Made by a program: the position numbers and the translations under genes
Assembly (NCBI GenBank): GCA_025617745.1
Contig: CM046853.1
Location: forward strand, 15,605,174 to 15,669,173
Reading direction: 5' to 3'
DNA length: 64,000 nucleotides
From: Heliocidaris erythrogramma
Taxonomy: Eukaryota; Echinodermata; Echinoidea; Camarodonta; Echinometridae
Shown: piece by piece, positions 1-64,000 of the stretch
Layout of the letters: every line of letters begins with the position of its first letter
Numbering within the stretch: position 1 is the first letter of the stretch
Notes under the pieces: generated by a model
Seen by the model: only the letters and a program-made list of their open reading frames with translations
Database searches by the model: none
Told to the model about the DNA's origin: nothing

Positions 1-374
1 CCAACGTCATCCTCGGGTTCCTGTTGACCTTCTTCTTGGGACATGCCCCCCCAATTGAATCTGTGCTGGTCTAGCAAAATAGTTAGGTACATTGATTTAT
101 TGTAGTAAATCAGTAAAATCAGAACTGATTTTATTATTTGCTAGATAAATCTATGTACCAACCTATGTCCCACCCTCCTACCCCACTCCTTGCCTAGCAA
201 CATGTCAAAGTTTGTCTGAGGCTGCTCGTAAAGAGGATGATTGTGTGCGCGCGTCATGCGTACGTGCACAGAGGAAGGCGGGAACCTAGGGGGGGGGGGG
301 GGGTTATGCACTGTCGTGACTTTAATTACTTGAATGGCTTGCGTAGTTGGAAGACTAGCAAAATAGGTAGGTCA
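1..374. other. Left edge, probably ELAPOR intron or 5' flank
   Basis: No exon, RNA gene or named repeat recognised. Contains a G homopolymer near 290-303. The only open frame is short and has no coding character. Confidence 0.4.
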
Positions 375-711
375 GAGCATACGATCTTTAACACTGGGAG
401 TAAAATGCCTAAAAATTTGTTTACAAATTAAATTCCTCCCATCAAGCTTCTTCGTTTAATAACCATTGTCTACGGCGGACCGTTTGAATATTAATGAGTC
501 AGAAAGAAGAGGATCTTGGGTATTTGATTCTAGTTCATCGTGACTTGGTCGTGAACCAGAATAGCCTGGTGGTTAAGTCGCTGCCCGGCAAGCAGTAGAT
601 GACAGGTTCGAATCCCGCTGGTTCCAATTTTTTATGACTTGTCTTTTTCATTACAGATCGAGCATACGATCTTTAACACTGGGAGTAAAATGCCTAAAAA
701 TTTGTTTACAA
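375..711 (+). repeat. 52-bp perfect direct repeats (375-426, 660-711) flanking a tRNA-like SINE
   Basis: The 52 bases from 375 recur exactly from 660. The 233 bp between them hold a tRNA-like sequence at 553-624. Flanking direct repeats are what a retroposed SINE leaves, but 52 bp is much longer than the usual 5-20 bp target duplication. Confidence 0.7.
553..624 (+). repeat. tRNA-like head of a SINE
   Basis: The 72-nt segment has a perfect 7-bp acceptor stem (GAACCAG with CTGGTTC), a Pol III A box (TAGCCTGGTGG) and an exact B box (GGTTCGAATCC). The anticodon stem is good, but the D and T stems do not pair well and base 33 is C rather than T. So it is a tRNA-derived retroposon head, or a decayed tRNA, rather than a working tRNA. 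Confidence 0.6.
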
Positions 712-1504
712 TTTTCTTAAATATCTTAAATATACATGTATGTTCTAGAAATTTGTGTATTGAACCGATTGAAATTAAATCGTGAGATAACTTGTGTGTG
801 AAAAATGTGTAATAACCAAAATCAAATCTTATTCAGTAGTTAAAGGACAATTAACCCCACGTGATATTCTAGATGCACCTATTGTCTGCTACGTCTTTCC
901 ATGGAGGCTGCCATTTTGTGCATGACACGGATCATTAGGTACCATATGCATTGATAATAGCCTACCTTTACAACAGATACGTCGCTTTGTTCTGATTGTA
1001 TTACGATTGTTATTGGCCATGGGCCTAGATAATTGACGACCCATGAGTTCTAATAGCCATCCTGTAAAGCAGATTCCTCGCTTTGTTTTGGTATTGTTAC
1101 GATTGTCTCCGTCCTTGACGTCAATTCTCCGTCCTTGACGTATATTTTTTATGAAGTATATTTTTTATGAACAAATTAAGACCTTTTAAAAAATATATAA
1201 AACTAAACTTACATTTCAGAATATGTGACTTTATCTAATATATATTTGTCCTCTAAAAATCAATTACGAGTTAACGATGAAGGAAATTTTACTTGGGATG
1301 AAAAATATGTTCGTGTACACATAAAGTAATGGCAGCCCCCTTATTATTGCTAGCAGACGATAACTTGGCTGGAAAATAGTGATTTATATCTATATCCTGT
1401 GTTTTTACATGAAATTGCATGTATCAAATAAGAGGCATATACTACACCATTCAAAATAAGCTAATTCATACGCTGAGGTTAATTTCCCTTTAAGGTTGAA
1501 TTAC
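712..1504. other. AT-rich noncoding stretch, nothing recognised
   Basis: Probably ELAPOR intron. A short local duplication (CTCCGTCCTTGACGT twice near 1109-1142) is the only pattern noted. Confidence 0.4.
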
Positions 1505-2185
1505 TGCAATTTTTAGTTGATCAGCTCAGGGATATAGGTGTTTGTTACTTCTCTGACATAAAAAAAAGAAAAACTCTGCCGTTATATGGGAGAAACCGTA
1601 CTGAACATACATTAAATTGAACTCTGATTGTACTGTCTTACCAATATCAGGGTAAAGGAATGGTTGGGGGTTCAGCATTTAACAAACATAATAAATATAA
1701 TGCTTCTTTGTAAAATAAAACAAAGAACACAGCATTAAATGGAAACAAATGCCAACTAATTACATTTGCTGATGGATGATCATGTATATGAAAGATCTTA
1801 TGCTTGCCTTTTTGTTTGTTTTATCTAGTTTTGTGGACCTATTGCAATTTTTGAGTTTATCAGCTCGGGGATATAAGTGTTTTTGTTACTTCCCTGATAT
1901 TGATTTCTTCTTCAAGAGAATCTCTGCCGTCATAAGGGACAAACCCTACTGAACAGACAATAAATTCAACTGTAATTATACTGTCTTTCAAATATCGTGG
2001 TAAAAAGAATGGTTTGGGTTCAGCATTTAACAAACATAAATATGCTTCTTTGTAAACAAAGTACAGCAAAACAAAGAAAAACATAAACTGGAAACAAATG
2101 TTAACTAATTGCTTGCTAATTGCTTTTGCTGATGGATGATCACTTATGCAAAAGATCTGTGGCTTGCCTTTTGTTGGTTTTCCTT
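1505..2185. repeat. Diverged tandem duplication, unit about 339 bp
   Basis: The block from 1505 to 1843 is repeated from 1844 to about 2185. Both start with GCAATTTTT, pass GTTCAGCATTTAACAAACAT and GCTTCTTTGTAAA, and end near GCTGATGGATGATCA. Small indels and many substitutions show it is not recent. No coding capacity. Confidence 0.75.
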
Positions 2186-2375
2186 GTTAAATGGTATTCC
2201 ACTTGTGTATCCCAAGCACTGTAGTCTCACTAGACAAGAGACAACATGCACCATGATTATAAAGTAAGCTAATATTTAGCTAGCACTGAATGATAATTTG
2301 CTTCGTAATATAAATGTAATGTTGGTCTTTGTGAAATGTGTTATATGGAAATGTTCAACTTCACTCTACACTTTG

Positions 2376-2818
2376 AGGCCCGGTCACACCGCCAGAACTT
2401 TGCTGGAGCATTCCTGGAGCGGTGAAAAAAATTCATCACCGCTCGTAGCCGTTCACCACCGTTTAACAGAAGTTGGCCCCCGTTAAGGCAACGCGGTATA
2501 TGCTCGGCCACCGCTGATGGTCCCTCCTACCGCTCCGAAATTGCTGGAACGGTGTCAGGCGTTGAAGCAGCGATCCATTGCGGTGATGAACTTTGGTTTG
2601 GCGTTGGTATGGAGGTGTCGGAATGGGACCAACGCTCGCTACCGTTAAACCAACGCTAAAGCAACGCCGGCGTCAGCGGTCTACTGCTAAGGCAACGCCC
2701 GTGTTTTCGATTTTTTTCCCCCATTTTGTGCGCGGTGACGAGCGTTGTTGAAATTCGGCCCCCTCTCCCTACCGTTCAAGGAACGCGCCAAGAAAGTTCT
2801 GGCAGTGTGACCGGGCCT
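2376..2818. mobile_element. 443-bp nonautonomous DNA element with AGGCCCGGTCACAC termini
   Basis: About 26-bp terminal inverted repeats: AGGCCCGGTCACACCGCCAG at the left and its near-exact reverse complement at the right. The interior is GC-richer than its surroundings and full of ACCGCT/AACGC-type words. No coding. Target duplication not clear, so the superfamily is left open. A relative lies at 26768-27411. Confidence 0.8.
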
Positions 2819-3257
2819 TTACAGCCTGTAATATGATATCGTGGATAGCGGTTGAAATCTCTTCATATCTTGTGATATAAAGATATTCACTTTATCACTA
2901 TAAAGTACAGAAGTGAAAGAGGTAGATAATACCTGTATTATTTATAAGTTGACAATACTTGGCTTCCCAACAAAATGCTATCTTTATTAAATACTGCATC
3001 TTATAGGAGAACTGCATAGGCAGAAAATATACTCTTTTTTTATGACTAAAATGCTGATGAATTAAAGTAAGATCCAAATTTTGCAGGGGGATGTAAACAA
3101 GAAATGTACTTTTTTGTTCCCAAAATGCTGATTCAAGCAAGATATAATTGTTCATTCCTAAGTTTGATTTTCCAAGAGGTGTTTTCAGTCAGTGACCGTA
3201 TCAGAGTGTTATTCACCCTTGAGTAATTGTTTCTCTGTCACACTTCTCCTTTGCCAG
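2819..3257. other. ELAPOR intron sequence
   Basis: AT-rich, ending in a pyrimidine-rich acceptor tract (CTTCTCCTTTGCCAG) just before the first exon seen. Confidence 0.6.
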
Positions 3258-5963
3258 GTACATGTGATGGTTGTACCTTCCATATGCTATGGACCAGTCA
3301 GTATGCATGTCCGGTGTGTACCAATGATGACATCGTATCTATCAAACAGGAGTGTAGACATGGACACCAGGTCACTAAATATGTGTGGAATGATACTGCG
3401 TAAGTATCGAACTGAAAAATCTGATAGTCTTATTGTACACAAATATTCTGTCTTAGACTCTCAGTTTTGTTTTATTTCTTATCAGTCAAATTCATATACA
3501 TTTAGTCGACGAAAATACCCTGTCCTAAAGTGCATTTGTAATGATAATGTGGAGAAAATAATCTGAATTGTTTCTGTTCTGTTGTTGATGTTCCACGAGC
3601 GTACACGATTGATGTAGGACTCTGACTTGTAGGGGAAGCAGTTAGTCCTCCACCTCAGTCTTCTATTTGTTCTCTTTGAGTGTATCTTATGTTGAATTCA
3701 GATTCCCCAATGGTACATTTCTTACAATATTAATTCAGTAATATTTCAATATTGTTGTATATCTCTTACAGGAAATGTGTTGGTGGAATTTCCTTGCCTG
3801 AAGATGAGACAACAAAATGTGTGGTACCGCCCTGGTACAGTCAGGTGCCCATGTATGCACAGATTGCCATTGCAGCCTTTGTAGGGTGTGCCATACTGCT
3901 ATGTGCTATGATTGTTTGTGTCTGGAAGAAAAACAGGAAGTGAGTATCTATTACATTTCAGTATTTGAAGAAAAACATTGTGCATAGCAGTCTCGTTCTA
4001 GGACCCTTGATACTTATACAAGAATAAAATTATAGGATATGCTCTAGTTATTATTCCTTGGCATGTGTTTATGATATGAAAGTCTTCAGTAGCCCCAAGC
4101 AGATTGAGTCCTGTTCCTTAGTAGTTCAGGAAAACCATGTAGCCAACTGATAGTTCTTGGTGGTGTATTATAATTACGCACATTGTCCACTGGCTTACAG
4201 TATGAGCTTTGTCATGGTCTATTACTAATCTATATCATCGTTGTTTGTATGAAGGAGAAAAGAGCTCTTTTGTTTTTCCCCAAGGTCGACAAAATATAAG
4301 AATATATATCATGTAAATTTTTGATAGGCTTATGGTTATGTAAATAAGTATCACCCTGGGTATGTACATGAATCACTCCAAGTTTACTCTAAGTATATAC
4401 CCTAATATTTCTTTAAAAGCCATTCAATATATTTTTATGTGCAAGGTTATCCAATTGTAATATGATCTATAGCCAGTACATCTTGCTTGGTTCAGTACTC
4501 CTCCACCCCTTGCTTGATACAAGTACTGTAGTCTTTATTTCCTGCAGTGGGTTATTTGAATGCCATTGAAAATGTAAAATATTGGCAGTTATCATTATAC
4601 TCTTTCATTGTTTTCTACACCAGGCTTGAATACAAATATCAGAAGCTGGTAAGTTCAGCATCGGGTGAGCTCCCAGCTGCTGACTCTTGTGGTCTTGATG
4701 AAGATGACGAGGACGAGGTCCACTTTGAGGACGGCAATAAAAAGTCCAGGTCCTTCCTCAGCAAGTTCAAGTCTCGTGGGAGTTCAGACAAGGTAAAGGG
4801 CTGTATGGAGACCTTTCAGGAATCTGTTGTGCAAGGTTGAAGTGTGATTATTGTTGAGTGCGACCTTTGCTCTGTGTTTTACATTTTCTTGTATTCTTCT
4901 GTTCCTTGTGCTTGAAGTTTTCTGTCATTTGGGGGCAGTATACAACATTTCATTATCAGGATTGAGACCTTAAAGAACAGTTGTGTAAATAAATTACAGA
5001 GGAAAAATTTAAGAGTTTAAGATTGAAACAGAAATATGACTGCATGATATGTTTTGTACTCTGTAGGTCTTCTATTGGGGAAAGGATGGAGGGAGTGTAG
5101 TTGTTTTTATAATGTGTGGTCTTTTACACCTTTGCAAGTTTTTTGATAATTGTTTGCCATATGTACTTTTTATTTAGGACTTTAATATAGATTAATGTGA
5201 CATTCCCTTCTCTTTAACCCTGTGGTCACATTCTGTTATAGAGCTGGGCAAAAACTTTGCCGTTCCAGTTTTCTTTGCCAAGTTTGGTCTTGGACTAACC
5301 CAAACTTCTTTAAATTGTGTATACTCAGTTCATTCTTGCCAGACTATGCCTCCTGCTATATTTAGGTCTTTATTTAGAACTGCAGTGGTCTCATATTCTC
5401 ATTCCTTGCTTCTTCTCACCTATCTTCACAGGACCATGCATACATGGAGGACTCACTTCTGGCCATGCACTAAGTCTGCTTAAATACAGTAAATTCTATT
5501 CACATTTAGAATGTTCTGCATGTCCAATTTGATGGTTAAAGAGTTTCTATTCAAAAACTAATTTTAACTGTTTTTCTTATGTCTAAAATGCTTTATTAGG
5601 AGATGCAGAGACAGGATTTTTAAGGTCTTTCCTCTCAGCTATAGGTTTACATTTTGACTATTGAATTTGCTAGAAGATACTGTGATAGAAAAAGAGCTTG
5701 AAATTTTCATGTAGTTTAGAAAGGAAGTATTCGCAGCAGTGCATTGACCTACTGATCAATGAATAGATGATCCAATATGTATGCATGGTTTTTCCATCAA
5801 TTATGTGCTTGCATTTCATTATCTGATTTGCTTCTTTTTGTTTTTAATTATTTTTACTTCAGTTCATTTCAATGGCATTTTCCATTTTTTTCTTTTCAGT
5901 TTGTTAATTGAAAGCTTTGCATGTATTCATTTAGTAATTTGGGAGTGTGGATGCTTTCAGGGG

Positions 5964-5997
<34 letters not shown>

Positions 5998-6452
5998 TCT
6001 CTTCCTCTTGATAAGTGATAACTTATTTGGTATAAAGTACATTGTCTTTTTAGCAACCTTTATACAAGAAGCTCATACTTTTTACTTGTTGGGCTTTTGG
6101 TAACCCAACCAATTTGCAGCAAGTAAAAAGTTCCTGCAAGTTAAAATAAAGTATTTCATGATAAATTCTATCTTCTACTTTTTATATCAGACCTAAACAT
6201 CACTCAAGGTAATTTGCTGTCTCTGGTTCTAAGTGTATTATCTATCACCCTCCACCTTCTAAACATAAGATGAATTTAATGATAGAAATCATCAAAGTGC
6301 CATTGATTCCATAGACCAAGTCATTGATAACCTTTTTCTATCCTCTTGTTTATTACCCATTACAGCAAGGATTGCTTGATGGTCCCGACATGGAAGCTTT
6401 CCGTATGAAGGATCAGCCTTCCATAATGACCCCACTATCAGAGACCACATGA
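3258..6452 (+). CDS. elapor: ELAPOR-type transmembrane protein, last four coding exons (5' part outside window)
   Basis: Human ELAPOR1/2 (EIG121, KIAA1324/1324L) are type I endosome-lysosome membrane proteins linked to autophagy. Four exons read through in phase: 3258-3399, 3772-3939, 4624-4792 and 6366-6452, all with AG acceptors, and GT donors on the first three. The first gives a cysteine-rich end of the ectodomain (CDGCTFHMLW, ACPVC, YVWND). The second continues CVGGISLPEDE and holds the membrane span (AFVGCAILLCAMIVCVW) followed by KKNRK. The third is the best match to the vertebrate tail: LEYKYQKLV, GELPAADSC, then an acidic run and KSRSFLSKFKSR. The last exon (GLLDGPDMEAFRMKDQPS) ends at TGA 6450-6452 and aligns loosely with the DGFDSVPLKTSS end of human ELAPOR2. 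YKYQKL fits a YxxL/phi sorting signal. Earlier exons must lie before position 1. Identity is from remembered family sequence, not a search. Which of the two vertebrate paralogues it matches better is not decided. Confidence 0.9.
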
Positions 6453-8600
6453 TGTTCACTACGTCATACACTCCATTCACTTTTACCATCATTTGCAAAA
6501 GTTTAAGACCACCTCGGGATTTGTGGGTATTTCAATCATTTGGAATACTTTCTTTTGTCTCATTGAATGATTACATAACTACTACAGTGATCAGTAGTAC
6601 AAGAGTAATGGTATAAGCCTATAGTTTAAGTATGATACATACATGTAGGTTATGCCATGAAAATAATTTTATGTCTGAAGACAAGTTTTTATTTTTTTTT
6701 CTTTCTTTGACTTATTGCATTTTGGAATACTGGTCTTAAACTTTTGCAAATGATGGTAATTTTTGTTAAGATTATAAACTATTATTCTTTTAACAGTTCT
6801 TTGAACTAGCTAAAAAGTAGACTCTCATTACAGAGAGGGGCTGATCAAAGCTTAAAGTGGTTGTCCTGTGCTAAAATCATAAGGAAAAGAATTCTGCAAT
6901 GCATTTACAATATACCTCTTTAATTATTAGATACCGGTAATCATTATTATTTAATTTGCTCACATGCATCGAGCAGATGAAATTGACTGTATATGGGGTG
7001 TGTGCAAACCAAACTGATCAACAGTAGAAACATTTATGGCATTAGTTTGGGCCAATCATATGTGACTGGAAAGATGCCTTGATGAGGAGTACAATTATTT
7101 TGAAATGTTATAATTAGGTATTAGAGATTCATGTAATGTAATCTTGCCTGTTTCACACCAACATTATGGTCAGAAACGTGAGTGTTAAGAAATGCCAATA
7201 CGACTCTTTTACTGTCCGTCTATTTGACAGTTGATATAAGAAATAGGTCAGACAGAACTTACAGGTTGAATTGAACACATCAACTTGAAAAAGTGTATTA
7301 CACATATTTATAAACTCTAGATCTTAACATCATTATGACTACTTCACTGAGATGTTGATGTCTGAAGTTATATATCAGTATCCATCGACATATTGAAATA
7401 ATCATTGATCTTAATACCATTTGGAAATGAAGTTTGCACAAGACACCTCACACAAGAGTCTGCTCTGTATATATGAAAGGTCAACATGTATTGATTGATT
7501 TCCTTCTAGCATGTTTAATTCAATTTATTTTGATGTAACTTGCATTTTCTATAGATTCCATTCCAAATTCTCTCGTGACTAGTATTCGACTATGTAGTCA
7601 AAGATTCTAATTTCTAAACATTCCAAAGCCTTGCATATATATTTATATATATATATGTGTGAAGTAAATGTATTATGAGGGGGGAAATATGATCTAAGGT
7701 CCAGTTTTTGTTTCACTTTCTTTTATGTTTCCGATCTTGTGGTCATACTTAATCCTTTCAGTGCTGTAAGCCGTTTATGATGACCAAGGTGAATATTGCA
7801 CCTGATATTTTGGAGCAAGAAAAAGCTTGCCCTTTCTATTGTAATTCAAAATTGATCCGTAGATTGTCAAGTTAAGAATCAGAGATATCATAGTTAAAAC
7901 ATTGTTTCACAAAATTGTATTTGTGATACTTGTATGTAAACTTGTTGGACAGGCAAGTTTTTACACATATTTTTAAAGTTAAATAATTGGGAGGATTTTG
8001 TTCCATCTCTTAAAAGAAAACTAGGAAATGGATAAAAAAAGTTAGCAAATAATTTCTTGTCCTTGGAGTGGGCAATATAGCAACAGCTAGAAATATATTC
8101 TTCTTTCCAACTGAGAATGTAAGATTTTCATGTCATTTTATTTATAGATATTAACAACATATTTGTTGCTGTTGAATCCATTGGCAAAAAGTCTATTTTC
8201 TAGGGAAAAAATCTGATACAAAGCAGATGTAGTCAACTCATTTGTAAAATTTAAAGTTAGAAATACTTTATGGTAACTGAGAAACTGTTCTTTTTTTTCT
8301 TCATTTCAGATAAATGGATGTTCAAGTTATTTGTATTTTTTTTAAATTTCATGTTTATCTCCAGTTTCTTTCTGTAAGAAACTACCTTTTTTTGGAAGTC
8401 ACTTTATAAGGTTTCTATGATCTGTGGAAATTATGTAAATACATGCATGTATGTTTAATATGTGTAATGAATAATACATTCTTTAAAAGGGACGCTGTTG
8501 TTTTTGCAGGGGTGATCAAACTGTTGTAGGTGCTCCTTTTTGGGCTAGCTGATAAACTAAGGTAACTTTTATATGTATACAATAAAATTAAATATTATTC
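6453..8600 (+). other. Probable long 3' UTR of ELAPOR
   Basis: AT-rich sequence after the ELAPOR stop, with a candidate AATAAA at 8581. The transcript end cannot be fixed from sequence; further AATAAA words occur near 9445. Confidence 0.4.
6484..6758. mobile_element. 275-bp Tc1/mariner-like MITE in the ELAPOR 3' UTR
   Basis: Perfect 28-bp inverted repeats (6484-6511 and 6731-6758, TACCATCATTTGCAAAAGTT...) whose outer TA is the target duplication expected of Tc1/mariner elements. The termini resemble Tc1 ends (TTGCAAAAGT). It begins 31 bp after the stop codon. No transposase inside. Confidence 0.85.
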
Positions 8601-11600
8601 ATATGATGTGTTAGTGTTCACATCATGAGCAGAACCTTTTAGGCTAAGTTGTATCATAACATTGTGTCCATGTGAAGAAAAAAAATCACCTCTGTTTTGT
8701 TATTGTTTACTGTATTTAATGTAAAATTATTTCTAATTTTCTTATTTGGTGACTTTTCAGCAACACAAAAAAAAACTCTTTCCAATGTTATGCAACATTC
8801 CACGGTGTGCCTTTGATGGTATAGATTCATTGTTGTCATGCATGTAGGATAGTGGGGTAAAAACACCAATATTTTCTTGACATTGCAGAAAATATTACAG
8901 TAATATGTTTTTGAGTATGATTTGTATTCAGAGTGACTAATTTATTTTGCTTTGGGGTTACGAATCGTAAATAGTAGAAGTAGATCATCAGTGGTTCAAG
9001 TTAATTAATAGAATCACTAAATGCTTGTACGACTGTTTACCGTAGATAAGTCTATTTTATTTACTTTCAAAAACAGTCCTGTCATATATTGGAATTAATG
9101 CAAAAGAATTAAACACTTTTCAGAGAAATGCAGTATTGTCAATTACAGGATATACCCTATATTGTCATTTTGTTAGGTTTTATCTTTTTTGTGAAAAAGA
9201 GAAAAGGCAATTTTATTCAAAATTTGATACCATTAAATTTTGGAGGGTGTTGTTGGAGTACTAACTTTTATCTCACTTTGTCAATATGTGCATGTTCCAA
9301 TTCACATTAAATTGTCACTGTATATACCATATGCAATATATGAATACAAAATCATCCCCCAAAATATTTTTTAGACTTATGTGGCAAGTCTCTTTCTATA
9401 GAGAATGGCTTACATGTACAGTTGAAGGGTTACAAGATATGTTGAATAAATATTTTGTTTTAAAATTGTGTTTATTATTCATGATAAATAAGGAGATTAC
9501 TAATACCAGAATATTTTACGGATGGGTCACAGTAGTTATGGTGAATGGGGTATAATGCACCTTTTTTTGGCAGGGTCTATGTCCAGTGTAGTTACTGAAG
9601 TGGTACAGGCCTTCAGATTAATTTCATATCAATCAGAGAATGTAAATGTACGATCATATGTATGTTTGAAGGCTATGGGAGGATATACTTCTGTAGGGGC
9701 ATTCTGAAAGCTCACTTAATAGCGGTCTATTAGAAAATCAGTACCAGGGTATTTCAACATCATAGGTCAGTGATATCACATGTAATATTAAACATGACAT
9801 CCATATGGATGGGAAATTCATTGTTCCTTAAATTGGTGTTCACTATTTGAAAGCTGTTAGTAGACAGATGTATTAAAAGTGATAGCACATGAATGGTTCT
9901 CAGTTAACCACTCTTATTAGCACATTTTGAAAATACCATCTCTAATTAAATTAAATGAACAGCCTGGAGATGTAGGTTTATTCTGTAAGATTTTGGTCAT
10001 GAATACTGGTTAAGATGCAACCAGTTTGGGCTTTAATTGAAAGGGTTTCCAGAATACCCTCACCCATTTCCTACAAAACATTCAATTCTGTAGTGTACAT
10101 GAAATTGCAGAATTGTGTCAGAAAGTTGTACATTCTGATTTATATATCTTGGTTAAGAATCATTTTTTTCTTGCATGCTCTGTTTTAATTCAAGCTGATT
10201 ATGTCATGTCCGTCGTCTTCTGAAAATGTGCAATCTAACAAATATGAGTATTCAAATGTTTATATTATTGGGTTTCTTTATATAGTATGCAGTGATCAGT
10301 TTACTAACTGGGATGTTGGGTTGGGTATTGCATTCTATATTGTGTGTATGGATGGAAGCCTTAGTGTAGTTCTTTCCTGTATCATACATAGTTCTTACGT
10401 TAACTCTCTGTGCTGATGTCACATATATATGTGACAGATAGACTTGTCATATTCATTCACCAATAATTCTTATGCATTAAGTTGGGTAAAGTAATGTTTG
10501 GTATCATAAGAAATGGTAATAAATCTCCTACAAGTTCTGTACACAATATTTTGTGAAATGATAGATGGTTAATGAAGTGCAGACATTTGAAAATCCAAGC
10601 ATTGATCAAATTTTGGTAAAATTTTGAAGAGAGCTAAACCCCTTGGCACAGTAAGAGTTAAAAAATATGTTCAATACAATGATTATTTTGTCGTAATATT
10701 CACACTCTCATAGTTACTTGTATCCTTAAAAGCTGGCTGTTTGTTTCTTAATTGAATGAATATGTCCTCTGCTATATGATTTCACTCAACAGCTTGAGTG
10801 AAAATGAGTAGAGTATGTTATTATGCTTCTTGCTGACTTCCATATTTATTTGCTAAAGTGGACAAAATTAAAGTTGTTGTTGACTTTGTACAGGGGTTAT
10901 AAAGAATAATTTATATATGGAAACACTTGACATTTATTCACTTAAAGTACATATTCATGTATCAGTCCCCTTGGTGCTTAGTACTATGACGTTTGGAATA
11001 ATTAAGTTGGAATTTATGAAGAGGTAATCTGCATTGTATGATCTGATGGATTAGAATTTCAAGATATGTTCTTCTCAGTTCATTGGAAATGTGATCTTCT
11101 GAATAAGACTTAACTTTGACAAAATTGTGAAGATGACACATTTTGCAGTCCTACTCAAATATTGGAGCCGTCATTCATTTACAACATACTTGTACATCTT
11201 TGCCTTTCATGCAAGTGTTTATTCACAATTGTCTTATATCCATTGCTTGATGAGTGAAAATGTGAGAAACACACTAAAATAATCAAATTGTGGCTTATTT
11301 CGACACACACACATACTTGTTTTCTGGAAATCACTGTTTTATTGGGGGAAAATTGGGTATAACACCCATAATCATTCATTTCTTGGCATGTAACATATGT
11401 GTTTGTGTTTGTCTGTGCCACTACTACTTGTATGAATATTATATTCATATGATTGTCAAGGGTCATTTAAGGGTTGAATGTTTTTCAGTTTCTTTTGAAT
11501 TATCTATTAAAATGAAAAAAAGACTCATCACAAATTTACGCTCCTCTTTTTAGCCTGTTTCATATGCTTTGTGAACATGTGTGAGAATTGAAAGTAAGAA

Positions 11601-12146
11601 AGAATTTGCATTGATAAATTACAAAATTAAATGAAAAGAGTGAAAAGTTAATAAATTTTCAAATATTTCTATTTTACCTAAAAAAAAAAGAAACATACAA
11701 ATCAAAATTTATCAAATTGCCTGAATTTGAAATATTTAGTTTGCATTATACCTGTACATATAAACACAGTACAATACAGCACCTGCAAATAGTTCTCTCA
11801 AAATAAACATGATAAAACACTTTAAGTTTATGGATTCAGTTAAGATGTAATTTGGGGGGCGTCTTGGCACATAAAACTGCATAAAAAATTGGAGGCTGTG
11901 TAAAGTATGGCTTCATCAAAATATGGGAATCTAATTTTACTTCTGTATAGAGATAATCATCATACAAAAATGACATGCATAAGCGCTCACATAGAAAAGG
12001 GTGTGCGAAACCCAAGTCCACCTTTGGTTCTGTGCGTGTGTTTTAAAATTTTGTCTTTCATTTTCTTCATACTCAAACATGTTTTTCCACAAAGTGTGAG
12101 GCGTTTGAACAACACTTATTTCTTTACTTTAAGATTCTTTCAAAAA
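8601..12146. other. AT-rich intergenic stretch without a recognised gene
   Basis: No exon with coding character, no RNA gene, no clear repeat. Possible distal ELAPOR polyadenylation words. Short open frames look random. Confidence 0.45.
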
Positions 12147-13412
12147 ACAAGAGCCCCAGGGGGCACGACGCTCACCTGAGGTGGATCAATTCACATCTGG
12201 TGCAGGGGCCCCTATAAGGCTACCCTGGGGGCCACATGTACCATTTTAGCAACTTTGGATCCCTATAGAGGTATCTCTATACACAATACCAAGTCTGAGC
12301 TTCCTACCAAGTTCGGTTAAATTCCAATCATGTGTTTTGGAGAAGAAGCTGAAAATGTAAAAAGTTTATGGATGGCGGACAACTTGCCAAACCCCCCCCC
12401 CCTCAGGTATGTTACCCCCACAGACCCCCTATAGGGCCACCCAGAAAAAAATCATGAACCTTTTTCGTCTATAGAGGTATCTCCATACACAATACCAAGT
12501 CTGAGCTATTCCTGGTTCTGGAGAAGAAGATGTTTGAAATTTACATAGCTTTTACAATTGGGGGCCTTCCCCCTGGGCCCCCCTGGGGGCCACATGTACC
12601 ATTTTAGCAACTTTGGATCCCCTAACCCTAAGGATGATTCCTACCAAGTTTGGTTGAATTCCGATCATGTGTTTCGGAGAAGATCAGAATGTAAATTTTG
12701 CCTGGCAGCGCCCCCCCCCTCCAATATGTTACCCCCACAGGGCCCCTATAGGGCCACTCAGAGAAATTTCATGAACAACCTTCATTCTTCATCTATAGAG
12801 GTACATGTATCTCCATACACAATACCAAGTCTGAGCTATGCCTGGTTCTGGAGAAGAAGATGTTTGAAATTTACATAGCTTTTACAATTGGGGGCCCCTC
12901 CCCTTGGGGTCCCCTTGGGGCCACATGTACCATTTTAGCAACTTTGGGTCCCCTACCCCTAAGGATGATTCCTACCAAGTTTGGTTGAATTCCGATCATG
13001 TGTTTTGGAGAAGAAGATCAGAATGTACATTTTGCCTGGCAGCGCCCCCCCCCCCCCCAGTATGTTACCCCCACAGGGCCCCTATAGGGCCACTCAGAGA
13101 AATTTCATGAACAACATTCATTCTTCATCTATAGAGGTATCTCCATACAACCCCCCCCCCCCTCCACTATGTTACCCCCACAGGGCCCCTATAGGGCCAC
13201 TCAGAAAAATTTCATGAACAACCTTCATTCTTCATCTATAGAGGTATCTCCATACACAATACCAAGTCTGAGCTATACCTGGTTCTGGAGAAGAAGATGT
13301 TTGAAATTTGCATAGCTTTTACAATTGGGGCCCCTCCCCCTGGGCCCCCTTGGGGCCACATGTACCATTTTAGCAACTTTGGGTCCCCTACCCCTAAGGA
13401 TGATTCCTACCA
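12147..13412 (-). repeat. Interspersed repeat with internal tandem units, one end truncated
   Basis: Begins AAGAGCCCCAGGGGGCACGA, the reverse complement of the right end of the element at 22315-23217, so it lies in opposite orientation. The interior is about 3-4 units of roughly 320 bp sharing CCACATGTACCATTTTAGCA, CCTACCAAGTTTGGTTGAAT and GTTACCCCCACAGG. The far end is lost at 13412. Noncoding. Confidence 0.8.
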
Positions 13413-14176
13413 ATATTCACAATTAATTCATGAAGATGTCGGTTACTGATTTATTTTATTTTTGGATCCATTGGATTTGCCAAGGAAGATATTAAATGAA
13501 TAATTCTCACTACAACCATGATAAATAGCAACTTTGATTAACTCCTTAAAGGTTTTCCTTTCAACAGAAGCAGAAGTACACTATATTCTATGCTCATCAC
13601 AATAGATCTTCCTTCTTTCTTTACATGTCTTAGATGATCATTCAAATCATACATTGTACATGATATTTCGGAAATGAAAATACAGCCATATGGAAGAGTA
13701 CAGTATGCTTTTACAGAAAAAGAGCTGTCAAATACATTAGTAAACCTAAAAGGAGTGGCCACTAGCTGACATGTGAAGTTATTATAATCTAATATTAATT
13801 TTCATTTTTTTTCAAAAGGATAGTTATAATGGAGAAATTTGTAAGGAAGCAATCATGCAAATCAAATAAAGGGAAGTGAAATGTCTCACAATTTCACTCT
13901 TGCGAAAATTTAATGGATGGTAAAAAACTGACAGTCAAGCAGGAAAGAATGATGAAGGTTGGGAATTCATCTAATCACAGAGGAGAGTACATGTAGTTAA
14001 TAGAAAAGGGAATAACGGTTAATTGCAGGTGCAAGCAGCTGCACTGACAGTGAGGACATTTGTTAAAAATACACCAGTATAGAGCCACAATGAAATGGAT
14101 GGTTTCGAGAAGTAGCCATGGAAACGAGCAATTTAGATGCATGGGCCTTTCGTCATAATTAAAATGGCAAATCTTT
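13413..14176. other. Unassigned stretch between repeat and duplicated segment
   Basis: A minus-strand open frame at 13538-13762 follows an AG acceptor-like tract but matches nothing I know. I do not call it. Confidence 0.35.
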
Positions 14177-14559
14177 AAATGCTAAGTGCATTGAATGGTA
14201 CCACGTGTCCACCACATGATGGCACAACACTCATAAAAAAATGAAAGACACACCTGTCTTTGGGCTTCAAATATTACTTCTATAAAGAGATATTGCAAGT
14301 TTAATTACACGCTCTAAAAGCATAAAAGCAACTCAGGAGTAGACTACTCGATGCGCCAGCACACGCTTGCCGAGATTTAATACTTTCTAGCTGTACACAA
14401 ATTTTTTTCAGGTGATTGGTAACTTTTAAACTAAGCTTTAATCAGAAAGTCACATACCGGTACTAACTGGATGAAAGTTTCTCATAGAAATGTCATTGTT
14501 ACCACTTCATAGTGTTACTCTTCTCAACAGAGACAAAATTCTTGAGCATCAACAGTCTA

Positions 14560-14659
14560 TCAATGTAATATCTGATTCCTCATGTTGGCATGGAGATCCA
14601 GCACTTCCTTGCTAAGTGCATTGGATGGTATCACGTGTCCACCACATGATGCCACGACG
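14560..14659 (-). pseudogene. FAAP100 terminal-exon fragment, copy A
   Basis: Minus strand reads KEVLDLHANMRNQILH then TGA, matching the last residues of FAAP100 exon 8. Upstream of KEVLD it diverges completely and instead reads ASCGGHVIPSNALS behind an AG after a T-rich tract. The frame requires a 2-nt carry-in, which FAAP100 exon 7 (phase 0) cannot supply. Confidence 0.75.
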
Positions 14660-15473
14660 CTGATAAAAAAAAATAAAGACACTAGTATTTCTTTATTTAA
14701 ACTAGTCAATATGTAGGTCAAATTGACTTCTTCTGCTGCTGTCTTTTTTATTGGGTTTACAAATTTGGAAAATGCTAATTGTATTTAGATTTTCAATCAA
14801 ATTTACAACTCAAAAGCATAATTCTTAATATTCTTTTGAATTATTCCTTTTTATGATGAAATAAATGGCCAACTGGTACATGCCTACTTGAGATGCCACC
14901 TTATCATTATTTATTCATACTTTTACTGCTATTGCGGAATCAGATCTTGCTTGATATACATGTACATGATCATGCACAGGTAATATTCAAGTGTACAAAC
15001 CTTCTCTGGAATAAAAACAAGTTAAGATAATTAATGTACAAATTTTACTCTCAAATGAAGTTCATTCATGAATAGGATTTCCTCATGTCTTGAACCAACT
15101 TATATTTATAGTAATATATTCTTACATGTATACACTAATAAAGAGTAAACAACCTGTAAAAATCATGAAAATATGAATTTTTAAAACAATAGACATAACA
15201 AATGAGTGATTATGAAAATGTAATATCTTGAAAACAATCTATATTTGGGGGCTCGTGAATATTTTGTAAAAGTTTATACATGCAGAAACATATTACATGT
15301 GCTATAATTTGTTTCAGTTCATGTGAAAATCATAATTTTAGATAAAGATTAAGAATTTGCATTATTATTGAGTTGTGACCCAATGACATCACAAACTCAT
15401 GACCAAGTTGCCAATTTGCCTAGTGACTTCATTGTTTTCCCTAGTTTTTCATATCACTAAAAATTCATAACTT

Positions 15474-15783
15474 TCTTATAATAATAATAATAATACCGGT
15501 ATGTCCATTTATATAACGCAGCTATACAAATATACTCTACTGCGCTTAATACAAATTATCACATTATTACCCCGGCTTTAGCCGAGCCGCCATGACAGGC
15601 ACTAAGGCATTCAAGGAATTTCTTCCTACCAGGTACCCATTTACTTCAATGGGTGGAGTGGCAAATGTAGATGAATGTCTTGCCAAAGGACATTAGCGCC
15701 ACCGGGATTCGAACTGCGAACCATGTGATCCACAGACCGGTGACGTATCCACTAGACAACAACACCTCTACATTAGATCTTAT
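15474..15783 (-). mobile_element. tRNA-derived SINE with 6-bp target duplication
   Basis: Inserted in copy A only; copy B shows the empty site. The insert (15480-15777) is flanked by TCTTAT (15474-15479 and 15778-15783). On the minus strand it starts with a Pol III promoter-like head (A box TAGTGGATACG, B box GTTCGAATCCC) and ends in an (ATT)n tail. Confidence 0.85.
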
Positions 15784-16265
15784 TAGTTGTCTGATTTTCC
15801 TCAAACTTTTCTTGATCTGTGGGTCTCATTTTTCTGCTTCAATTAAAACCGAGCAATTCTTAGACTTGATTTCCCCTTTAAAGGGTACAAATTATCAAAA
15901 AATATTTTGCTCTCTATGTTAGAGGTTTCATGTCGTTATACTATATTCAAAACTTGGGCTTCAAATATTACCTCTATAAAGAGATATTGCAAGTTTAATT
16001 ACACGCTCTAAAAGCATAAAAACAATTCATGAGTAGACTACTCGATGCGCCTGTATGCGCTTGCCGAGATTTAATACTTTCTAGCCTGTACACAAATTTT
16101 TTTCAGGTGATTGGTAACTTTTAAACTGAGCTTTAATCAGAAAGTCACATACCGGTACTAACTGGATGAAAGTTTCTCATAAAAATTTCATTGTTACCAC
16201 TTCAGTGTTACTCTTCTCAACAGAGACAAAGTTCTTGAGCATAAAATAGTCTTTGTTAATCACTA

Positions 16266-16368
16266 TCAATGTAGTATTATCTGATTCCTCATGTTGGCAT
16301 GGCGATCCAGCACTTCCTTGCTAAGTGCATGGAATGGTACCACGTGTCCACCACATGATGCCATGACA
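16266..16368 (-). pseudogene. FAAP100 terminal-exon fragment, copy B1
   Basis: Reads VMASCGGHVVPFHALS then KEVLDRHANMRNQIILH and a stop. Same novel upstream half and T-rich AG acceptor-like sequence as copies A and B2. Confidence 0.75.
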
Positions 16369-16476
16369 CTGATAAAAAAAATGAAGACACGCCTGTATTC
16401 ACAATACATGTATTTCTTCACAGTGTTACTATTCTCAACAAAGTTCTTGAGCATCAACAGTCTTTGTTAATCATTA

Positions 16477-16576
16477 TCAATGTAATATGAGAATCCTCAT
16501 GTTGGCATGGAGATCCAGCACTTCCTTGCTAAGTGCATTAAATGGTACCACGTGTCCACCACATGATGCCATGACA
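16477..16576 (-). pseudogene. FAAP100 terminal-exon fragment, copy B2
   Basis: Reads VMASCGGHVVPFNALS then KEVLDLHANMRILILH and a stop. It is the internal extra duplicate within copy B. Confidence 0.75.
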
Positions 16577-17754
16577 CTGAGTAAATAAAAGGAAAGACAC
16601 CCCTGTATTCACGATATTTCTTTATTTAAACTATTCAATATATAGGTCAAATTGACTTCTTCTGCTGCAGTCTTTTTAATGGGTTACAACTTTGGAAAAA
16701 TGCTAATTGTATTTAGATTTTCAATCAAATTTACAACTCAAAAGCATAATTCTTTATTGAATTATTCCTTTTTATGATGAAATAGATGGCCAACTGGTAC
16801 ATGCCTACTTGAGATGCCACCTTATCATTATTTATTCATACTTTTACTGATATTGCGGAATCAGATCTTGCTTGATATGCATGTACATGATCATGATCAT
16901 GCACAGGTAATATTCAAGTGTACAAACCTTATCTGGAATAAAAACAAGTTAAGATAATTAATGTACAAATTTTACTCTCAAATGAAGTTCATTCAGGATT
17001 TCATAGGATTTCCTCATGACTTGAACCAACTTATATTTATAGTAATATGTTCTTACATGTACACACTATAAAGAGTAAACCTGTAAAAATCATTAAAATA
17101 TGAATTTTTAAAACAATATACATGTGAGTGATTATGAAAATGTAATATTTTGAAAACAATCTCAATATTTGGGGGCTTGTGAAATATTTTGTAAAAGTTT
17201 ATACATGCAGAAACATATTACATGTGCTATAATTTGGTTCAATTTATGTGAAAATCATAATTTTAGATAAAGATTGAGAATTTGCGTTATCAAGATAAAC
17301 AGAATTATTGGGGAGTTGTGACCCAATGCAATGACATCACAAACTCATGACCAAGTTGGCAATTTGCCTAGTGACTTTCACTGTTTTCCTTAGTTTTTCA
17401 TAGCACTAAATATCATAACTTTCTTATTAGTTGTCTGATTTTCCTCAAACTTTCGATCTTGATCTGTGAATCTGATTTTTATGCTTCAATAGGGCGGTTT
17501 ACTTAGCATAGTGTGCACAGACCTTTAATTTTGCACACGGCCGCAACCTCGGGCAAAGGAACCTGTCGACGTCGACTGCTGGGGGCTGCTCTATATAAGT
17601 CCCATCCCATCTATATACATGATAGACTGATAGAGTATAGATGTACGTGTAGAGTACCGCTGGAGTGCGTCGCATCAAAGCTTATCTCATCAATACTTGA
17701 AAGAAAATAAATTCTACATCACATGAGAGAGTATTTCTCCACAGTTTCTGCAAA

Positions 17755-18769
17755 ATGGGAGGAAAACATTGCTGTTACGGAACGTGCAACAGCGATTCAC
17801 GGTTTTGTTGCCTGTTGGGAAAAGGCCCGAAATGCTGGGGGTGTTTTTCATCCCTTTCCCGAAACCAAAGACAAATTTGGACAAATGTACAACCTGGATA
17901 AAAATGTGTGGTCGAAAGGACTTTGGAATAGACCGAATCACCAAGGATACCTACATCTGTTCCAAGCATTTTGTGGGAGGAAACGGCCCGACTATCGAAC
18001 ATCCCCACCCCATTCCAGCTGCAGTCACCGAGCTTGAGCGACAAATTGCCACAAAACCTCTGCGGCCTCGGCCTCCGCCCCCGGCCCCCGCCCCCCCACC
18101 CCCCCCCCCCCCCCCCCCCCACTTGGAGGTCGAAGGGACCGCATGCGTGTTCCCAAAATCTCCGGTAAAGGGGTACTTTTTGGGCGACACAATCCGGCCC
18201 GTGAATTGTAAAAAAAAGGGGGTGTTTTTTATCTTTCACCCGGAGATTTCATTAAAAAAGGGGGTGTTTTTCTTTCTCTCCCTCTCTCTCTCTCTTCGAT
18301 ACCTGAGAAATTAAAAAAAGGGGGGTTATGAAATATCTTGAAAAATTGATCAAATCAAAGGGGGGTTGGTGTCTGTCCTGAGATATGGGGTTGGAATGAG
18401 AGCTCACCTGAGATAGGGGGTACATTGAGCAGTGTTCTGAATTTAGGGGGGTCTCCAAGGCAGGAAAAGCCCCCGCAAAGCCCGCGATAGGGGGGTTCAG
18501 AAATTTTGGCAGCCCTGAGATAGGGGGGGGGGGGGTGCTTTCAAAGGGAAGGAACAAGCATACGCGTACCCAAAATAATACTGAGTGGGGGGGCCGGGCC
18601 TCCGCCCCGAAAGCGGTTGTTGGAAACTCCGCCTCCACCTCCGAGTCCAAAGAGACATAAGCAGTTCAAATAGAAGAAATTCAAGACATGCAAGAACATG
18701 AAGATGTTCCCCCGGATGTTCCCCCTGATGTTCCCCTGGATGTTCCTGTCTACAATCTTGTGGATCGCG
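17755..18769 (+). pseudogene. ISL2EU transposase 5' part: THAP zinc finger and linker
   Basis: ATG at 17755 opens MGGKHCCYGTCNSDSR, giving the first Cys pair of a C2CH THAP finger. The rest is in another frame: VFFIPFPKPKT, WIKMCGRKDF, then CSKHF with the final Cys and His, and HPIPA. So one frameshift lies near 17800-17815. A Pro/C-rich tract follows (to about 18120). An insertion of G-rich repeat sequence (about 18140-18650) separates it from a segment at 18662-18769 coding EEIQDMQEHED and four VPxD-type repeats, ending at a GT donor (18770). THAP fingers in these transposases bind the element ends. Confidence 0.8.
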
Positions 18770-18938
18770 GTAAGTAGTAAATGTGTATAAATCTACCCCC
18801 CCCCCCCCCCCCCCCCCCCGTCATTGTTCCTATTAATTGTCCCATACTACCTTCTGTCCGGGGGGGGGGACAGTACTTTATATATGCATTACAGGATCCA
18901 TGCTCTATAACTTTTCATAAATCTTTATTATATGATCA

Positions 18939-19412
18939 CTTCACCTAATACCGACCAGTCATAATACCGACCATTCATAATACCGACCATTAAGCGTATC
19001 ATGGCATCTAGGGCGCGTCTTGCAAGTCAACGCATGGGACTATACGCGTAGAATGCCTAGTAACGTTGAGAACAGCCAAAATAGAGCAAGATGAGGAATA
19101 AAAACCAAAGTATTATCAATTTATTGTTAAATTTTCATATTTTCATTAAAATAATCTCTTTTCATAAATTGCCATTGACTTATGTGCAGGGGTCGGTAAT
19201 AAAACGCACTTCCCCTCTATGCGTAAAATGAGATGACTCTATTGCGACGTCATTTCTACAAGAACGCGCAAGTGTTATCGCTCGTCAGTACCTGGAATCC
19301 TGGATCTTGTTCCCCAGTATTTGGGTAGTCTGATGAATTTTCATTACGTTTCATGAAGAATCTTTGCCGCAGTCGTTGGATACATCGTTAAGAGGTCAGT
19401 ATTAGGTAAAGG
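18939..19412. mobile_element. About 475-bp MITE with CACCTAATACCGACC termini
   Basis: Left end CTTCACCTAATACCGACC is mirrored at the right by GGTCAGTATTAGGTAAAG. ATAATACCGACCATT-type words are repeated just inside the left end. Noncoding; inside the ISL2EU element and directly abutting the next repeat. Confidence 0.7.
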
Positions 19413-19416
19413 CATC

Positions 19417-20500
19417 ATACCCCCGCCAAACAAAGTTTGAAGGGGGTATATTATAGGAATCAGTCAACGGTTGGGCGGTCGGTCCGTTGCAAATCTTGCG
19501 GATCGAACTACTTTCTCAGTTTTCGACAAAAGCTCATGAAATTTGGTACACACATTGGTCTTGGTGGGAACATGTGCAAGACATATTTTTTGGGTGAGTC
19601 GGAACTGCGTTGCCATGGTAACGGCATATTTATGGCAGAAAATCAAGGAAACACCTTGCGGATCGAACTACTTCCTCAGTTTTTGACCGAAAGTCATGAA
19701 ATTTGGTACACATGCACATTGGTCTTACTGGGAAGATGTGTACAACATATTTTCTTGATGTGTCAGAAGCTGCGTTGCGATGGAAACGGAATATATATGG
19801 CAGTAAATCAGGGAAAAATCTTGCGGATCGAACTACTTCCTCAGTTTTCAACCAAAAGTCAAGAAATTTGGTATGATGGGGAGCCCTATGTCTGCGCACC
19901 TAAGGTTTTGACCTGAAAATGAACAAGCATTTCTTTAATATTCCCCTAAAGCTTAATTTTATATTATTCCTGATATTCTAAAGAGTAAGTTTGCAAAAAA
20001 TCTCACCAAAATTAGAGCAAGAACAATGCTATTTTCACAAGAAACAGTGGCCGTGTCATTTCAACATTGAAAAAACAATGGCGCCCATGTCTGCGCACTC
20101 ATTCATTTTACACGCAGTTCGGGAGTTTTGATGTGAAAGACAACATTTTGAGGCTTGTGAATAAAATGTCTGAAATAAGACCTTTTTTCATTATTTTGAC
20201 TCGTTTTTTGCATCAATAGTTATCGCTATGATAAAGATGAAAGTTTGTGTTTGTTGCGTGTTTTGTTTTATTAGAATCACGCAATTACGCGTGTGCGCAG
20301 ACTTGGGCACTCTAGCCATACACACATTGGTCTTGGTGGGAAGATGTGCAAGACATATTTTTTGGATGTGTCGGAAGCTGCGTTGCCATGGAAACGGCAT
20401 ATCTACGGCAGTAAATCAGGGAAAAATCTTGCAGATCGAACTACTTCCTCGGTTTTCGACCAAAAGTCAAGAAAGGCTGTTGTCACGGGGCAGGGGTATT
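19417..20500. mobile_element. Minisatellite-bearing element with ATACCCCCGCC ends, interrupted by a MITE
   Basis: Ends read ATACCCCCGCC and GGGGCAGGGGTAT. The inside is a tandem array of about 140-bp units (GGATCGAACTACTTCCTCAG, CATGAAATTTGGTACACA, GCGTTGCCATGG). A 0.44-kb insert at about 19877-20316 with GTCTGCGCAC-type inverted ends splits it. Confidence 0.7.
19877..20316. mobile_element. MITE with TCTGCGCAC inverted ends
   Basis: Left GAGCCCTATGTCTGCGCAC and right GTGTGCGCAGACTTGGGCACTC are imperfect inverted repeats. A further internal GCGCCCATGTCTGCGCACTC copy occurs near 20080. Noncoding. Confidence 0.6.
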
Positions 20501-20668
20501 AATCATCATCTTCAGTGATATTTCTAGTTTTTACTGAAAGTAGTTTGTACTTAAAAGTTTGAGGCAATAGATGAGTAGAAAGTGTGAGTGAGGGGGAAGG
20601 GGTGTCTATCGCATGTACAAGTATATTATTCATCATACTTTCTTATTTGTATCCTTTGTTTATTACAG

Positions 20669-20841
20669 GATGCCAGACTCACATGCACTGTTCCACGAAT
20701 GATGCTGTTGTGCAAACAGAAATTTCATGCAATGACCTGAAAAACTACTCCACAGATCACCTTCAAAACCCTGCTTTACTGTCGCGAAACAGATTTGTTG
20801 ACCGTGTGAATCTGAGGACACTTCCTGTATCTTCTACACAG
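20669..20841 (+). pseudogene. ISL2EU transposase, middle exon
   Basis: Lies between an AG acceptor (TTTATTACAG) and a GT donor and joins in phase to the preceding donor at 18770. Encodes CSTNDAVVQTEISCNDLKNY and then LQNPALLSRNRF. The VQTE phrase is typical of the linker between THAP and DDE parts. Confidence 0.65.
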
Positions 20842-20887
20842 GTACATGTAAGTGCAGACTGTTATTTTCGTTTAGTGTACACTACTG

Positions 20888-20996
20888 CTTAGAGGTTTTG
20901 GCATTGGTTTGGCCAGGTGAACTGCATCCTCTCATAAATGGACCACGCTTGATGCCTTCGTGGAACTGAACTGCATGGTGTGCCAAAACATTTAAC
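20888..20996. mobile_element. Short (about 108 bp) MITE, GGTTTTGGCA termini
   Basis: GGTTTTGGCAT at the left and TGCCAAAACATTTAA at the right. A second copy lies at about 26664-26767, ending with the same AAAACATTTAA. Confidence 0.6.
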
Positions 20997-21523
20997 CGGT
21001 ACTGTATGTGAGTAGAACTTTGATTTATGGGTATAGAGGCTGAATATCCATCGTTTTGAAAACATTTACCTTGTATTTGTAATTTTGTATCAGAATATAA
21101 GATGAGATATGATTGTGGAAACAGTATAAGCTAAGAACCTTGCAAACCACATCAGTTGGTGTGGGGGACAGCTTCTTTCCTACTCTCTCTTTTTTGTTGA
21201 TCATTGGAAATTCATTTAAGTCTACCCCCACCCCCACCCTTCCCAGAATGTTCTCCAGTATAAAATCTACTTTAATAACTTGATCATGTAAAACCAAGTT
21301 TTTGATGTATACTTGCTTCGTTATTTAATGTACAATAACTATTTCTGTTTCTCACATTTATCACAGGTTTGAAAGTGGTCATGTTGACCTTTCTCTTCGA
21401 TTTCCTACAGAATAAGGCATCATGAATGAGATATTGGAAGGGAGCTAAACCCCACATTCCTCTCCAGCTAATCTGAGGTACATGTTTACCTTATTTATTG
21501 TTAAATTTTTATTTGTTTCAATA

Positions 21524-21809
21524 GACCAGTTTCATAATGTAGTCAATTTTATGCGTGCATCTTTGTGAAGCGCACAGTGACAAACTATTTTTTACCTGCT
21601 AAGAAATAATTGCATTTCAATAGTGAGAATGTAAATTGCATACATTAGTTGTTGCTATGCCGGGCAAGCTACGATGATTGTCTGACATAGCAACACTAAT
21701 GTATGCAATTTGCATCCTGGTATTGAAATACAATAATTTGTTAACAGGTGAATAAATAGTTTGTCACTCAGCAAATGTACATAAATTTGACTACATTATG
21801 AAACTGGTA
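21524..21809. mobile_element. 285-bp palindromic MITE
   Basis: ACCAGTTTCATAATGTAGTC at the left and GACTACATTATGAAACTGGT at the right; pairing continues imperfectly through most of the element (GCATACATTAGTGTTGCTATG arms near the centre). It would fold to a single long hairpin. Confidence 0.8.
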
Positions 21810-22314
21810 TATTTAGTTATGGAAATATATGATGAAGAAAATATTCCAAAATTATAAAACCTATCTGAAATGTAACTTTCTTTGCAAGTGTCAATATTTT
21901 GCATTTTAGACTAAATGAATTTATCATTGTGCATTGCAAAACAAATGAATACCCTGTAGCGATTCTGCATTTTATTACCCCCCCCCCCAAAAAAAATAAA
22001 ATAAAAAAATAAAAAAATTAAAAAATAAAACATGAATCTTTGGAATTTATGCCTCTGCCATCACCAGATTGGAAATGTATGGCATACATGTACACTCTAT
22101 AAAGGATAGGTCCAACAAAATTACAAATCTTTTCACTTAAAATGCACAGGAGACAGAAAATTTATTTCATTTCATTTTCAAATAAACTTACCATTGATGA
22201 CTTACAATCATCAAATACACGAAGGAAATAGATATTTTATAGCAAATAGACCACTGTCCCCTTGAAATTTCTAAAATAGGTAGGCCTAGACTCCATACAT
22301 CACGATCCATTTTT

Positions 22315-23217
22315 AGCTCACCTGAGCCTATGGCTCGAGTGAGCTATTGCGATGGAAATTTGTCCGTCGTCCGTCGTCCGTTAACTTTTTACATTTTCAT
22401 CTTCTTCTCCAAAACCCATGATCGGAATTCAACCAAACTTGGTAGGAATCATCCTTAGGGGTAGGGGACCCAAAATTGCTAAAATGGTACATGTGGCCCC
22501 TAGGGGGGCCCAGGGGGAGGGCCCCCAATTGTAAAAGCTATGTAAATTTCAAACATCTTCTTCTCCAGAACCAGGCATAGCTCAGACTTGGTATTGTGTA
22601 TGGAGATACCTCTATAGATGAAGAATGAAAGTTGTTCATGAAATTTCTCTGAGTGGCCCTGTAGGGGCCCTGTGGGGGTAACATACTGGAGGGGGGGGGG
22701 GGCGCTGCCAGGCAAAATGTACATTCTGATCTTCTCCAAAACACATGATCGGAATTCAACCAAACTTGGTAGGAATCATCCTTAGGGGTAGGGGATCCAA
22801 AGGTGCTAAAATGGTACATGTGGCCCCCAGAGGGGGGGCCCAGGGGGAGAGCCCCCAAGTGTAAAAGCTATGTAAATTTCAAACATCTTCTCCAGAACTA
22901 GGAATAGCTCAGACTTGGTATTGTGTATGGAGGTTTTTTTCTGGGTGGCCCTATAGGGGGTCTGTGAAGGTAACATACTGGGGGGGGGGGGGGGGGTGGG
23001 GCAAGTTGTCCGCCATCCATAAACTTTTTACATTTTCAGCTTCTCCAAAACCCATGATTGGAATTTAACCGAACTTTGTAGGAATCTCAGACTTGGTATT
23101 GTGTATAGAGATACCTCTATAAATGAAGAATGAAAGTTGTTCATGTGCTAGAGAGAACATGCACCAGATGTGAATTGATCCACCTCAGGTGAGCATCGTG
23201 CCCCCTGGGGCTCTTGT
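22315..23217 (+). repeat. Full-length interspersed repeat (AGCTCACCTGAGCC...GGGGCTCTTGTT)
   Basis: Begins AGCTCACCTGAGCCTATGG, ends GTGCCCCCTGGGGCTCTTGT, with inner units of the same kind as at 12147-13412 but in the other orientation. Contains GTCCGTCGTCCGTCGTCCGT near its left end. Noncoding. Confidence 0.8.
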
Positions 23218-23555
23218 TATGTATATACTGGCCTCTATGACCTTTGACCTTGAGACCCCAAAATCCAATCAGTTCATCGTCCCTCCCATATGCACACATG
23301 GGCCAAGTTACAAGCTGATCCGCCAAACGGTTCCTAAGTTATCACAAGAACGAACCGTTTTTATGTATATGACCTCTATGACCTTTGACCTTGAGACCCC
23401 AAAATCTAATCAGTTCATCGTCCCTCCCATATGCATACATGGGCCAAGTTACAAGCTGATCCGCCAAACGGTTTTGAAGTTATCGAGAGAACGAAAAGGG
23501 GATGGACGGACGGACGGACGACCCGAAAACAGAATGCCTATGGCGGAGACATAAT
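23218..23555. repeat. Minisatellite-type repeat with GGAC array, two units
   Basis: Two copies of a unit of about 150 bp (TGACCTTTGACCTTGAGACC, CAGTTCATCGTCCCTCCCAT) followed by (GGAC)n and CCCGAAAACAGAATGCCT. It belongs to the same general class as the elements at 25214 and 33085. An (AAAT)n tract follows. Confidence 0.7.
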
Positions 23556-23609
23556 AAAATAAATAAATAAATAAATAAATGAAAATTGTTATTTTTTTGT
23601 TTGTTTCAG

Positions 23610-24336
23610 GACAATCGTCCCTGTGTGCTAACATTACTTGAAGAGTCATCTTGACACTTGTTCGGCTGTGACGTGGATGGACAACACTTGCATTGGCATA
23701 TGCATTTGGCATTTCAAAGAGTCATGCTAGCAACATCTTCTCAACATGGATAAATTTTCTGGATCTCGAACTCAAACCTCTCCTTATCAGATGGCCAAGT
23801 CGTGAACAGGTGATGAGACACTTACCCAAATGCTTCAAACATTTTTGAGAATACGTGTGTAATCATTGACTGTACAGAGATATTTGTATCAAAGCCATCT
23901 GTACCAAGTTCACAGCGAATAACTTGGTCAAACTAGTATAAGCATCACAATACCCTAAAGCTTCTTGTTGGTACTTCACCTAGGGGTACATTCATATATC
24001 TCTCTGAACTTTGGAATGGCAGTGTATCGGATAAGAAAAGCCGAGTCAGGATTCCTGGATCACGTTGAACACGGAGATGATGTAATGGCAGATAGAGGGT
24101 TTCTCATTCGAGATTTGTTGGCAGAGAGGGGGCGACTCTAAACATCCCACCATTTGCTCAAGGAAAGCAGCTTTCAAGCTGGGCAACGACAAAGACACGC
24201 CGGATTGCATCTACTCGAATTCATGTGGAGAGAGCAATTGGACGACTTAAAACATTCAGAATATTACATGGTACTGTTTCAGAAACCATTGAATGTTTAG
24301 CTCATTCATTGAAATCATTCAATTTTGGGACAAGAG
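23610..24336 (+). pseudogene. ISL2EU transposase, DDE_Tnp_4 catalytic part, broken
   Basis: Recognisable blocks: FGISKSHASNIFSTWINFLD, then CTEIFVSKPSVPSSQRITW, YKHHNTLKLLVGTSPRGTF, VMADRGF and RIHVERAIGRLKTFRILHG. The three acidic catalytic residues expected are the Asp of DCTE, the Asp of ADRGF and the Glu of HVER; all three codons survive. The blocks are in different frames with at least three frameshifts and an in-frame TAG (after ITWSN), so no protein can be made. The stretch between the acceptor at 23609 and the first block is degraded. Confidence 0.85.
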
Positions 24337-24699
24337 TATGAAGATTTGCATTTCAGAGAGCTTGGTTCTGGGGAAAAAAATACAATGTAAATGTATCGAA
24401 GTAACAAGATTTGAAAGATTTGTTTACTAGTATACAGCAGAAGCTCACTGTAACAAGATCCTTGAAACCACAGAAATTACCTTGTTATATCAGAAAACTT
24501 GTGATATCGGTTTAAAAAACAACAGAATTCAAAGAGCTGGGACCAGCAAAATTATCTTGCTATATCAGGAATCTCGTTATAGGGCAACTCCAAGCTATTT
24601 TGTGTCTGGGTATTCTCATAGCAGTGACTAAGTAAACCCAGGTTCCCTACACTACACGTTTATGGAGTGCCTGCTGCCAACTCATTCATCAAGTACTGC

Positions 24700-24826
24700 C
24701 CCGTTGCATAAAACTTACCATTAGTGACAACTTTGTCATTAATGGTAACTACCATGGCAACAAGTATTCCACAGAAGTTACCATTAACGACAAAGTTGTC
24801 ATCAATGGGAAGTTTTATGCAACGGG
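24700..24826. mobile_element. 127-bp palindromic MITE, CCCGTTGCATAAAACTT ends
   Basis: CCGTTGCATAAAACTTACCA mirrored by GGGAAGTTTTATGCAACGGG, with inner complementary GACAACTTTGTCATTAATGG and CGACAAAGTTGTCATCAATG. Confidence 0.8.
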
Positions 24827-24876
24827 ATCCAAATTTTAATCCTGCAGTGAAAAGTGTGCCAAAAATTAATTTGCCA

Positions 24877-25207
24877 ATGAAATGAGAAGGGTGACACAAG
24901 TATAAAATGAATTTCAAATGAATTCTTTGGTATAATTGTACAAATTTATTGCTGTCATGAATATTGAATTAGAGATTAAACAGAATACACTGTATTCCAC
25001 ACTTAATTCTTGTTTAGTATGCATTTAATAGAGCTAATTAACTAGGGTTAAGTATGGGTGGTATTCTCATAAGTTAATCCGGGTTCAAGTCCAGACTAAA
25101 GAAATATTTTAGTCCACACTTCTGTTGAATGCTAGGTTTGATCTCTAATTCAGTATTCATTGCAAAGATAATGTACCAAAGAATTCATACTTTTCTTCTC
25201 ATTTCAT
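24877..25207. mobile_element. About 330-bp imperfect palindrome (MITE)
   Basis: Outer arms ATGAAATGAGAAG and CTTCTCATTTCAT; inner arms GAATTCTTTGGTA/TACCAAAGAATTC and GAATTAGAGAT/ATCTCTAATTC. Noncoding. Confidence 0.75.
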
Positions 25208-25213
25208 ATGATA

Positions 25214-26206
25214 AACAAGATGAATGTGACTGCGTCTCCTATATTCCTCCGCCTAAATTCAGTTGATGGCTCAAACTGCTCTAGAAATATTTGATAACGA
25301 TCGAGGCTAAAAACCAGTAATTTCAATAACATGTAATTTCATGTAAATTGACCTCTGACCTTTGACCTACTTACCCCAAAATCTAATCAGTTCATCTTTC
25401 TATGGGGATACATACTGGTACCAAGTTTGAAGTTCTCACCTTAGACATTTCTTGAGATATCGCGGTAACGGTGCTAAAAACCAAGAATTTCATGTAATTT
25501 CATGTAAATTGACCTCTGTGACCTCTGACCTTTGACCTACTTACCCCAAAATCTAATCAGTTCATCTTCGTATAGGGATACATACTAGTACCAAGTTTGA
25601 AGTTCTTACCTCAAACAGTTCTTGAGATATCGCAGTAACGAGGCTAAAAACCAGTAATTTCATGTAATTTCATGTAAATTGACCTCTGTGACCTCTGACC
25701 TTTGACCTACTTACCCCAAAATCTAATCAGTTCATCTTTCTATGAGGATACATACTGGTACCAAGTTTGAAGTTCTTGAGATATCGCGGTAACGGTGCTA
25801 AAAACCAGTAATTCCATGTAATTTCATGTAAAGTGACCTCTGAACTTTGACCTACCAACCCCAAAATCTAATCAGTTCCTCTTTCTATGGGGATACATAC
25901 TGGAACCAAGTTTGAAGTTCTCACCTCAAACGGTTCTTGAGATATCGCGGTAACGGTGCTAAAAACCAAGAATATCATGTAATTTCATGTAAATTGACCT
26001 CTGTGAACTCTGACTTTTGACCTCCTTACCCCAAAATCTAATCAGTTCATCTTCATATGGGGATACATACTAGTACCAAGTTTGAGGTTCCTACCTCAAA
26101 TGATTCTTTAGATATCGCGGTAACGAGAAGTGGGACGGACGGACGGACGGACAACCCGAAAACATAATGCCTCCGGCACCCACCTTCGGTGGGCGGAGGC
26201 ATAAAA
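25214..26206. mobile_element. Nonautonomous element with five internal minisatellite units
   Basis: Ends: ACAAGATGAATG-CTCCGCC on the left, GGGCGGAGGCATAAAA on the right (short inverted CCTCCGCC/GGCGGAGG). Interior: about five units of roughly 160-190 bp with TGACCTTTGACCTACTTACC, CCAAAATCTAATCAGTTCAT, ACCAAGTTTGAAGTTCT and GAGATATCGCGGTAACG, then (GGAC)n. The same family sits in FAAP100 intron 2. Confidence 0.8.
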
Positions 26207-26767
26207 AGTGTACAATATGTAGAATATGTCATCAGAACAATGAAATGATTAACATGCACAATGATGAGTAGTTAAAATTTATTTATTTTTCATCATACAA
26301 TATCAAGATGCATTGTGTATTAAAGCTTGTGAGCCTAACAAACTTGCGATTTCATTTGGATTCATCAGCTTTGTAAAATGTTGCAAATAACATCACAAAT
26401 AATTTTATGAACACAATTTCAAACATGTTCAAAGAAATCTTTGCTGCAGAAAAACTGTTTCAACAACTGCTTAAAAACTGTTTGTGAAATGCCTATTTGA
26501 TGATGTAAAATTTCGCTCTAATGTAACTTATTACATGACATTTCAAATACATGTACATGTATTATTTTTGCCAATGTGTTGATAAAACCATTTGTTATTT
26601 ATATTGAGTAAGTTACAATCAAAATGAATTTTCATGCTCAGGAATCAAACCACCTTACACTGCCGCTTAAAGGTTTTGGTATAGGTTTTCCTGTTGAACC
26701 GCAGCTCATAACACAAAATAAACGTGCGTGCCATCATGGAACCGAACCGGTGTGGCAAAACATTTAA

Positions 26768-27411
26768 AGGCCCAGTCCCACTGCACAAAGAGGATGTAAA
26801 ATGTAAAAAAAATCTTGCCATCCGTTGGAAAAACGCTATATATCCGTTGTGTACTCATTGCATACGTGTTTCATACGCTCTATCCATCGAGCATCCGCCC
26901 ACTGTGATTTCATCCGCGCAAAACTTTCCGCGACATATACATGTACCAGCAACAAACGTTCTATGTCCGTTATCATCCGTTAAACGTCCGCTGTATCCTC
27001 TCTGCATCCTCGCAACTCACATCCGCTGCAGCTGAAAACGGAAAGAGGGAGGAAAGATAAGGTACATGGAGCATCTATACATCGTTAGTAGCACGGAAAT
27101 AGAAATGATGTAAGCGTATGCATCTCGTATATAAAGTATTCAAAACGGACAAAGCATTTGTACCTGGGATGTATCTCGTATATTTAGCTGTCATCCACTT
27201 CCATCCGCTTTCATCCGCTAGGCTTCCGATGAACATCCGTATAGCATCCCCGCTACATACTACCCACGTCCGTTCTTTTCCGTTCTGTTTTCGCAAATTT
27301 TGTCCATTTCTGGAGCGGATGAAAACGAATGGAGCCACCCCCGAAATTTTGCTCGTCCGCTGTGTCCTTTTTGCATACGTTTCGTGTACATTGGCCAGTG
27401 GAACCGAGCCT
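26768..27411. mobile_element. 644-bp nonautonomous DNA element, AGGCCCAGTCCCACTG termini
   Basis: AGGCCCAGTCCCACTG at the left and the reverse complement of AGGCTCGGTTCCACTGG at the right. The interior is rich in ATCCGCT/CATCCGT words. Related in terminus to 2376-2818. It sits directly at the end of a copy of the 108-bp MITE. Confidence 0.7.
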
Positions 27412-27983
27412 TTAGCGGTAGTGTATACTTTTTAGTTGCAAAAATGAGAAACTGTATATAGTGGAAACTTGTTATATTAATAAGGTCCTGGAAACCATAG
27501 ATATTACCTTTGTTATATCCGACCTCTTTATAACAGGTTTCCATTGTATTTCATTATAATGATTTCCTTGTAACACAAAGTCAGTTCTACAGTACTGATC
27601 AAGAAAAAGTTGACACCTTCCCATCATGTCATGTGTGAATGCGTACATCATTACAGACTTTAGTGGGACAATGTGGGAAACTGTCAACTTTCTTTCCATC
27701 AATACTGCACATGTACACATATTATGAAGCTACATATTTCTTATTGAGATGAAATAATAAACAGTGTGATTACATGACATCATCACAGACATCCTCAAAT
27801 GATTTATAACCTTTCGAGTTTCTTCCTGTCAGAGTCTGTTCTGCTAATAATCAAATACGGTAGTTGAAAATATCGAATAATCCAAACTCAGGAATGTCTG
27901 AGAAGTCTCTCGTATATCCTGTTAGTTCGTTGGGTCCGGGCATCCGGCTCGCGAGAGTTTCTCCCGCAACGTACCGGCGGTAT

Positions 27984-28157
27984 CTACCTGGGTGAGATCG
28001 GGGTCCATGGAAGATCCAAGTCACCGACAGCCGTCAAAAGTTTGACAACTTTTTCCTTATTATACCCGCTCATACACCTCTTTGTCTCAAGGAGTCTGTC
28101 AAATCTCTGACTGTCCAATCCTTCACTGACTTCCTTGACGATGAACTCGAAGTCCAT
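27984..28157 (-). CDS. Possible first exon of a second transposon gene
   Basis: ATG at 28157, close inside the right terminus and convergent with the transposase, opens a 57-codon frame MDFEFIVKEVSEGLDSQRFD... to TAG, or to a donor-like CAG|GTAGAT that overlaps the stop. ISL2EU elements are known to carry a second gene for a YqaJ-type nuclease; whether this is its start is an inference from position only, since I do not recognise the residues. Confidence 0.4.
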   Translation of the reverse strand: MDFEFIVKEVSEGLDSQRFDRLLETKRCMSGYNKEKVVKLLTAVGDLDLPWTPISPR

Positions 28158-28333
28158 GCCATTGCAAGAAATTATGACATAATCACATAATCACATAATC
28201 ACGAGGGAGAGACGCGCATGGACTTTGCATGGAGATCGTGCAAAATCCAAGATGGCGATCGGTCAAAGCTTGCCCAAGTTAGTAACAGTAACTAGGCAGT
28301 AGGGGGTGTTGACGTCATCGCGTAAACCGCCCT

Positions 28334-28690
28334 ATTAAAACCGAGCAATTCTTGGACTTGACTTCCCCTTTAAAGGGTACCAATCATCAAAAATATTTTG
28401 CTCTGTATGTTAAGAGGTTTCATGTCGTTATACTATATTAAAAATTTGGGCTTCAAATATTACTTCTAAAAAGAGATATTGGAAGTTTAATTACACCCTC
28501 TTAAAGCATAAAAGTAACTCATGAGTAGACTACTCAATGTAGGTTTCTCATAGAAATTCCATTGTTACCACTTCATAGTTTTACTCTTCTCAACAGAGAC
28601 AAAGTTCTTAAACATCAACAGTCTTTGTTAATCACTATCAATGTAATATCATCTGGTTCCTCATGTTGGCATGGAGATCCAGCACTTCCT
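28334..28690. repeat. Third tandem copy (C): FAAP100 3' end and flank
   Basis: Continues copy B across the ISL2EU insertion. Homology with A and B breaks inside FAAP100 exon 8, immediately before the codons for VLDLHANM (near 28688). Confidence 0.8.
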
Positions 28691-31600
28691 GGACAAGAAC
28701 GGTGAGATTTTTTCTGGATTTGTCAGCACTGAGTTGATCACTTATTGATAGCAACTTCCCAAGGAGGCTCTATTCATAAATACAAGAAAACAAAAACAGA
28801 TTGTCAAGAACTGAACAAATGATGGGATTTCATTCACTAGCACAAGTTGAAATTTGAGATGGGAGAGTGGGCAAGGGCTAGTGTATGGCAAACACCTATG
28901 GATAAATAGGACAACTACCCCCAACATCTACCTTGCAGATAACTACCCCCTAAGAAAAACTACCTCCCCCACTCCCCACAATTACCCCCGAACAATTAAA
29001 GTAGCCCTAAGACATCTACACCCCTCTCTAAAAATCATGTGCGACACTTACCTTAACAATAGATGCTTCTTTGTTCATTTCTTCACGGTCCACTCTGAAC
29101 TTGGAAGACACGAGCTTAGAGTTCTGTAAATGAATCAATTTGTTTTTCAAAGACAATGAGTTAAACATATTTTCAAGTCCAGAGGGGGTGTTTCATAAAG
29201 CTGATCGTAAGTTACGCACAACTTTACGCACGACTGGTTATCAGTTCTTGTGCTAAATGATTGAGAATCTGATTAGTATAGCACCCAAGAACTTGTTCCA
29301 GTCGTTCATAAAGTCATTCGTAACTTTACGAACATCTACACCCCTCTCTGTCCTGTGGGGTGTTTCATAAAGCTGTTCGTAAAGTTACGAATGACTTTAT
29401 GAACAGCTTTATGAAACACCCCACAGGACAGAATTTTTCTGTGTTTACATCTACTGTAATCCATTCCCTGAAACTTGTTAATATTTTGAAAGTGGTTAAG
29501 ATTTCAAGAAGCTTTTTGCCACTGAAATGGTCATTGTTTACATTCCATAAATTTGGGGGCTTTACACTAATAGCTTCACATGCATGATATATCAGGAATA
29601 TTGAGGTTTTTCACTAGTGAGAAAATCAGATTTCAATTACTGTATAAAGCTTAAAAGTTGTATGGAGTTTGTTAACAAAAATACTTAAATATCGAAGTCA
29701 AGTGGAAAACATATAATGCAGGTAACATTGAGAAGTTTGTTTCATAAAACAGACACACCCATCCAACTTACATTTCAGTTTACATGGAATATGTCTTTGA
29801 GCTTACCTTTATTCTCATATGAATTGCCTCAACCATTCCTCTTGTTATCCTCTCATCTGATGACGTTACTTGAAGTGAAATCCTATCAACATCACGTTCT
29901 AAGGCCTGAATTGAGACTAAACAACCACAAGGGGACATAGCTTCAATGCACAGATCTTCAACCTCTACTGACTGGTTGCTTGGCAAAAGCTGATGGAGCA
30001 CCTGCTCTGCTGGGCTCCTGCTACTGTCTGCAGATGAAAACATGTAAGATATTTAGTGACATCATAACACAGGGTGAATAGGAGTATTTTGACAGATTTT
30101 GCACTTCACTACATCACAAGTGGCAAGTTTTAGGGGGTTAAAAGTCAATTACACAAAGAAAATTTCCTATCAAGATCCAATAAATCAGTTCATAACATTG
30201 TTGTAAGTTATTACAAATACCATGAAAGAAAATCTTATTGTGACAAACATGTTCCTGTTTTCAGAAGTGCTATTGGTATTAGCCTTCATAACAATGTTTT
30301 CTTTATTACTGTAATAGAGAACATTGTCAAATATCGATTCAGCCACTGGTTGATAACATATATCATAACCTGTCTCTTTTCATTTTCCCAAAATACAACA
30401 TTCCTGCAATGTCCTACCATCAGAAAGACTGCCTAGAAGAATTCTGTCAAGCTGAATTGTAATAGAAGCCACCTGATCACGAGTTGCAGGAGACTTTTGC
30501 TGACTGGGTTGGGGATCTCCAGGCAATCCACTGAATGCTGTTTTTGTCCTGTCGCATTCTTGATGACTTCTCTGCATTCCTACACCATGATGTCTTCTCT
30601 CCTGGAGTGAATCAAGAGTATCAACCACAGAGCTTCCAATTAAAAACACAGCACCCTTCACTTCTGCGTCCAATGTGACAGTACTCTCTGCGACATTGCC
30701 ATGGTCTTCCTTTTGAAGAGTCTCCTCCATGAGATTAGACAGATGAAAGCACAGTGAACAATGTACAGTCAGTGGCCAGGACATGGCTGTTCCTGATTCA
30801 TTCAACACAAAGCTAAATATCACACTGGTCTTTGGTGAAAACCCAACAAGTGGAATACTCTTCGTCCTGTGGTACTTATTACCGCTGACCTTCCACCTTT
30901 CATCACAATTGCTTGACACAGTACCTATCAGAGTCCATCCATGCGACATAGACCAAGAGGTACAATTTGTCACTTTGCAAGATACTTTGGTTCTTTTCTG
31001 TCCGTTTTCAAGGATGCATTCCACTCTGGACTCAAGCTCAAAGGCATCCGATGTTTCCCAGGTTTGGCAGACAATGTGATGAGCACTACTCAACTCCTCC
31101 AGGATAGCCCTCTGCTTACTGCCTAGTCTGGTCAGGGCAGCCATCTTTGACGATACTTCCCGCATGTTACGGAGAGCCTCATGGACACGTTGTCTGGCAG
31201 CTGTGGAACTGATTCCTGATTGGTCCATGTCGGTGGCGTGTTCTGATGGGAGTAACAGCTGAAGTACTGTCCCATTTTTCTTGATAGCTAGGAGCTTGTA
31301 CGAAGAACTGGTACCTAAATAGTGGGGAAAAAGGATAATAAATATACTGTAGATTAATACGGTAAGCCCTAATGTAATAAATAACAATAGTGCAAAAGAG
31401 CACATAAATTACTGTAAATTTTAACACCATTACTTTGATTTTTATTCCTAAACTGCTCATGACTTTTAATTTCTAAAGAATTTCATGAGAACATCACATG
31501 TACTTGTAACTGAAAATATGTACTATAAGTATGCCATATTTATCATACTTTTCAAAACAGCCATTGTCGCTACTCCAAACATGCTCCAACTGTTCATAGT

Positions 31601-34600
31601 CATCTGCAGGACAGCATCTTTCAGGTGAAAGGTTATAAAATGCAGGTCAAAGTTGGAGGCACAGATCAAAGTGTCCTTCATCGCAACAGCATCTAATATG
31701 GAAGCACTGGTATGGAGCCTACTGATTTCAGTACAATTACCATCCATTGGATCTACATAGAAAATCATGAGCTGCCCTCCGACACCAACTAGTACAAGGC
31801 AGTCTAAACCGGAGCCAGCCGGATTAGACTGGTTGCTGTAGCTGACTGTGCAGACTTGACTGACTTGTTCCAGGGAGCGACACAAGAGTCTGATGGCTTT
31901 GGCAGAAGATGATGAAAAGGATGTTGGACGGAAGCTTTTCATGAGGATAGAATAGATGCATCCATCTGGTAAAGTGATGAGAATTACCGGAGAGTCAACA
32001 AGGTTTGCCTCTGACCCCCACATGGCATCGAAAAGAGCATCTGATGTCACAAGGATGCTGCATGACTGCATCACTGTACTTGAGTTGCCATATGAACTTG
32101 ATGATACCAGTCCATAGACATCAACACAAATCATCACATCCATCCCTTCAGAGCTATATGTTGCACCCTGATTAGATGATGATGAAGTATGTTTATAAGG
32201 TCCATTGAAGGTATGATGGCTAGAATCTACATCTGCACCAAAGATCAGAGTGGAGTACAGAGGATTCTTGTCACAGATGATAGAATCCACATCAGCATTG
32301 TTTGTTTGGCAAGAATGAACAGAGATCCTCCATCCCACCCCTTCACGGCAACATGTGACAAGGCTGTCATTGACTATGACAAATCCTTCTAAATTGTTCG
32401 TATCCAGTATGACTTTCTGCTCATCCACCTGAAATTGCAGAGGATTGAGATAAAAAGTATGAAAAAAGCAACATGTTACACAACAAACAAGAATTAGGAC
32501 ATGATATACATGAAATTTATAATGTACAATACAATTTATGGTTCTATTTCTTTCAAAAACAATTTTAATTAACATATACACTTTTCCTCAAAAATTCTAC
32601 AAATTAAAGAAAGTACAGTTTTCCATCCATTTCTTTTAATAATTGAGGAACTGGAAACTTTCGCTGGTTTGACCATTTTCTATAAAAAGGATAAAATTCA
32701 ATTATAAGTGTTACCATGGTAACTGCTCCAACAGCTTGTAGGAATTCTTGAAACTGAATGTCAGATACATCATGACTTTCATCTCTGGTTGCTGAGCTCG
32801 ACCCATCCCCTCCTCCAAGCAGATCTCTAAAGATATCCTCCTCTCCATCTCGTCTTTCCTTCTCTTTCCCCTGTTCCTTCAGCCCTTGGTGTTCATCCCC
32901 CTTCTCACTTTCTGTACTTCTCCCTTCAGTCTTGTTCTTTGACTTGCTAAAAATACAATGAAAAATTGAAAACAATCCTTTTTGCAGGACAGAATAAGCG
33001 AATAGTGGATGCCTACATCTCTGAGGCAATCTTCATGGTCATACTTCAAATGTCATACTTATTCATAAAAATACATTAGCCAAAACAAGATGAATGCGAC
33101 TGCATCTCCTATATGCCTCCGCCTAAATTCAGTTGATGGCTCAAACTCTTCTAGAAATATTTGATAACGAGGCTAAAAACCAGTAATTTCATGTAATTTT
33201 ATGTAAATTGACCTCTGTGACCTCTGACCTTTGACCTTCTTACCCCAAAATCTAATCAGTTCATCTTCATATAGGGAAACATACTAGTACCAAGTTTGAA
33301 GTTCTTACCTCAAACAGTTCTTGAGATATCGTGGTAAAGGTGCTAAAAACCAAGAATTTTTATGTAATTTCATGTAAATTGACCTCTGTGACCTCTGACC
33401 TTTGACCTCCTTACCCCAAAATCTAATCAGTTCATCTTCATATAGGGAAACATACTAGTACCAAGTTTGAAGTTCTTATCTCAAACAGTTCTTGAGATAT
33501 CGTGGTAACGGTGCTAAAAACCAAGAATTTTTATGTAATTTCATGTAAATTGACCTCTGTGACCTCTGACCTTTGACCTACTTACCCCAAAATCTAATCA
33601 GTTCGTCTTCGTATGGGGATACATACTAGTACCAAGTTTGAGGTTCCTACCTCAAATGATTCTTCAGATATCGCGGTAACGAGAAGTGGGACGGACGGAC
33701 GGACGGACGGACGGACAACCCGAAAACATAATGCCTCCGGCACCCACCTTCTGTGGGCGGAGGCATAAAAATGGGCTAATATATTAAAGTAAGCCATTGG
33801 TAAACCTTTGATCTTGGGTCACAATCAATGCTTTATGGGTATAACTTGATGATATATTTTCTCTTTAAGAAGTGTTATCTACATCTACATACTGTATATG
33901 TTGAGTTTGTTATATAAACTGAATCTAACATACAATTTTAGATCAAGGAAATTCAAGCTTTCTAAAACATTGTTTTGGAGAATTATGCTCTATTCTTATA
34001 AGTGTGCAGAACAAAACAATTGTTTGACTGTCTTTCAGTAATCCTATGAACGTTCGGGATGACAAATATATGCTGAAAACAAAAACCAAAATCCAACAGC
34101 AAACTCAATGCTCACTGACCTTTTATTTTTCTTCTTCTTCTTCTGGTGGCACCATTGCTGAAGGCTGCAGCTAAAGATTCTCCCATCTTTGAGTCCACAG
34201 ACTAAAGACAACAATCCTTGATGTGAGATTATGTCATGGCAGTGGCATCGGCCAGAAAATTTCAGAGAACCCTGTGCAAAATAAAAGAATAAATCAACTG
34301 AAGATGGTTTGTTTCTTTTTTTTTCTGATAGGGAAGACAAAGCCAAAGCCTAAGGCCTTTTTCCTCTGTTCCCTCTCTCCAAAGAGTCCAAGTGCAATCA
34401 CTTATGGGACCAAACCTATGTGGGACTGTGTCACGAATTCACTGCTGTACAAGTGTAAAATAGGCACAAAAATCGCAAACAAGATTACATTTACTTAAAT
34501 TTGCTATAATAGGCCTACTTGATTTAGGGGCCCTCCAACTCTGCTACAAAATTGGGGTTTCAAATTTGAAAGTGTAAAATGAAATGATTATTTTCCTCTT

Positions 34601-36294
34601 CTCATGTATGATCTACCTTGGACCAAACCCCGCTATTAACAGTCTACACACAATCCTATTGAAGCCTATTCCAGGCATGGCAATTTAAGCCATGTCGGAA
34701 TAGAATCTGCTCACCCAATGTAGGTTCTACGAGGTAATAATATAATTGCTGCCCCCTACTGCTGGACTACTGAATTCGACAATAAACAATGACTCTCCAG
34801 CCCACATTCAGAAGGCATACTGTGACCTGTGTATGAGCGAACCAGAGCCTAGAATCTCTTTGTCAAAGACCTCAACATTTAGCATCAATCTAGATTTGTC
34901 AGACATCTCCACTACTGCACCACATCATATAGTTTTGATTACATTCCTTCTACATTTCACGATGATAGAATATCTGATTTCATTAGCGCTGGGACTAAAA
35001 ACAAGGTACCCGAGTCCCACCCGAGAGCTTCGAGTCCCGGGTCAAAATGTTAGATACCCATTACTCGAAATAAGTATTTAATGATTACTTATAAAGTTAA
35101 GGTCAGACAGGGAAGAAAATGTTGGCTTGATGATATTTTTAATGAATGATGATGATCTTTCCAACGACACCATTACTGCCCCAAGTGTGCACAGTTTTGA
35201 AGTAGCTTTGGATAGGTGCTGGAAAAATGAGCCCAAGTATGATTACGAATCGCCTGCACCACGAAACGATCCAGCCATCTTGAAGAGGAAAAAGAACTTG
35301 GAACTGAATATAGAGGCGTAGTGCCTGCGTTCAGTATCTTCCCTAGGTATCCCTAGGTAGGTAAAGGAAATTGCGACATGCAGCTCTAAAGGTTTTTACA
35401 AATATTTTTGAACAACTAATAATAGCACAAACGACTTTCAATAATTCTTGGTCATTCCACAAAATTCTGACGTCTTATTTATTATTTATCGTAATTAATA
35501 TGCACAAATAGGGCCAAAAGAGGGCACCAAACATAATCCGTGAAGTATGGACTCGTCTGTGGTGAGCGAAAGCTGATGGTAAGCGACTGGATTTGGCCTT
35601 AAATTAAGTTAAAATGAGAGTTTATATTAAGATAAAATTTTCAAACATTTTTGTATGACATTATTTTACGGTATATTCTGCTTCATTTGACATGTTTTAA
35701 TATATTACTATAGTATTACATTTTTAATGTATATCTATCAAATTGTGTTGTAACGTCATAAAAGACGAAAATGTCAGCGAAGTTTGGACACCCCATCTTA
35801 CACCAATCATGTAATACTTGTCTTGAGTTAAATATTTTACTAAAATATTCTTCAAACTAGGTTAGTATTGTCTTTCAACGGGGCATGACAAAAAAAAACA
35901 ATTTTTTTTAATTGCCCGAAATGACTTTTGGCACACTTTGGTTTAGCCCCGGCCCGGCCCCGACCCCGGCCCCGGCCCACTGTGCGGCGTGAATTACGAG
36001 TTCCGCAGAAGAAGAGCTTTTCGCACTAGCTGCGGACTGGAGGCAATCCCTAGCCGACTCTTTCGGCTACCGTACCGGTATGTACTCACCACTATCCCGT
36101 TGAGAACCCGCTAAATATAAACTCACCAGTTTCTTGCCGTCTTTGTCATAGATAAAAAGACAATCTGAACCACAGTTTACGACAGCAATACCATGATATT
36201 TACTAAATCGTACATTCCATCTGCTTGGACTTCCATATCCTCTGACATGCTCTATTGCTTGACATTTGATCGATGATTTCTTATCCTCAGACAT
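28638..36294 (-). CDS. FAAP100: FAAP100, Fanconi anaemia core complex subunit, complete eight-exon gene
   Basis: FAAP100 works with FANCB and FANCL in the Fanconi core complex, which directs FANCD2/FANCI monoubiquitination in crosslink repair. Exons in transcript order: 36127-36294, 34120-34271, 32715-32946, 31549-32428, 30418-31314, 29807-30027, 29052-29123, 28638-28769. They total 2754 nt, 917 codons plus TGA, and every junction keeps phase; human FAAP100 is 881 residues. Landmarks shared with the human protein: DCLFIYDKDGKKL in exon 1; DALFDAMWGSEANLVDSPV, LPDGCIYSILMK and DCLVLVGVGGQLMIF in exon 4; KLLAIKKNGTVLQLLL followed by a helical RVHEALRNMREVSSKMAALT stretch in exon 5; and LVQEVLDLHANMRNQM at the C-terminus, aligning with the human RLLQVYRQLRHPSLILL end. 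The N-terminal half is propeller-like and the C-terminal part helical. Exon 3 is acidic, Ser/Glu-rich and poorly conserved. Start chosen because the ATG at 36294 opens exon 1 and upstream sequence is repeat. Intron 2 carries a 0.7-kb repeat and intron 1 a LINE fragment. A large transposon begins 304 bp beyond the stop. Confidence 0.93.
29180..29431. mobile_element. Hairpin element in FAAP100 intron 6
   Basis: GGGTGTTTCATAAAGCTG words at about 29188 and 29359, plus a near-perfect hairpin at 29348-29431: 38-bp arms with one mismatch and an 8-base loop. This termini type is common in sea urchin DNA as I remember it. Confidence 0.75.
33085..33771. mobile_element. Minisatellite-bearing nonautonomous element in FAAP100 intron 2
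   Basis: Same ends as 25214-26206 (ACAAGATGAATG...GGGCGGAGGCATAAAA) but only about three internal units, and a longer (GGAC)n run near 33688. Confidence 0.8.
35127..35400 (+). pseudogene. 3' end fragment of a LINE (reverse-transcriptase ORF tail)
   Basis: NDTITAPSVHSFEVALDRCW, then an acidic/basic tail ending ELNIEA and a stop, resembles the C-terminal end of CR1/jockey-type LINE proteins (LPxxVVxAxSVNxFKxRLDKxW). The CCTAGGTAGGTAAAGG that follows fits a LINE 3' tail. It is in FAAP100 intron 1, opposite in strand to the gene. Confidence 0.5.
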
Positions 36295-36399
36295 CCTGCG
36301 GGAACTTCATATAAAATTTTATTTTTGCAAAACGAATATCCATACCAAAGACAGATTACTCTGACCTACTTCCGTAGTACATTTTGGAGGCATACTTTG

Positions 36400-37720
36400 C
36401 TGTGTTAAAAACAGACTCGGAAAAATACGTTCTCCATAGGTATAACACGTGAAAATATGTCTCACTTTTTCTTGATATTTCATATCTTACTCTATCTTTT
36501 TCAAGTCTGATTTTTGCACGAGAACAAGGATGGATAATTAAAAAAACATTTCTTGAACCTTTTTTGTCAATAAATGCCGATATGAATCCCTTGGATCATG
36601 CCTGCTTTTTGACAGAGTCATCTGCCATAGGGTTAACACGTGAAAACATCGATTTTAAAGATGATTATATAGTTCCTCTAGTATTACCTTGAATTTAGTG
36701 CAAATGTGGCTTACATGTAATTTGAGACTCTGAAAAAGGCTTAATGAAGGCTCAAAAGGTGCAAGGGACCCCGCATAAATCCCCATGAATATGCTTTGGG
36801 CCTTCCATCTCCCATAGCCTACGGGAATTTTTGAATGATTATAATTCCCGCAGAAAAAATGTGCCTTGAATAAAATTTAAAGCTCTGAAAATGTATAATT
36901 AAGACTCAACTAGTTGAGTAGACCCCGCATAAATCCCCTGGAATATGCATGCTTTTTACCTAAAAAAGGTCTCTCCGTAGGTTTACACGCGAAAACAAGG
37001 AATTTTAGGATGATTATAATTCCCATAATTTTTATTTGAAATTATAAAAAACGCGATTCACATCAAATTTAAAGCTCTGAAAAGGTATAATGAAGGCTTG
37101 GTGAGTCCAGTAAACCCCCCATAAATCCCCGGGACTATGCATGCTTTTTACCTAAAAAAAGTCTCTCCGTAGGTTTACACGCGAAAACAATTAAGGAATT
37201 TTAGGATGATTATAATTCCCATAATTTTTATTTGAAATTATAAAAAACGCGATTCACATGAAATTTAAAGCTCTGATAAGGTATAATGAAGGCTTGGTGA
37301 GTCCATAAATCCCCGGGAATATGCATGCTTTTGGCCTTCCAGCTCCCATAGGTTAACACATGAAAACAGGGGTTTTGAAATGATTTTAATTCCCCTAGTA
37401 TATATTTGAAATTATGAAAAATGTGATTTACATGAAATTTAAAGCTCTGAAAGGGTATAATTGAGGATCGATGAGTCCAATAAACCCCCCATAAATCCAC
37501 GGGAATATGCATGCTTTTGGCCTTCCAGCTCCCATTGGTTAACACATGAAAACAGGGGTTTTGAAATGATTTTAATTCCCCTAGTATTTATTTGAAATTA
37601 GGAAAAATGTGATTTACATGAAATTTAAAGCTATGGAAGGGTATAATTGAGGCTCGGTGAGTCTCATAAACCCCGCACAAATCCCCGGGAATATGCATGC
37701 TTTCGACCAAAAAAAAAAAA
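36400..37720. repeat. Minisatellite of about seven ~160-200-bp units upstream of FAAP100
   Basis: Units share ATAGGTTAACACGTGAAAAC, GATGATTATAATTCCC, AAATTTAAAGCTCTGAAAA, CCCCGCATAAATCCCC and GGAATATGCATGC. The array starts about 100-150 bp upstream of the FAAP100 start codon, so it abuts or includes the promoter. Confidence 0.85.
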
Positions 37721-38057
37721 AATTTGCCATACTACACGTGCATTCCAATTTGTTATTGATGACCTAATGTAAATGGCGTGTACCGATCACGTGAGTGACA
37801 ACATCCAATGAGAGCGTGCACTAGCAGACGACCACGTAGCAGACGTACGTCCGCCCGAAAGCAAACTCGGCCTAGCCAGTTAGAAGAAAATCTAACTAAA
37901 TTCCAGTTCACTACTATATTTCTAATGTACCAGAGGCAAAATTCAATGTGTTAAATTCATAAATTCGTATAATCAATGTTCTATCACCGCATTACGCATG
38001 GCCTAATGGCCGATGTTCATGCAAGCAGCATGGAATACCTGAGCGGAATAGGTGCAT

Positions 38058-38405
38058 GGACATGATTAGTCTAGTTCTGGACTCTTTTTATTGATTTTTT
38101 TATTCGCCGACTATGCGCGATAAGCCGAGTGATACCGAGAACCTGTTGGCCCCGAAAAAAAAAGAGTCCAGTGCAATTGCTCCACGCTAGACGACTTTCC
38201 CTGAGATTTTTCAGGGAGAGCAATTAAAATTGGCCGCACCTCCCCAGCTAAAGCGCTAGTGAACCTTTGACCCCTGACGTCAGCGTGGAGCAATTGCACT
38301 GGACTCTTTTTTTCCGGGGCCAACATGTTCTCGGGATCGCGCGCGTATAGTCGGCGAATAAAAAAAAATCAATAAAAAGAGTCCAGAACTAGACTAGGAC
38401 ATGAT
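38058..38405. mobile_element. 330-bp Mutator-like foldback element with 9-bp target duplication
   Basis: The element (38067-38396) has inverted arms of about 120 bp starting TAGTCTAGTTCTGGACTC, with small differences between arms (for example the CGATAAGCCGAGTGATACCGAG region). Flanks are GGACATGAT at 38058-38066 and 38397-38405. Long terminal inverted repeats plus a 9-bp duplication fit the Mutator (MULE) group. Noncoding. Confidence 0.85.
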
Positions 38406-40516
38406 AGGTGTCTAGCACTATCTAGGCTTGGTCTACCCCTCTGCGATCCCGATCGAGGTGGTGGCGTTCCCGATGATATGTCAGTTTGCCAAAACTTGGC
38501 TCATCGAGGTTTTTTTGCTTGCTGTTCGTTGTTTGCTTGTCTTTGGTACCGAGAGACCGACAATGTAGTGTGTGTGTGTGGGGGGGGGGGGGGGGGGGGC
38601 TTCTGAACCATTGGCAGATCCGGGGGGGGCACAGCGGGCCCGTGCCCCCCCCCCCTTTTGGAAGAGAAGTATGAATTTTGACCATAGACGATCCGCCATT
38701 TTCTCCGTTGTGCCCCCCTTTTAGAGTGAAGACCTTTACTGAGCGATTTTTGAAGGTTTGGCGAAATTTTTTTTTTGTCCATACAATTTTATTTAAAAGC
38801 CTCCTAAATCCGCCACTGATCCATGCCCGGACTGTCAGGTCAGTCTTGCGGGGTGGGCCTTTTTACAAGTTTTTTCTAAGATGGTTAATAGAACGGCATT
38901 TTTAGGCTCTTGGGCTTCCAAACTAAATTTGGTGCTCGATCCGGGTTTTTCACAATTTAGGCAAGATCCCGTATATGCCAACTTGGCCGATTCGCCCCCT
39001 CTTGATCCGCCCCTGCTATTCTGTCATGGATGTGAAGAATATAATTGCGTAGTGTTGGTGGTCGATCTCATTAAATTGAAAGATTGGGGGGGGGGAGCAA
39101 TAAGAGATCATTTTTATTTTTATTTTTTTTTTAATTTTGTTCCAATTGCTTTATTTTTACTGTTTGTTTTTGTTGGGTTTTTTTTTTTTTTTTTGCTCAG
39201 TGATTTTGTTTTTAATCATGTAAATCACTTGTAACGGTTGTGATTTCTTTTGATTTCCTAATAAAAAAACAAATTAAAAAAATAAGAGATCATTATTTTT
39301 TCCTCAATTCTATTGGAGTCATTTTTACAGATCTGTTGTAAGAGAGAAAAGAGAGTATGAGAAAATTGAGGGGGGGGGGGTAGAGACAAAGAGAGATGGG
39401 GGCAAAAGTAATGGGATATTCCTACAAATACAGAATAGGACTGGTAATAAATAAATTATATCATCAGCTGCTATATTGTTGGTTACTAGCTAATTCAATT
39501 CAAAACACGGAGGCCACCCCCCCCCCCCCCTTTTCGTACAATCGGTAAAGGCCCTATTGCGTTGGTGGTGGTTTCGGGGCAAGCCCCTATACTGTTTTCT
39601 TCGCCTGTCGTCTCACATTTCTACAGCAGAATATTACAAATAACTTACTGTAAGTTGGTTATATTGTTGGCGTATCCAGGAATGCAGGGAGAGGGGGAGA
39701 CTCACGTCTGACGAACAAAGAAATCAGCAGATGCATTCTATTTTGAATTTTTAGGACAAACAAGGAAAAAAATTATCACAGTTTTCAGATTATTTCTATG
39801 GGGGGGGGGGGTACACATTTCCTTTCATATTATGTCAGATTTTGTTTTGGCTGGCACATAGGGGCATGTACATTCCTGGATAATCTTGGATACGCCACCC
39901 TTAACGTAATCTTTATATTTATATAAGGAATTGCTCGCACGCAATCTCATTTTATTAAAGCCTTTTCTAGCTGTCTTGAATTTAAAAAGAATAGGGCTAA
40001 TAAAATTACATTGCAGGTCTATAATCCCTATAACTTCCATAAATCATATCAAATGAAATAAAGATAGCACATTATTATTTTTAAATAACTTTTTCGACAT
40101 TCCCGTCAGATATCGCAGTGTTTGCTCATATAGAGCTTAATATCAGGGAACATGTTTGGACCCCCATCATCACATAAATATTAATAGCAATTTCATAGCA
40201 ATAACTTTAACAAAAATACAAACATCTAGTCCGAGGCCCCGCTCCCAACTCTCTCCCTCTCCTCCCTGGTGCAGTTAGAGTTGATTCCTATCTGTTTTGG
40301 GACATAATTTTGTATTTGAAGGGACAATATCAAGATTATGCCCTTTAGTTACGGCTTTACCAAAAGGCAAAAGCGCTGTCCAGAAAAAGAAGAAAAAATA
40401 AAGAAAGTAAAAAAATACAAACATCTTGATTAAGACTATAACCTTTCCCTCCGGGCCGATCGACATGTACCACAATATATACGCGTGCTTTATTTCGGCA
40501 CTGAGCACTCTTCGCT
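38406..40516. other. Low-complexity, homopolymer-rich intergenic stretch
   Basis: Holds several G or C runs (38580, 38648, 39369, 39519, 39799), T-rich runs near 39120-39195 and decayed repeat text. No gene seen. Confidence 0.4.
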
Positions 40517-40528
40517 GGGCGTTGTGCA

Positions 40529-40564
40529 CACAGAACTCCTAAAGACGTCTTTAGGAGTTCTGTG
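40529..40564. repeat. 36-bp perfect palindrome inside the SINE 1 head
   Basis: CACAGAACTCCTAAAGAC followed directly by its reverse complement. It lies in a 48-bp segment that interrupts GTTGTG|GCGTGCG relative to SINE 2. Confidence 0.85.
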
Positions 40565-40859
40565 GTTGCGCATGTGGCGTGCGCCTGTAATCCAGCTACC
40601 AGTGATTCAGCGGACCCAGGTTCGAGACCGAGTCACGTCTTTCGGATGGTGACGTTAAAGGTCGGTCCCAGACGTAAATAATCATATCTGATTGATACTT
40701 TTTTTTTTTCAATGATCTTTATTAACGATTCCATGAAACAAATTATACAATCATATTCTCTTTGAATGTTTTAACAATATAAACAAATAAAATAGTTTAT
40801 CATCACTTATATAATTATCATGCAAAATATTCTTCCTCTGGAATGTAAAATCAAAACTA

Positions 40860-42000
40860 ATTAATTTGAACGAAATCCGTCAAGAAATGCAGAAGTAAGA
40901 GTGCAAGAAATGGAAAAATGACCTTTGACCCTATAAAGGACGGAACAATGAGGGCAGCATCACCAAAAATTAAATATGTGTAGATTATACCAAGATACAT
41001 CTCCATACAAAATTTGAATGAAATCCGTCAAGAAATGCAGAAGAGTGCACAAAAGGGACAAATGACCTTTGACCCTATAAAGGACGGAACAATGAGGGCA
41101 GCATCACCAAACAGTAAAGATGTGTAGATTATACCAAGATACATCTCCATACAAAATTTGAAAGAAATCCATCAAGAAATGTGGCCTGCAGAGTGAACTC
41201 ATGCCATCCCTTGAAGTATGACCTTTGACCCTATAAAAGGCGGGACACTGGTGGCAGCATCACCAAAAAGTACAGATTTTTAGATTACACCAAGGGACAC
41301 CTTCATGCAAAATTTGAACGAAATCCGTCGAGAAATGCAGAAGTAAGAGTGCAAGAAAGGGAAAAATGACCTTTGACCCTATAAAGGACGGAACAATGAG
41401 GGCAGCATCACCAAAAATTAAACATATGTAGATTATACCAAGATACATCTCCATACAAAATTTGAACAAAATCCGTTGAGAAATGTGGCCTGCAGAGTGC
41501 ACTCACGCCATGCCCTGAAGTATGACCTTTGACCCTATAAAAGACGGAACACTGGTGGCAGCATCACCAAACACTATAGGTTTTTAAATTACACCAAGAG
41601 ACACCTTCATGCAAAATTTGAACGAAATCCGTTGAGAAATGTGACCGCCAGAGCGCACATAAGAGTACACACAAGACATCTATCAAAATATGACCTTTGA
41701 CCCTATAAAAGACGGAACACTGGGGGCAGCATCACCAAAATCTATAGGGTTCCAGATTTTACCAAGAGACACCTTCATACAAAATTTGAACAAAATCCGT
41801 TGAGAAATGTGACCGCTAGAGCGCACACAAACTATGCCCAAAAATATGGCCTTTTACCCTATAAAAGACGGAACACTGGGGGCAGCATCACCAGAAACTA
41901 TAGGGGTCCAGATTTTACCAAGATACACGTCCACAGGAAGTCTGAAAAAAATTCGTCGAGAAATGTGACCGCTAGAGCGCACACAAGAATGTGACGCGGC
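40860..42000. repeat. Minisatellite of about eight ~150-bp units in the L1-Tx1 3' region
   Basis: Units share TGACCTTTGACCCTATAAA, GGCAGCATCACCAAA, ACCAAGATACATCTCCATAC and AAATCCGTYGAGAAATG. Ends against a (GGC)7 run near 41998-42018. Confidence 0.8.
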
Positions 42001-42654
42001 GGCGGCGGCGGCGGCGGCGAAACGCTGCTGAATCCAAAGTATCCTCCGGCATACTGCCGGGGGATACAATAATATTAGTGTGATGATGTATATCCAAACA
42101 AAGTGAACGAATCATAATTTTTCGGAATCTATTATTTAAAAAAAATAAAAAACAAAAACAAACAACGACAAGGACCCCCTCCCTACCCACATATGCCCCT
42201 ACCTACCCCATTCCCTCCGGAACTACCACTGCGTAGAAACCTTCCATCCCTCCCACCCACACTTAAAATCAAAATAAAATAAAAATCACAACTGAAATAT
42301 TTCAGTGACTTTTATACATGATCATATGAACAATAGAAGATAAGGCTTGACACACTGAAATACATTACTAGAAATACAATTAATCATCACTAAAACTATT
42401 TCAATGAATTGAACATGTTAAACATCAAAGGAGAGAGAAAAAAAAACCTTAACAATTTTATAAGAGAGAGAGAAACAAAATGAGTGATATCTTTCTTCTT
42501 TACCAAAAAACCTACCCCTTTGACCTTCCCTAACCCCCACCCTCCTTTAAAAAAAAACACAAAACACAAACAACCGCAACACACCCACACAGACACACCA
42601 CACTACACACACACATTCACAAATCCTCTTTCAACTCTCTCTCTCACCCTCTCC

Positions 42655-45617
42655 TTACCCCTGGATATCGCCCCCAGTCCTGCCATGTCGGTGCAATCTC
42701 TCCCATTTTAACAAATGCTTATCTAACTTATTCCTTTTAATAGCTATTGCTTTTTCTTCATTTTGATATTCTAACAAGATTTGAAAACATCTTTCTTGAG
42801 TAGGAACTCTTCCCTCTGACCTTGTCTTAAAAATAATATATTTCATTAAGAAAATCACAGTATTGCAAAATTTAATTTCAGGGTCGGATCCAGTAATTCC
42901 CACGTGTATTTCCTTCCACTCTGCCTTCCGGAGATTTGCTAAACCTAGTTTTTCAATAACTATTTGCCATAAAACCTTTACATCACGACAAGCCCAAAAT
43001 AGGTGTTCGTATGATTCCGATTTATGCTTGCAGAATGAACAGTAATTGTTATCAACAAATCCAAATTTGAAAAGATGTTCATTTGTGTATATTGCACCAT
43101 GGAGTAATTTATACTGAAATTCCCTGACTTTCGGCAAAATTGTTGTAGTTCTAAGTCTTATGAATATTTGTGAAATTTCTTTTTCTGAAAAATCAAAATG
43201 GTTGTGATCATCTTTTATTCGTAAAGTATACAGGTGCTGGAGATTAGTTACAAAGTTTTCGTAAACCGTTCTAGATGGTACATCTTTCAGAAAAATAACT
43301 TTTCCAAAAATCTTCAAAGAAATATTATAATTGTCTACGTCATTTAAGCATAAGTCCTGGAAGTTCCCTTTATATTTTCCGCTTTTCAAAACGACATCAC
43401 TTATCTTCCAAATTTCCATAATATTTTCAGCATGCACTCATGCCCAGTCTATGAAAATAATTTGTTTTCACCTGTTCTCTCTCAAGAATGTGATCGACTA
43501 GGTAAATATTCTTTTTAAACAACTCTTCATCAAAAATCATTTTACCTCTCAAAAGGTAGTTTTTATTATTTAAAATAATTGGATTGAATTTTCCTTCAAA
43601 GTTCCCGTTTTCCTCAATATCCTGCCAAGCCTTTAAAATCTCTAAATAAAACTGCGAGGCTTTCAGATTCAATAACCTAATATCATAATTACAAAGCGAG
43701 ATAAACCTTCCACCCACTTTTCTAAAGATGTAATCAAAATAAAGTTTCCAGCCCATATTTGTTTCCCCATAAAGTAATCGTTTTAACCACATTACCCTTT
43801 GGGTTTTCACAAATAAATCAAAATCCATCATCCTTAAGCCACCATCCCTGTAGTCTTGATAGCAAATATCTCTTTTAATTCTATCTTTTCCATTCCATAT
43901 GAAATCAAAGCTAATTTTCTTAATTTCTATTCCTACCCACCTTGGAACAACTAATGACGACGAAACGTAGTTTAATTTTGACAAGGCATATGTTTTGAGC
44001 AAATGTACTTTCCCCATCACTGTTAAATCTCTCTGTTTCCACCACCACAAAAGTCTTTTAATTCTACTCAAGATTTCTTTATAATTCAAATCTTCCATTC
44101 TCATTGCATCGAGGCAAAAATATACGCCTAAAATCTTCATTTCCGTTACAATATTACCAAAAGGTAATGTTCCCGACTCTCTTCTATTTTTACCTATTCT
44201 CATTACATTGGTTTTTTCACTTAATTTATAGAAAGCTAGGAATATATCTTGTATTCTTTTAATCGATGATTCATTCCTTACAAACATTGTCATGTCATCG
44301 GCATACAGAATTTATCGAATTTCAGAATTATCGAATTCCACTCCTTTAATAGCACTATCATTTCTAAGGGCGTGAGCCATAGTTTATATAACTAGCAAAA
44401 ACAAATACGGTGAAAGCGGGTCCCCCTGCCTTACCCCTCTCTTAATATAAAAATAACCTGTAGAGAAGCCTCCATTCATAACGCAACTACTAATTCCATT
44501 ATACATGGTTTTAACCCAAGAACAAAAATACTGTCCAAACCCAAATAATTCCAATACTTTGAAAAGAAATTTGTGTGAGACAGAGTCAAAAGCCTTTTGA
44601 AAATCGACTGCTATAAGGAAAACATCTTCCTCACAATGGTTATTACAGTGAAAAATTACATCCTCTATCAAACGTATAGCTTCACCAATATGTCTACCAT
44701 TTATATAGCCTACTTGATCAGCAAAAATAACATCATTCAGGACGTCCTTTATTCGTTTTGCCATTACTTTTGATATTATCTTATAGTCGGTGTTCAACAG
44801 CGTAATTGGTCTATAATTTTTAGCATATAAAGGATCCTTACCGTCTTTTTCAATTAATGTTATGACACCTTGTTTCTGAGAAGTCGATAAACAACCTTTT
44901 TCAATTGCTTCATTAAAAACATCAACCAGTAACCCTCCTAACTGCGGCGGCCAAAATGTGAGATAAAATTCTGCTTTAAACCCATCATTACCAGGGGATT
45001 TATTAATTTTCATACTTGTTAGTGCTTTATAACATTCTTCTCTGGTAATTTTTCCTTCACATGTGTTCTTACTTTCGACGCTTAGGCGCGGTAAATATTT
45101 ACAAAATATACTATCTTCTTTTAAATCAGCCTCCACATCTAAATTTTTTTGTATACAAATTTTTATAAAAGCCTCTCAATGTTTGCAATATTGTTTTCCT
45201 GTCTGTCACAACCTCCCCATTATCACTGACCAGTTCCCTTATTTGAGTTTTCTTTTTATTAGAACGAAGTATCTGCTCAAAGTACTCTTTATTATGTTCA
45301 CCATCTTCGTACCAAACAGCTCTTGACCTGACCTTGAGTCTATCTACGGACATATTATATAATTTCTTTAGCTGACTTTTTTTAGCTTCTATATTTTTGA
45401 TAACTGAGGAACTATTGGGAGAGAGGACTAGATCTTCCTCTAGTGATATTATTTCTTTTTCAAGTTGTTGTATATTGTGTCTCCTTTCTTTCGATTTCTT
45501 CCTAGCGTATTTCGAAGCATAATTTCTCATTTTCATTTTAAGAAAGTCCCAAAATGAAGATATATTATTGAATTCTTTCAACCACTTTATTTCCACCACT
45601 CTGATTTCCTCACACAT
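42655..45617 (-). pseudogene. L1-Tx1 reverse transcriptase and C-terminal region
   Basis: Linker (45617-45126), RT core with NDGFKAEFYLTFWPPQLGG, NYRPITLLNTDYKIISKVMA, FQKAFDSVSHKFLF and RGVRQGDPLSPYLF (45136-44384), a YADD box just before 44293, thumb region (44293-43427) and a CSFCKHKSESYEHLFWAC zinc-knuckle (RVT zinc-binding) with stop at 42655. The pieces are in shifted frames with at least three breaks, so it is inactive. The family is assigned from the RT and zinc-knuckle style. Confidence 0.85.
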
Positions 45618-45668
45618 CCCCTGTACAAAGTCTTTATCTAAACATAAAGTATTATTAAATTTCCAATA

Positions 45669-45911
45669 TTATTTTCCATGCATTTCATTACCTCGTAATG
45701 GTTTCAGTTCTAAAAGGATTCCCGAATGGTCAGGAGCAATTAAAGTTATAATATCACATGTATTTCTTTTACTTTCCAAATTTCTTGAAATAAACCAGTA
45801 GTCAAGACGACTTTGCACAAGTGGGGTATTCTGTCTAAAAGTAAATTTCTTTGTCGTTGGGTTTTGTTTCCTCCATATATCAATTAATTCAAGTTTACTT
45901 AAAAACACTTC
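45669..45911 (-). pseudogene. L1-Tx1 endonuclease, C-terminal part
   Basis: Reads LEVFLSKLELIDIWRKQNP, then PLVQSRLDYWFISRNLE and APDHSGILLELKPLRG: the SRLDYWFIS and DHSG blocks hold the Asp and His of the AP-endonuclease active site. Continues the N-terminal part at 48723-48209 across the inserted SINE 2. Confidence 0.85.
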
Positions 45912-45988
45912 TAATTGTGTGTGTGTGTGTGTGTGTGTAATTGGGTTTTTACAGACGTGTATCAATCAGTTATGATTATTTACGTCTG

Positions 45989-48108
45989 GGACCGACCTTT
46001 AACGTAATAGTAGTAGTAGTAGTATTTATTTTCCGTTCAGTTAAAACAAAACAATAACATACATGTACATTATAAGTGTTTACATTTGAATGAAACGGCT
46101 GGATAACCCATATTCAGCTGTGCCAGGCACGACACTACTGGTCTTCCATGGGGTCCAGGAAGCATAAAAAATAAATTAATTGTATAAATATCAAACATGA
46201 CATATGATTAATAATTCAAAGAATATAAGAAGATACAAGACAAAATTACAGTGGTAGTTATACGTAAGGACTACTAACACTCCCCCCCCCCCCCCCCCAA
46301 TACAGAACATACAGAATCCCGAGGCTGGAATATATCAAGTTATCAAGGTCAGAATGATTTAACAGAGTGGAACAACGATAGTTCACGTTTGAAAGCATTC
46401 AGTGTTGAGGCAGTTCGTACAAATACAGGAAGATTATTATAGGCCATGACTCCTCTATACTTGAAACTTCTTTTCAAAAAATCAGTACGAGGCTTTGGCG
46501 TACATAGTTTTTCACCAAAGCGTAAGTCATATTTATGCACAGAAATATTAAAAGAGTCTGAAATGTAGGTAGGAGTCATATCATTAAGGGATTTGAACAT
46601 GTAAGTTAGTAAATGCTGATTTCTCCGGTCTTGTAACGTTTCCCAGTTAAGGGCATTGTGTATTTCTAAATTAGGTATACGAGAGTCACGGTTGATATGT
46701 AAAATTAAACGTCCAGCACGGTTTTGGAGTTTTTGTAATCTTTCAGTTACATATTTACAGGCCGAGCCATATATGATATCTCCGTAGTCAAAGTGGGGAA
46801 GAACAACTGCATTATACACTAATTTTAATATAGATTCATTTAAGGTGCTTCTTAATCTGCCAAGAAAGCTTACCATTTGTCCTAATTTTTTAATCATCTT
46901 ATCTGTGTGAATATTCCATTTAATTTGCTCATCACAAATGACACCTAAGTACTTGACATTATCTACTTGTTTAATTTGGGTCCTGGAAAGGGTGACATTT
47001 AAGTTCTTTTCTTTTGACAGCATATATCGACTCCCAATTAACATACAAACTGTTTTTTCATAATTTACACTAAGTCTATTTTTATTCATCCAGTGATCTA
47101 AAAGAAGAAGATCAGTGTTTAAAACCGATTCAATTTTACGTACTGATGTATCGGAGTAATAAAGAACTGTGTCATCTGCATATAATTTCAAACAGCTTGA
47201 CTTAACATTTTTTGCAAGATCGTTGACATATATGATAAATAAGAGAGGCCCTAAAAGAGATCCTTGCGGGACCCCGCAAGATATAGGTTTGGATGATGAA
47301 AGAGAATGATTAACAAGTGTTTTGCATGTTCTTCCACTTAGATAGCTATAGAACCAGTTACTAGTCAAATTTTTAATGCCGATGCTATTCATTTTCTTCA
47401 TAAGAATTTGATGGTCAACAGTGTCGAATGCTTTTCGCAGATCGATAAATACGGCGCCTGTATATTTAGAATCGTCCATGGCTTGTAGCCAGTCATCCGT
47501 GACCTTTATCAAAGTGGATGTGGTCGAATGTTTAGGTCTGAATCCAGACTGTTCTCTACATAAAATATCATGTTTATGTAAGTAGTCTAGTAATTGGCGT
47601 TGTACAACGCGTTCTAAAATCTTTGACACACAAGGCAATAACGAAATTGGCCTGAAATTACCCGGTGAAGATGTATCACCCTTTTTATGTATAGGAACAA
47701 CTTTAGCTGCTTTCCAAGGATTTGGGAATTTTCCCATTTCCATTGATTTGTTGATTAAGTAAGTGAGGACGGGAACAATTTCTATGGCACTTAACTTCAA
47801 GATGAATACTGAGATTCCATCAAGACCAATTGATTTTTTATTTTTCAATTTTCTGATTAATTTCAGTGTTTCAGTTTCGCTTATGGGTGTAAAGCTAAAC
47901 GTGCTGTCCAAAGTTTCGCTGCTGTCGAACGGAAGGTGAACTGATGGAATTTGATCGGCTAAAGTTGTTCCAATACTTGCAAAATACGAGTTAAAATCTT
48001 CGGCTACTTTACAGCTTTCATTTGCATCACCTATTGAAGAGTTACTTTTATTATCAGAAATGACTGATTTTAAAATTTTCCATGTTTTTCTTGGACCGAC
48101 CTTTAACG
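45989..48108 (-). mobile_element. LINE 2: CR1/L2-type LINE, 5'-truncated, perfect 16-bp target duplication
   Basis: The element body is 46005-48092. GGACCGACCTTTAACG occurs at 45989-46004 and 48093-48108. The 3' end on the minus strand has AATAAA followed by a (TAC)n tail. No endonuclease part is left, so it is 5'-truncated. The clade is from RT style and the trinucleotide tail. Confidence 0.88.
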
Positions 48109-48115
48109 TCACCAT
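46349..48115 (-). CDS. LINE 2 reverse transcriptase, 588-codon open frame
   Basis: Retroelement reverse transcriptase for target-primed reverse transcription. RT blocks in order: VVPIHKKGDTSSPGNFRPIS, GFRPKHSTTSTL, VFIDLRKAFDTVDHQIL, SCGVPQGSLLGPLLFIIYVN and LKLYADDTVLYY (catalytic ADD), followed by the thumb (NYEKTVCMLIGSR, VDNVKYLGVICDEQIKW) and a C-terminal region ending FKRELSLFHSVKSF. No stop or frameshift, in contrast to the surrounding L1-Tx1. The first eight codons (MVTLKVGP) come from the flanking SINE 2; the LINE itself starts at RKTWKIL. Lacking the 5' endonuclease, it is not a complete element. Confidence 0.88.
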   Translation of the reverse strand: MVTLKVGPRKTWKILKSVISDNKSNSSIGDANESCKVAEDFNSYFASIGTTLADQIPSVHLPFDSSETLDSTFSFTPISETETLKLIRKLKNKKSIGLDGISVFILKLSAIEIVPVLTYLINKSMEMGKFPNPWKAAKVVPIHKKGDTSSPGNFRPISLLPCVSKILERVVQRQLLDYLHKHDILCREQSGFRPKHSTTSTLIKVTDDWLQAMDDSKYTGAVFIDLRKAFDTVDHQILMKKMNSIGIKNLTSNWFYSYLSGRTCKTLVNHSLSSSKPISCGVPQGSLLGPLLFIIYVNDLAKNVKSSCLKLYADDTVLYYSDTSVRKIESVLNTDLLLLDHWMNKNRLSVNYEKTVCMLIGSRYMLSKEKNLNVTLSRTQIKQVDNVKYLGVICDEQIKWNIHTDKMIKKLGQMVSFLGRLRSTLNESILKLVYNAVVLPHFDYGDIIYGSACKYVTERLQKLQNRAGRLILHINRDSRIPNLEIHNALNWETLQDRRNQHLLTYMFKSLNDMTPTYISDSFNISVHKYDLRFGEKLCTPKPRTDFLKRSFKYRGVMAYNNLPVFVRTASTLNAFKRELSLFHSVKSF

Positions 48116-48208
48116 CCGAAAGACGTGACTCAGTCTCGAACCTGGGTCCGCTGAATCAGTTTATAACCTCCACTGGTGGCTGGATTACAGGCGCACGCCA
48201 CAACGCCC

Positions 48209-48723
48209 AATTTGTTCACAAAATTCGTTTTAACCTTCACACTAGCTCAGATGTAATCCAGTTCTTTGTTTAATATTACGTTAAAATCTCCCCCTAAAAC
48301 AACTGAGTAATTTTGAGAATACAAGTTTGAAATACACTTGTCCAAATGTTCTAAAAAGGTTATTTGTTGCTGTACCTTTTCCCTAGTTGGAAGATAAACA
48401 TTTCCCAACAGCAGTTTATACCCTAATAAATCCCCTTTCAAAAGCACGAAACGCCCATCGTCATCTTTAACTACTTGATCAAGCTTAAAATTCAGTCCTG
48501 GTTTTAACAGAATAAGTACACCTTTACTATTAGAACCATGGCTGTAAAAGACCTGCCCTCCCCATTCCTTTCTCCACTTTTCCTCAATGTCGTACGTACT
48601 ATAAGTTTCCTGTAGCATAACTACATCCCCTTTTCTCGTTTTGACCCATCCTAAAATTGTTTCCCTTTTACTTCTATCCCTCATGCCCCTCACATTTAGT
48701 GAAATAAAGTTTAAGCCCTCCAT
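48209..48723 (-). pseudogene. L1-Tx1 endonuclease, N-terminal part
   Basis: MEGLNFISLNVRGMRD opens ORF2; LQETY and GGDFNVILNKELDY supply the metal-binding Glu and the Asp/Asn of the AP-endonuclease fold. One in-frame TGA follows ELDYI, then ASVKVKTNFVNKL leads to the SINE 2 junction at 48208. Confidence 0.85.
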
Positions 48724-48940
48724 ATCAAATGGGTATTGCTAAAACAACTTTTCCAGCGCTTGCAATGCATATACACCCGCAGAGAGATAGGAAATACAGA
48801 GATGAGAACTACTACATGTTTAATGGTAACTAATGACCCGTAATCACAACTGCTATAGCTACGAAACAATCTATGAATAAACATGAGGATGGTTAAAGAA
48901 CAGCAGGAATGAAGGCGGTAACCAACACACTTCACACATG

Positions 48941-48971
<31 letters not shown>

Positions 48972-49510
48972 ATTCTCCCATACACTACCCTTACAAAAAA
49001 AAACAAAGAAAGACTGTTCATCTCCAAACACAAATGCAGATTTCGAAAATTTGGAGGCCCCTCCCATCCCTTATTCTATGGCTTTTAAACTCAAAATATT
49101 AACCTACTTTTCTTAAAAAAAGGACCCAAAATTTGTCTAATTATATGCAAAAAAAAATAATACCCAATTATACTTCGAGGGGAAAAAAGAAGACAATAAA
49201 GACAGATATAATAGATAAACAGTTGGGTCAAATCCTGTCACATTGAATTAAAATATGTAGCCTATACACCTTCCAACAATTTAATAGTAGTAAGAATTCA
49301 ATATTCAACATAGAGGCTTAAATATGAGAGAATTACGTTGAGTTTGGTTGCATAATATAAATAACTATATGAATGCAATTTCCTTTTTAAAGCATTCCTA
49401 AAAATTAAAAAGAAAAAATATTAATAAATAAATAAAGTAATTAAATATCATAATTGATAGGATTGAAGTAAATTGAATATATCATAAAGAAAATGTGAGA
49501 AAATTACAAT

Positions 49511-49581
49511 GCCCCGACCGGGATTCGAACCCGGGACCCTGGATTACATGACCAGTGCTCTACCAACTGAGCTATCCGGGC
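49511..49581 (-). tRNA. tRNA-Thr(UGU)-like sequence, probably pseudogene or SINE head
   Basis: 71 nt with acceptor arms GCCCGGA/TCGGGGC (one mismatch), a good D stem GCTC/GAGC, a TGT anticodon, and a perfect T arm around GGGTTCGAATCCC. Base 33 is A rather than U and 31-39 is T-T, both unusual. TTTT occurs shortly downstream. It lies within the LINE spacer. Confidence 0.5.
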
Positions 49582-49912
49582 TCCCGTCGAAGCACAGTAA
49601 CAATCTCACATATAGCCCCTCTCTTTCCATCGAGCGTAGGGGGTACATACATAAAATAAAGTCTTTTACAATGTCCTTATGCTTAAAATACTTCGATATC
49701 TCCTCGTGAAATGTAATAAATCTTCTCATCTGCGTTTGTGCAGAAGAGAAGGGGAACCATATATGTTATATGATTTAAATACAATCTCCCTATGTTCTCA
49801 ATCCTCTGAAAATGGCCGAAGACCAGCTGGGGACGAGTCCTGTTTAAAAGCACGGCTCGCCCTCCTGCCGTCGCCAGACCATTCAACCTATCCCCGCATT
49901 GACCAGCTACGT

Positions 49913-50186
49913 TGGTGACCACAAGGAGCCGGTGACGAGGTCTCAAACAATATACTCTCGCCTCCCAGCTAACCCGGGCCAATCAGAGCCAAGAAAACGT
50001 GCAGTGTCGTGACTATATAGAAGAAATAATTACGTCATCCCGATTCAAAACTCTGGCGACGACGAGAAGCCAGTGACGAGGTCATCAAAACAAAACATGA
50101 ACTCTCGCCACCCAGCCTCCGCGGACCAATCACAGCTGATGAAAACAGCCACATCATGACTACTGAACAGCTAATTACCTCGCCCG
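49913..50186. repeat. Two ~135-bp units each with a CCAAT box
   Basis: Units share GCCGGTGACGAGGTC/GCCAGTGACGAGGTC, ACTCTCGCC and CCAATCA. The first also has a TATATAG word and ACGTCATC. Promoter-like text; the transcript it might drive is not known. Confidence 0.5.
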
Positions 50187-51230
50187 ATCCAGGGTCTTAC
50201 ATCATATAAATTTGAAAAGCTATTTTCCTTCTCTTATCTTGACAAAATGGTCTTTACATTCATTTCGTAGATATTCCAGCCCTTTAAATATTTCTCGTCC
50301 CCTGACAACACTTAGGAATCCTAAAACTATTGGGGAAGAAGAATCTTGCCCCCTGAAATAAAAACATCTGTACCTGACGATATTATGTATAATGCTATTC
50401 ATTTGCAGGGTGTCAGACAAGGGCCCCTTATAAATGTGAATGGTACATATTTTCAGTTACGTAATTCAATCGGGATAACCATTCTGTGCCTCACACAGGC
50501 AAAAGGGCTAAGTTTTAAAAGAATACCTCAAAGCTATCCTCCTTCTCCCATCCTTTCAACATTATTTTGTAAAGGTACATCTTTACATTTTTTCGTAGAC
50601 GTGAACCTCTTAAATATTTATCGATTGACGGCATTGACAGTCATGAAACTCGTGGAAAATGTCTTTTGTCACTTCAAGTAAAATGACTGCCCCTAACGGT
50701 GCTTTGTATATGCTATTCACATGCATGGTGTCGGACAAAAACCCTTATAAACATGAGTGAGCGTATCTTTTCAGTTACATAGTTTCACCGATAACCATTC
50801 TGTGGAATTTCATTAGGACTACAATCTTTAGATATACATACAATAGATTATAATGTAACTTAAACGTTTTCTTTTTACCTCCTTGACCTCCCAAATCTTT
50901 TTAGTAAGGCATTCCTGTATAAGATCAGTTATGGGAACAAAGAGAATACCGACCTCTCCCTACATTTAAGCGTTCTTCATTCAGGAACATTTTCCTCATT
51001 ATTTAGAGAGGCATTTCTATTCTCCATTTTTATAACTCGATCCGTTATCGTTTTCAGGTTCACAATTTTATTCATCAGTTCAATTATTTTTTTGTTTCTC
51101 TCAGCATGGCTAAACAGATTAAAGGACAAATCAACGCCAATTTCTTAATTGCAAATCATTTGCGTGAAGAAGAAAGAAAAGAAAAAAAGAAAGCACTTAA
51201 TCATTTCACGTTAATATATACAATGATTTG

Positions 51231-51510
51231 AGCATCCCGGATCCAACAGACAAAATAAAATTCAACAAAACACTTGTCACTTCCATGGTTGATGCTAACT
51301 TCTGACAAAATTTCAAAATTTCATATGAGCATCCCGGATCCAGTAGACGAAACAAAATTCAACAAACACTTGTCACTTCCATGACCATGGATGATGATAA
51401 CTTCTGACAAAATTTCAAAATTTCATTATGAGCATCCCGGATCCAATAGACAAAACAAAATTCAGCAAACACTTGTCATATCCATGGATGATAACTTGTG
51501 ACGAAACTTC
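51231..51510. repeat. Three tandem ~100-bp units
   Basis: Each begins GAGCATCCCGGATCCA and runs through AAATTCARCAAA, CACTTGTCA and TAACTTSTGAC. Confidence 0.85.
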
Positions 51511-51639
51511 ATAGAGATACTTTCTCCAACCATACTTTCTCAAACCATGCTTTCTCCAATCTCTACGCTTAAATCAAGATGCGAGAAAAAAAAAAACTGC
51601 TCTGGAATCAGCTATTATTCATTATGATTTTGTTGTTAT

Positions 51640-51981
51640 TCACAATACCATTAAACTTTGCTCTGCAGCTCCAGTTGTATCTCCCACCACCTCTCCACCA
51701 GTAGCAGCCACTGCGGCCCCCTCCGTAAAACTCGGTATGGCCGCCGTGACTGTCGCCGTGGCTCCCGCTATGGCTGCCGGAGTCGCTCCCCCTGTGGTTG
51801 CTGGAGCAGCTCCTGCCACCGTTGTCGGGATCCTCGTGTTAGGTGATTTCCTTCTCGCTTCTTCGCCCTTTGCTCGTTGGTTTTCGAAGTTTCGAACAAA
51901 TGCTTCCTGTTGATTTGGGGGCATGTAGACATTATTTATGAAGAGCTTTGCTGGGTCTGCCCGTGAGAAGAAAGCCAACTT
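51640..51981 (-). pseudogene. L1-Tx1 ORF1-like C-terminal part
   Basis: Reads KLAFFSRADPAKLFINNVYM, then MPPNQQEAFVRNFENQ and an Ala/Gly/Thr-rich tail to a stop at 51640. The PAKLFINN phrase resembles the C-terminal region of L1 ORF1 proteins. The 5' part is missing, cut exactly where SINE 1 resumes. Confidence 0.5.
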
Positions 51982-52001
51982 TACACGTTTGTAAAAACCC
52001 A

Positions 52002-52039
<38 letters not shown>

Positions 52040-52040
<1 letters not shown>

Positions 52041-53540
52041 CTTATGCAAGAGATCGAGAAGGAGGAAAAAAGTCATTGGCCACAATAGTCAAATAACGAA
52101 AGAAGAAGAAGCAATAGAGATCATATGTATTCACTTTTCATTCATTCTTTTTAATTTCATTCATTTTTTTTCTTTACAGATATCGCATTCCCATTCGCGC
52201 CTTGAATGTTAACACATCTGATTGTGTTTTATTTTCTCCCTGTGGCCCCTCCCTCCAACCAAAATTCTCTAATTCTAGCTCTCTCTCTTATTGTTTCGAT
52301 TTATAGATACGATTGAGGGGCACATGACCCGTTACCAGGGGCATCGATCGAGGGGGTGGGGGTAGTGTCGGGGTGTCATACCCCCACACCCCCACTCCAA
52401 ATTGCTGTCGGCGAAAAAAAAACGAAGGGGGAAAACGGGAGAGGAAAAAGGAAAAGGAATAGGAGAAAAGAGTAAGGAGATCGAAGAAGAAAGAACAGGA
52501 TAAAAAAAGGGAAAGGAAAGGAAAACAAAAACAGAGAGGAAGGAAAGAAAATGAATGGAAAGCTGGCCATTTTTTTTTTTTTTTTTTGCTCACTCGCAAA
52601 GAAGCGAGGAGCCAGAATATCCACATACACTGTAGGCCTATTTGATAACTTCTTTATTCTCTATTTATGTAACTTCTTTATGCAACTTCAGTACATTTTA
52701 ACTATACAAAATGTTTTAAACTTTGCTCGCTCGCAAAAAATTATAAATTCAAAAATTGATATTCGGGCAACAGGCGTCAGCCCTCTCCTTGCGAAAATGG
52801 GCCTGTATGATCAAGATCTCTACATCTATGATTTTCTTTTAGTAGTTTGTAGGGGCGGGAATATTAGGGTGCAGCATTTTTGTCGGGAAATTTGGGTGTC
52901 ACCCTCCCCCCCCCCCCCCATTCAGAATGTTCTAGCGACGCCCCTGCCCGTTGCCCCTGTTTGTAGGTCACTGTTGCTTTCTGGGATTCTGTCTACTGTA
53001 ATGAAAATGTTCTTTATGGCCTTTCTAAAAAAAAATTAGCATCTTTAATTTATTCTTTTACAATTAAAACACTTTATTCTCCCGACCCCCAGTTGGAAAA
53101 CGTCTACGCGGTAGGCCTATCACTTACTGAAAAGATCTTGCAAAACAACACTGTTAAGTTAGACGTTTTTGAAGCTGGCCCAGACGTCATAAGTGTGAGA
53201 ACGAATTATATTGCGGCGTATGCCAAGCCAAACAATGCGAATTTTAACACCACCAAGAATGTATAATGAATTGAAATCTGAAAATATCTTCAAACATACA
53301 AATAGGTAGTTGCCTGAATGCATGAATTATAAAGTATTAAACCTCAATCCAAACATTTTCAGTCAAGATGGAAAGAAGCCCCCCCCCCCCAAAAAAAAAA
53401 AAAAAATTGCTCGCTCGCAAATGAATAGCTACAGTATGACTTTTAACTACATTGCCCCCCCCCAAAAAAAAAAAAAAATAAATAAAAATTAAAAATTAAA
53501 AAATAAATAACATAAATAAATAAATGAAAGCAAAGTCACA
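52040..53540. other. Homopolymer-rich intergenic stretch
   Basis: GCTCRCTCGCAAA recurs near 52587, 52726 and 53409; several A, T and C runs follow. No gene. Long open frames here are low-complexity Phe/Lys or Pro runs. Confidence 0.4.
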
Positions 53541-53697
53541 ATTTGCACAGGCCCGTAACTTGGATTTTTGCGGGGGGGGGGGGGGGGGGGGGTTCAACAT
53601 TGGAAAAAGTGGACCTTTCTGAGCGAAGCGACCGAGTAGGGGTGGCGGGTGGCGGGGTCAGGGGGCGTACCCCTCGGCCTCCAAGGGTATGGGCCCG

Positions 53698-53732
<35 letters not shown>

Positions 53733-53889
53733 ACCTATCGGGTACATTAGGAGGACAGTTTTTGTTCTTTTTCTTTGTCCAACTGTCGACTTAATGTACC
53801 AACTGTCGACCTAATGTAGGGGTCTCTATTATGACGAAATAAACTGTATTGTCAACTGTCGACCTAATGTACCCGTTAGTCAAATATGC

Positions 53890-53929
<40 letters not shown>

Positions 53930-53940
53930 CAAGGCCGTAC
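53541..53940. repeat. G run, (AT)n tracts and repeated AACTGTCGACCTAATGTA motif
   Basis: A G run lies at 53572-53592; (AT)n at 53702-53729 and 53889-53930. Between them CAACTGTCGAC(C/T)TAATGTA occurs three times (near 53779, 53800 and 53849). Confidence 0.75.
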
Positions 53941-54072
53941 GCAGACTTTTTTTCCTGGGGGGGGGGCAAGATGATCGCTTTCAAAGGAACCCATAACTTG
54001 AAGTTGCCCCCCTAACGCCCCCCCCCCCCCCGCTGCGTACGGCATTGATATATATATATATATGTGTGTGTT

Positions 54073-54302
54073 TGTGTGTGAGGGTGTGTGTTTGTTTAGC
54101 AGTATGTCCGAGGACATTTTCGGACAGAGAACAAAAAAAAATCATGAGAACAATGGTCCTCGGAAGCCGGACAATAGTCCTCGAACGTCGAACAATGAAT
54201 TTGTGCTTTATTCCGTCGACTGTCCGAGGACGAGGAACAATAGAGGAACAATACTTGTCCTCGGAAGTAAAGCCATGTAAACCTGTGTGTGAGGGTGTGT
54301 GT
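54073..54302. mobile_element. About 192-bp insertion with 19-bp direct repeats in a TG tract
   Basis: TGTGTGTGAGGGTGTGTGT occurs at 54073-54091 and 54284-54302. The insert between carries TGTCCGAGGAC twice and TCCTCGGA-type words in inverted and direct arrangement. Class unknown. Confidence 0.55.
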
Positions 54303-55351
54303 GTGTGTGTGTGCGTGTGTGTACATGCCCCCAACACGCTCCCCCACACACACTCACTAAAGAATTTGCTAATTTTAAAAAATGTTGACGTACTATATAG
54401 TTCCCTCGGTTGTTTTGTTTCAGTTTTTGGTTTTAGCCGGCCAGCGACTTATAATGGAACCCATGTTCGAAAGTTAGCATTATGCAATTATTAGTCTTTG
54501 ATAAATTTCAGTACGGTGTCTTTATTTCTAAACCCAATTGCACGTTTTCGCGTATTTCTATATGCGTCCCCTCGTGATTTGCTAAGTGATAAATGAAATA
54601 GCCTACACTTTAGTGGCCATAAAGAATTTTTAAAAAAGCGAGAAGAAATGATAGGGTTGGTGCATGAATAGTTTTATAACTAGCAAGCATCATTTACGAA
54701 TTTAATGGGTTTCAACTGTCAGAATTATTCAGCTGTCAGTATGGAGTATACTAAAAAGCCAGAATTTAAATCACCGCGCTCAGGTGGACATAAAATATAG
54801 CCTGTGAAATCAATGCATTCGTGTTTTGCTTATATGTCTACCCGATGGTCTAGATCGAGTGTCTGCTGTATTTCTTGTAAATTTTTGCACCGTGACTGTG
54901 CATCTATATAAGCATTTATTGAATTTTTATCACCTGTTTGCTTCGAGGTTTTTTAAATTTCATTATGAAGTTAATGCAAAGCTGAAGTGGATGAACAATA
55001 AACTCACGCTATACGTTGACATCATTTTGAACAAAATTTAATGCGCTGCTGTCGATCCACATTAAAACGACACAACTTCCAGAGTCAACTTTCAGTTGGG
55101 TGCCCAGACGAGTTTTACTCAACATCAAAGTGTTAGGCCTTATTCAACTGTAGTGAACTACTTGTACCATAAACTAAACTCAAATTTGTATTTCAAGACA
55201 TTCGATGGGATCCAACAATGAGATTGTTTCGTAGTTGAAGTGGGCAGAATAGTATTCCGATCGATATCCGAACCACAATTTTCAATCTCTCATTGTTAAA
55301 TAATATTTTTTTACGGCCGAGGACGCTGTTTAAGGTATATCCTGTGCTGAA
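54303..55351. promoter_or_regulatory. 5' flank of the GPCR gene
   Basis: No gene or repeat recognised. The promoter should lie here, but I see no decisive TATA box or initiator. Confidence 0.3.
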
Positions 55352-56386
55352 GTGGAGAACTACTCAAAAATGGAAGAAAGTAACTTTACGAATGCTACAA
55401 GCGATTACCACGACCACGACCACGACCACGAATCGGCCGTCTTGTTTGTAATCAATGTAATCGCTGCCATCATCATCATCTTTTTCGATATCTTAATCGT
55501 CGTGTGTAACACCTTTCTGGTCGTCGTCTTGCAGCATCCACAAATCCAGGACATCGAAGAAGTCGATATCTTTCTCCTTCGAGTCATGGCATTTGTGGAC
55601 ATCCTTGGTGGATTGGCAAGTACAACTTTCCAGCTCTACTCTGAACCAAGTTTTTTCAACGAACATTATAGACCTTCTTCCGAATTATGCCTGCTCCTAC
55701 TCTTCTTTTGCTTCTATTGGGCCAACCTGTCTGTATGGCTGCAATGCCTCATCACAATCAATAAATATCTTCTAGTCATCTATCCCTTGCGTTATCCGAG
55801 CTTAGTTAACGTTAAACGCTTTGCAATCACCTTATCTGTCTGTGTAATCATATCTCTCAATTGCGCCACTTTCTTGCCAATCCCTCATTTCCCTTACACT
55901 GATTCTGGCTTGTTCTTCTGTCGCGATGGGATATTCGAGCAGCCAAAATTATCCGCCGATCTTGGCATCTTAGTGGCATGCATTGCATGTCCAGCAATTA
56001 TCACTTCCCTACTTAACATCCGTCTGCTAGCAGTATCCATATCGCATTCACGGAAAGTGTTTGCGCAAGATGCAAGATCCAACGAAACATCTTCCGGTGA
56101 TCCTCAGTTAGGGCTTCGAAGACGACCGAGTCTTCGTGGTTTCAAGACCATCATCCTCCTCGTCATCACATCCTACTTCTATGTCATCTTCAGTGCTCTC
56201 TTCATCTGGACCCATCCACTCCTAGTATCAGACCTTCTACATGCAATCGTCGCTAACTTGCTCTATTTGATGTCATTGAGTAGTTTCTGGTGGAAGCTTT
56301 TTGTACTCATTCTGACCAATGGACGATTTAGATTTGTCGCAAAGAAGGTGTGGTCGGACTTAAAGAGCAAATTCACACAAACTTGA
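55352..56386 (+). CDS. Intronless divergent rhodopsin-class (class A-like) GPCR, 344 aa
   Basis: One uninterrupted frame gives a seven-helix receptor. N-terminus: two N-glycosylation sequons (NFT, NAT at residues 11-16) and an unusual His-Asp repeat (about residues 20-27, HDHDHDHE). TM1 is about residues 29-60, TM2 72-94, TM3 112-134. The Cys before TM3 (SELCLLL) and one in the second extracellular loop (LFFCRDG) can form the usual disulfide. The DRY position reads NKY within TINKYLLVIYPLRY, so the acidic residue is lost while the following helix looks typical of class A. TM6 lacks CWxP, and the NPxxY region is degenerate (SSFWWKLFVLI). A long third loop contains RRRPSLRGFK, a possible kinase site. 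No ligand can be inferred. Lineage-specific, mostly intronless receptors with such features are known from sea urchin genomes (the rapidly expanded 'surreal' GPCRs), and I favour that group. Alternative start: Met 7, 18 bp downstream. An AATAAA lies near 56735. Confidence 0.88.
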   Translation: MENYSKMEESNFTNATSDYHDHDHDHESAVLFVINVIAAIIIIFFDILIVVCNTFLVVVLQHPQIQDIEEVDIFLLRVMAFVDILGGLASTTFQLYSEPSFFNEHYRPSSELCLLLLFFCFYWANLSVWLQCLITINKYLLVIYPLRYPSLVNVKRFAITLSVCVIISLNCATFLPIPHFPYTDSGLFFCRDGIFEQPKLSADLGILVACIACPAIITSLLNIRLLAVSISHSRKVFAQDARSNETSSGDPQLGLRRRPSLRGFKTIILLVITSYFYVIFSALFIWTHPLLVSDLLHAIVANLLYLMSLSSFWWKLFVLILTNGRFRFVAKKVWSDLKSKFTQT

Positions 56387-57956
56387 TAGGAAAGCCAAAA
56401 TCATATATAGAAGGAAGGCAAGGGGATCGATATGAATGTACAATGTATTTTAAAGTTTATCCGATGTTTAATGGCTAAGGCGACATCGGGCTTCATTTTC
56501 ATCAAAGGTATATGGTTGGGGTAAGGTTTGCGACTGGGTATCAGGTTAAAGGTTAAAGCTTAGGGGTCAGGCATGTCAGGTATGATGTTGGGTCAAGGGT
56601 TGGAGGTAAGAATTCGTCTTGTACAAACTGTTGACCGCGGATCGATTGTCGATTAAGTATGAGTTGTACATTCAATACTATCATTAAAAAAAAAAAGAAA
56701 TATCGATGTGTAATGTATAATGGGTTATATTTAGTAATAAATGCTCTTAGATCATGTAGCTATAATTGAGTGAATGGCTGCTTTGCGAAAAGCTTTATAA
56801 TGGATATATGCTTTTTGATCGCCATTTACATTGTGTGATGCTGTATAGCTGTAGTGTCGGGATATAGACTAGAACAGAATCGACTTGATTTTGCATTTGG
56901 ATTGATAACATGAAAATAAGATAATGTACATGAAAGTTACTAAAGAAATTTGTCTCGTTATTCCGTATAAACAAATTATATTTACTGTAACTCACATTTG
57001 AGCGCCTCCAATACGATTCGTCATGTGTGGGAGATAAGAGTGCCCGAAATCTGCATGACGCTATTAGAAATAGTTTACTATCGTATAATTCATACTTGCT
57101 GTAAACACCCAATATTATTTTCATTGTTTAGAAGTTTTAACATGGAATGACAAATATTAAGTGTCGTTGAATTAAATTGAAAATAAAAGTTAGGTGAAAC
57201 TATATACCTAAAGTTATATTGTATAACATTCACTATTCCGCTATAAATTGCAACAAGTTGCTTGCTTCATGAACACAAAATCATCAAAGATGATTATTTA
57301 AAATGCATTCTGATGTACAGATGTAAAGAATTAAGATTATATGCGTACGAATCGGGGCTGAGGGGGCTGCAGCCCCCTAGAATTATGAAATTATCAATAT
57401 TCGGGCAATCGTCACCTCATATTCGGGTGGCGAAGTGGGGTTTGGGGGTCCTTTTTATAGCTAATCTTCTTTGTTTTAATTATGAATTACATTTTTACTA
57501 CAATAAAGTCAAATCTAATAACTGGAAATTTGATATTCAAGCAATCCGATAGTGATACGTCAGTCCCCCCCCCCCCCCCCTGTGAAATTTGACCCGTCGG
57601 CCTAATGGGTAAGATGCTCAAAGAAATGATAATAATAATACTAAGTACATGCTCCATTGAAAGTGGCCTCAAATTTATCAGAATTATCGCAATGAGACAA
57701 AAACAGTATACATCTCATTGCTAATGTAGTCTTGAAACACTTCAGTGATTGCAGTAATGAGGGTTTTAAAGATCACATTGCAAGAAAATCACAAATATGG
57801 CAATTAATATATCACTAGAAACTGGGAAGCTTACAGATGGCAATCGTATAAGTTTTATGTCAACTGCGTATCTGATGATTATAAAAACAACATAAATAAA
57901 AGCTCTTCTAAGCATCTGGAATATCCGAGGATTCGCCAGAAATATAGCGATGTTTT
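56387..57956. other. 3' flank of the GPCR gene, no gene seen
   Basis: AATAAA near 56735 is the best polyadenylation candidate. A GGTTAAAGG/GGGTCAAGGG-rich patch lies at 56500-56610, and a GC-rich decayed repeat with a C run near 57567-57582. Confidence 0.4.
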
Positions 57957-58512
57957 GATGTCGTCACACTAGGGATCGATCCTGCTTAAGCAGACGACGT
58001 CCTATAATGAATGAACGTAATTGCAATGCAATTATTTATCAAATTATGGTATATTTAACATGACCTTATTTCACACCATTCTAAAAGGGAAAGTGAAACT
58101 GATTCTGATAACTAAAACCGTTTGATTGTAAATACACAGGAGAAGGGTCAGTGATCAATGAAATAAACCCCATTTTCAAATTGAAAAGCCCTCCGAATAA
58201 TATCACAGATTGTATTCGTTCCCTCTTGAAACGCCGAACATGCCCCGGTGCAAGCAGCTGAAAATACAATGGCGTCTTATTTTGTTTACAATTGACTGAT
58301 TCCTTTATTTTTTTTAACGCTGCATTTTTCATCAAAATAATACCATACACGAAGTTAAGAGTGAGGCAACAGACTAACATTAAGACTGACGCTAGTCAAG
58401 TAAGAGAAATAAGTGAAGAGGAGATGACAAAACAGGCACTGAAAAATGTGTAAGATGTTATGGGACATCGTCTGCTAAGACAGGACTGGTCCTTCGTGTG
58501 TCGTCACACATC
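57957..58512. mobile_element. About 555-bp element with ~50-bp imperfect inverted ends
   Basis: Left GATGTCGTCACAC...CTTAAGCAGACGACGTCC and right GGACATCGTCTGCTAAG...TGTCGTCACACATC are inverted copies with several differences. Noncoding. Confidence 0.65.
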
Positions 58513-59680
58513 TCAGCAGCGTTCAAGGAGCTCTTCAGCTGCTATATCGGGGGCTGTATTTTACCGTTTTATAATTGATAATAATCATTAATTCAAATGA
58601 ATTTGGATAACTTTGTATAATTTATGCCATCTATGCAATAATAAGTATTAAGCCAATATTTATTGTGATGGAATTTCCTTGCAATGTGATCTTTAATGTA
58701 ATTTTGGTAATATATGCATGTATATAATTATGATTGTAATCATTCGAATGGATGAAGATATATAAATAAGAGAATTTTATGCTTACCCGTTTGATTAAGT
58801 ATACATCAAAGATTATGCTCATGACACTTTCATTCACTGGATGCGAATTCAAATGAGCACGGTTTATCAATAAATTATTGAAACACTCAATCACAATGTA
58901 CCGTTTTAGAGTGAAACTGCACAAATAGTATATTAATCAAATATGTATGGAATACAAAGGTTCTATATAAGTGCAAATTTGGAAGTAGAAAATTCGAGAA
59001 TAAAAATATTAGTCTGATACTGATTATTCACATTGTCGGTAAGGTGGCGAAAATGGACGTTTCCGTGGGGGGGGGGGGGGGGGGGGGGGGATCCGAGCAA
59101 CTGGGATATATGTATTTTAGCAGGGGTGGTAGGGCAGTGGACTTTCCTTTTTTAATCTCTTCCTGCATGATTTGTAAATTTCCGAAGATTTTGATTATGA
59201 TAAGATTTTGTAGTGTCAATACTCATTCATATCAGTGGTATTAATGTAAGTGTATACTGCGACTGAGCGTAGCGAGCGGGCTGCCCCCCCCCCCCCCCCA
59301 AAAAAAAAAAAAAAAAAAAAAAATGGCCACATTTGCTATTGGATTGCATTTTTGAGAATTATGCGAAGTTGGCTTCAAAAATATGATGCTAAACATAACC
59401 CTTGTATGAGGTCGCATCGCGACCGAGCAGGAATTTTTGAGAAAACGCCCTTAAATTTTTAGGTTTTAACAGCAATTTGATGATTTTTTCATTCGATGAT
59501 TATGTTTGATATTTCTACAATTGATTTGTTTTTATGCTTCCGGGACCCATAGAAAATCAGTATAGTGTCGTGCCATGGCACCGCTGAATAGGTTATCCAG
59601 CTGTTACTTATATTGCACATAATTGTATTTAATCTACTACTCTACTACTTCTACTATTTCGTTACATGTCGTTTTTCCAA
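58513..59680. other. AT-rich stretch with G and C/A homopolymers, no gene
   Basis: G run at about 59069-59090; C15 and A20-plus run at 59285-59322. Confidence 0.4.
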
Positions 59681-59880
59681 AGGTTCGTATTGCCGACAGT
59701 TCATAATTCCGATAGGTTCGATATTCCGAAGATCCGTAATTCCGAAGGTCCGTTTTTCCGCAAATGAAAGAGGGTTCATAATTCCGAAGGTTCGTATTTC
59801 CGAAAATGAAATAGGGTTCGTAATTCCGAAAATGAAATAGGGTTCATAATTCCAAAAATGAAATAGGGTTCATAAACTGA
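59680..59880. repeat. Short tandem array of GGTTCGTAATTCCGAA-type units
   Basis: ATTCCGA(A/T) alternates with GGTTCRTA about ten times. The last units lengthen to about 28 bp with AAAATGAAATAGGGTTC. Confidence 0.85.
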
Positions 59881-60750
59881 GCAGCCCCCCCCCCCCCCCC
59901 TCTTCATATCAAAGGTCAAAAAAAGGAGAGAGATAAAAGAGAAAAGAAAACTTTTACAGAAGTTTTATGGGCCATCAGTAACAAAACAAAAATCAACTAT
60001 ATTTACAAAAGAAAGCCCTTCGCATATGTACTGGTTGAGGTTCACCATATTTATCTCACACATAGAACAATATTTTACCAACTGAAAACCAACAGTATTC
60101 GACATCAATTCACTACAAAGTTTACTATTTATATTTAAGTATCTAAATGACATGCTCCCTCTTTCATTTTAAAACTGTTCTTTAAATAACACTATTCACA
60201 CCATTATGATTTTGACTTAGGATTTCAATTATTCATCAATTCTGCTTATTAAACACGTTTTAGCTATTTCATATTTGTTTGGGGCTGCCATATTCTCAAG
60301 CAAATTGCTTACAATGGCAATCATTCCGCTAATGATTTTATATTCGATGAATTACAATAATCTGACAATTTATCATTTCATGTTTGTTTTTGAAAAATGA
60401 TTGTTACATAACTTGATCATTTATGATTCATTGTCAAAAAGTACTTTTGTATTTTATTTTATATTAATGTTACCGAAAAAAATGTTGTACTGATATGATT
60501 GCAGAAGAAAATAAATCAAATCAAAAATCAAATTTAAAAAAAAGAGAAGACCACACGTACGTTCGGTTGTGACCAACGCTTTAAAATTATTATTAGCATA
60601 ATGTGCACCTTGCCACATTTATGATGAAATTTCCAATTTGCTCTCTACACAATGGCTCGCTCAATCATGATGACATAGTTAAACATGGTTGAAGGAATTC
60701 ATTTGGGAAATAGAAGCTACCCAGTCGAGAGCCGAATGCGTTCCGGGAAT
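59881..60750. other. AT-rich intergenic stretch, nothing recognised
   Basis: C run at 59885-59900. No exon or RNA gene. Confidence 0.4.
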
Positions 60751-60769
60751 TGATAATTTGAGCAAGGTT

Positions 60770-61100
60770 GCCACATCTAGCATAATTATGCTTTTTAGCA
60801 TAATTTTGACCCTCTTGGAATCTAGCATTATTCCTGGCATAATTTTACTAGGATCTAGCATAATTCTGAATTTCTGACTTTAAATAGAGAATTTGCTTTT
60901 AAGAACAGATATCTAAGGCTGATCTAAGAAACTAAGGCTTTTCAGAGAATTTTGGACTGAAAAGGAGAGACTAAAATGCTGAGGACACTTTTTTTTTTTT
61001 TTGCTTGTCAGAGAATTTTTGACTGAAAATCGTTCCCAGGCGCCTGAGTTACGCTTCAAATGGATCTAGTATAATTTTTCTCAATTTAGCATAATTTGGG
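60770..61100. repeat. Cluster of TCTAGCATAATT motifs
   Basis: (T/C)TAGCATAATT or close variants occur about six times (60777 to 61088), spaced irregularly, with GAGAATTTTKGACTGAAAA repeated twice between (60946, 61012). Confidence 0.6.
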
Positions 61101-62390
61101 ACGAGACACTGAATTTGGGCGTTTAACATGTCCGCTCTCGTGCGCTCTCATGCGATACACGCCGACAGACAGATATACCTTTTCAATAAATACGGAAATC
61201 CAACAGACGATGCAATCATAATTAATTTTGTTTCCTCAATAAGGGGTGTCCCGGAAAATCTAAATCTAAGAAAGCACTGAGCCATCATCATTGACACATA
61301 GGTGGTACTTTTTAAAAGTATCTTCTGAATTCCACTTGAACTATAGAAGAATTTAAGATCCTGCTTTTTCAAATGTGACAAAGAGAAAGAAGGAAGTGAT
61401 GTCCGTGGAAAACAGGCGTAAACATACCTGTCGTCTGAGAATTAATGTACTAGAATGGACTTCAATTCTTGTCACTTAAGCGGTGTTGAGGAAAGATTAA
61501 CATTATCGTTCACAGAAACTTCAATAAAAGTTCATCGCGGGGGGGGGGGGGGATGACATAGTTGTGGGTTGTGGGTTGATCCTATAAATGTTGCACTTTT
61601 CATCGATTGATTTAATTAAGTTATCACTTTCTTGACTTAAAGGTCATATCGATAAAACTGATGACTATTTGTGCCTTTTTATTGACCATATTTTATCATT
61701 GTCTTAGCATTTATATTTTCCTTTGTTGTTCTTAATTTCACCCATATATTTTTATCCAAGGCACACCACAAATAGTAGCGGTCATATTGACCACTACGAT
61801 ATTTGCGTGCAAAAATAGTTGGTATTTTCTGTCGCATGTACTAAAGGTATGGGGCAAAATAAGATAAATATTTTAAATACTTGCTTTCAAATTCAGGCCT
61901 TACAAATATCACTCCTACCTCAAATGGCCGTTAGGAAGAACTTTTGATATTTCCAGCAAAATCCAAAGTCAAAATCAAATCGGCGACCAGGAAATGTACA
62001 CAATGACTCCGATAGCTCGTTTCGCGAGAATCGACAGTAAATTACGGATTTCATTTTTGGAATGATCTTTTCCAACATCGGTGAGTTGAATTTATTGTAT
62101 TTCTTGGATATACTGGGGTCAGTTTTTGGAAATTAAATGCCTATTTTGAGTGAATGTTGGTGACTTTTGTGCAGTGGTGTTTTAAAAAGTTGAGGTGTAT
62201 GACTGCCTATATTCTACACATGAAGTATAGGAATGTAGCTGTGAGTGATCCACGGTATTCACATCGGATCCATTTTGTCAACCCTTTCTATTCATTATTT
62301 TTTTTGATCTTTTGATCTTTCTCTCTAAGCCATAAAAGGCATATTATACATTTGATAACAGAGCAACGCTTAACACTTTGCAATTCAATA
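61101..62390. other. Intergenic, nothing recognised
   Basis: G run at 61540-61553. The minus-strand frame at 61148-61381 has no family resemblance I can name. Confidence 0.4.
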
Positions 62391-62535
62391 TGAAACAATC
62401 ACATAGATTTACTCTGTTTAGACAATAGATGGCGCTAGACCACTCTTTAGATTCTACCATAATTTTACACTGTGCCGACCGGTAAACCGCCTCAATATAA
62501 TGTTCTAAACACAAGATGGCGCTATACAATATTTA
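62390..62535. repeat. Module with two GATGGCGCTA motifs, copy 1
   Basis: TAGATGGCGCTAG at 62426-62438 and AAGATGGCGCTA at 62513-62524, separated by TTTTACACTGTGC...CAATATAATGTT. A diverged copy of the module lies at 63780-64000. Confidence 0.75.
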
Positions 62536-63012
62536 ACATGGTAGTAGGGAGAGCCAGATAGTGCCAACCATAGGCTAGACTTTTGAAATTGTTTTAAAAA
62601 TCATTCTTCTTCTTCTTCTTATTGCCAATTTAAAGGAAAGCTCTATGAAAAACAAGATAGAGGTTGAGTTTAGCAAACATTATGAGACAATAGGTTAGAA
62701 ATTCCAACCCATATATGATTTTTTTTTCTTGCTGTCCACATTGTGTACATATTATATGGGTGGAGGTGTGGGTGTGCGCGGGGGGGGGGGGGGGGGAGGT
62801 GGCAGGCGAGTAAAAGAACGAGAGGTATATGTATAAGTGTATAAGTAATGGAAATATTTTAGAAGAGGACCGGGAGATTTGAAAGGCGGCACATCTTGAT
62901 TAAAGGAAAGACTCGTCGCTTCAATTCTGCTTGTATTATTAGAAATAGAATGATAAAGAAAAAAGAGTAACTGATGTTAAACTCGAATCATATGCAGTAT
63001 TTATTATGGAAA

Positions 63013-63720
63013 TCATGATTCATGTTATTTACTGATTTCAATCATGAAAGCTGTGATTTATGTCAACCAATCAAAATGATAAAATAATCAGTTCGAAGTG
63101 TTTGTTGTAAAGTAATCAATATCATATGATTTATGTAAAATAATTTTGAGTCAATATTAATATGTGTGAAGACGAATCTGCATTGAAGAATAAAAGAGAC
63201 TTAATTGAAAAAAATGAAGATCTAGACATAATGTTTTGTAAAGAGTATTGTTTCACTGTTATTGATTGCTAGAATATTGGTTAGCATATACAATGATTTA
63301 TAGATATAACAAATTATACTGTATATTTAGTTTGACATTCTAGATTTCTCATCAATATGAAAGGTATCTATTTATATTATACATGATTCATGTCATTTAC
63401 TAATTTCAATCATGAAAATTGTGATTTATGTCAAAGAAATCAAAATGATAAAATAATCTGTTCGAAGTGTTTGTTGTAAAGTAATCAATTTCATATGATT
63501 TATGGAGAATAATTTTGAGTCAATATTAATATGTGTGAAGACGAATCTGCATTGAAGAATAAAATAGACTTAATACAACAAAATAATGAAGATCTAGATA
63601 TAATGTTTTGTAAAGAGTATTGTTTCACTGTTATATTGGTTAGCATACTTAATATACAATGATTTATAGATATAACATATTATACTGTATATTTCGTTTG
63701 ACATTCTAGATTTCTAATCA
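63013..63720. repeat. Tandem duplication, unit about 360 bp
   Basis: ATCATGATTCATGT...GATTTCAATCATGAAA...GTTCGAAGTGTTTGTTGTAA...GAAGACGAATCTGCATTGAA occurs from about 63013 and again from about 63379 with few changes, so it is relatively recent. Confidence 0.88.
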
Positions 63721-63779
63721 ACATGAAAATAATAGGCTACAAGGTATCTATCTATTATAAATGTTATGTTTGATAGAGC

Positions 63780-64000
63780 AATACTTCACAATTTGCAATT
63801 CAGTAACAGACAACTCACTGATCTCTCCGGAAAAAAACAAAACTTTCCGTTGAGATCAGCGAGACAACTGAATGGACTCACTGTAATGTTTTAGACACAA
63901 GATGGCGCTAAACCATTCTTTTGATTCGAGAACATTTTACACTGTGCAAATAGGTAAAAGGTCGCAATATAATGTTATGAACAAAAGCTGGCGCTATAGT
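63780..64000. repeat. Module with GATGGCGCTA motifs, copy 2 (runs to the window edge)
   Basis: CAAGATGGCGCTA at 63898-63910 and AAGCTGGCGCTA at 63985-63996 with the same TTTTACACTGTGC and CAATATAATGTT in between. This copy has an extra TCTCCGGAAA-type hairpin segment near 63810-63870. Confidence 0.75.

Follow-up and report, generated by a model that had tools for sequence, protein, structure and literature searches.

A young SINE family joins the first 44 nucleotides of host 7SL RNA to a body shared with a tRNA-headed SINE2 in a likely sea urchin genome

The analysis of the window, by which we mean the whole stretch of 64,000 nucleotides under study, reveals three pieces of one SINE (Table 1). 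One lies on the forward strand, one is split and lies on the reverse strand, and one is a tail-only piece on the forward strand. The sequence blocks quoted in the preliminary description of this DNA are present in the window, and the core TTCGGATGGTGACGTTAAAGGTCGG occurs there exactly twice versus 0 occurrences in 100 shuffles. That description had counted two copies, each with an (AC)n tail. Two core-bearing copies are indeed found, but the pieces number three in all and one of them is split by a LINE. The (AC)n tail ends copy 2, while copy 1 lacks both this tail and the final 20 nt of the unit, and the (AC)n at position 52039 belongs to the third, tail-only fragment.

The reverse strand between 42655 and 48738 presents three nested retroelements, in which an L1/Tx1-like LINE holds the SINE and the SINE in turn holds a Jockey/CR1-like LINE with a 17-nt target duplication. 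The 17-nt sequence ACGTTAAAGGTCGGTCC is found at either side of the inner LINE, which therefore jumped into SINE copy 2. The domains of the outer LINE are an Exo_endo_phos match (E 8.5e-10, 48247-48738) and an RVT_1 match (E 9.8e-28, 44384-45175). The palindrome arms seen in the head of copy 1 (CACAGAACTCC and GGAGTTCTGTG; 40529-40564) are also present in the core of a second SINE copy (locus L009, 593-617). Two different SINE copies have been hit by this palindrome, at different places, and it is perhaps a tiny foldback element.

Beyond the SINE, the window holds a host gene frame with a Fanconi anemia-associated domain (PF15146; 30380-31408, reverse strand) and another with a rhodopsin-family receptor domain (PF00001; 55334-56386, forward strand). 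It also holds inverted repeats of about 1 kb (12146-13413 and 22366-23218) that lie 9 to 11 kb apart, are built of shorter repeats and have stretches up to 98% complementary. Four tRNA-Cys genes were observed within about 4 kb at locus L050 (5715-9734). The genome carries a Bindin gene (PF02084, 239.9 bits), for which 14 control genomes gave no match; the five control genomes named for the 7SL gene search described below are prokaryotes. Bindin is a sperm protein of sea urchins, and this gene points to a sea urchin as the host.

Table 1. Pieces of the SINE in the window and the retroelements nested with them
Feature	Position	Strand	Description
SINE copy 1	40515..40698	+	Consensus positions 2-149; head with palindromic insert, 14-nt internal deletion
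Palindromic insert within the 7SL-derived head of copy 1	about 40527..40572	.	Arms CACAGAACTCC / GGAGTTCTGTG; borders approximate
SINE copy 2, whole span	48211-45916	-	Head and core 48211-48093, later LINE, remainder 46005-45916
Copy 2, 7SL-derived head	48166..48211	-	SRP Alu 5' domain: helices 2, 3 and 4; 7SL-type A box; RF00017 match
Copy 2, part common to the tRNA-headed SINE2 family	48093..48165	-	B box GGTTCGAGAC and central core; ends at LINE insertion
Copy 2, 3' part beyond the LINE	45916..46005	-	First 17 nt are the duplicated target; CAGACGT/ACGTCTG hairpin tail and (AC)n
LINE inside SINE copy 2	46006..48092	-	RVT_1 E 1.2e-40; Jockey/CR1-like by eye; open RT frame
Outer LINE holding SINE copy 2	42655..48738	-	L1/Tx1-like by eye; endonuclease and RT fragments
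SINE copy 3, 5'-truncated	51982..52039	+	Consensus 147-169 and (AC)n

The family unit comprises 169 nt followed by (AC)n. The genome (1.06 Gb in 26 contigs) was searched with a 125-nt SINE query, and the best 40 of 284 candidates were scored. Among the 27 copies fetched, two were repeat fetches (L021 of L003 and L022 of L004); 13 of the 27 were identical to the 169-nt unit, or 12 of 25 distinct places, figures that describe the best matches only. Copies L002 and L003 have common flanks and look like one insertion that was duplicated. Of 44 distinct matches that were aligned, 31 were full-length. Sampling at round coordinates (20 stretches, 10 kb each) yielded one headed copy (97% identical) and three diverged body-only relatives. 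A 45-nt pattern across the junction between the 7SL and SINE2 parts matched 3,946 genome places at up to 3 mismatches, a count that takes in copies lying locally in tandem, such as those near C1:35,968,000, and its reversed control matched 0. Tandem SINE clusters were observed at C1:35967849-35969619 and at C1:7720645-7721221, the latter with 181-nt spacing. We conclude that the 7SL-headed SINE family is real and young.

The origin of the head was investigated by comparison with the 7SL genes of the host itself. These were found with an Rfam RF00017 (Metazoa_SRP) search, in which 26 of 11,405 first-look candidates were scored and gave 23 matches. At least 18 full-length host 7SL genes exceed the Rfam cut-off, with 12 on contig C16, mostly in one tandem array. 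Nucleotides 1-36 of the SINE are identical to nine of the 12 host 7SL genes that were fetched, and the other three differ at 1-2 letters. These 36 nt are followed by a 2-nt insertion, one change and then TGGAAGT, which is again identical to 7SL; across positions 1-46 of the SINE and 1-44 of the main host 7SL type, 43 of 44 letters are the same with the one 2-nt insertion. The family unit scores 76 against a host 7SL gene while the maximum of 1000 shuffles is 28; the resemblance is beyond chance. Likeness to 7SL beyond position 36 plus TGGAAGT is at chance level (464 of 1000 shuffles as good), and no match above chance was found in the SINE for the 3' end of 7SL, that is, for the second half of its Alu domain. 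The S domain of 7SL is absent from the SINE, unlike in a plain 7SL retrocopy.

Within the window, positions 1-44 of the 299 positions of RF00017 match the head of copy 2 with 28.2 bits and an E value of 5.6e-6 in 191 nt. The gathering score of this model is 70, and the match is consequently absent from the whole-window scan at that score. With E values up to 10 allowed, RF00017 matched neither copy 1, the head of which is broken by the insert, nor 50 kb of sequence from elsewhere in the genome that served as a control.

The remainder of the unit has a different affiliation. One of the relatives in the random sample, L051, is a diverged body-only match that carries a different front. A search with L051 was followed through the best 40 of 377 candidates, and eight of these 40 (L061-L068), chosen to include front matches, were read. 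These eight belong to one SINE2 family, which has GTTGGTCTAGCGGTAACG as its tRNA-like front and GGTTCGAATCT as its B box. Compared with the SINE2 consensus, the 7SL SINE is identical at 10 of 14 positions in 47-60, 35 of 40 in 61-100 and 67 of 69 in 101-169, but at 17 of 46 in 1-46; a tRNA-type SINE has therefore had its front exchanged for a 44-nt 7SL 5' domain. The B box GGTTCGAGACC of the 7SL SINE is of tRNA type and common to the tRNA-headed family. The preliminary description had assigned the CCCAGGTTCGAGAC block to the 7SL-like head together with the letters before it; positions 1-46 are indeed 7SL, and the block is the tRNA-type B box of the tRNA-headed SINE. The CCCAGGTTCGAGAC block, the core and the tail all derive from this tRNA-headed SINE, which looks older and resides in the same genome. 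The central core may resemble Nin-type or Meta-type cores. The SINE2 head itself scores 16.5 against the tRNA-Thr gene of the window (maximum of 300 shuffles 14.5) and is not above all 300 shuffles against three tRNA-Cys genes; neither ARAGORN nor Rfam called a tRNA in L061-L068.

The border between the two parts falls at a defined point of the RNA structure, as the 7SL-derived piece runs as far as the final base of helix 2, on its closing strand, in the SRP Alu 5' domain. When the SRP 5'-domain fold is imposed, the standard pairs of helix 2 (ACU/AGU), helix 3 and helix 4 use the same letters in the SINE and in host 7SL, with energies of -8.2 and -9.2 kcal/mol, respectively; this agreement follows from the identical letters, and only the border is added information. 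The 46-nt head folded alone forms the hairpins of helix 3 and helix 4, with four pairs in helix 4 versus five in 7SL, and helix 2 is in neither minimum-energy fold, that of the SINE or that of host 7SL. Host 7SL has helix 3 in its minimum-energy fold, but the full-length SINE RNA does not. Of the two-loop Alu fold named in the preliminary description, both 5'-domain hairpins form in the isolated head, and the first is missing from the full-length minimum. The SINE retains UGU and the loop sequences, with a widened second (helix 4) loop, and has no 3' Alu half. According to the accessible part of PMC8137916, SRP9/14 recognise the UGU motif, and the loops pair in the canonical Alu fold.

The manner of insertion was examined at the ends of the copies, which finish with (AC)n behind a predicted CAGACGT...ACGTCTG hairpin. 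We read 14 tail places, picked by eye from 100 listed ones because no exact core was listed beside them. Nine proved to be headed 7SL-SINE copies with changes, one was a SINE2, and four were 5'-truncated copies with unlike upstream DNA, as expected if copying begins at the 3' end. Target-site duplications are weak: exact flanking repeats of at least 8 nt were present at only three of 26 distinct insertions (13, 14 and 8 nt), not counting one of 24 nt that lies within tandem repeats. One unit of the C16 7SL array contains the SINE, and the site is empty in units from five other loci; at most 2 nt are duplicated at this insertion, and an extra A stands before ACTGGG. This SINE copy (L017, 2405-2573) lies within the tandem array in the immediate neighbourhood of its ancestor gene, which it adjoins. 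No LINE with this SINE tail was seen in the loci examined, including the 14 tail places.

We hold the joint description with high confidence: the unit consists of 169 nt and (AC)n, its positions 1-46 correspond to host 7SL 1-44, the rest of it (47-169) matches a SINE2 family that looks older and has a tRNA-like head, the same junction recurs at thousands of places, and one copy sits in the 7SL array at a site that is empty in other units.

Several other explanations were weighed against this description. An ordinary tRNA-derived SINE head with no more than a chance resemblance to 7SL is exceedingly improbable. Such a head would agree with the tRNA-type B box shared with the tRNA-headed family, and the first 90 nt do beat most shuffles against four tRNA genes (0 to 5 of 300 shuffles as good), a result that we attribute to the B box. 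However, the comparison of head with tRNA suggested in the preliminary description comes out on the side of 7SL, with the same 90 nt scoring 40 against host 7SL and 13.5 to 16 against the four tRNA genes; 36 consecutive letters equal host 7SL, and no tRNA is called in the element by ARAGORN or Rfam. The 5' part, which in a SINE2 comes from a tRNA, is 7SL here over positions 1-46. We regard it as very improbable that, in place of one mobile family, there is a set of 7SL retropseudogenes, each fused to a LINE or SINE end by a template switch of its own. Identity of the first 36 nt to most of the host 7SL genes read would be in keeping with this origin, yet it is contradicted by the uniform junction, which has an identical 2-nt insertion at the 3,946 places with at most 3 mismatches. 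All five sub-threshold RF00017 matches in the genome are, moreover, copies of this SINE, one of them truncated. Chance, a tRNA-only head and 7SL pseudogenes were all rejected.

What the head does for the element is a separate matter. It is quite possible, though we place it somewhat short of an even prospect, that the 7SL piece serves only as part of a Pol III promoter, providing a working A box and no SRP role, and that the family spread by virtue of a strong hybrid promoter or a lucky master copy. The spacing of the A box at 5 and the B box at 70 is close to that of human 7SL (6-15 and 76-86, as given in the available text of PMC7245038), the 3' Alu half is missing, and helix 3 is lost in the full-length energy minimum, all of which would suit a promoter. 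The piece nevertheless terminates precisely at the 5'-domain foot, with UGU and both loop sequences retained, which is more than an A box would require.

We propose the following course for the birth and spread of the element. The chimera probably arose when a reverse transcriptase working on SINE2 RNA jumped to 7SL RNA at the foot of helix 2. Pol III would then transcribe the SINE from a hybrid internal promoter, composed of the 7SL A box (position 5) and the tRNA-type SINE B box (position 70), both of which are present in the unit by sequence only. The predicted transcripts would start at or next to ACTGGGCG and run into (AC)n, and a LINE enzyme would recognise the 3' hairpin and (AC)n and reverse-copy the RNA starting at its 3' end. 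From the SINE/LINE pairs of S. purpuratus described in the accessible portion of PMC3747384, our guess by analogy is that the partner LINE may be a CR1 or L2. The kept 5' domain may, as a tentative suggestion, bind SRP9/14 and ride near ribosomes making the LINE protein, and such putative binding would explain why the 7SL-headed form outnumbers its tRNA-headed sister. The 32-nt tRNA-like head matched 257 places (at up to 3 mismatches), the shared core 5,380 and the tail 5,061, about equal to the core. Because the pattern lengths, and probably the family ages, differ across the counts compared, the apparent excess of 7SL-headed over tRNA-headed copies is suggestive only. We put forward, as a possibility that is less likely than not, that a lone 44-nt 7SL 5' domain, outside vertebrates, may act as an SRP9/14-binding plug-in that boosts retrotransposition by a non-L1 LINE, and that the SINE overtook its parent family after this domain replaced the tRNA front.

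The 7SL SINEs, which include Alu, are the best-studied class. Like Alu and B1 of primates and rodents, the present family has the 7SL 5' domain with its A box in front and is numerous. Alu and B1 consist of 7SL alone (1-63, 76-83 and 267-299, in the available part of PMC7245038), with poly(A) and L1, whereas our family is chimeric, ends in (AC)n and is without the 3' Alu half. With a head equal to host 7SL, a body common to the SINE2 of the host and an (AC)n tail, it falls outside the Alu/B1 lineage, which descends from a single Euarchontoglires ancestor. Its 7SL-derived head, the removal of the S domain and the many uniform interspersed copies agree with membership of SINE1; both Alu halves, a trait of earlier members that stands outside the definition, are not found here.

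The closest likeness is with SINE1-1_EBu of the hagfish Eptatretus burgeri, as described in the accessible text of PMC7245038, which also has a 7SL head set on a body and tail taken from an older SINE with a tRNA head in its genome, is young, lacks the S domain and has a microsatellite tail. The hagfish head, however, comprises 96 nt from the 5' part of 7SL and about 44 nt from its 3' end and so contains both Alu halves, together with the 7SL B box, whereas only 44 nt of 7SL are present here and the B box comes from a tRNA-type SINE; the hagfish element also has an RTE-derived tail and a host from another phylum. The sea urchin elements SURF1/SINE2-4c_SP, SINE2-3_SP and SINE2-8_SP have tRNA heads and CR1 or L2 partners (Ohshima 2013, PMC3747384, in its accessible portion). 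They share with our family the likely host group and, in the genome studied here, a tRNA-type SINE2 sister, a likeness drawn from their listing and not from sequence.

In the accessible text of Kojima 2024, 7SL SINEs are listed only from primates, rodents and hagfish, and this source together with Kojima 2020 (PMC7245038) gives, in the parts available, two well-supported origins, both vertebrate, with the marsupial and guinea pig cases putative and unproven. Among the open-access papers listed by our searches, none reported an invertebrate 7SL SINE; a prior naming in Repbase, SINEbase or subscription papers is possible. The rarity outside primates and rodents that the preliminary description had asserted is, within these searches, borne out as far as invertebrates are concerned, but a hagfish 7SL SINE was already known (PMC7245038); that description's reading of a 7SL-type head on a SINE core was mostly right. 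The origin described here is independent of Alu/B1 and of the hagfish family. What is new is this independent origin, the far smaller 7SL part and the predicted hybrid A/B promoter.

This further origin, in an invertebrate and from a much shorter stretch of 7SL, shows what part of that RNA suffices. Moreover, the 7SL-headed SINE and its tRNA-headed sister, with nearly the same body and tail in one genome, provide a clean pair for testing whether success is due to the head or to chance. Should the proposed SRP9/14 plug-in prove true, this family would give invertebrates their first natural test of the kind, one showing that neither the 3' Alu half nor the 7SL B box is required.
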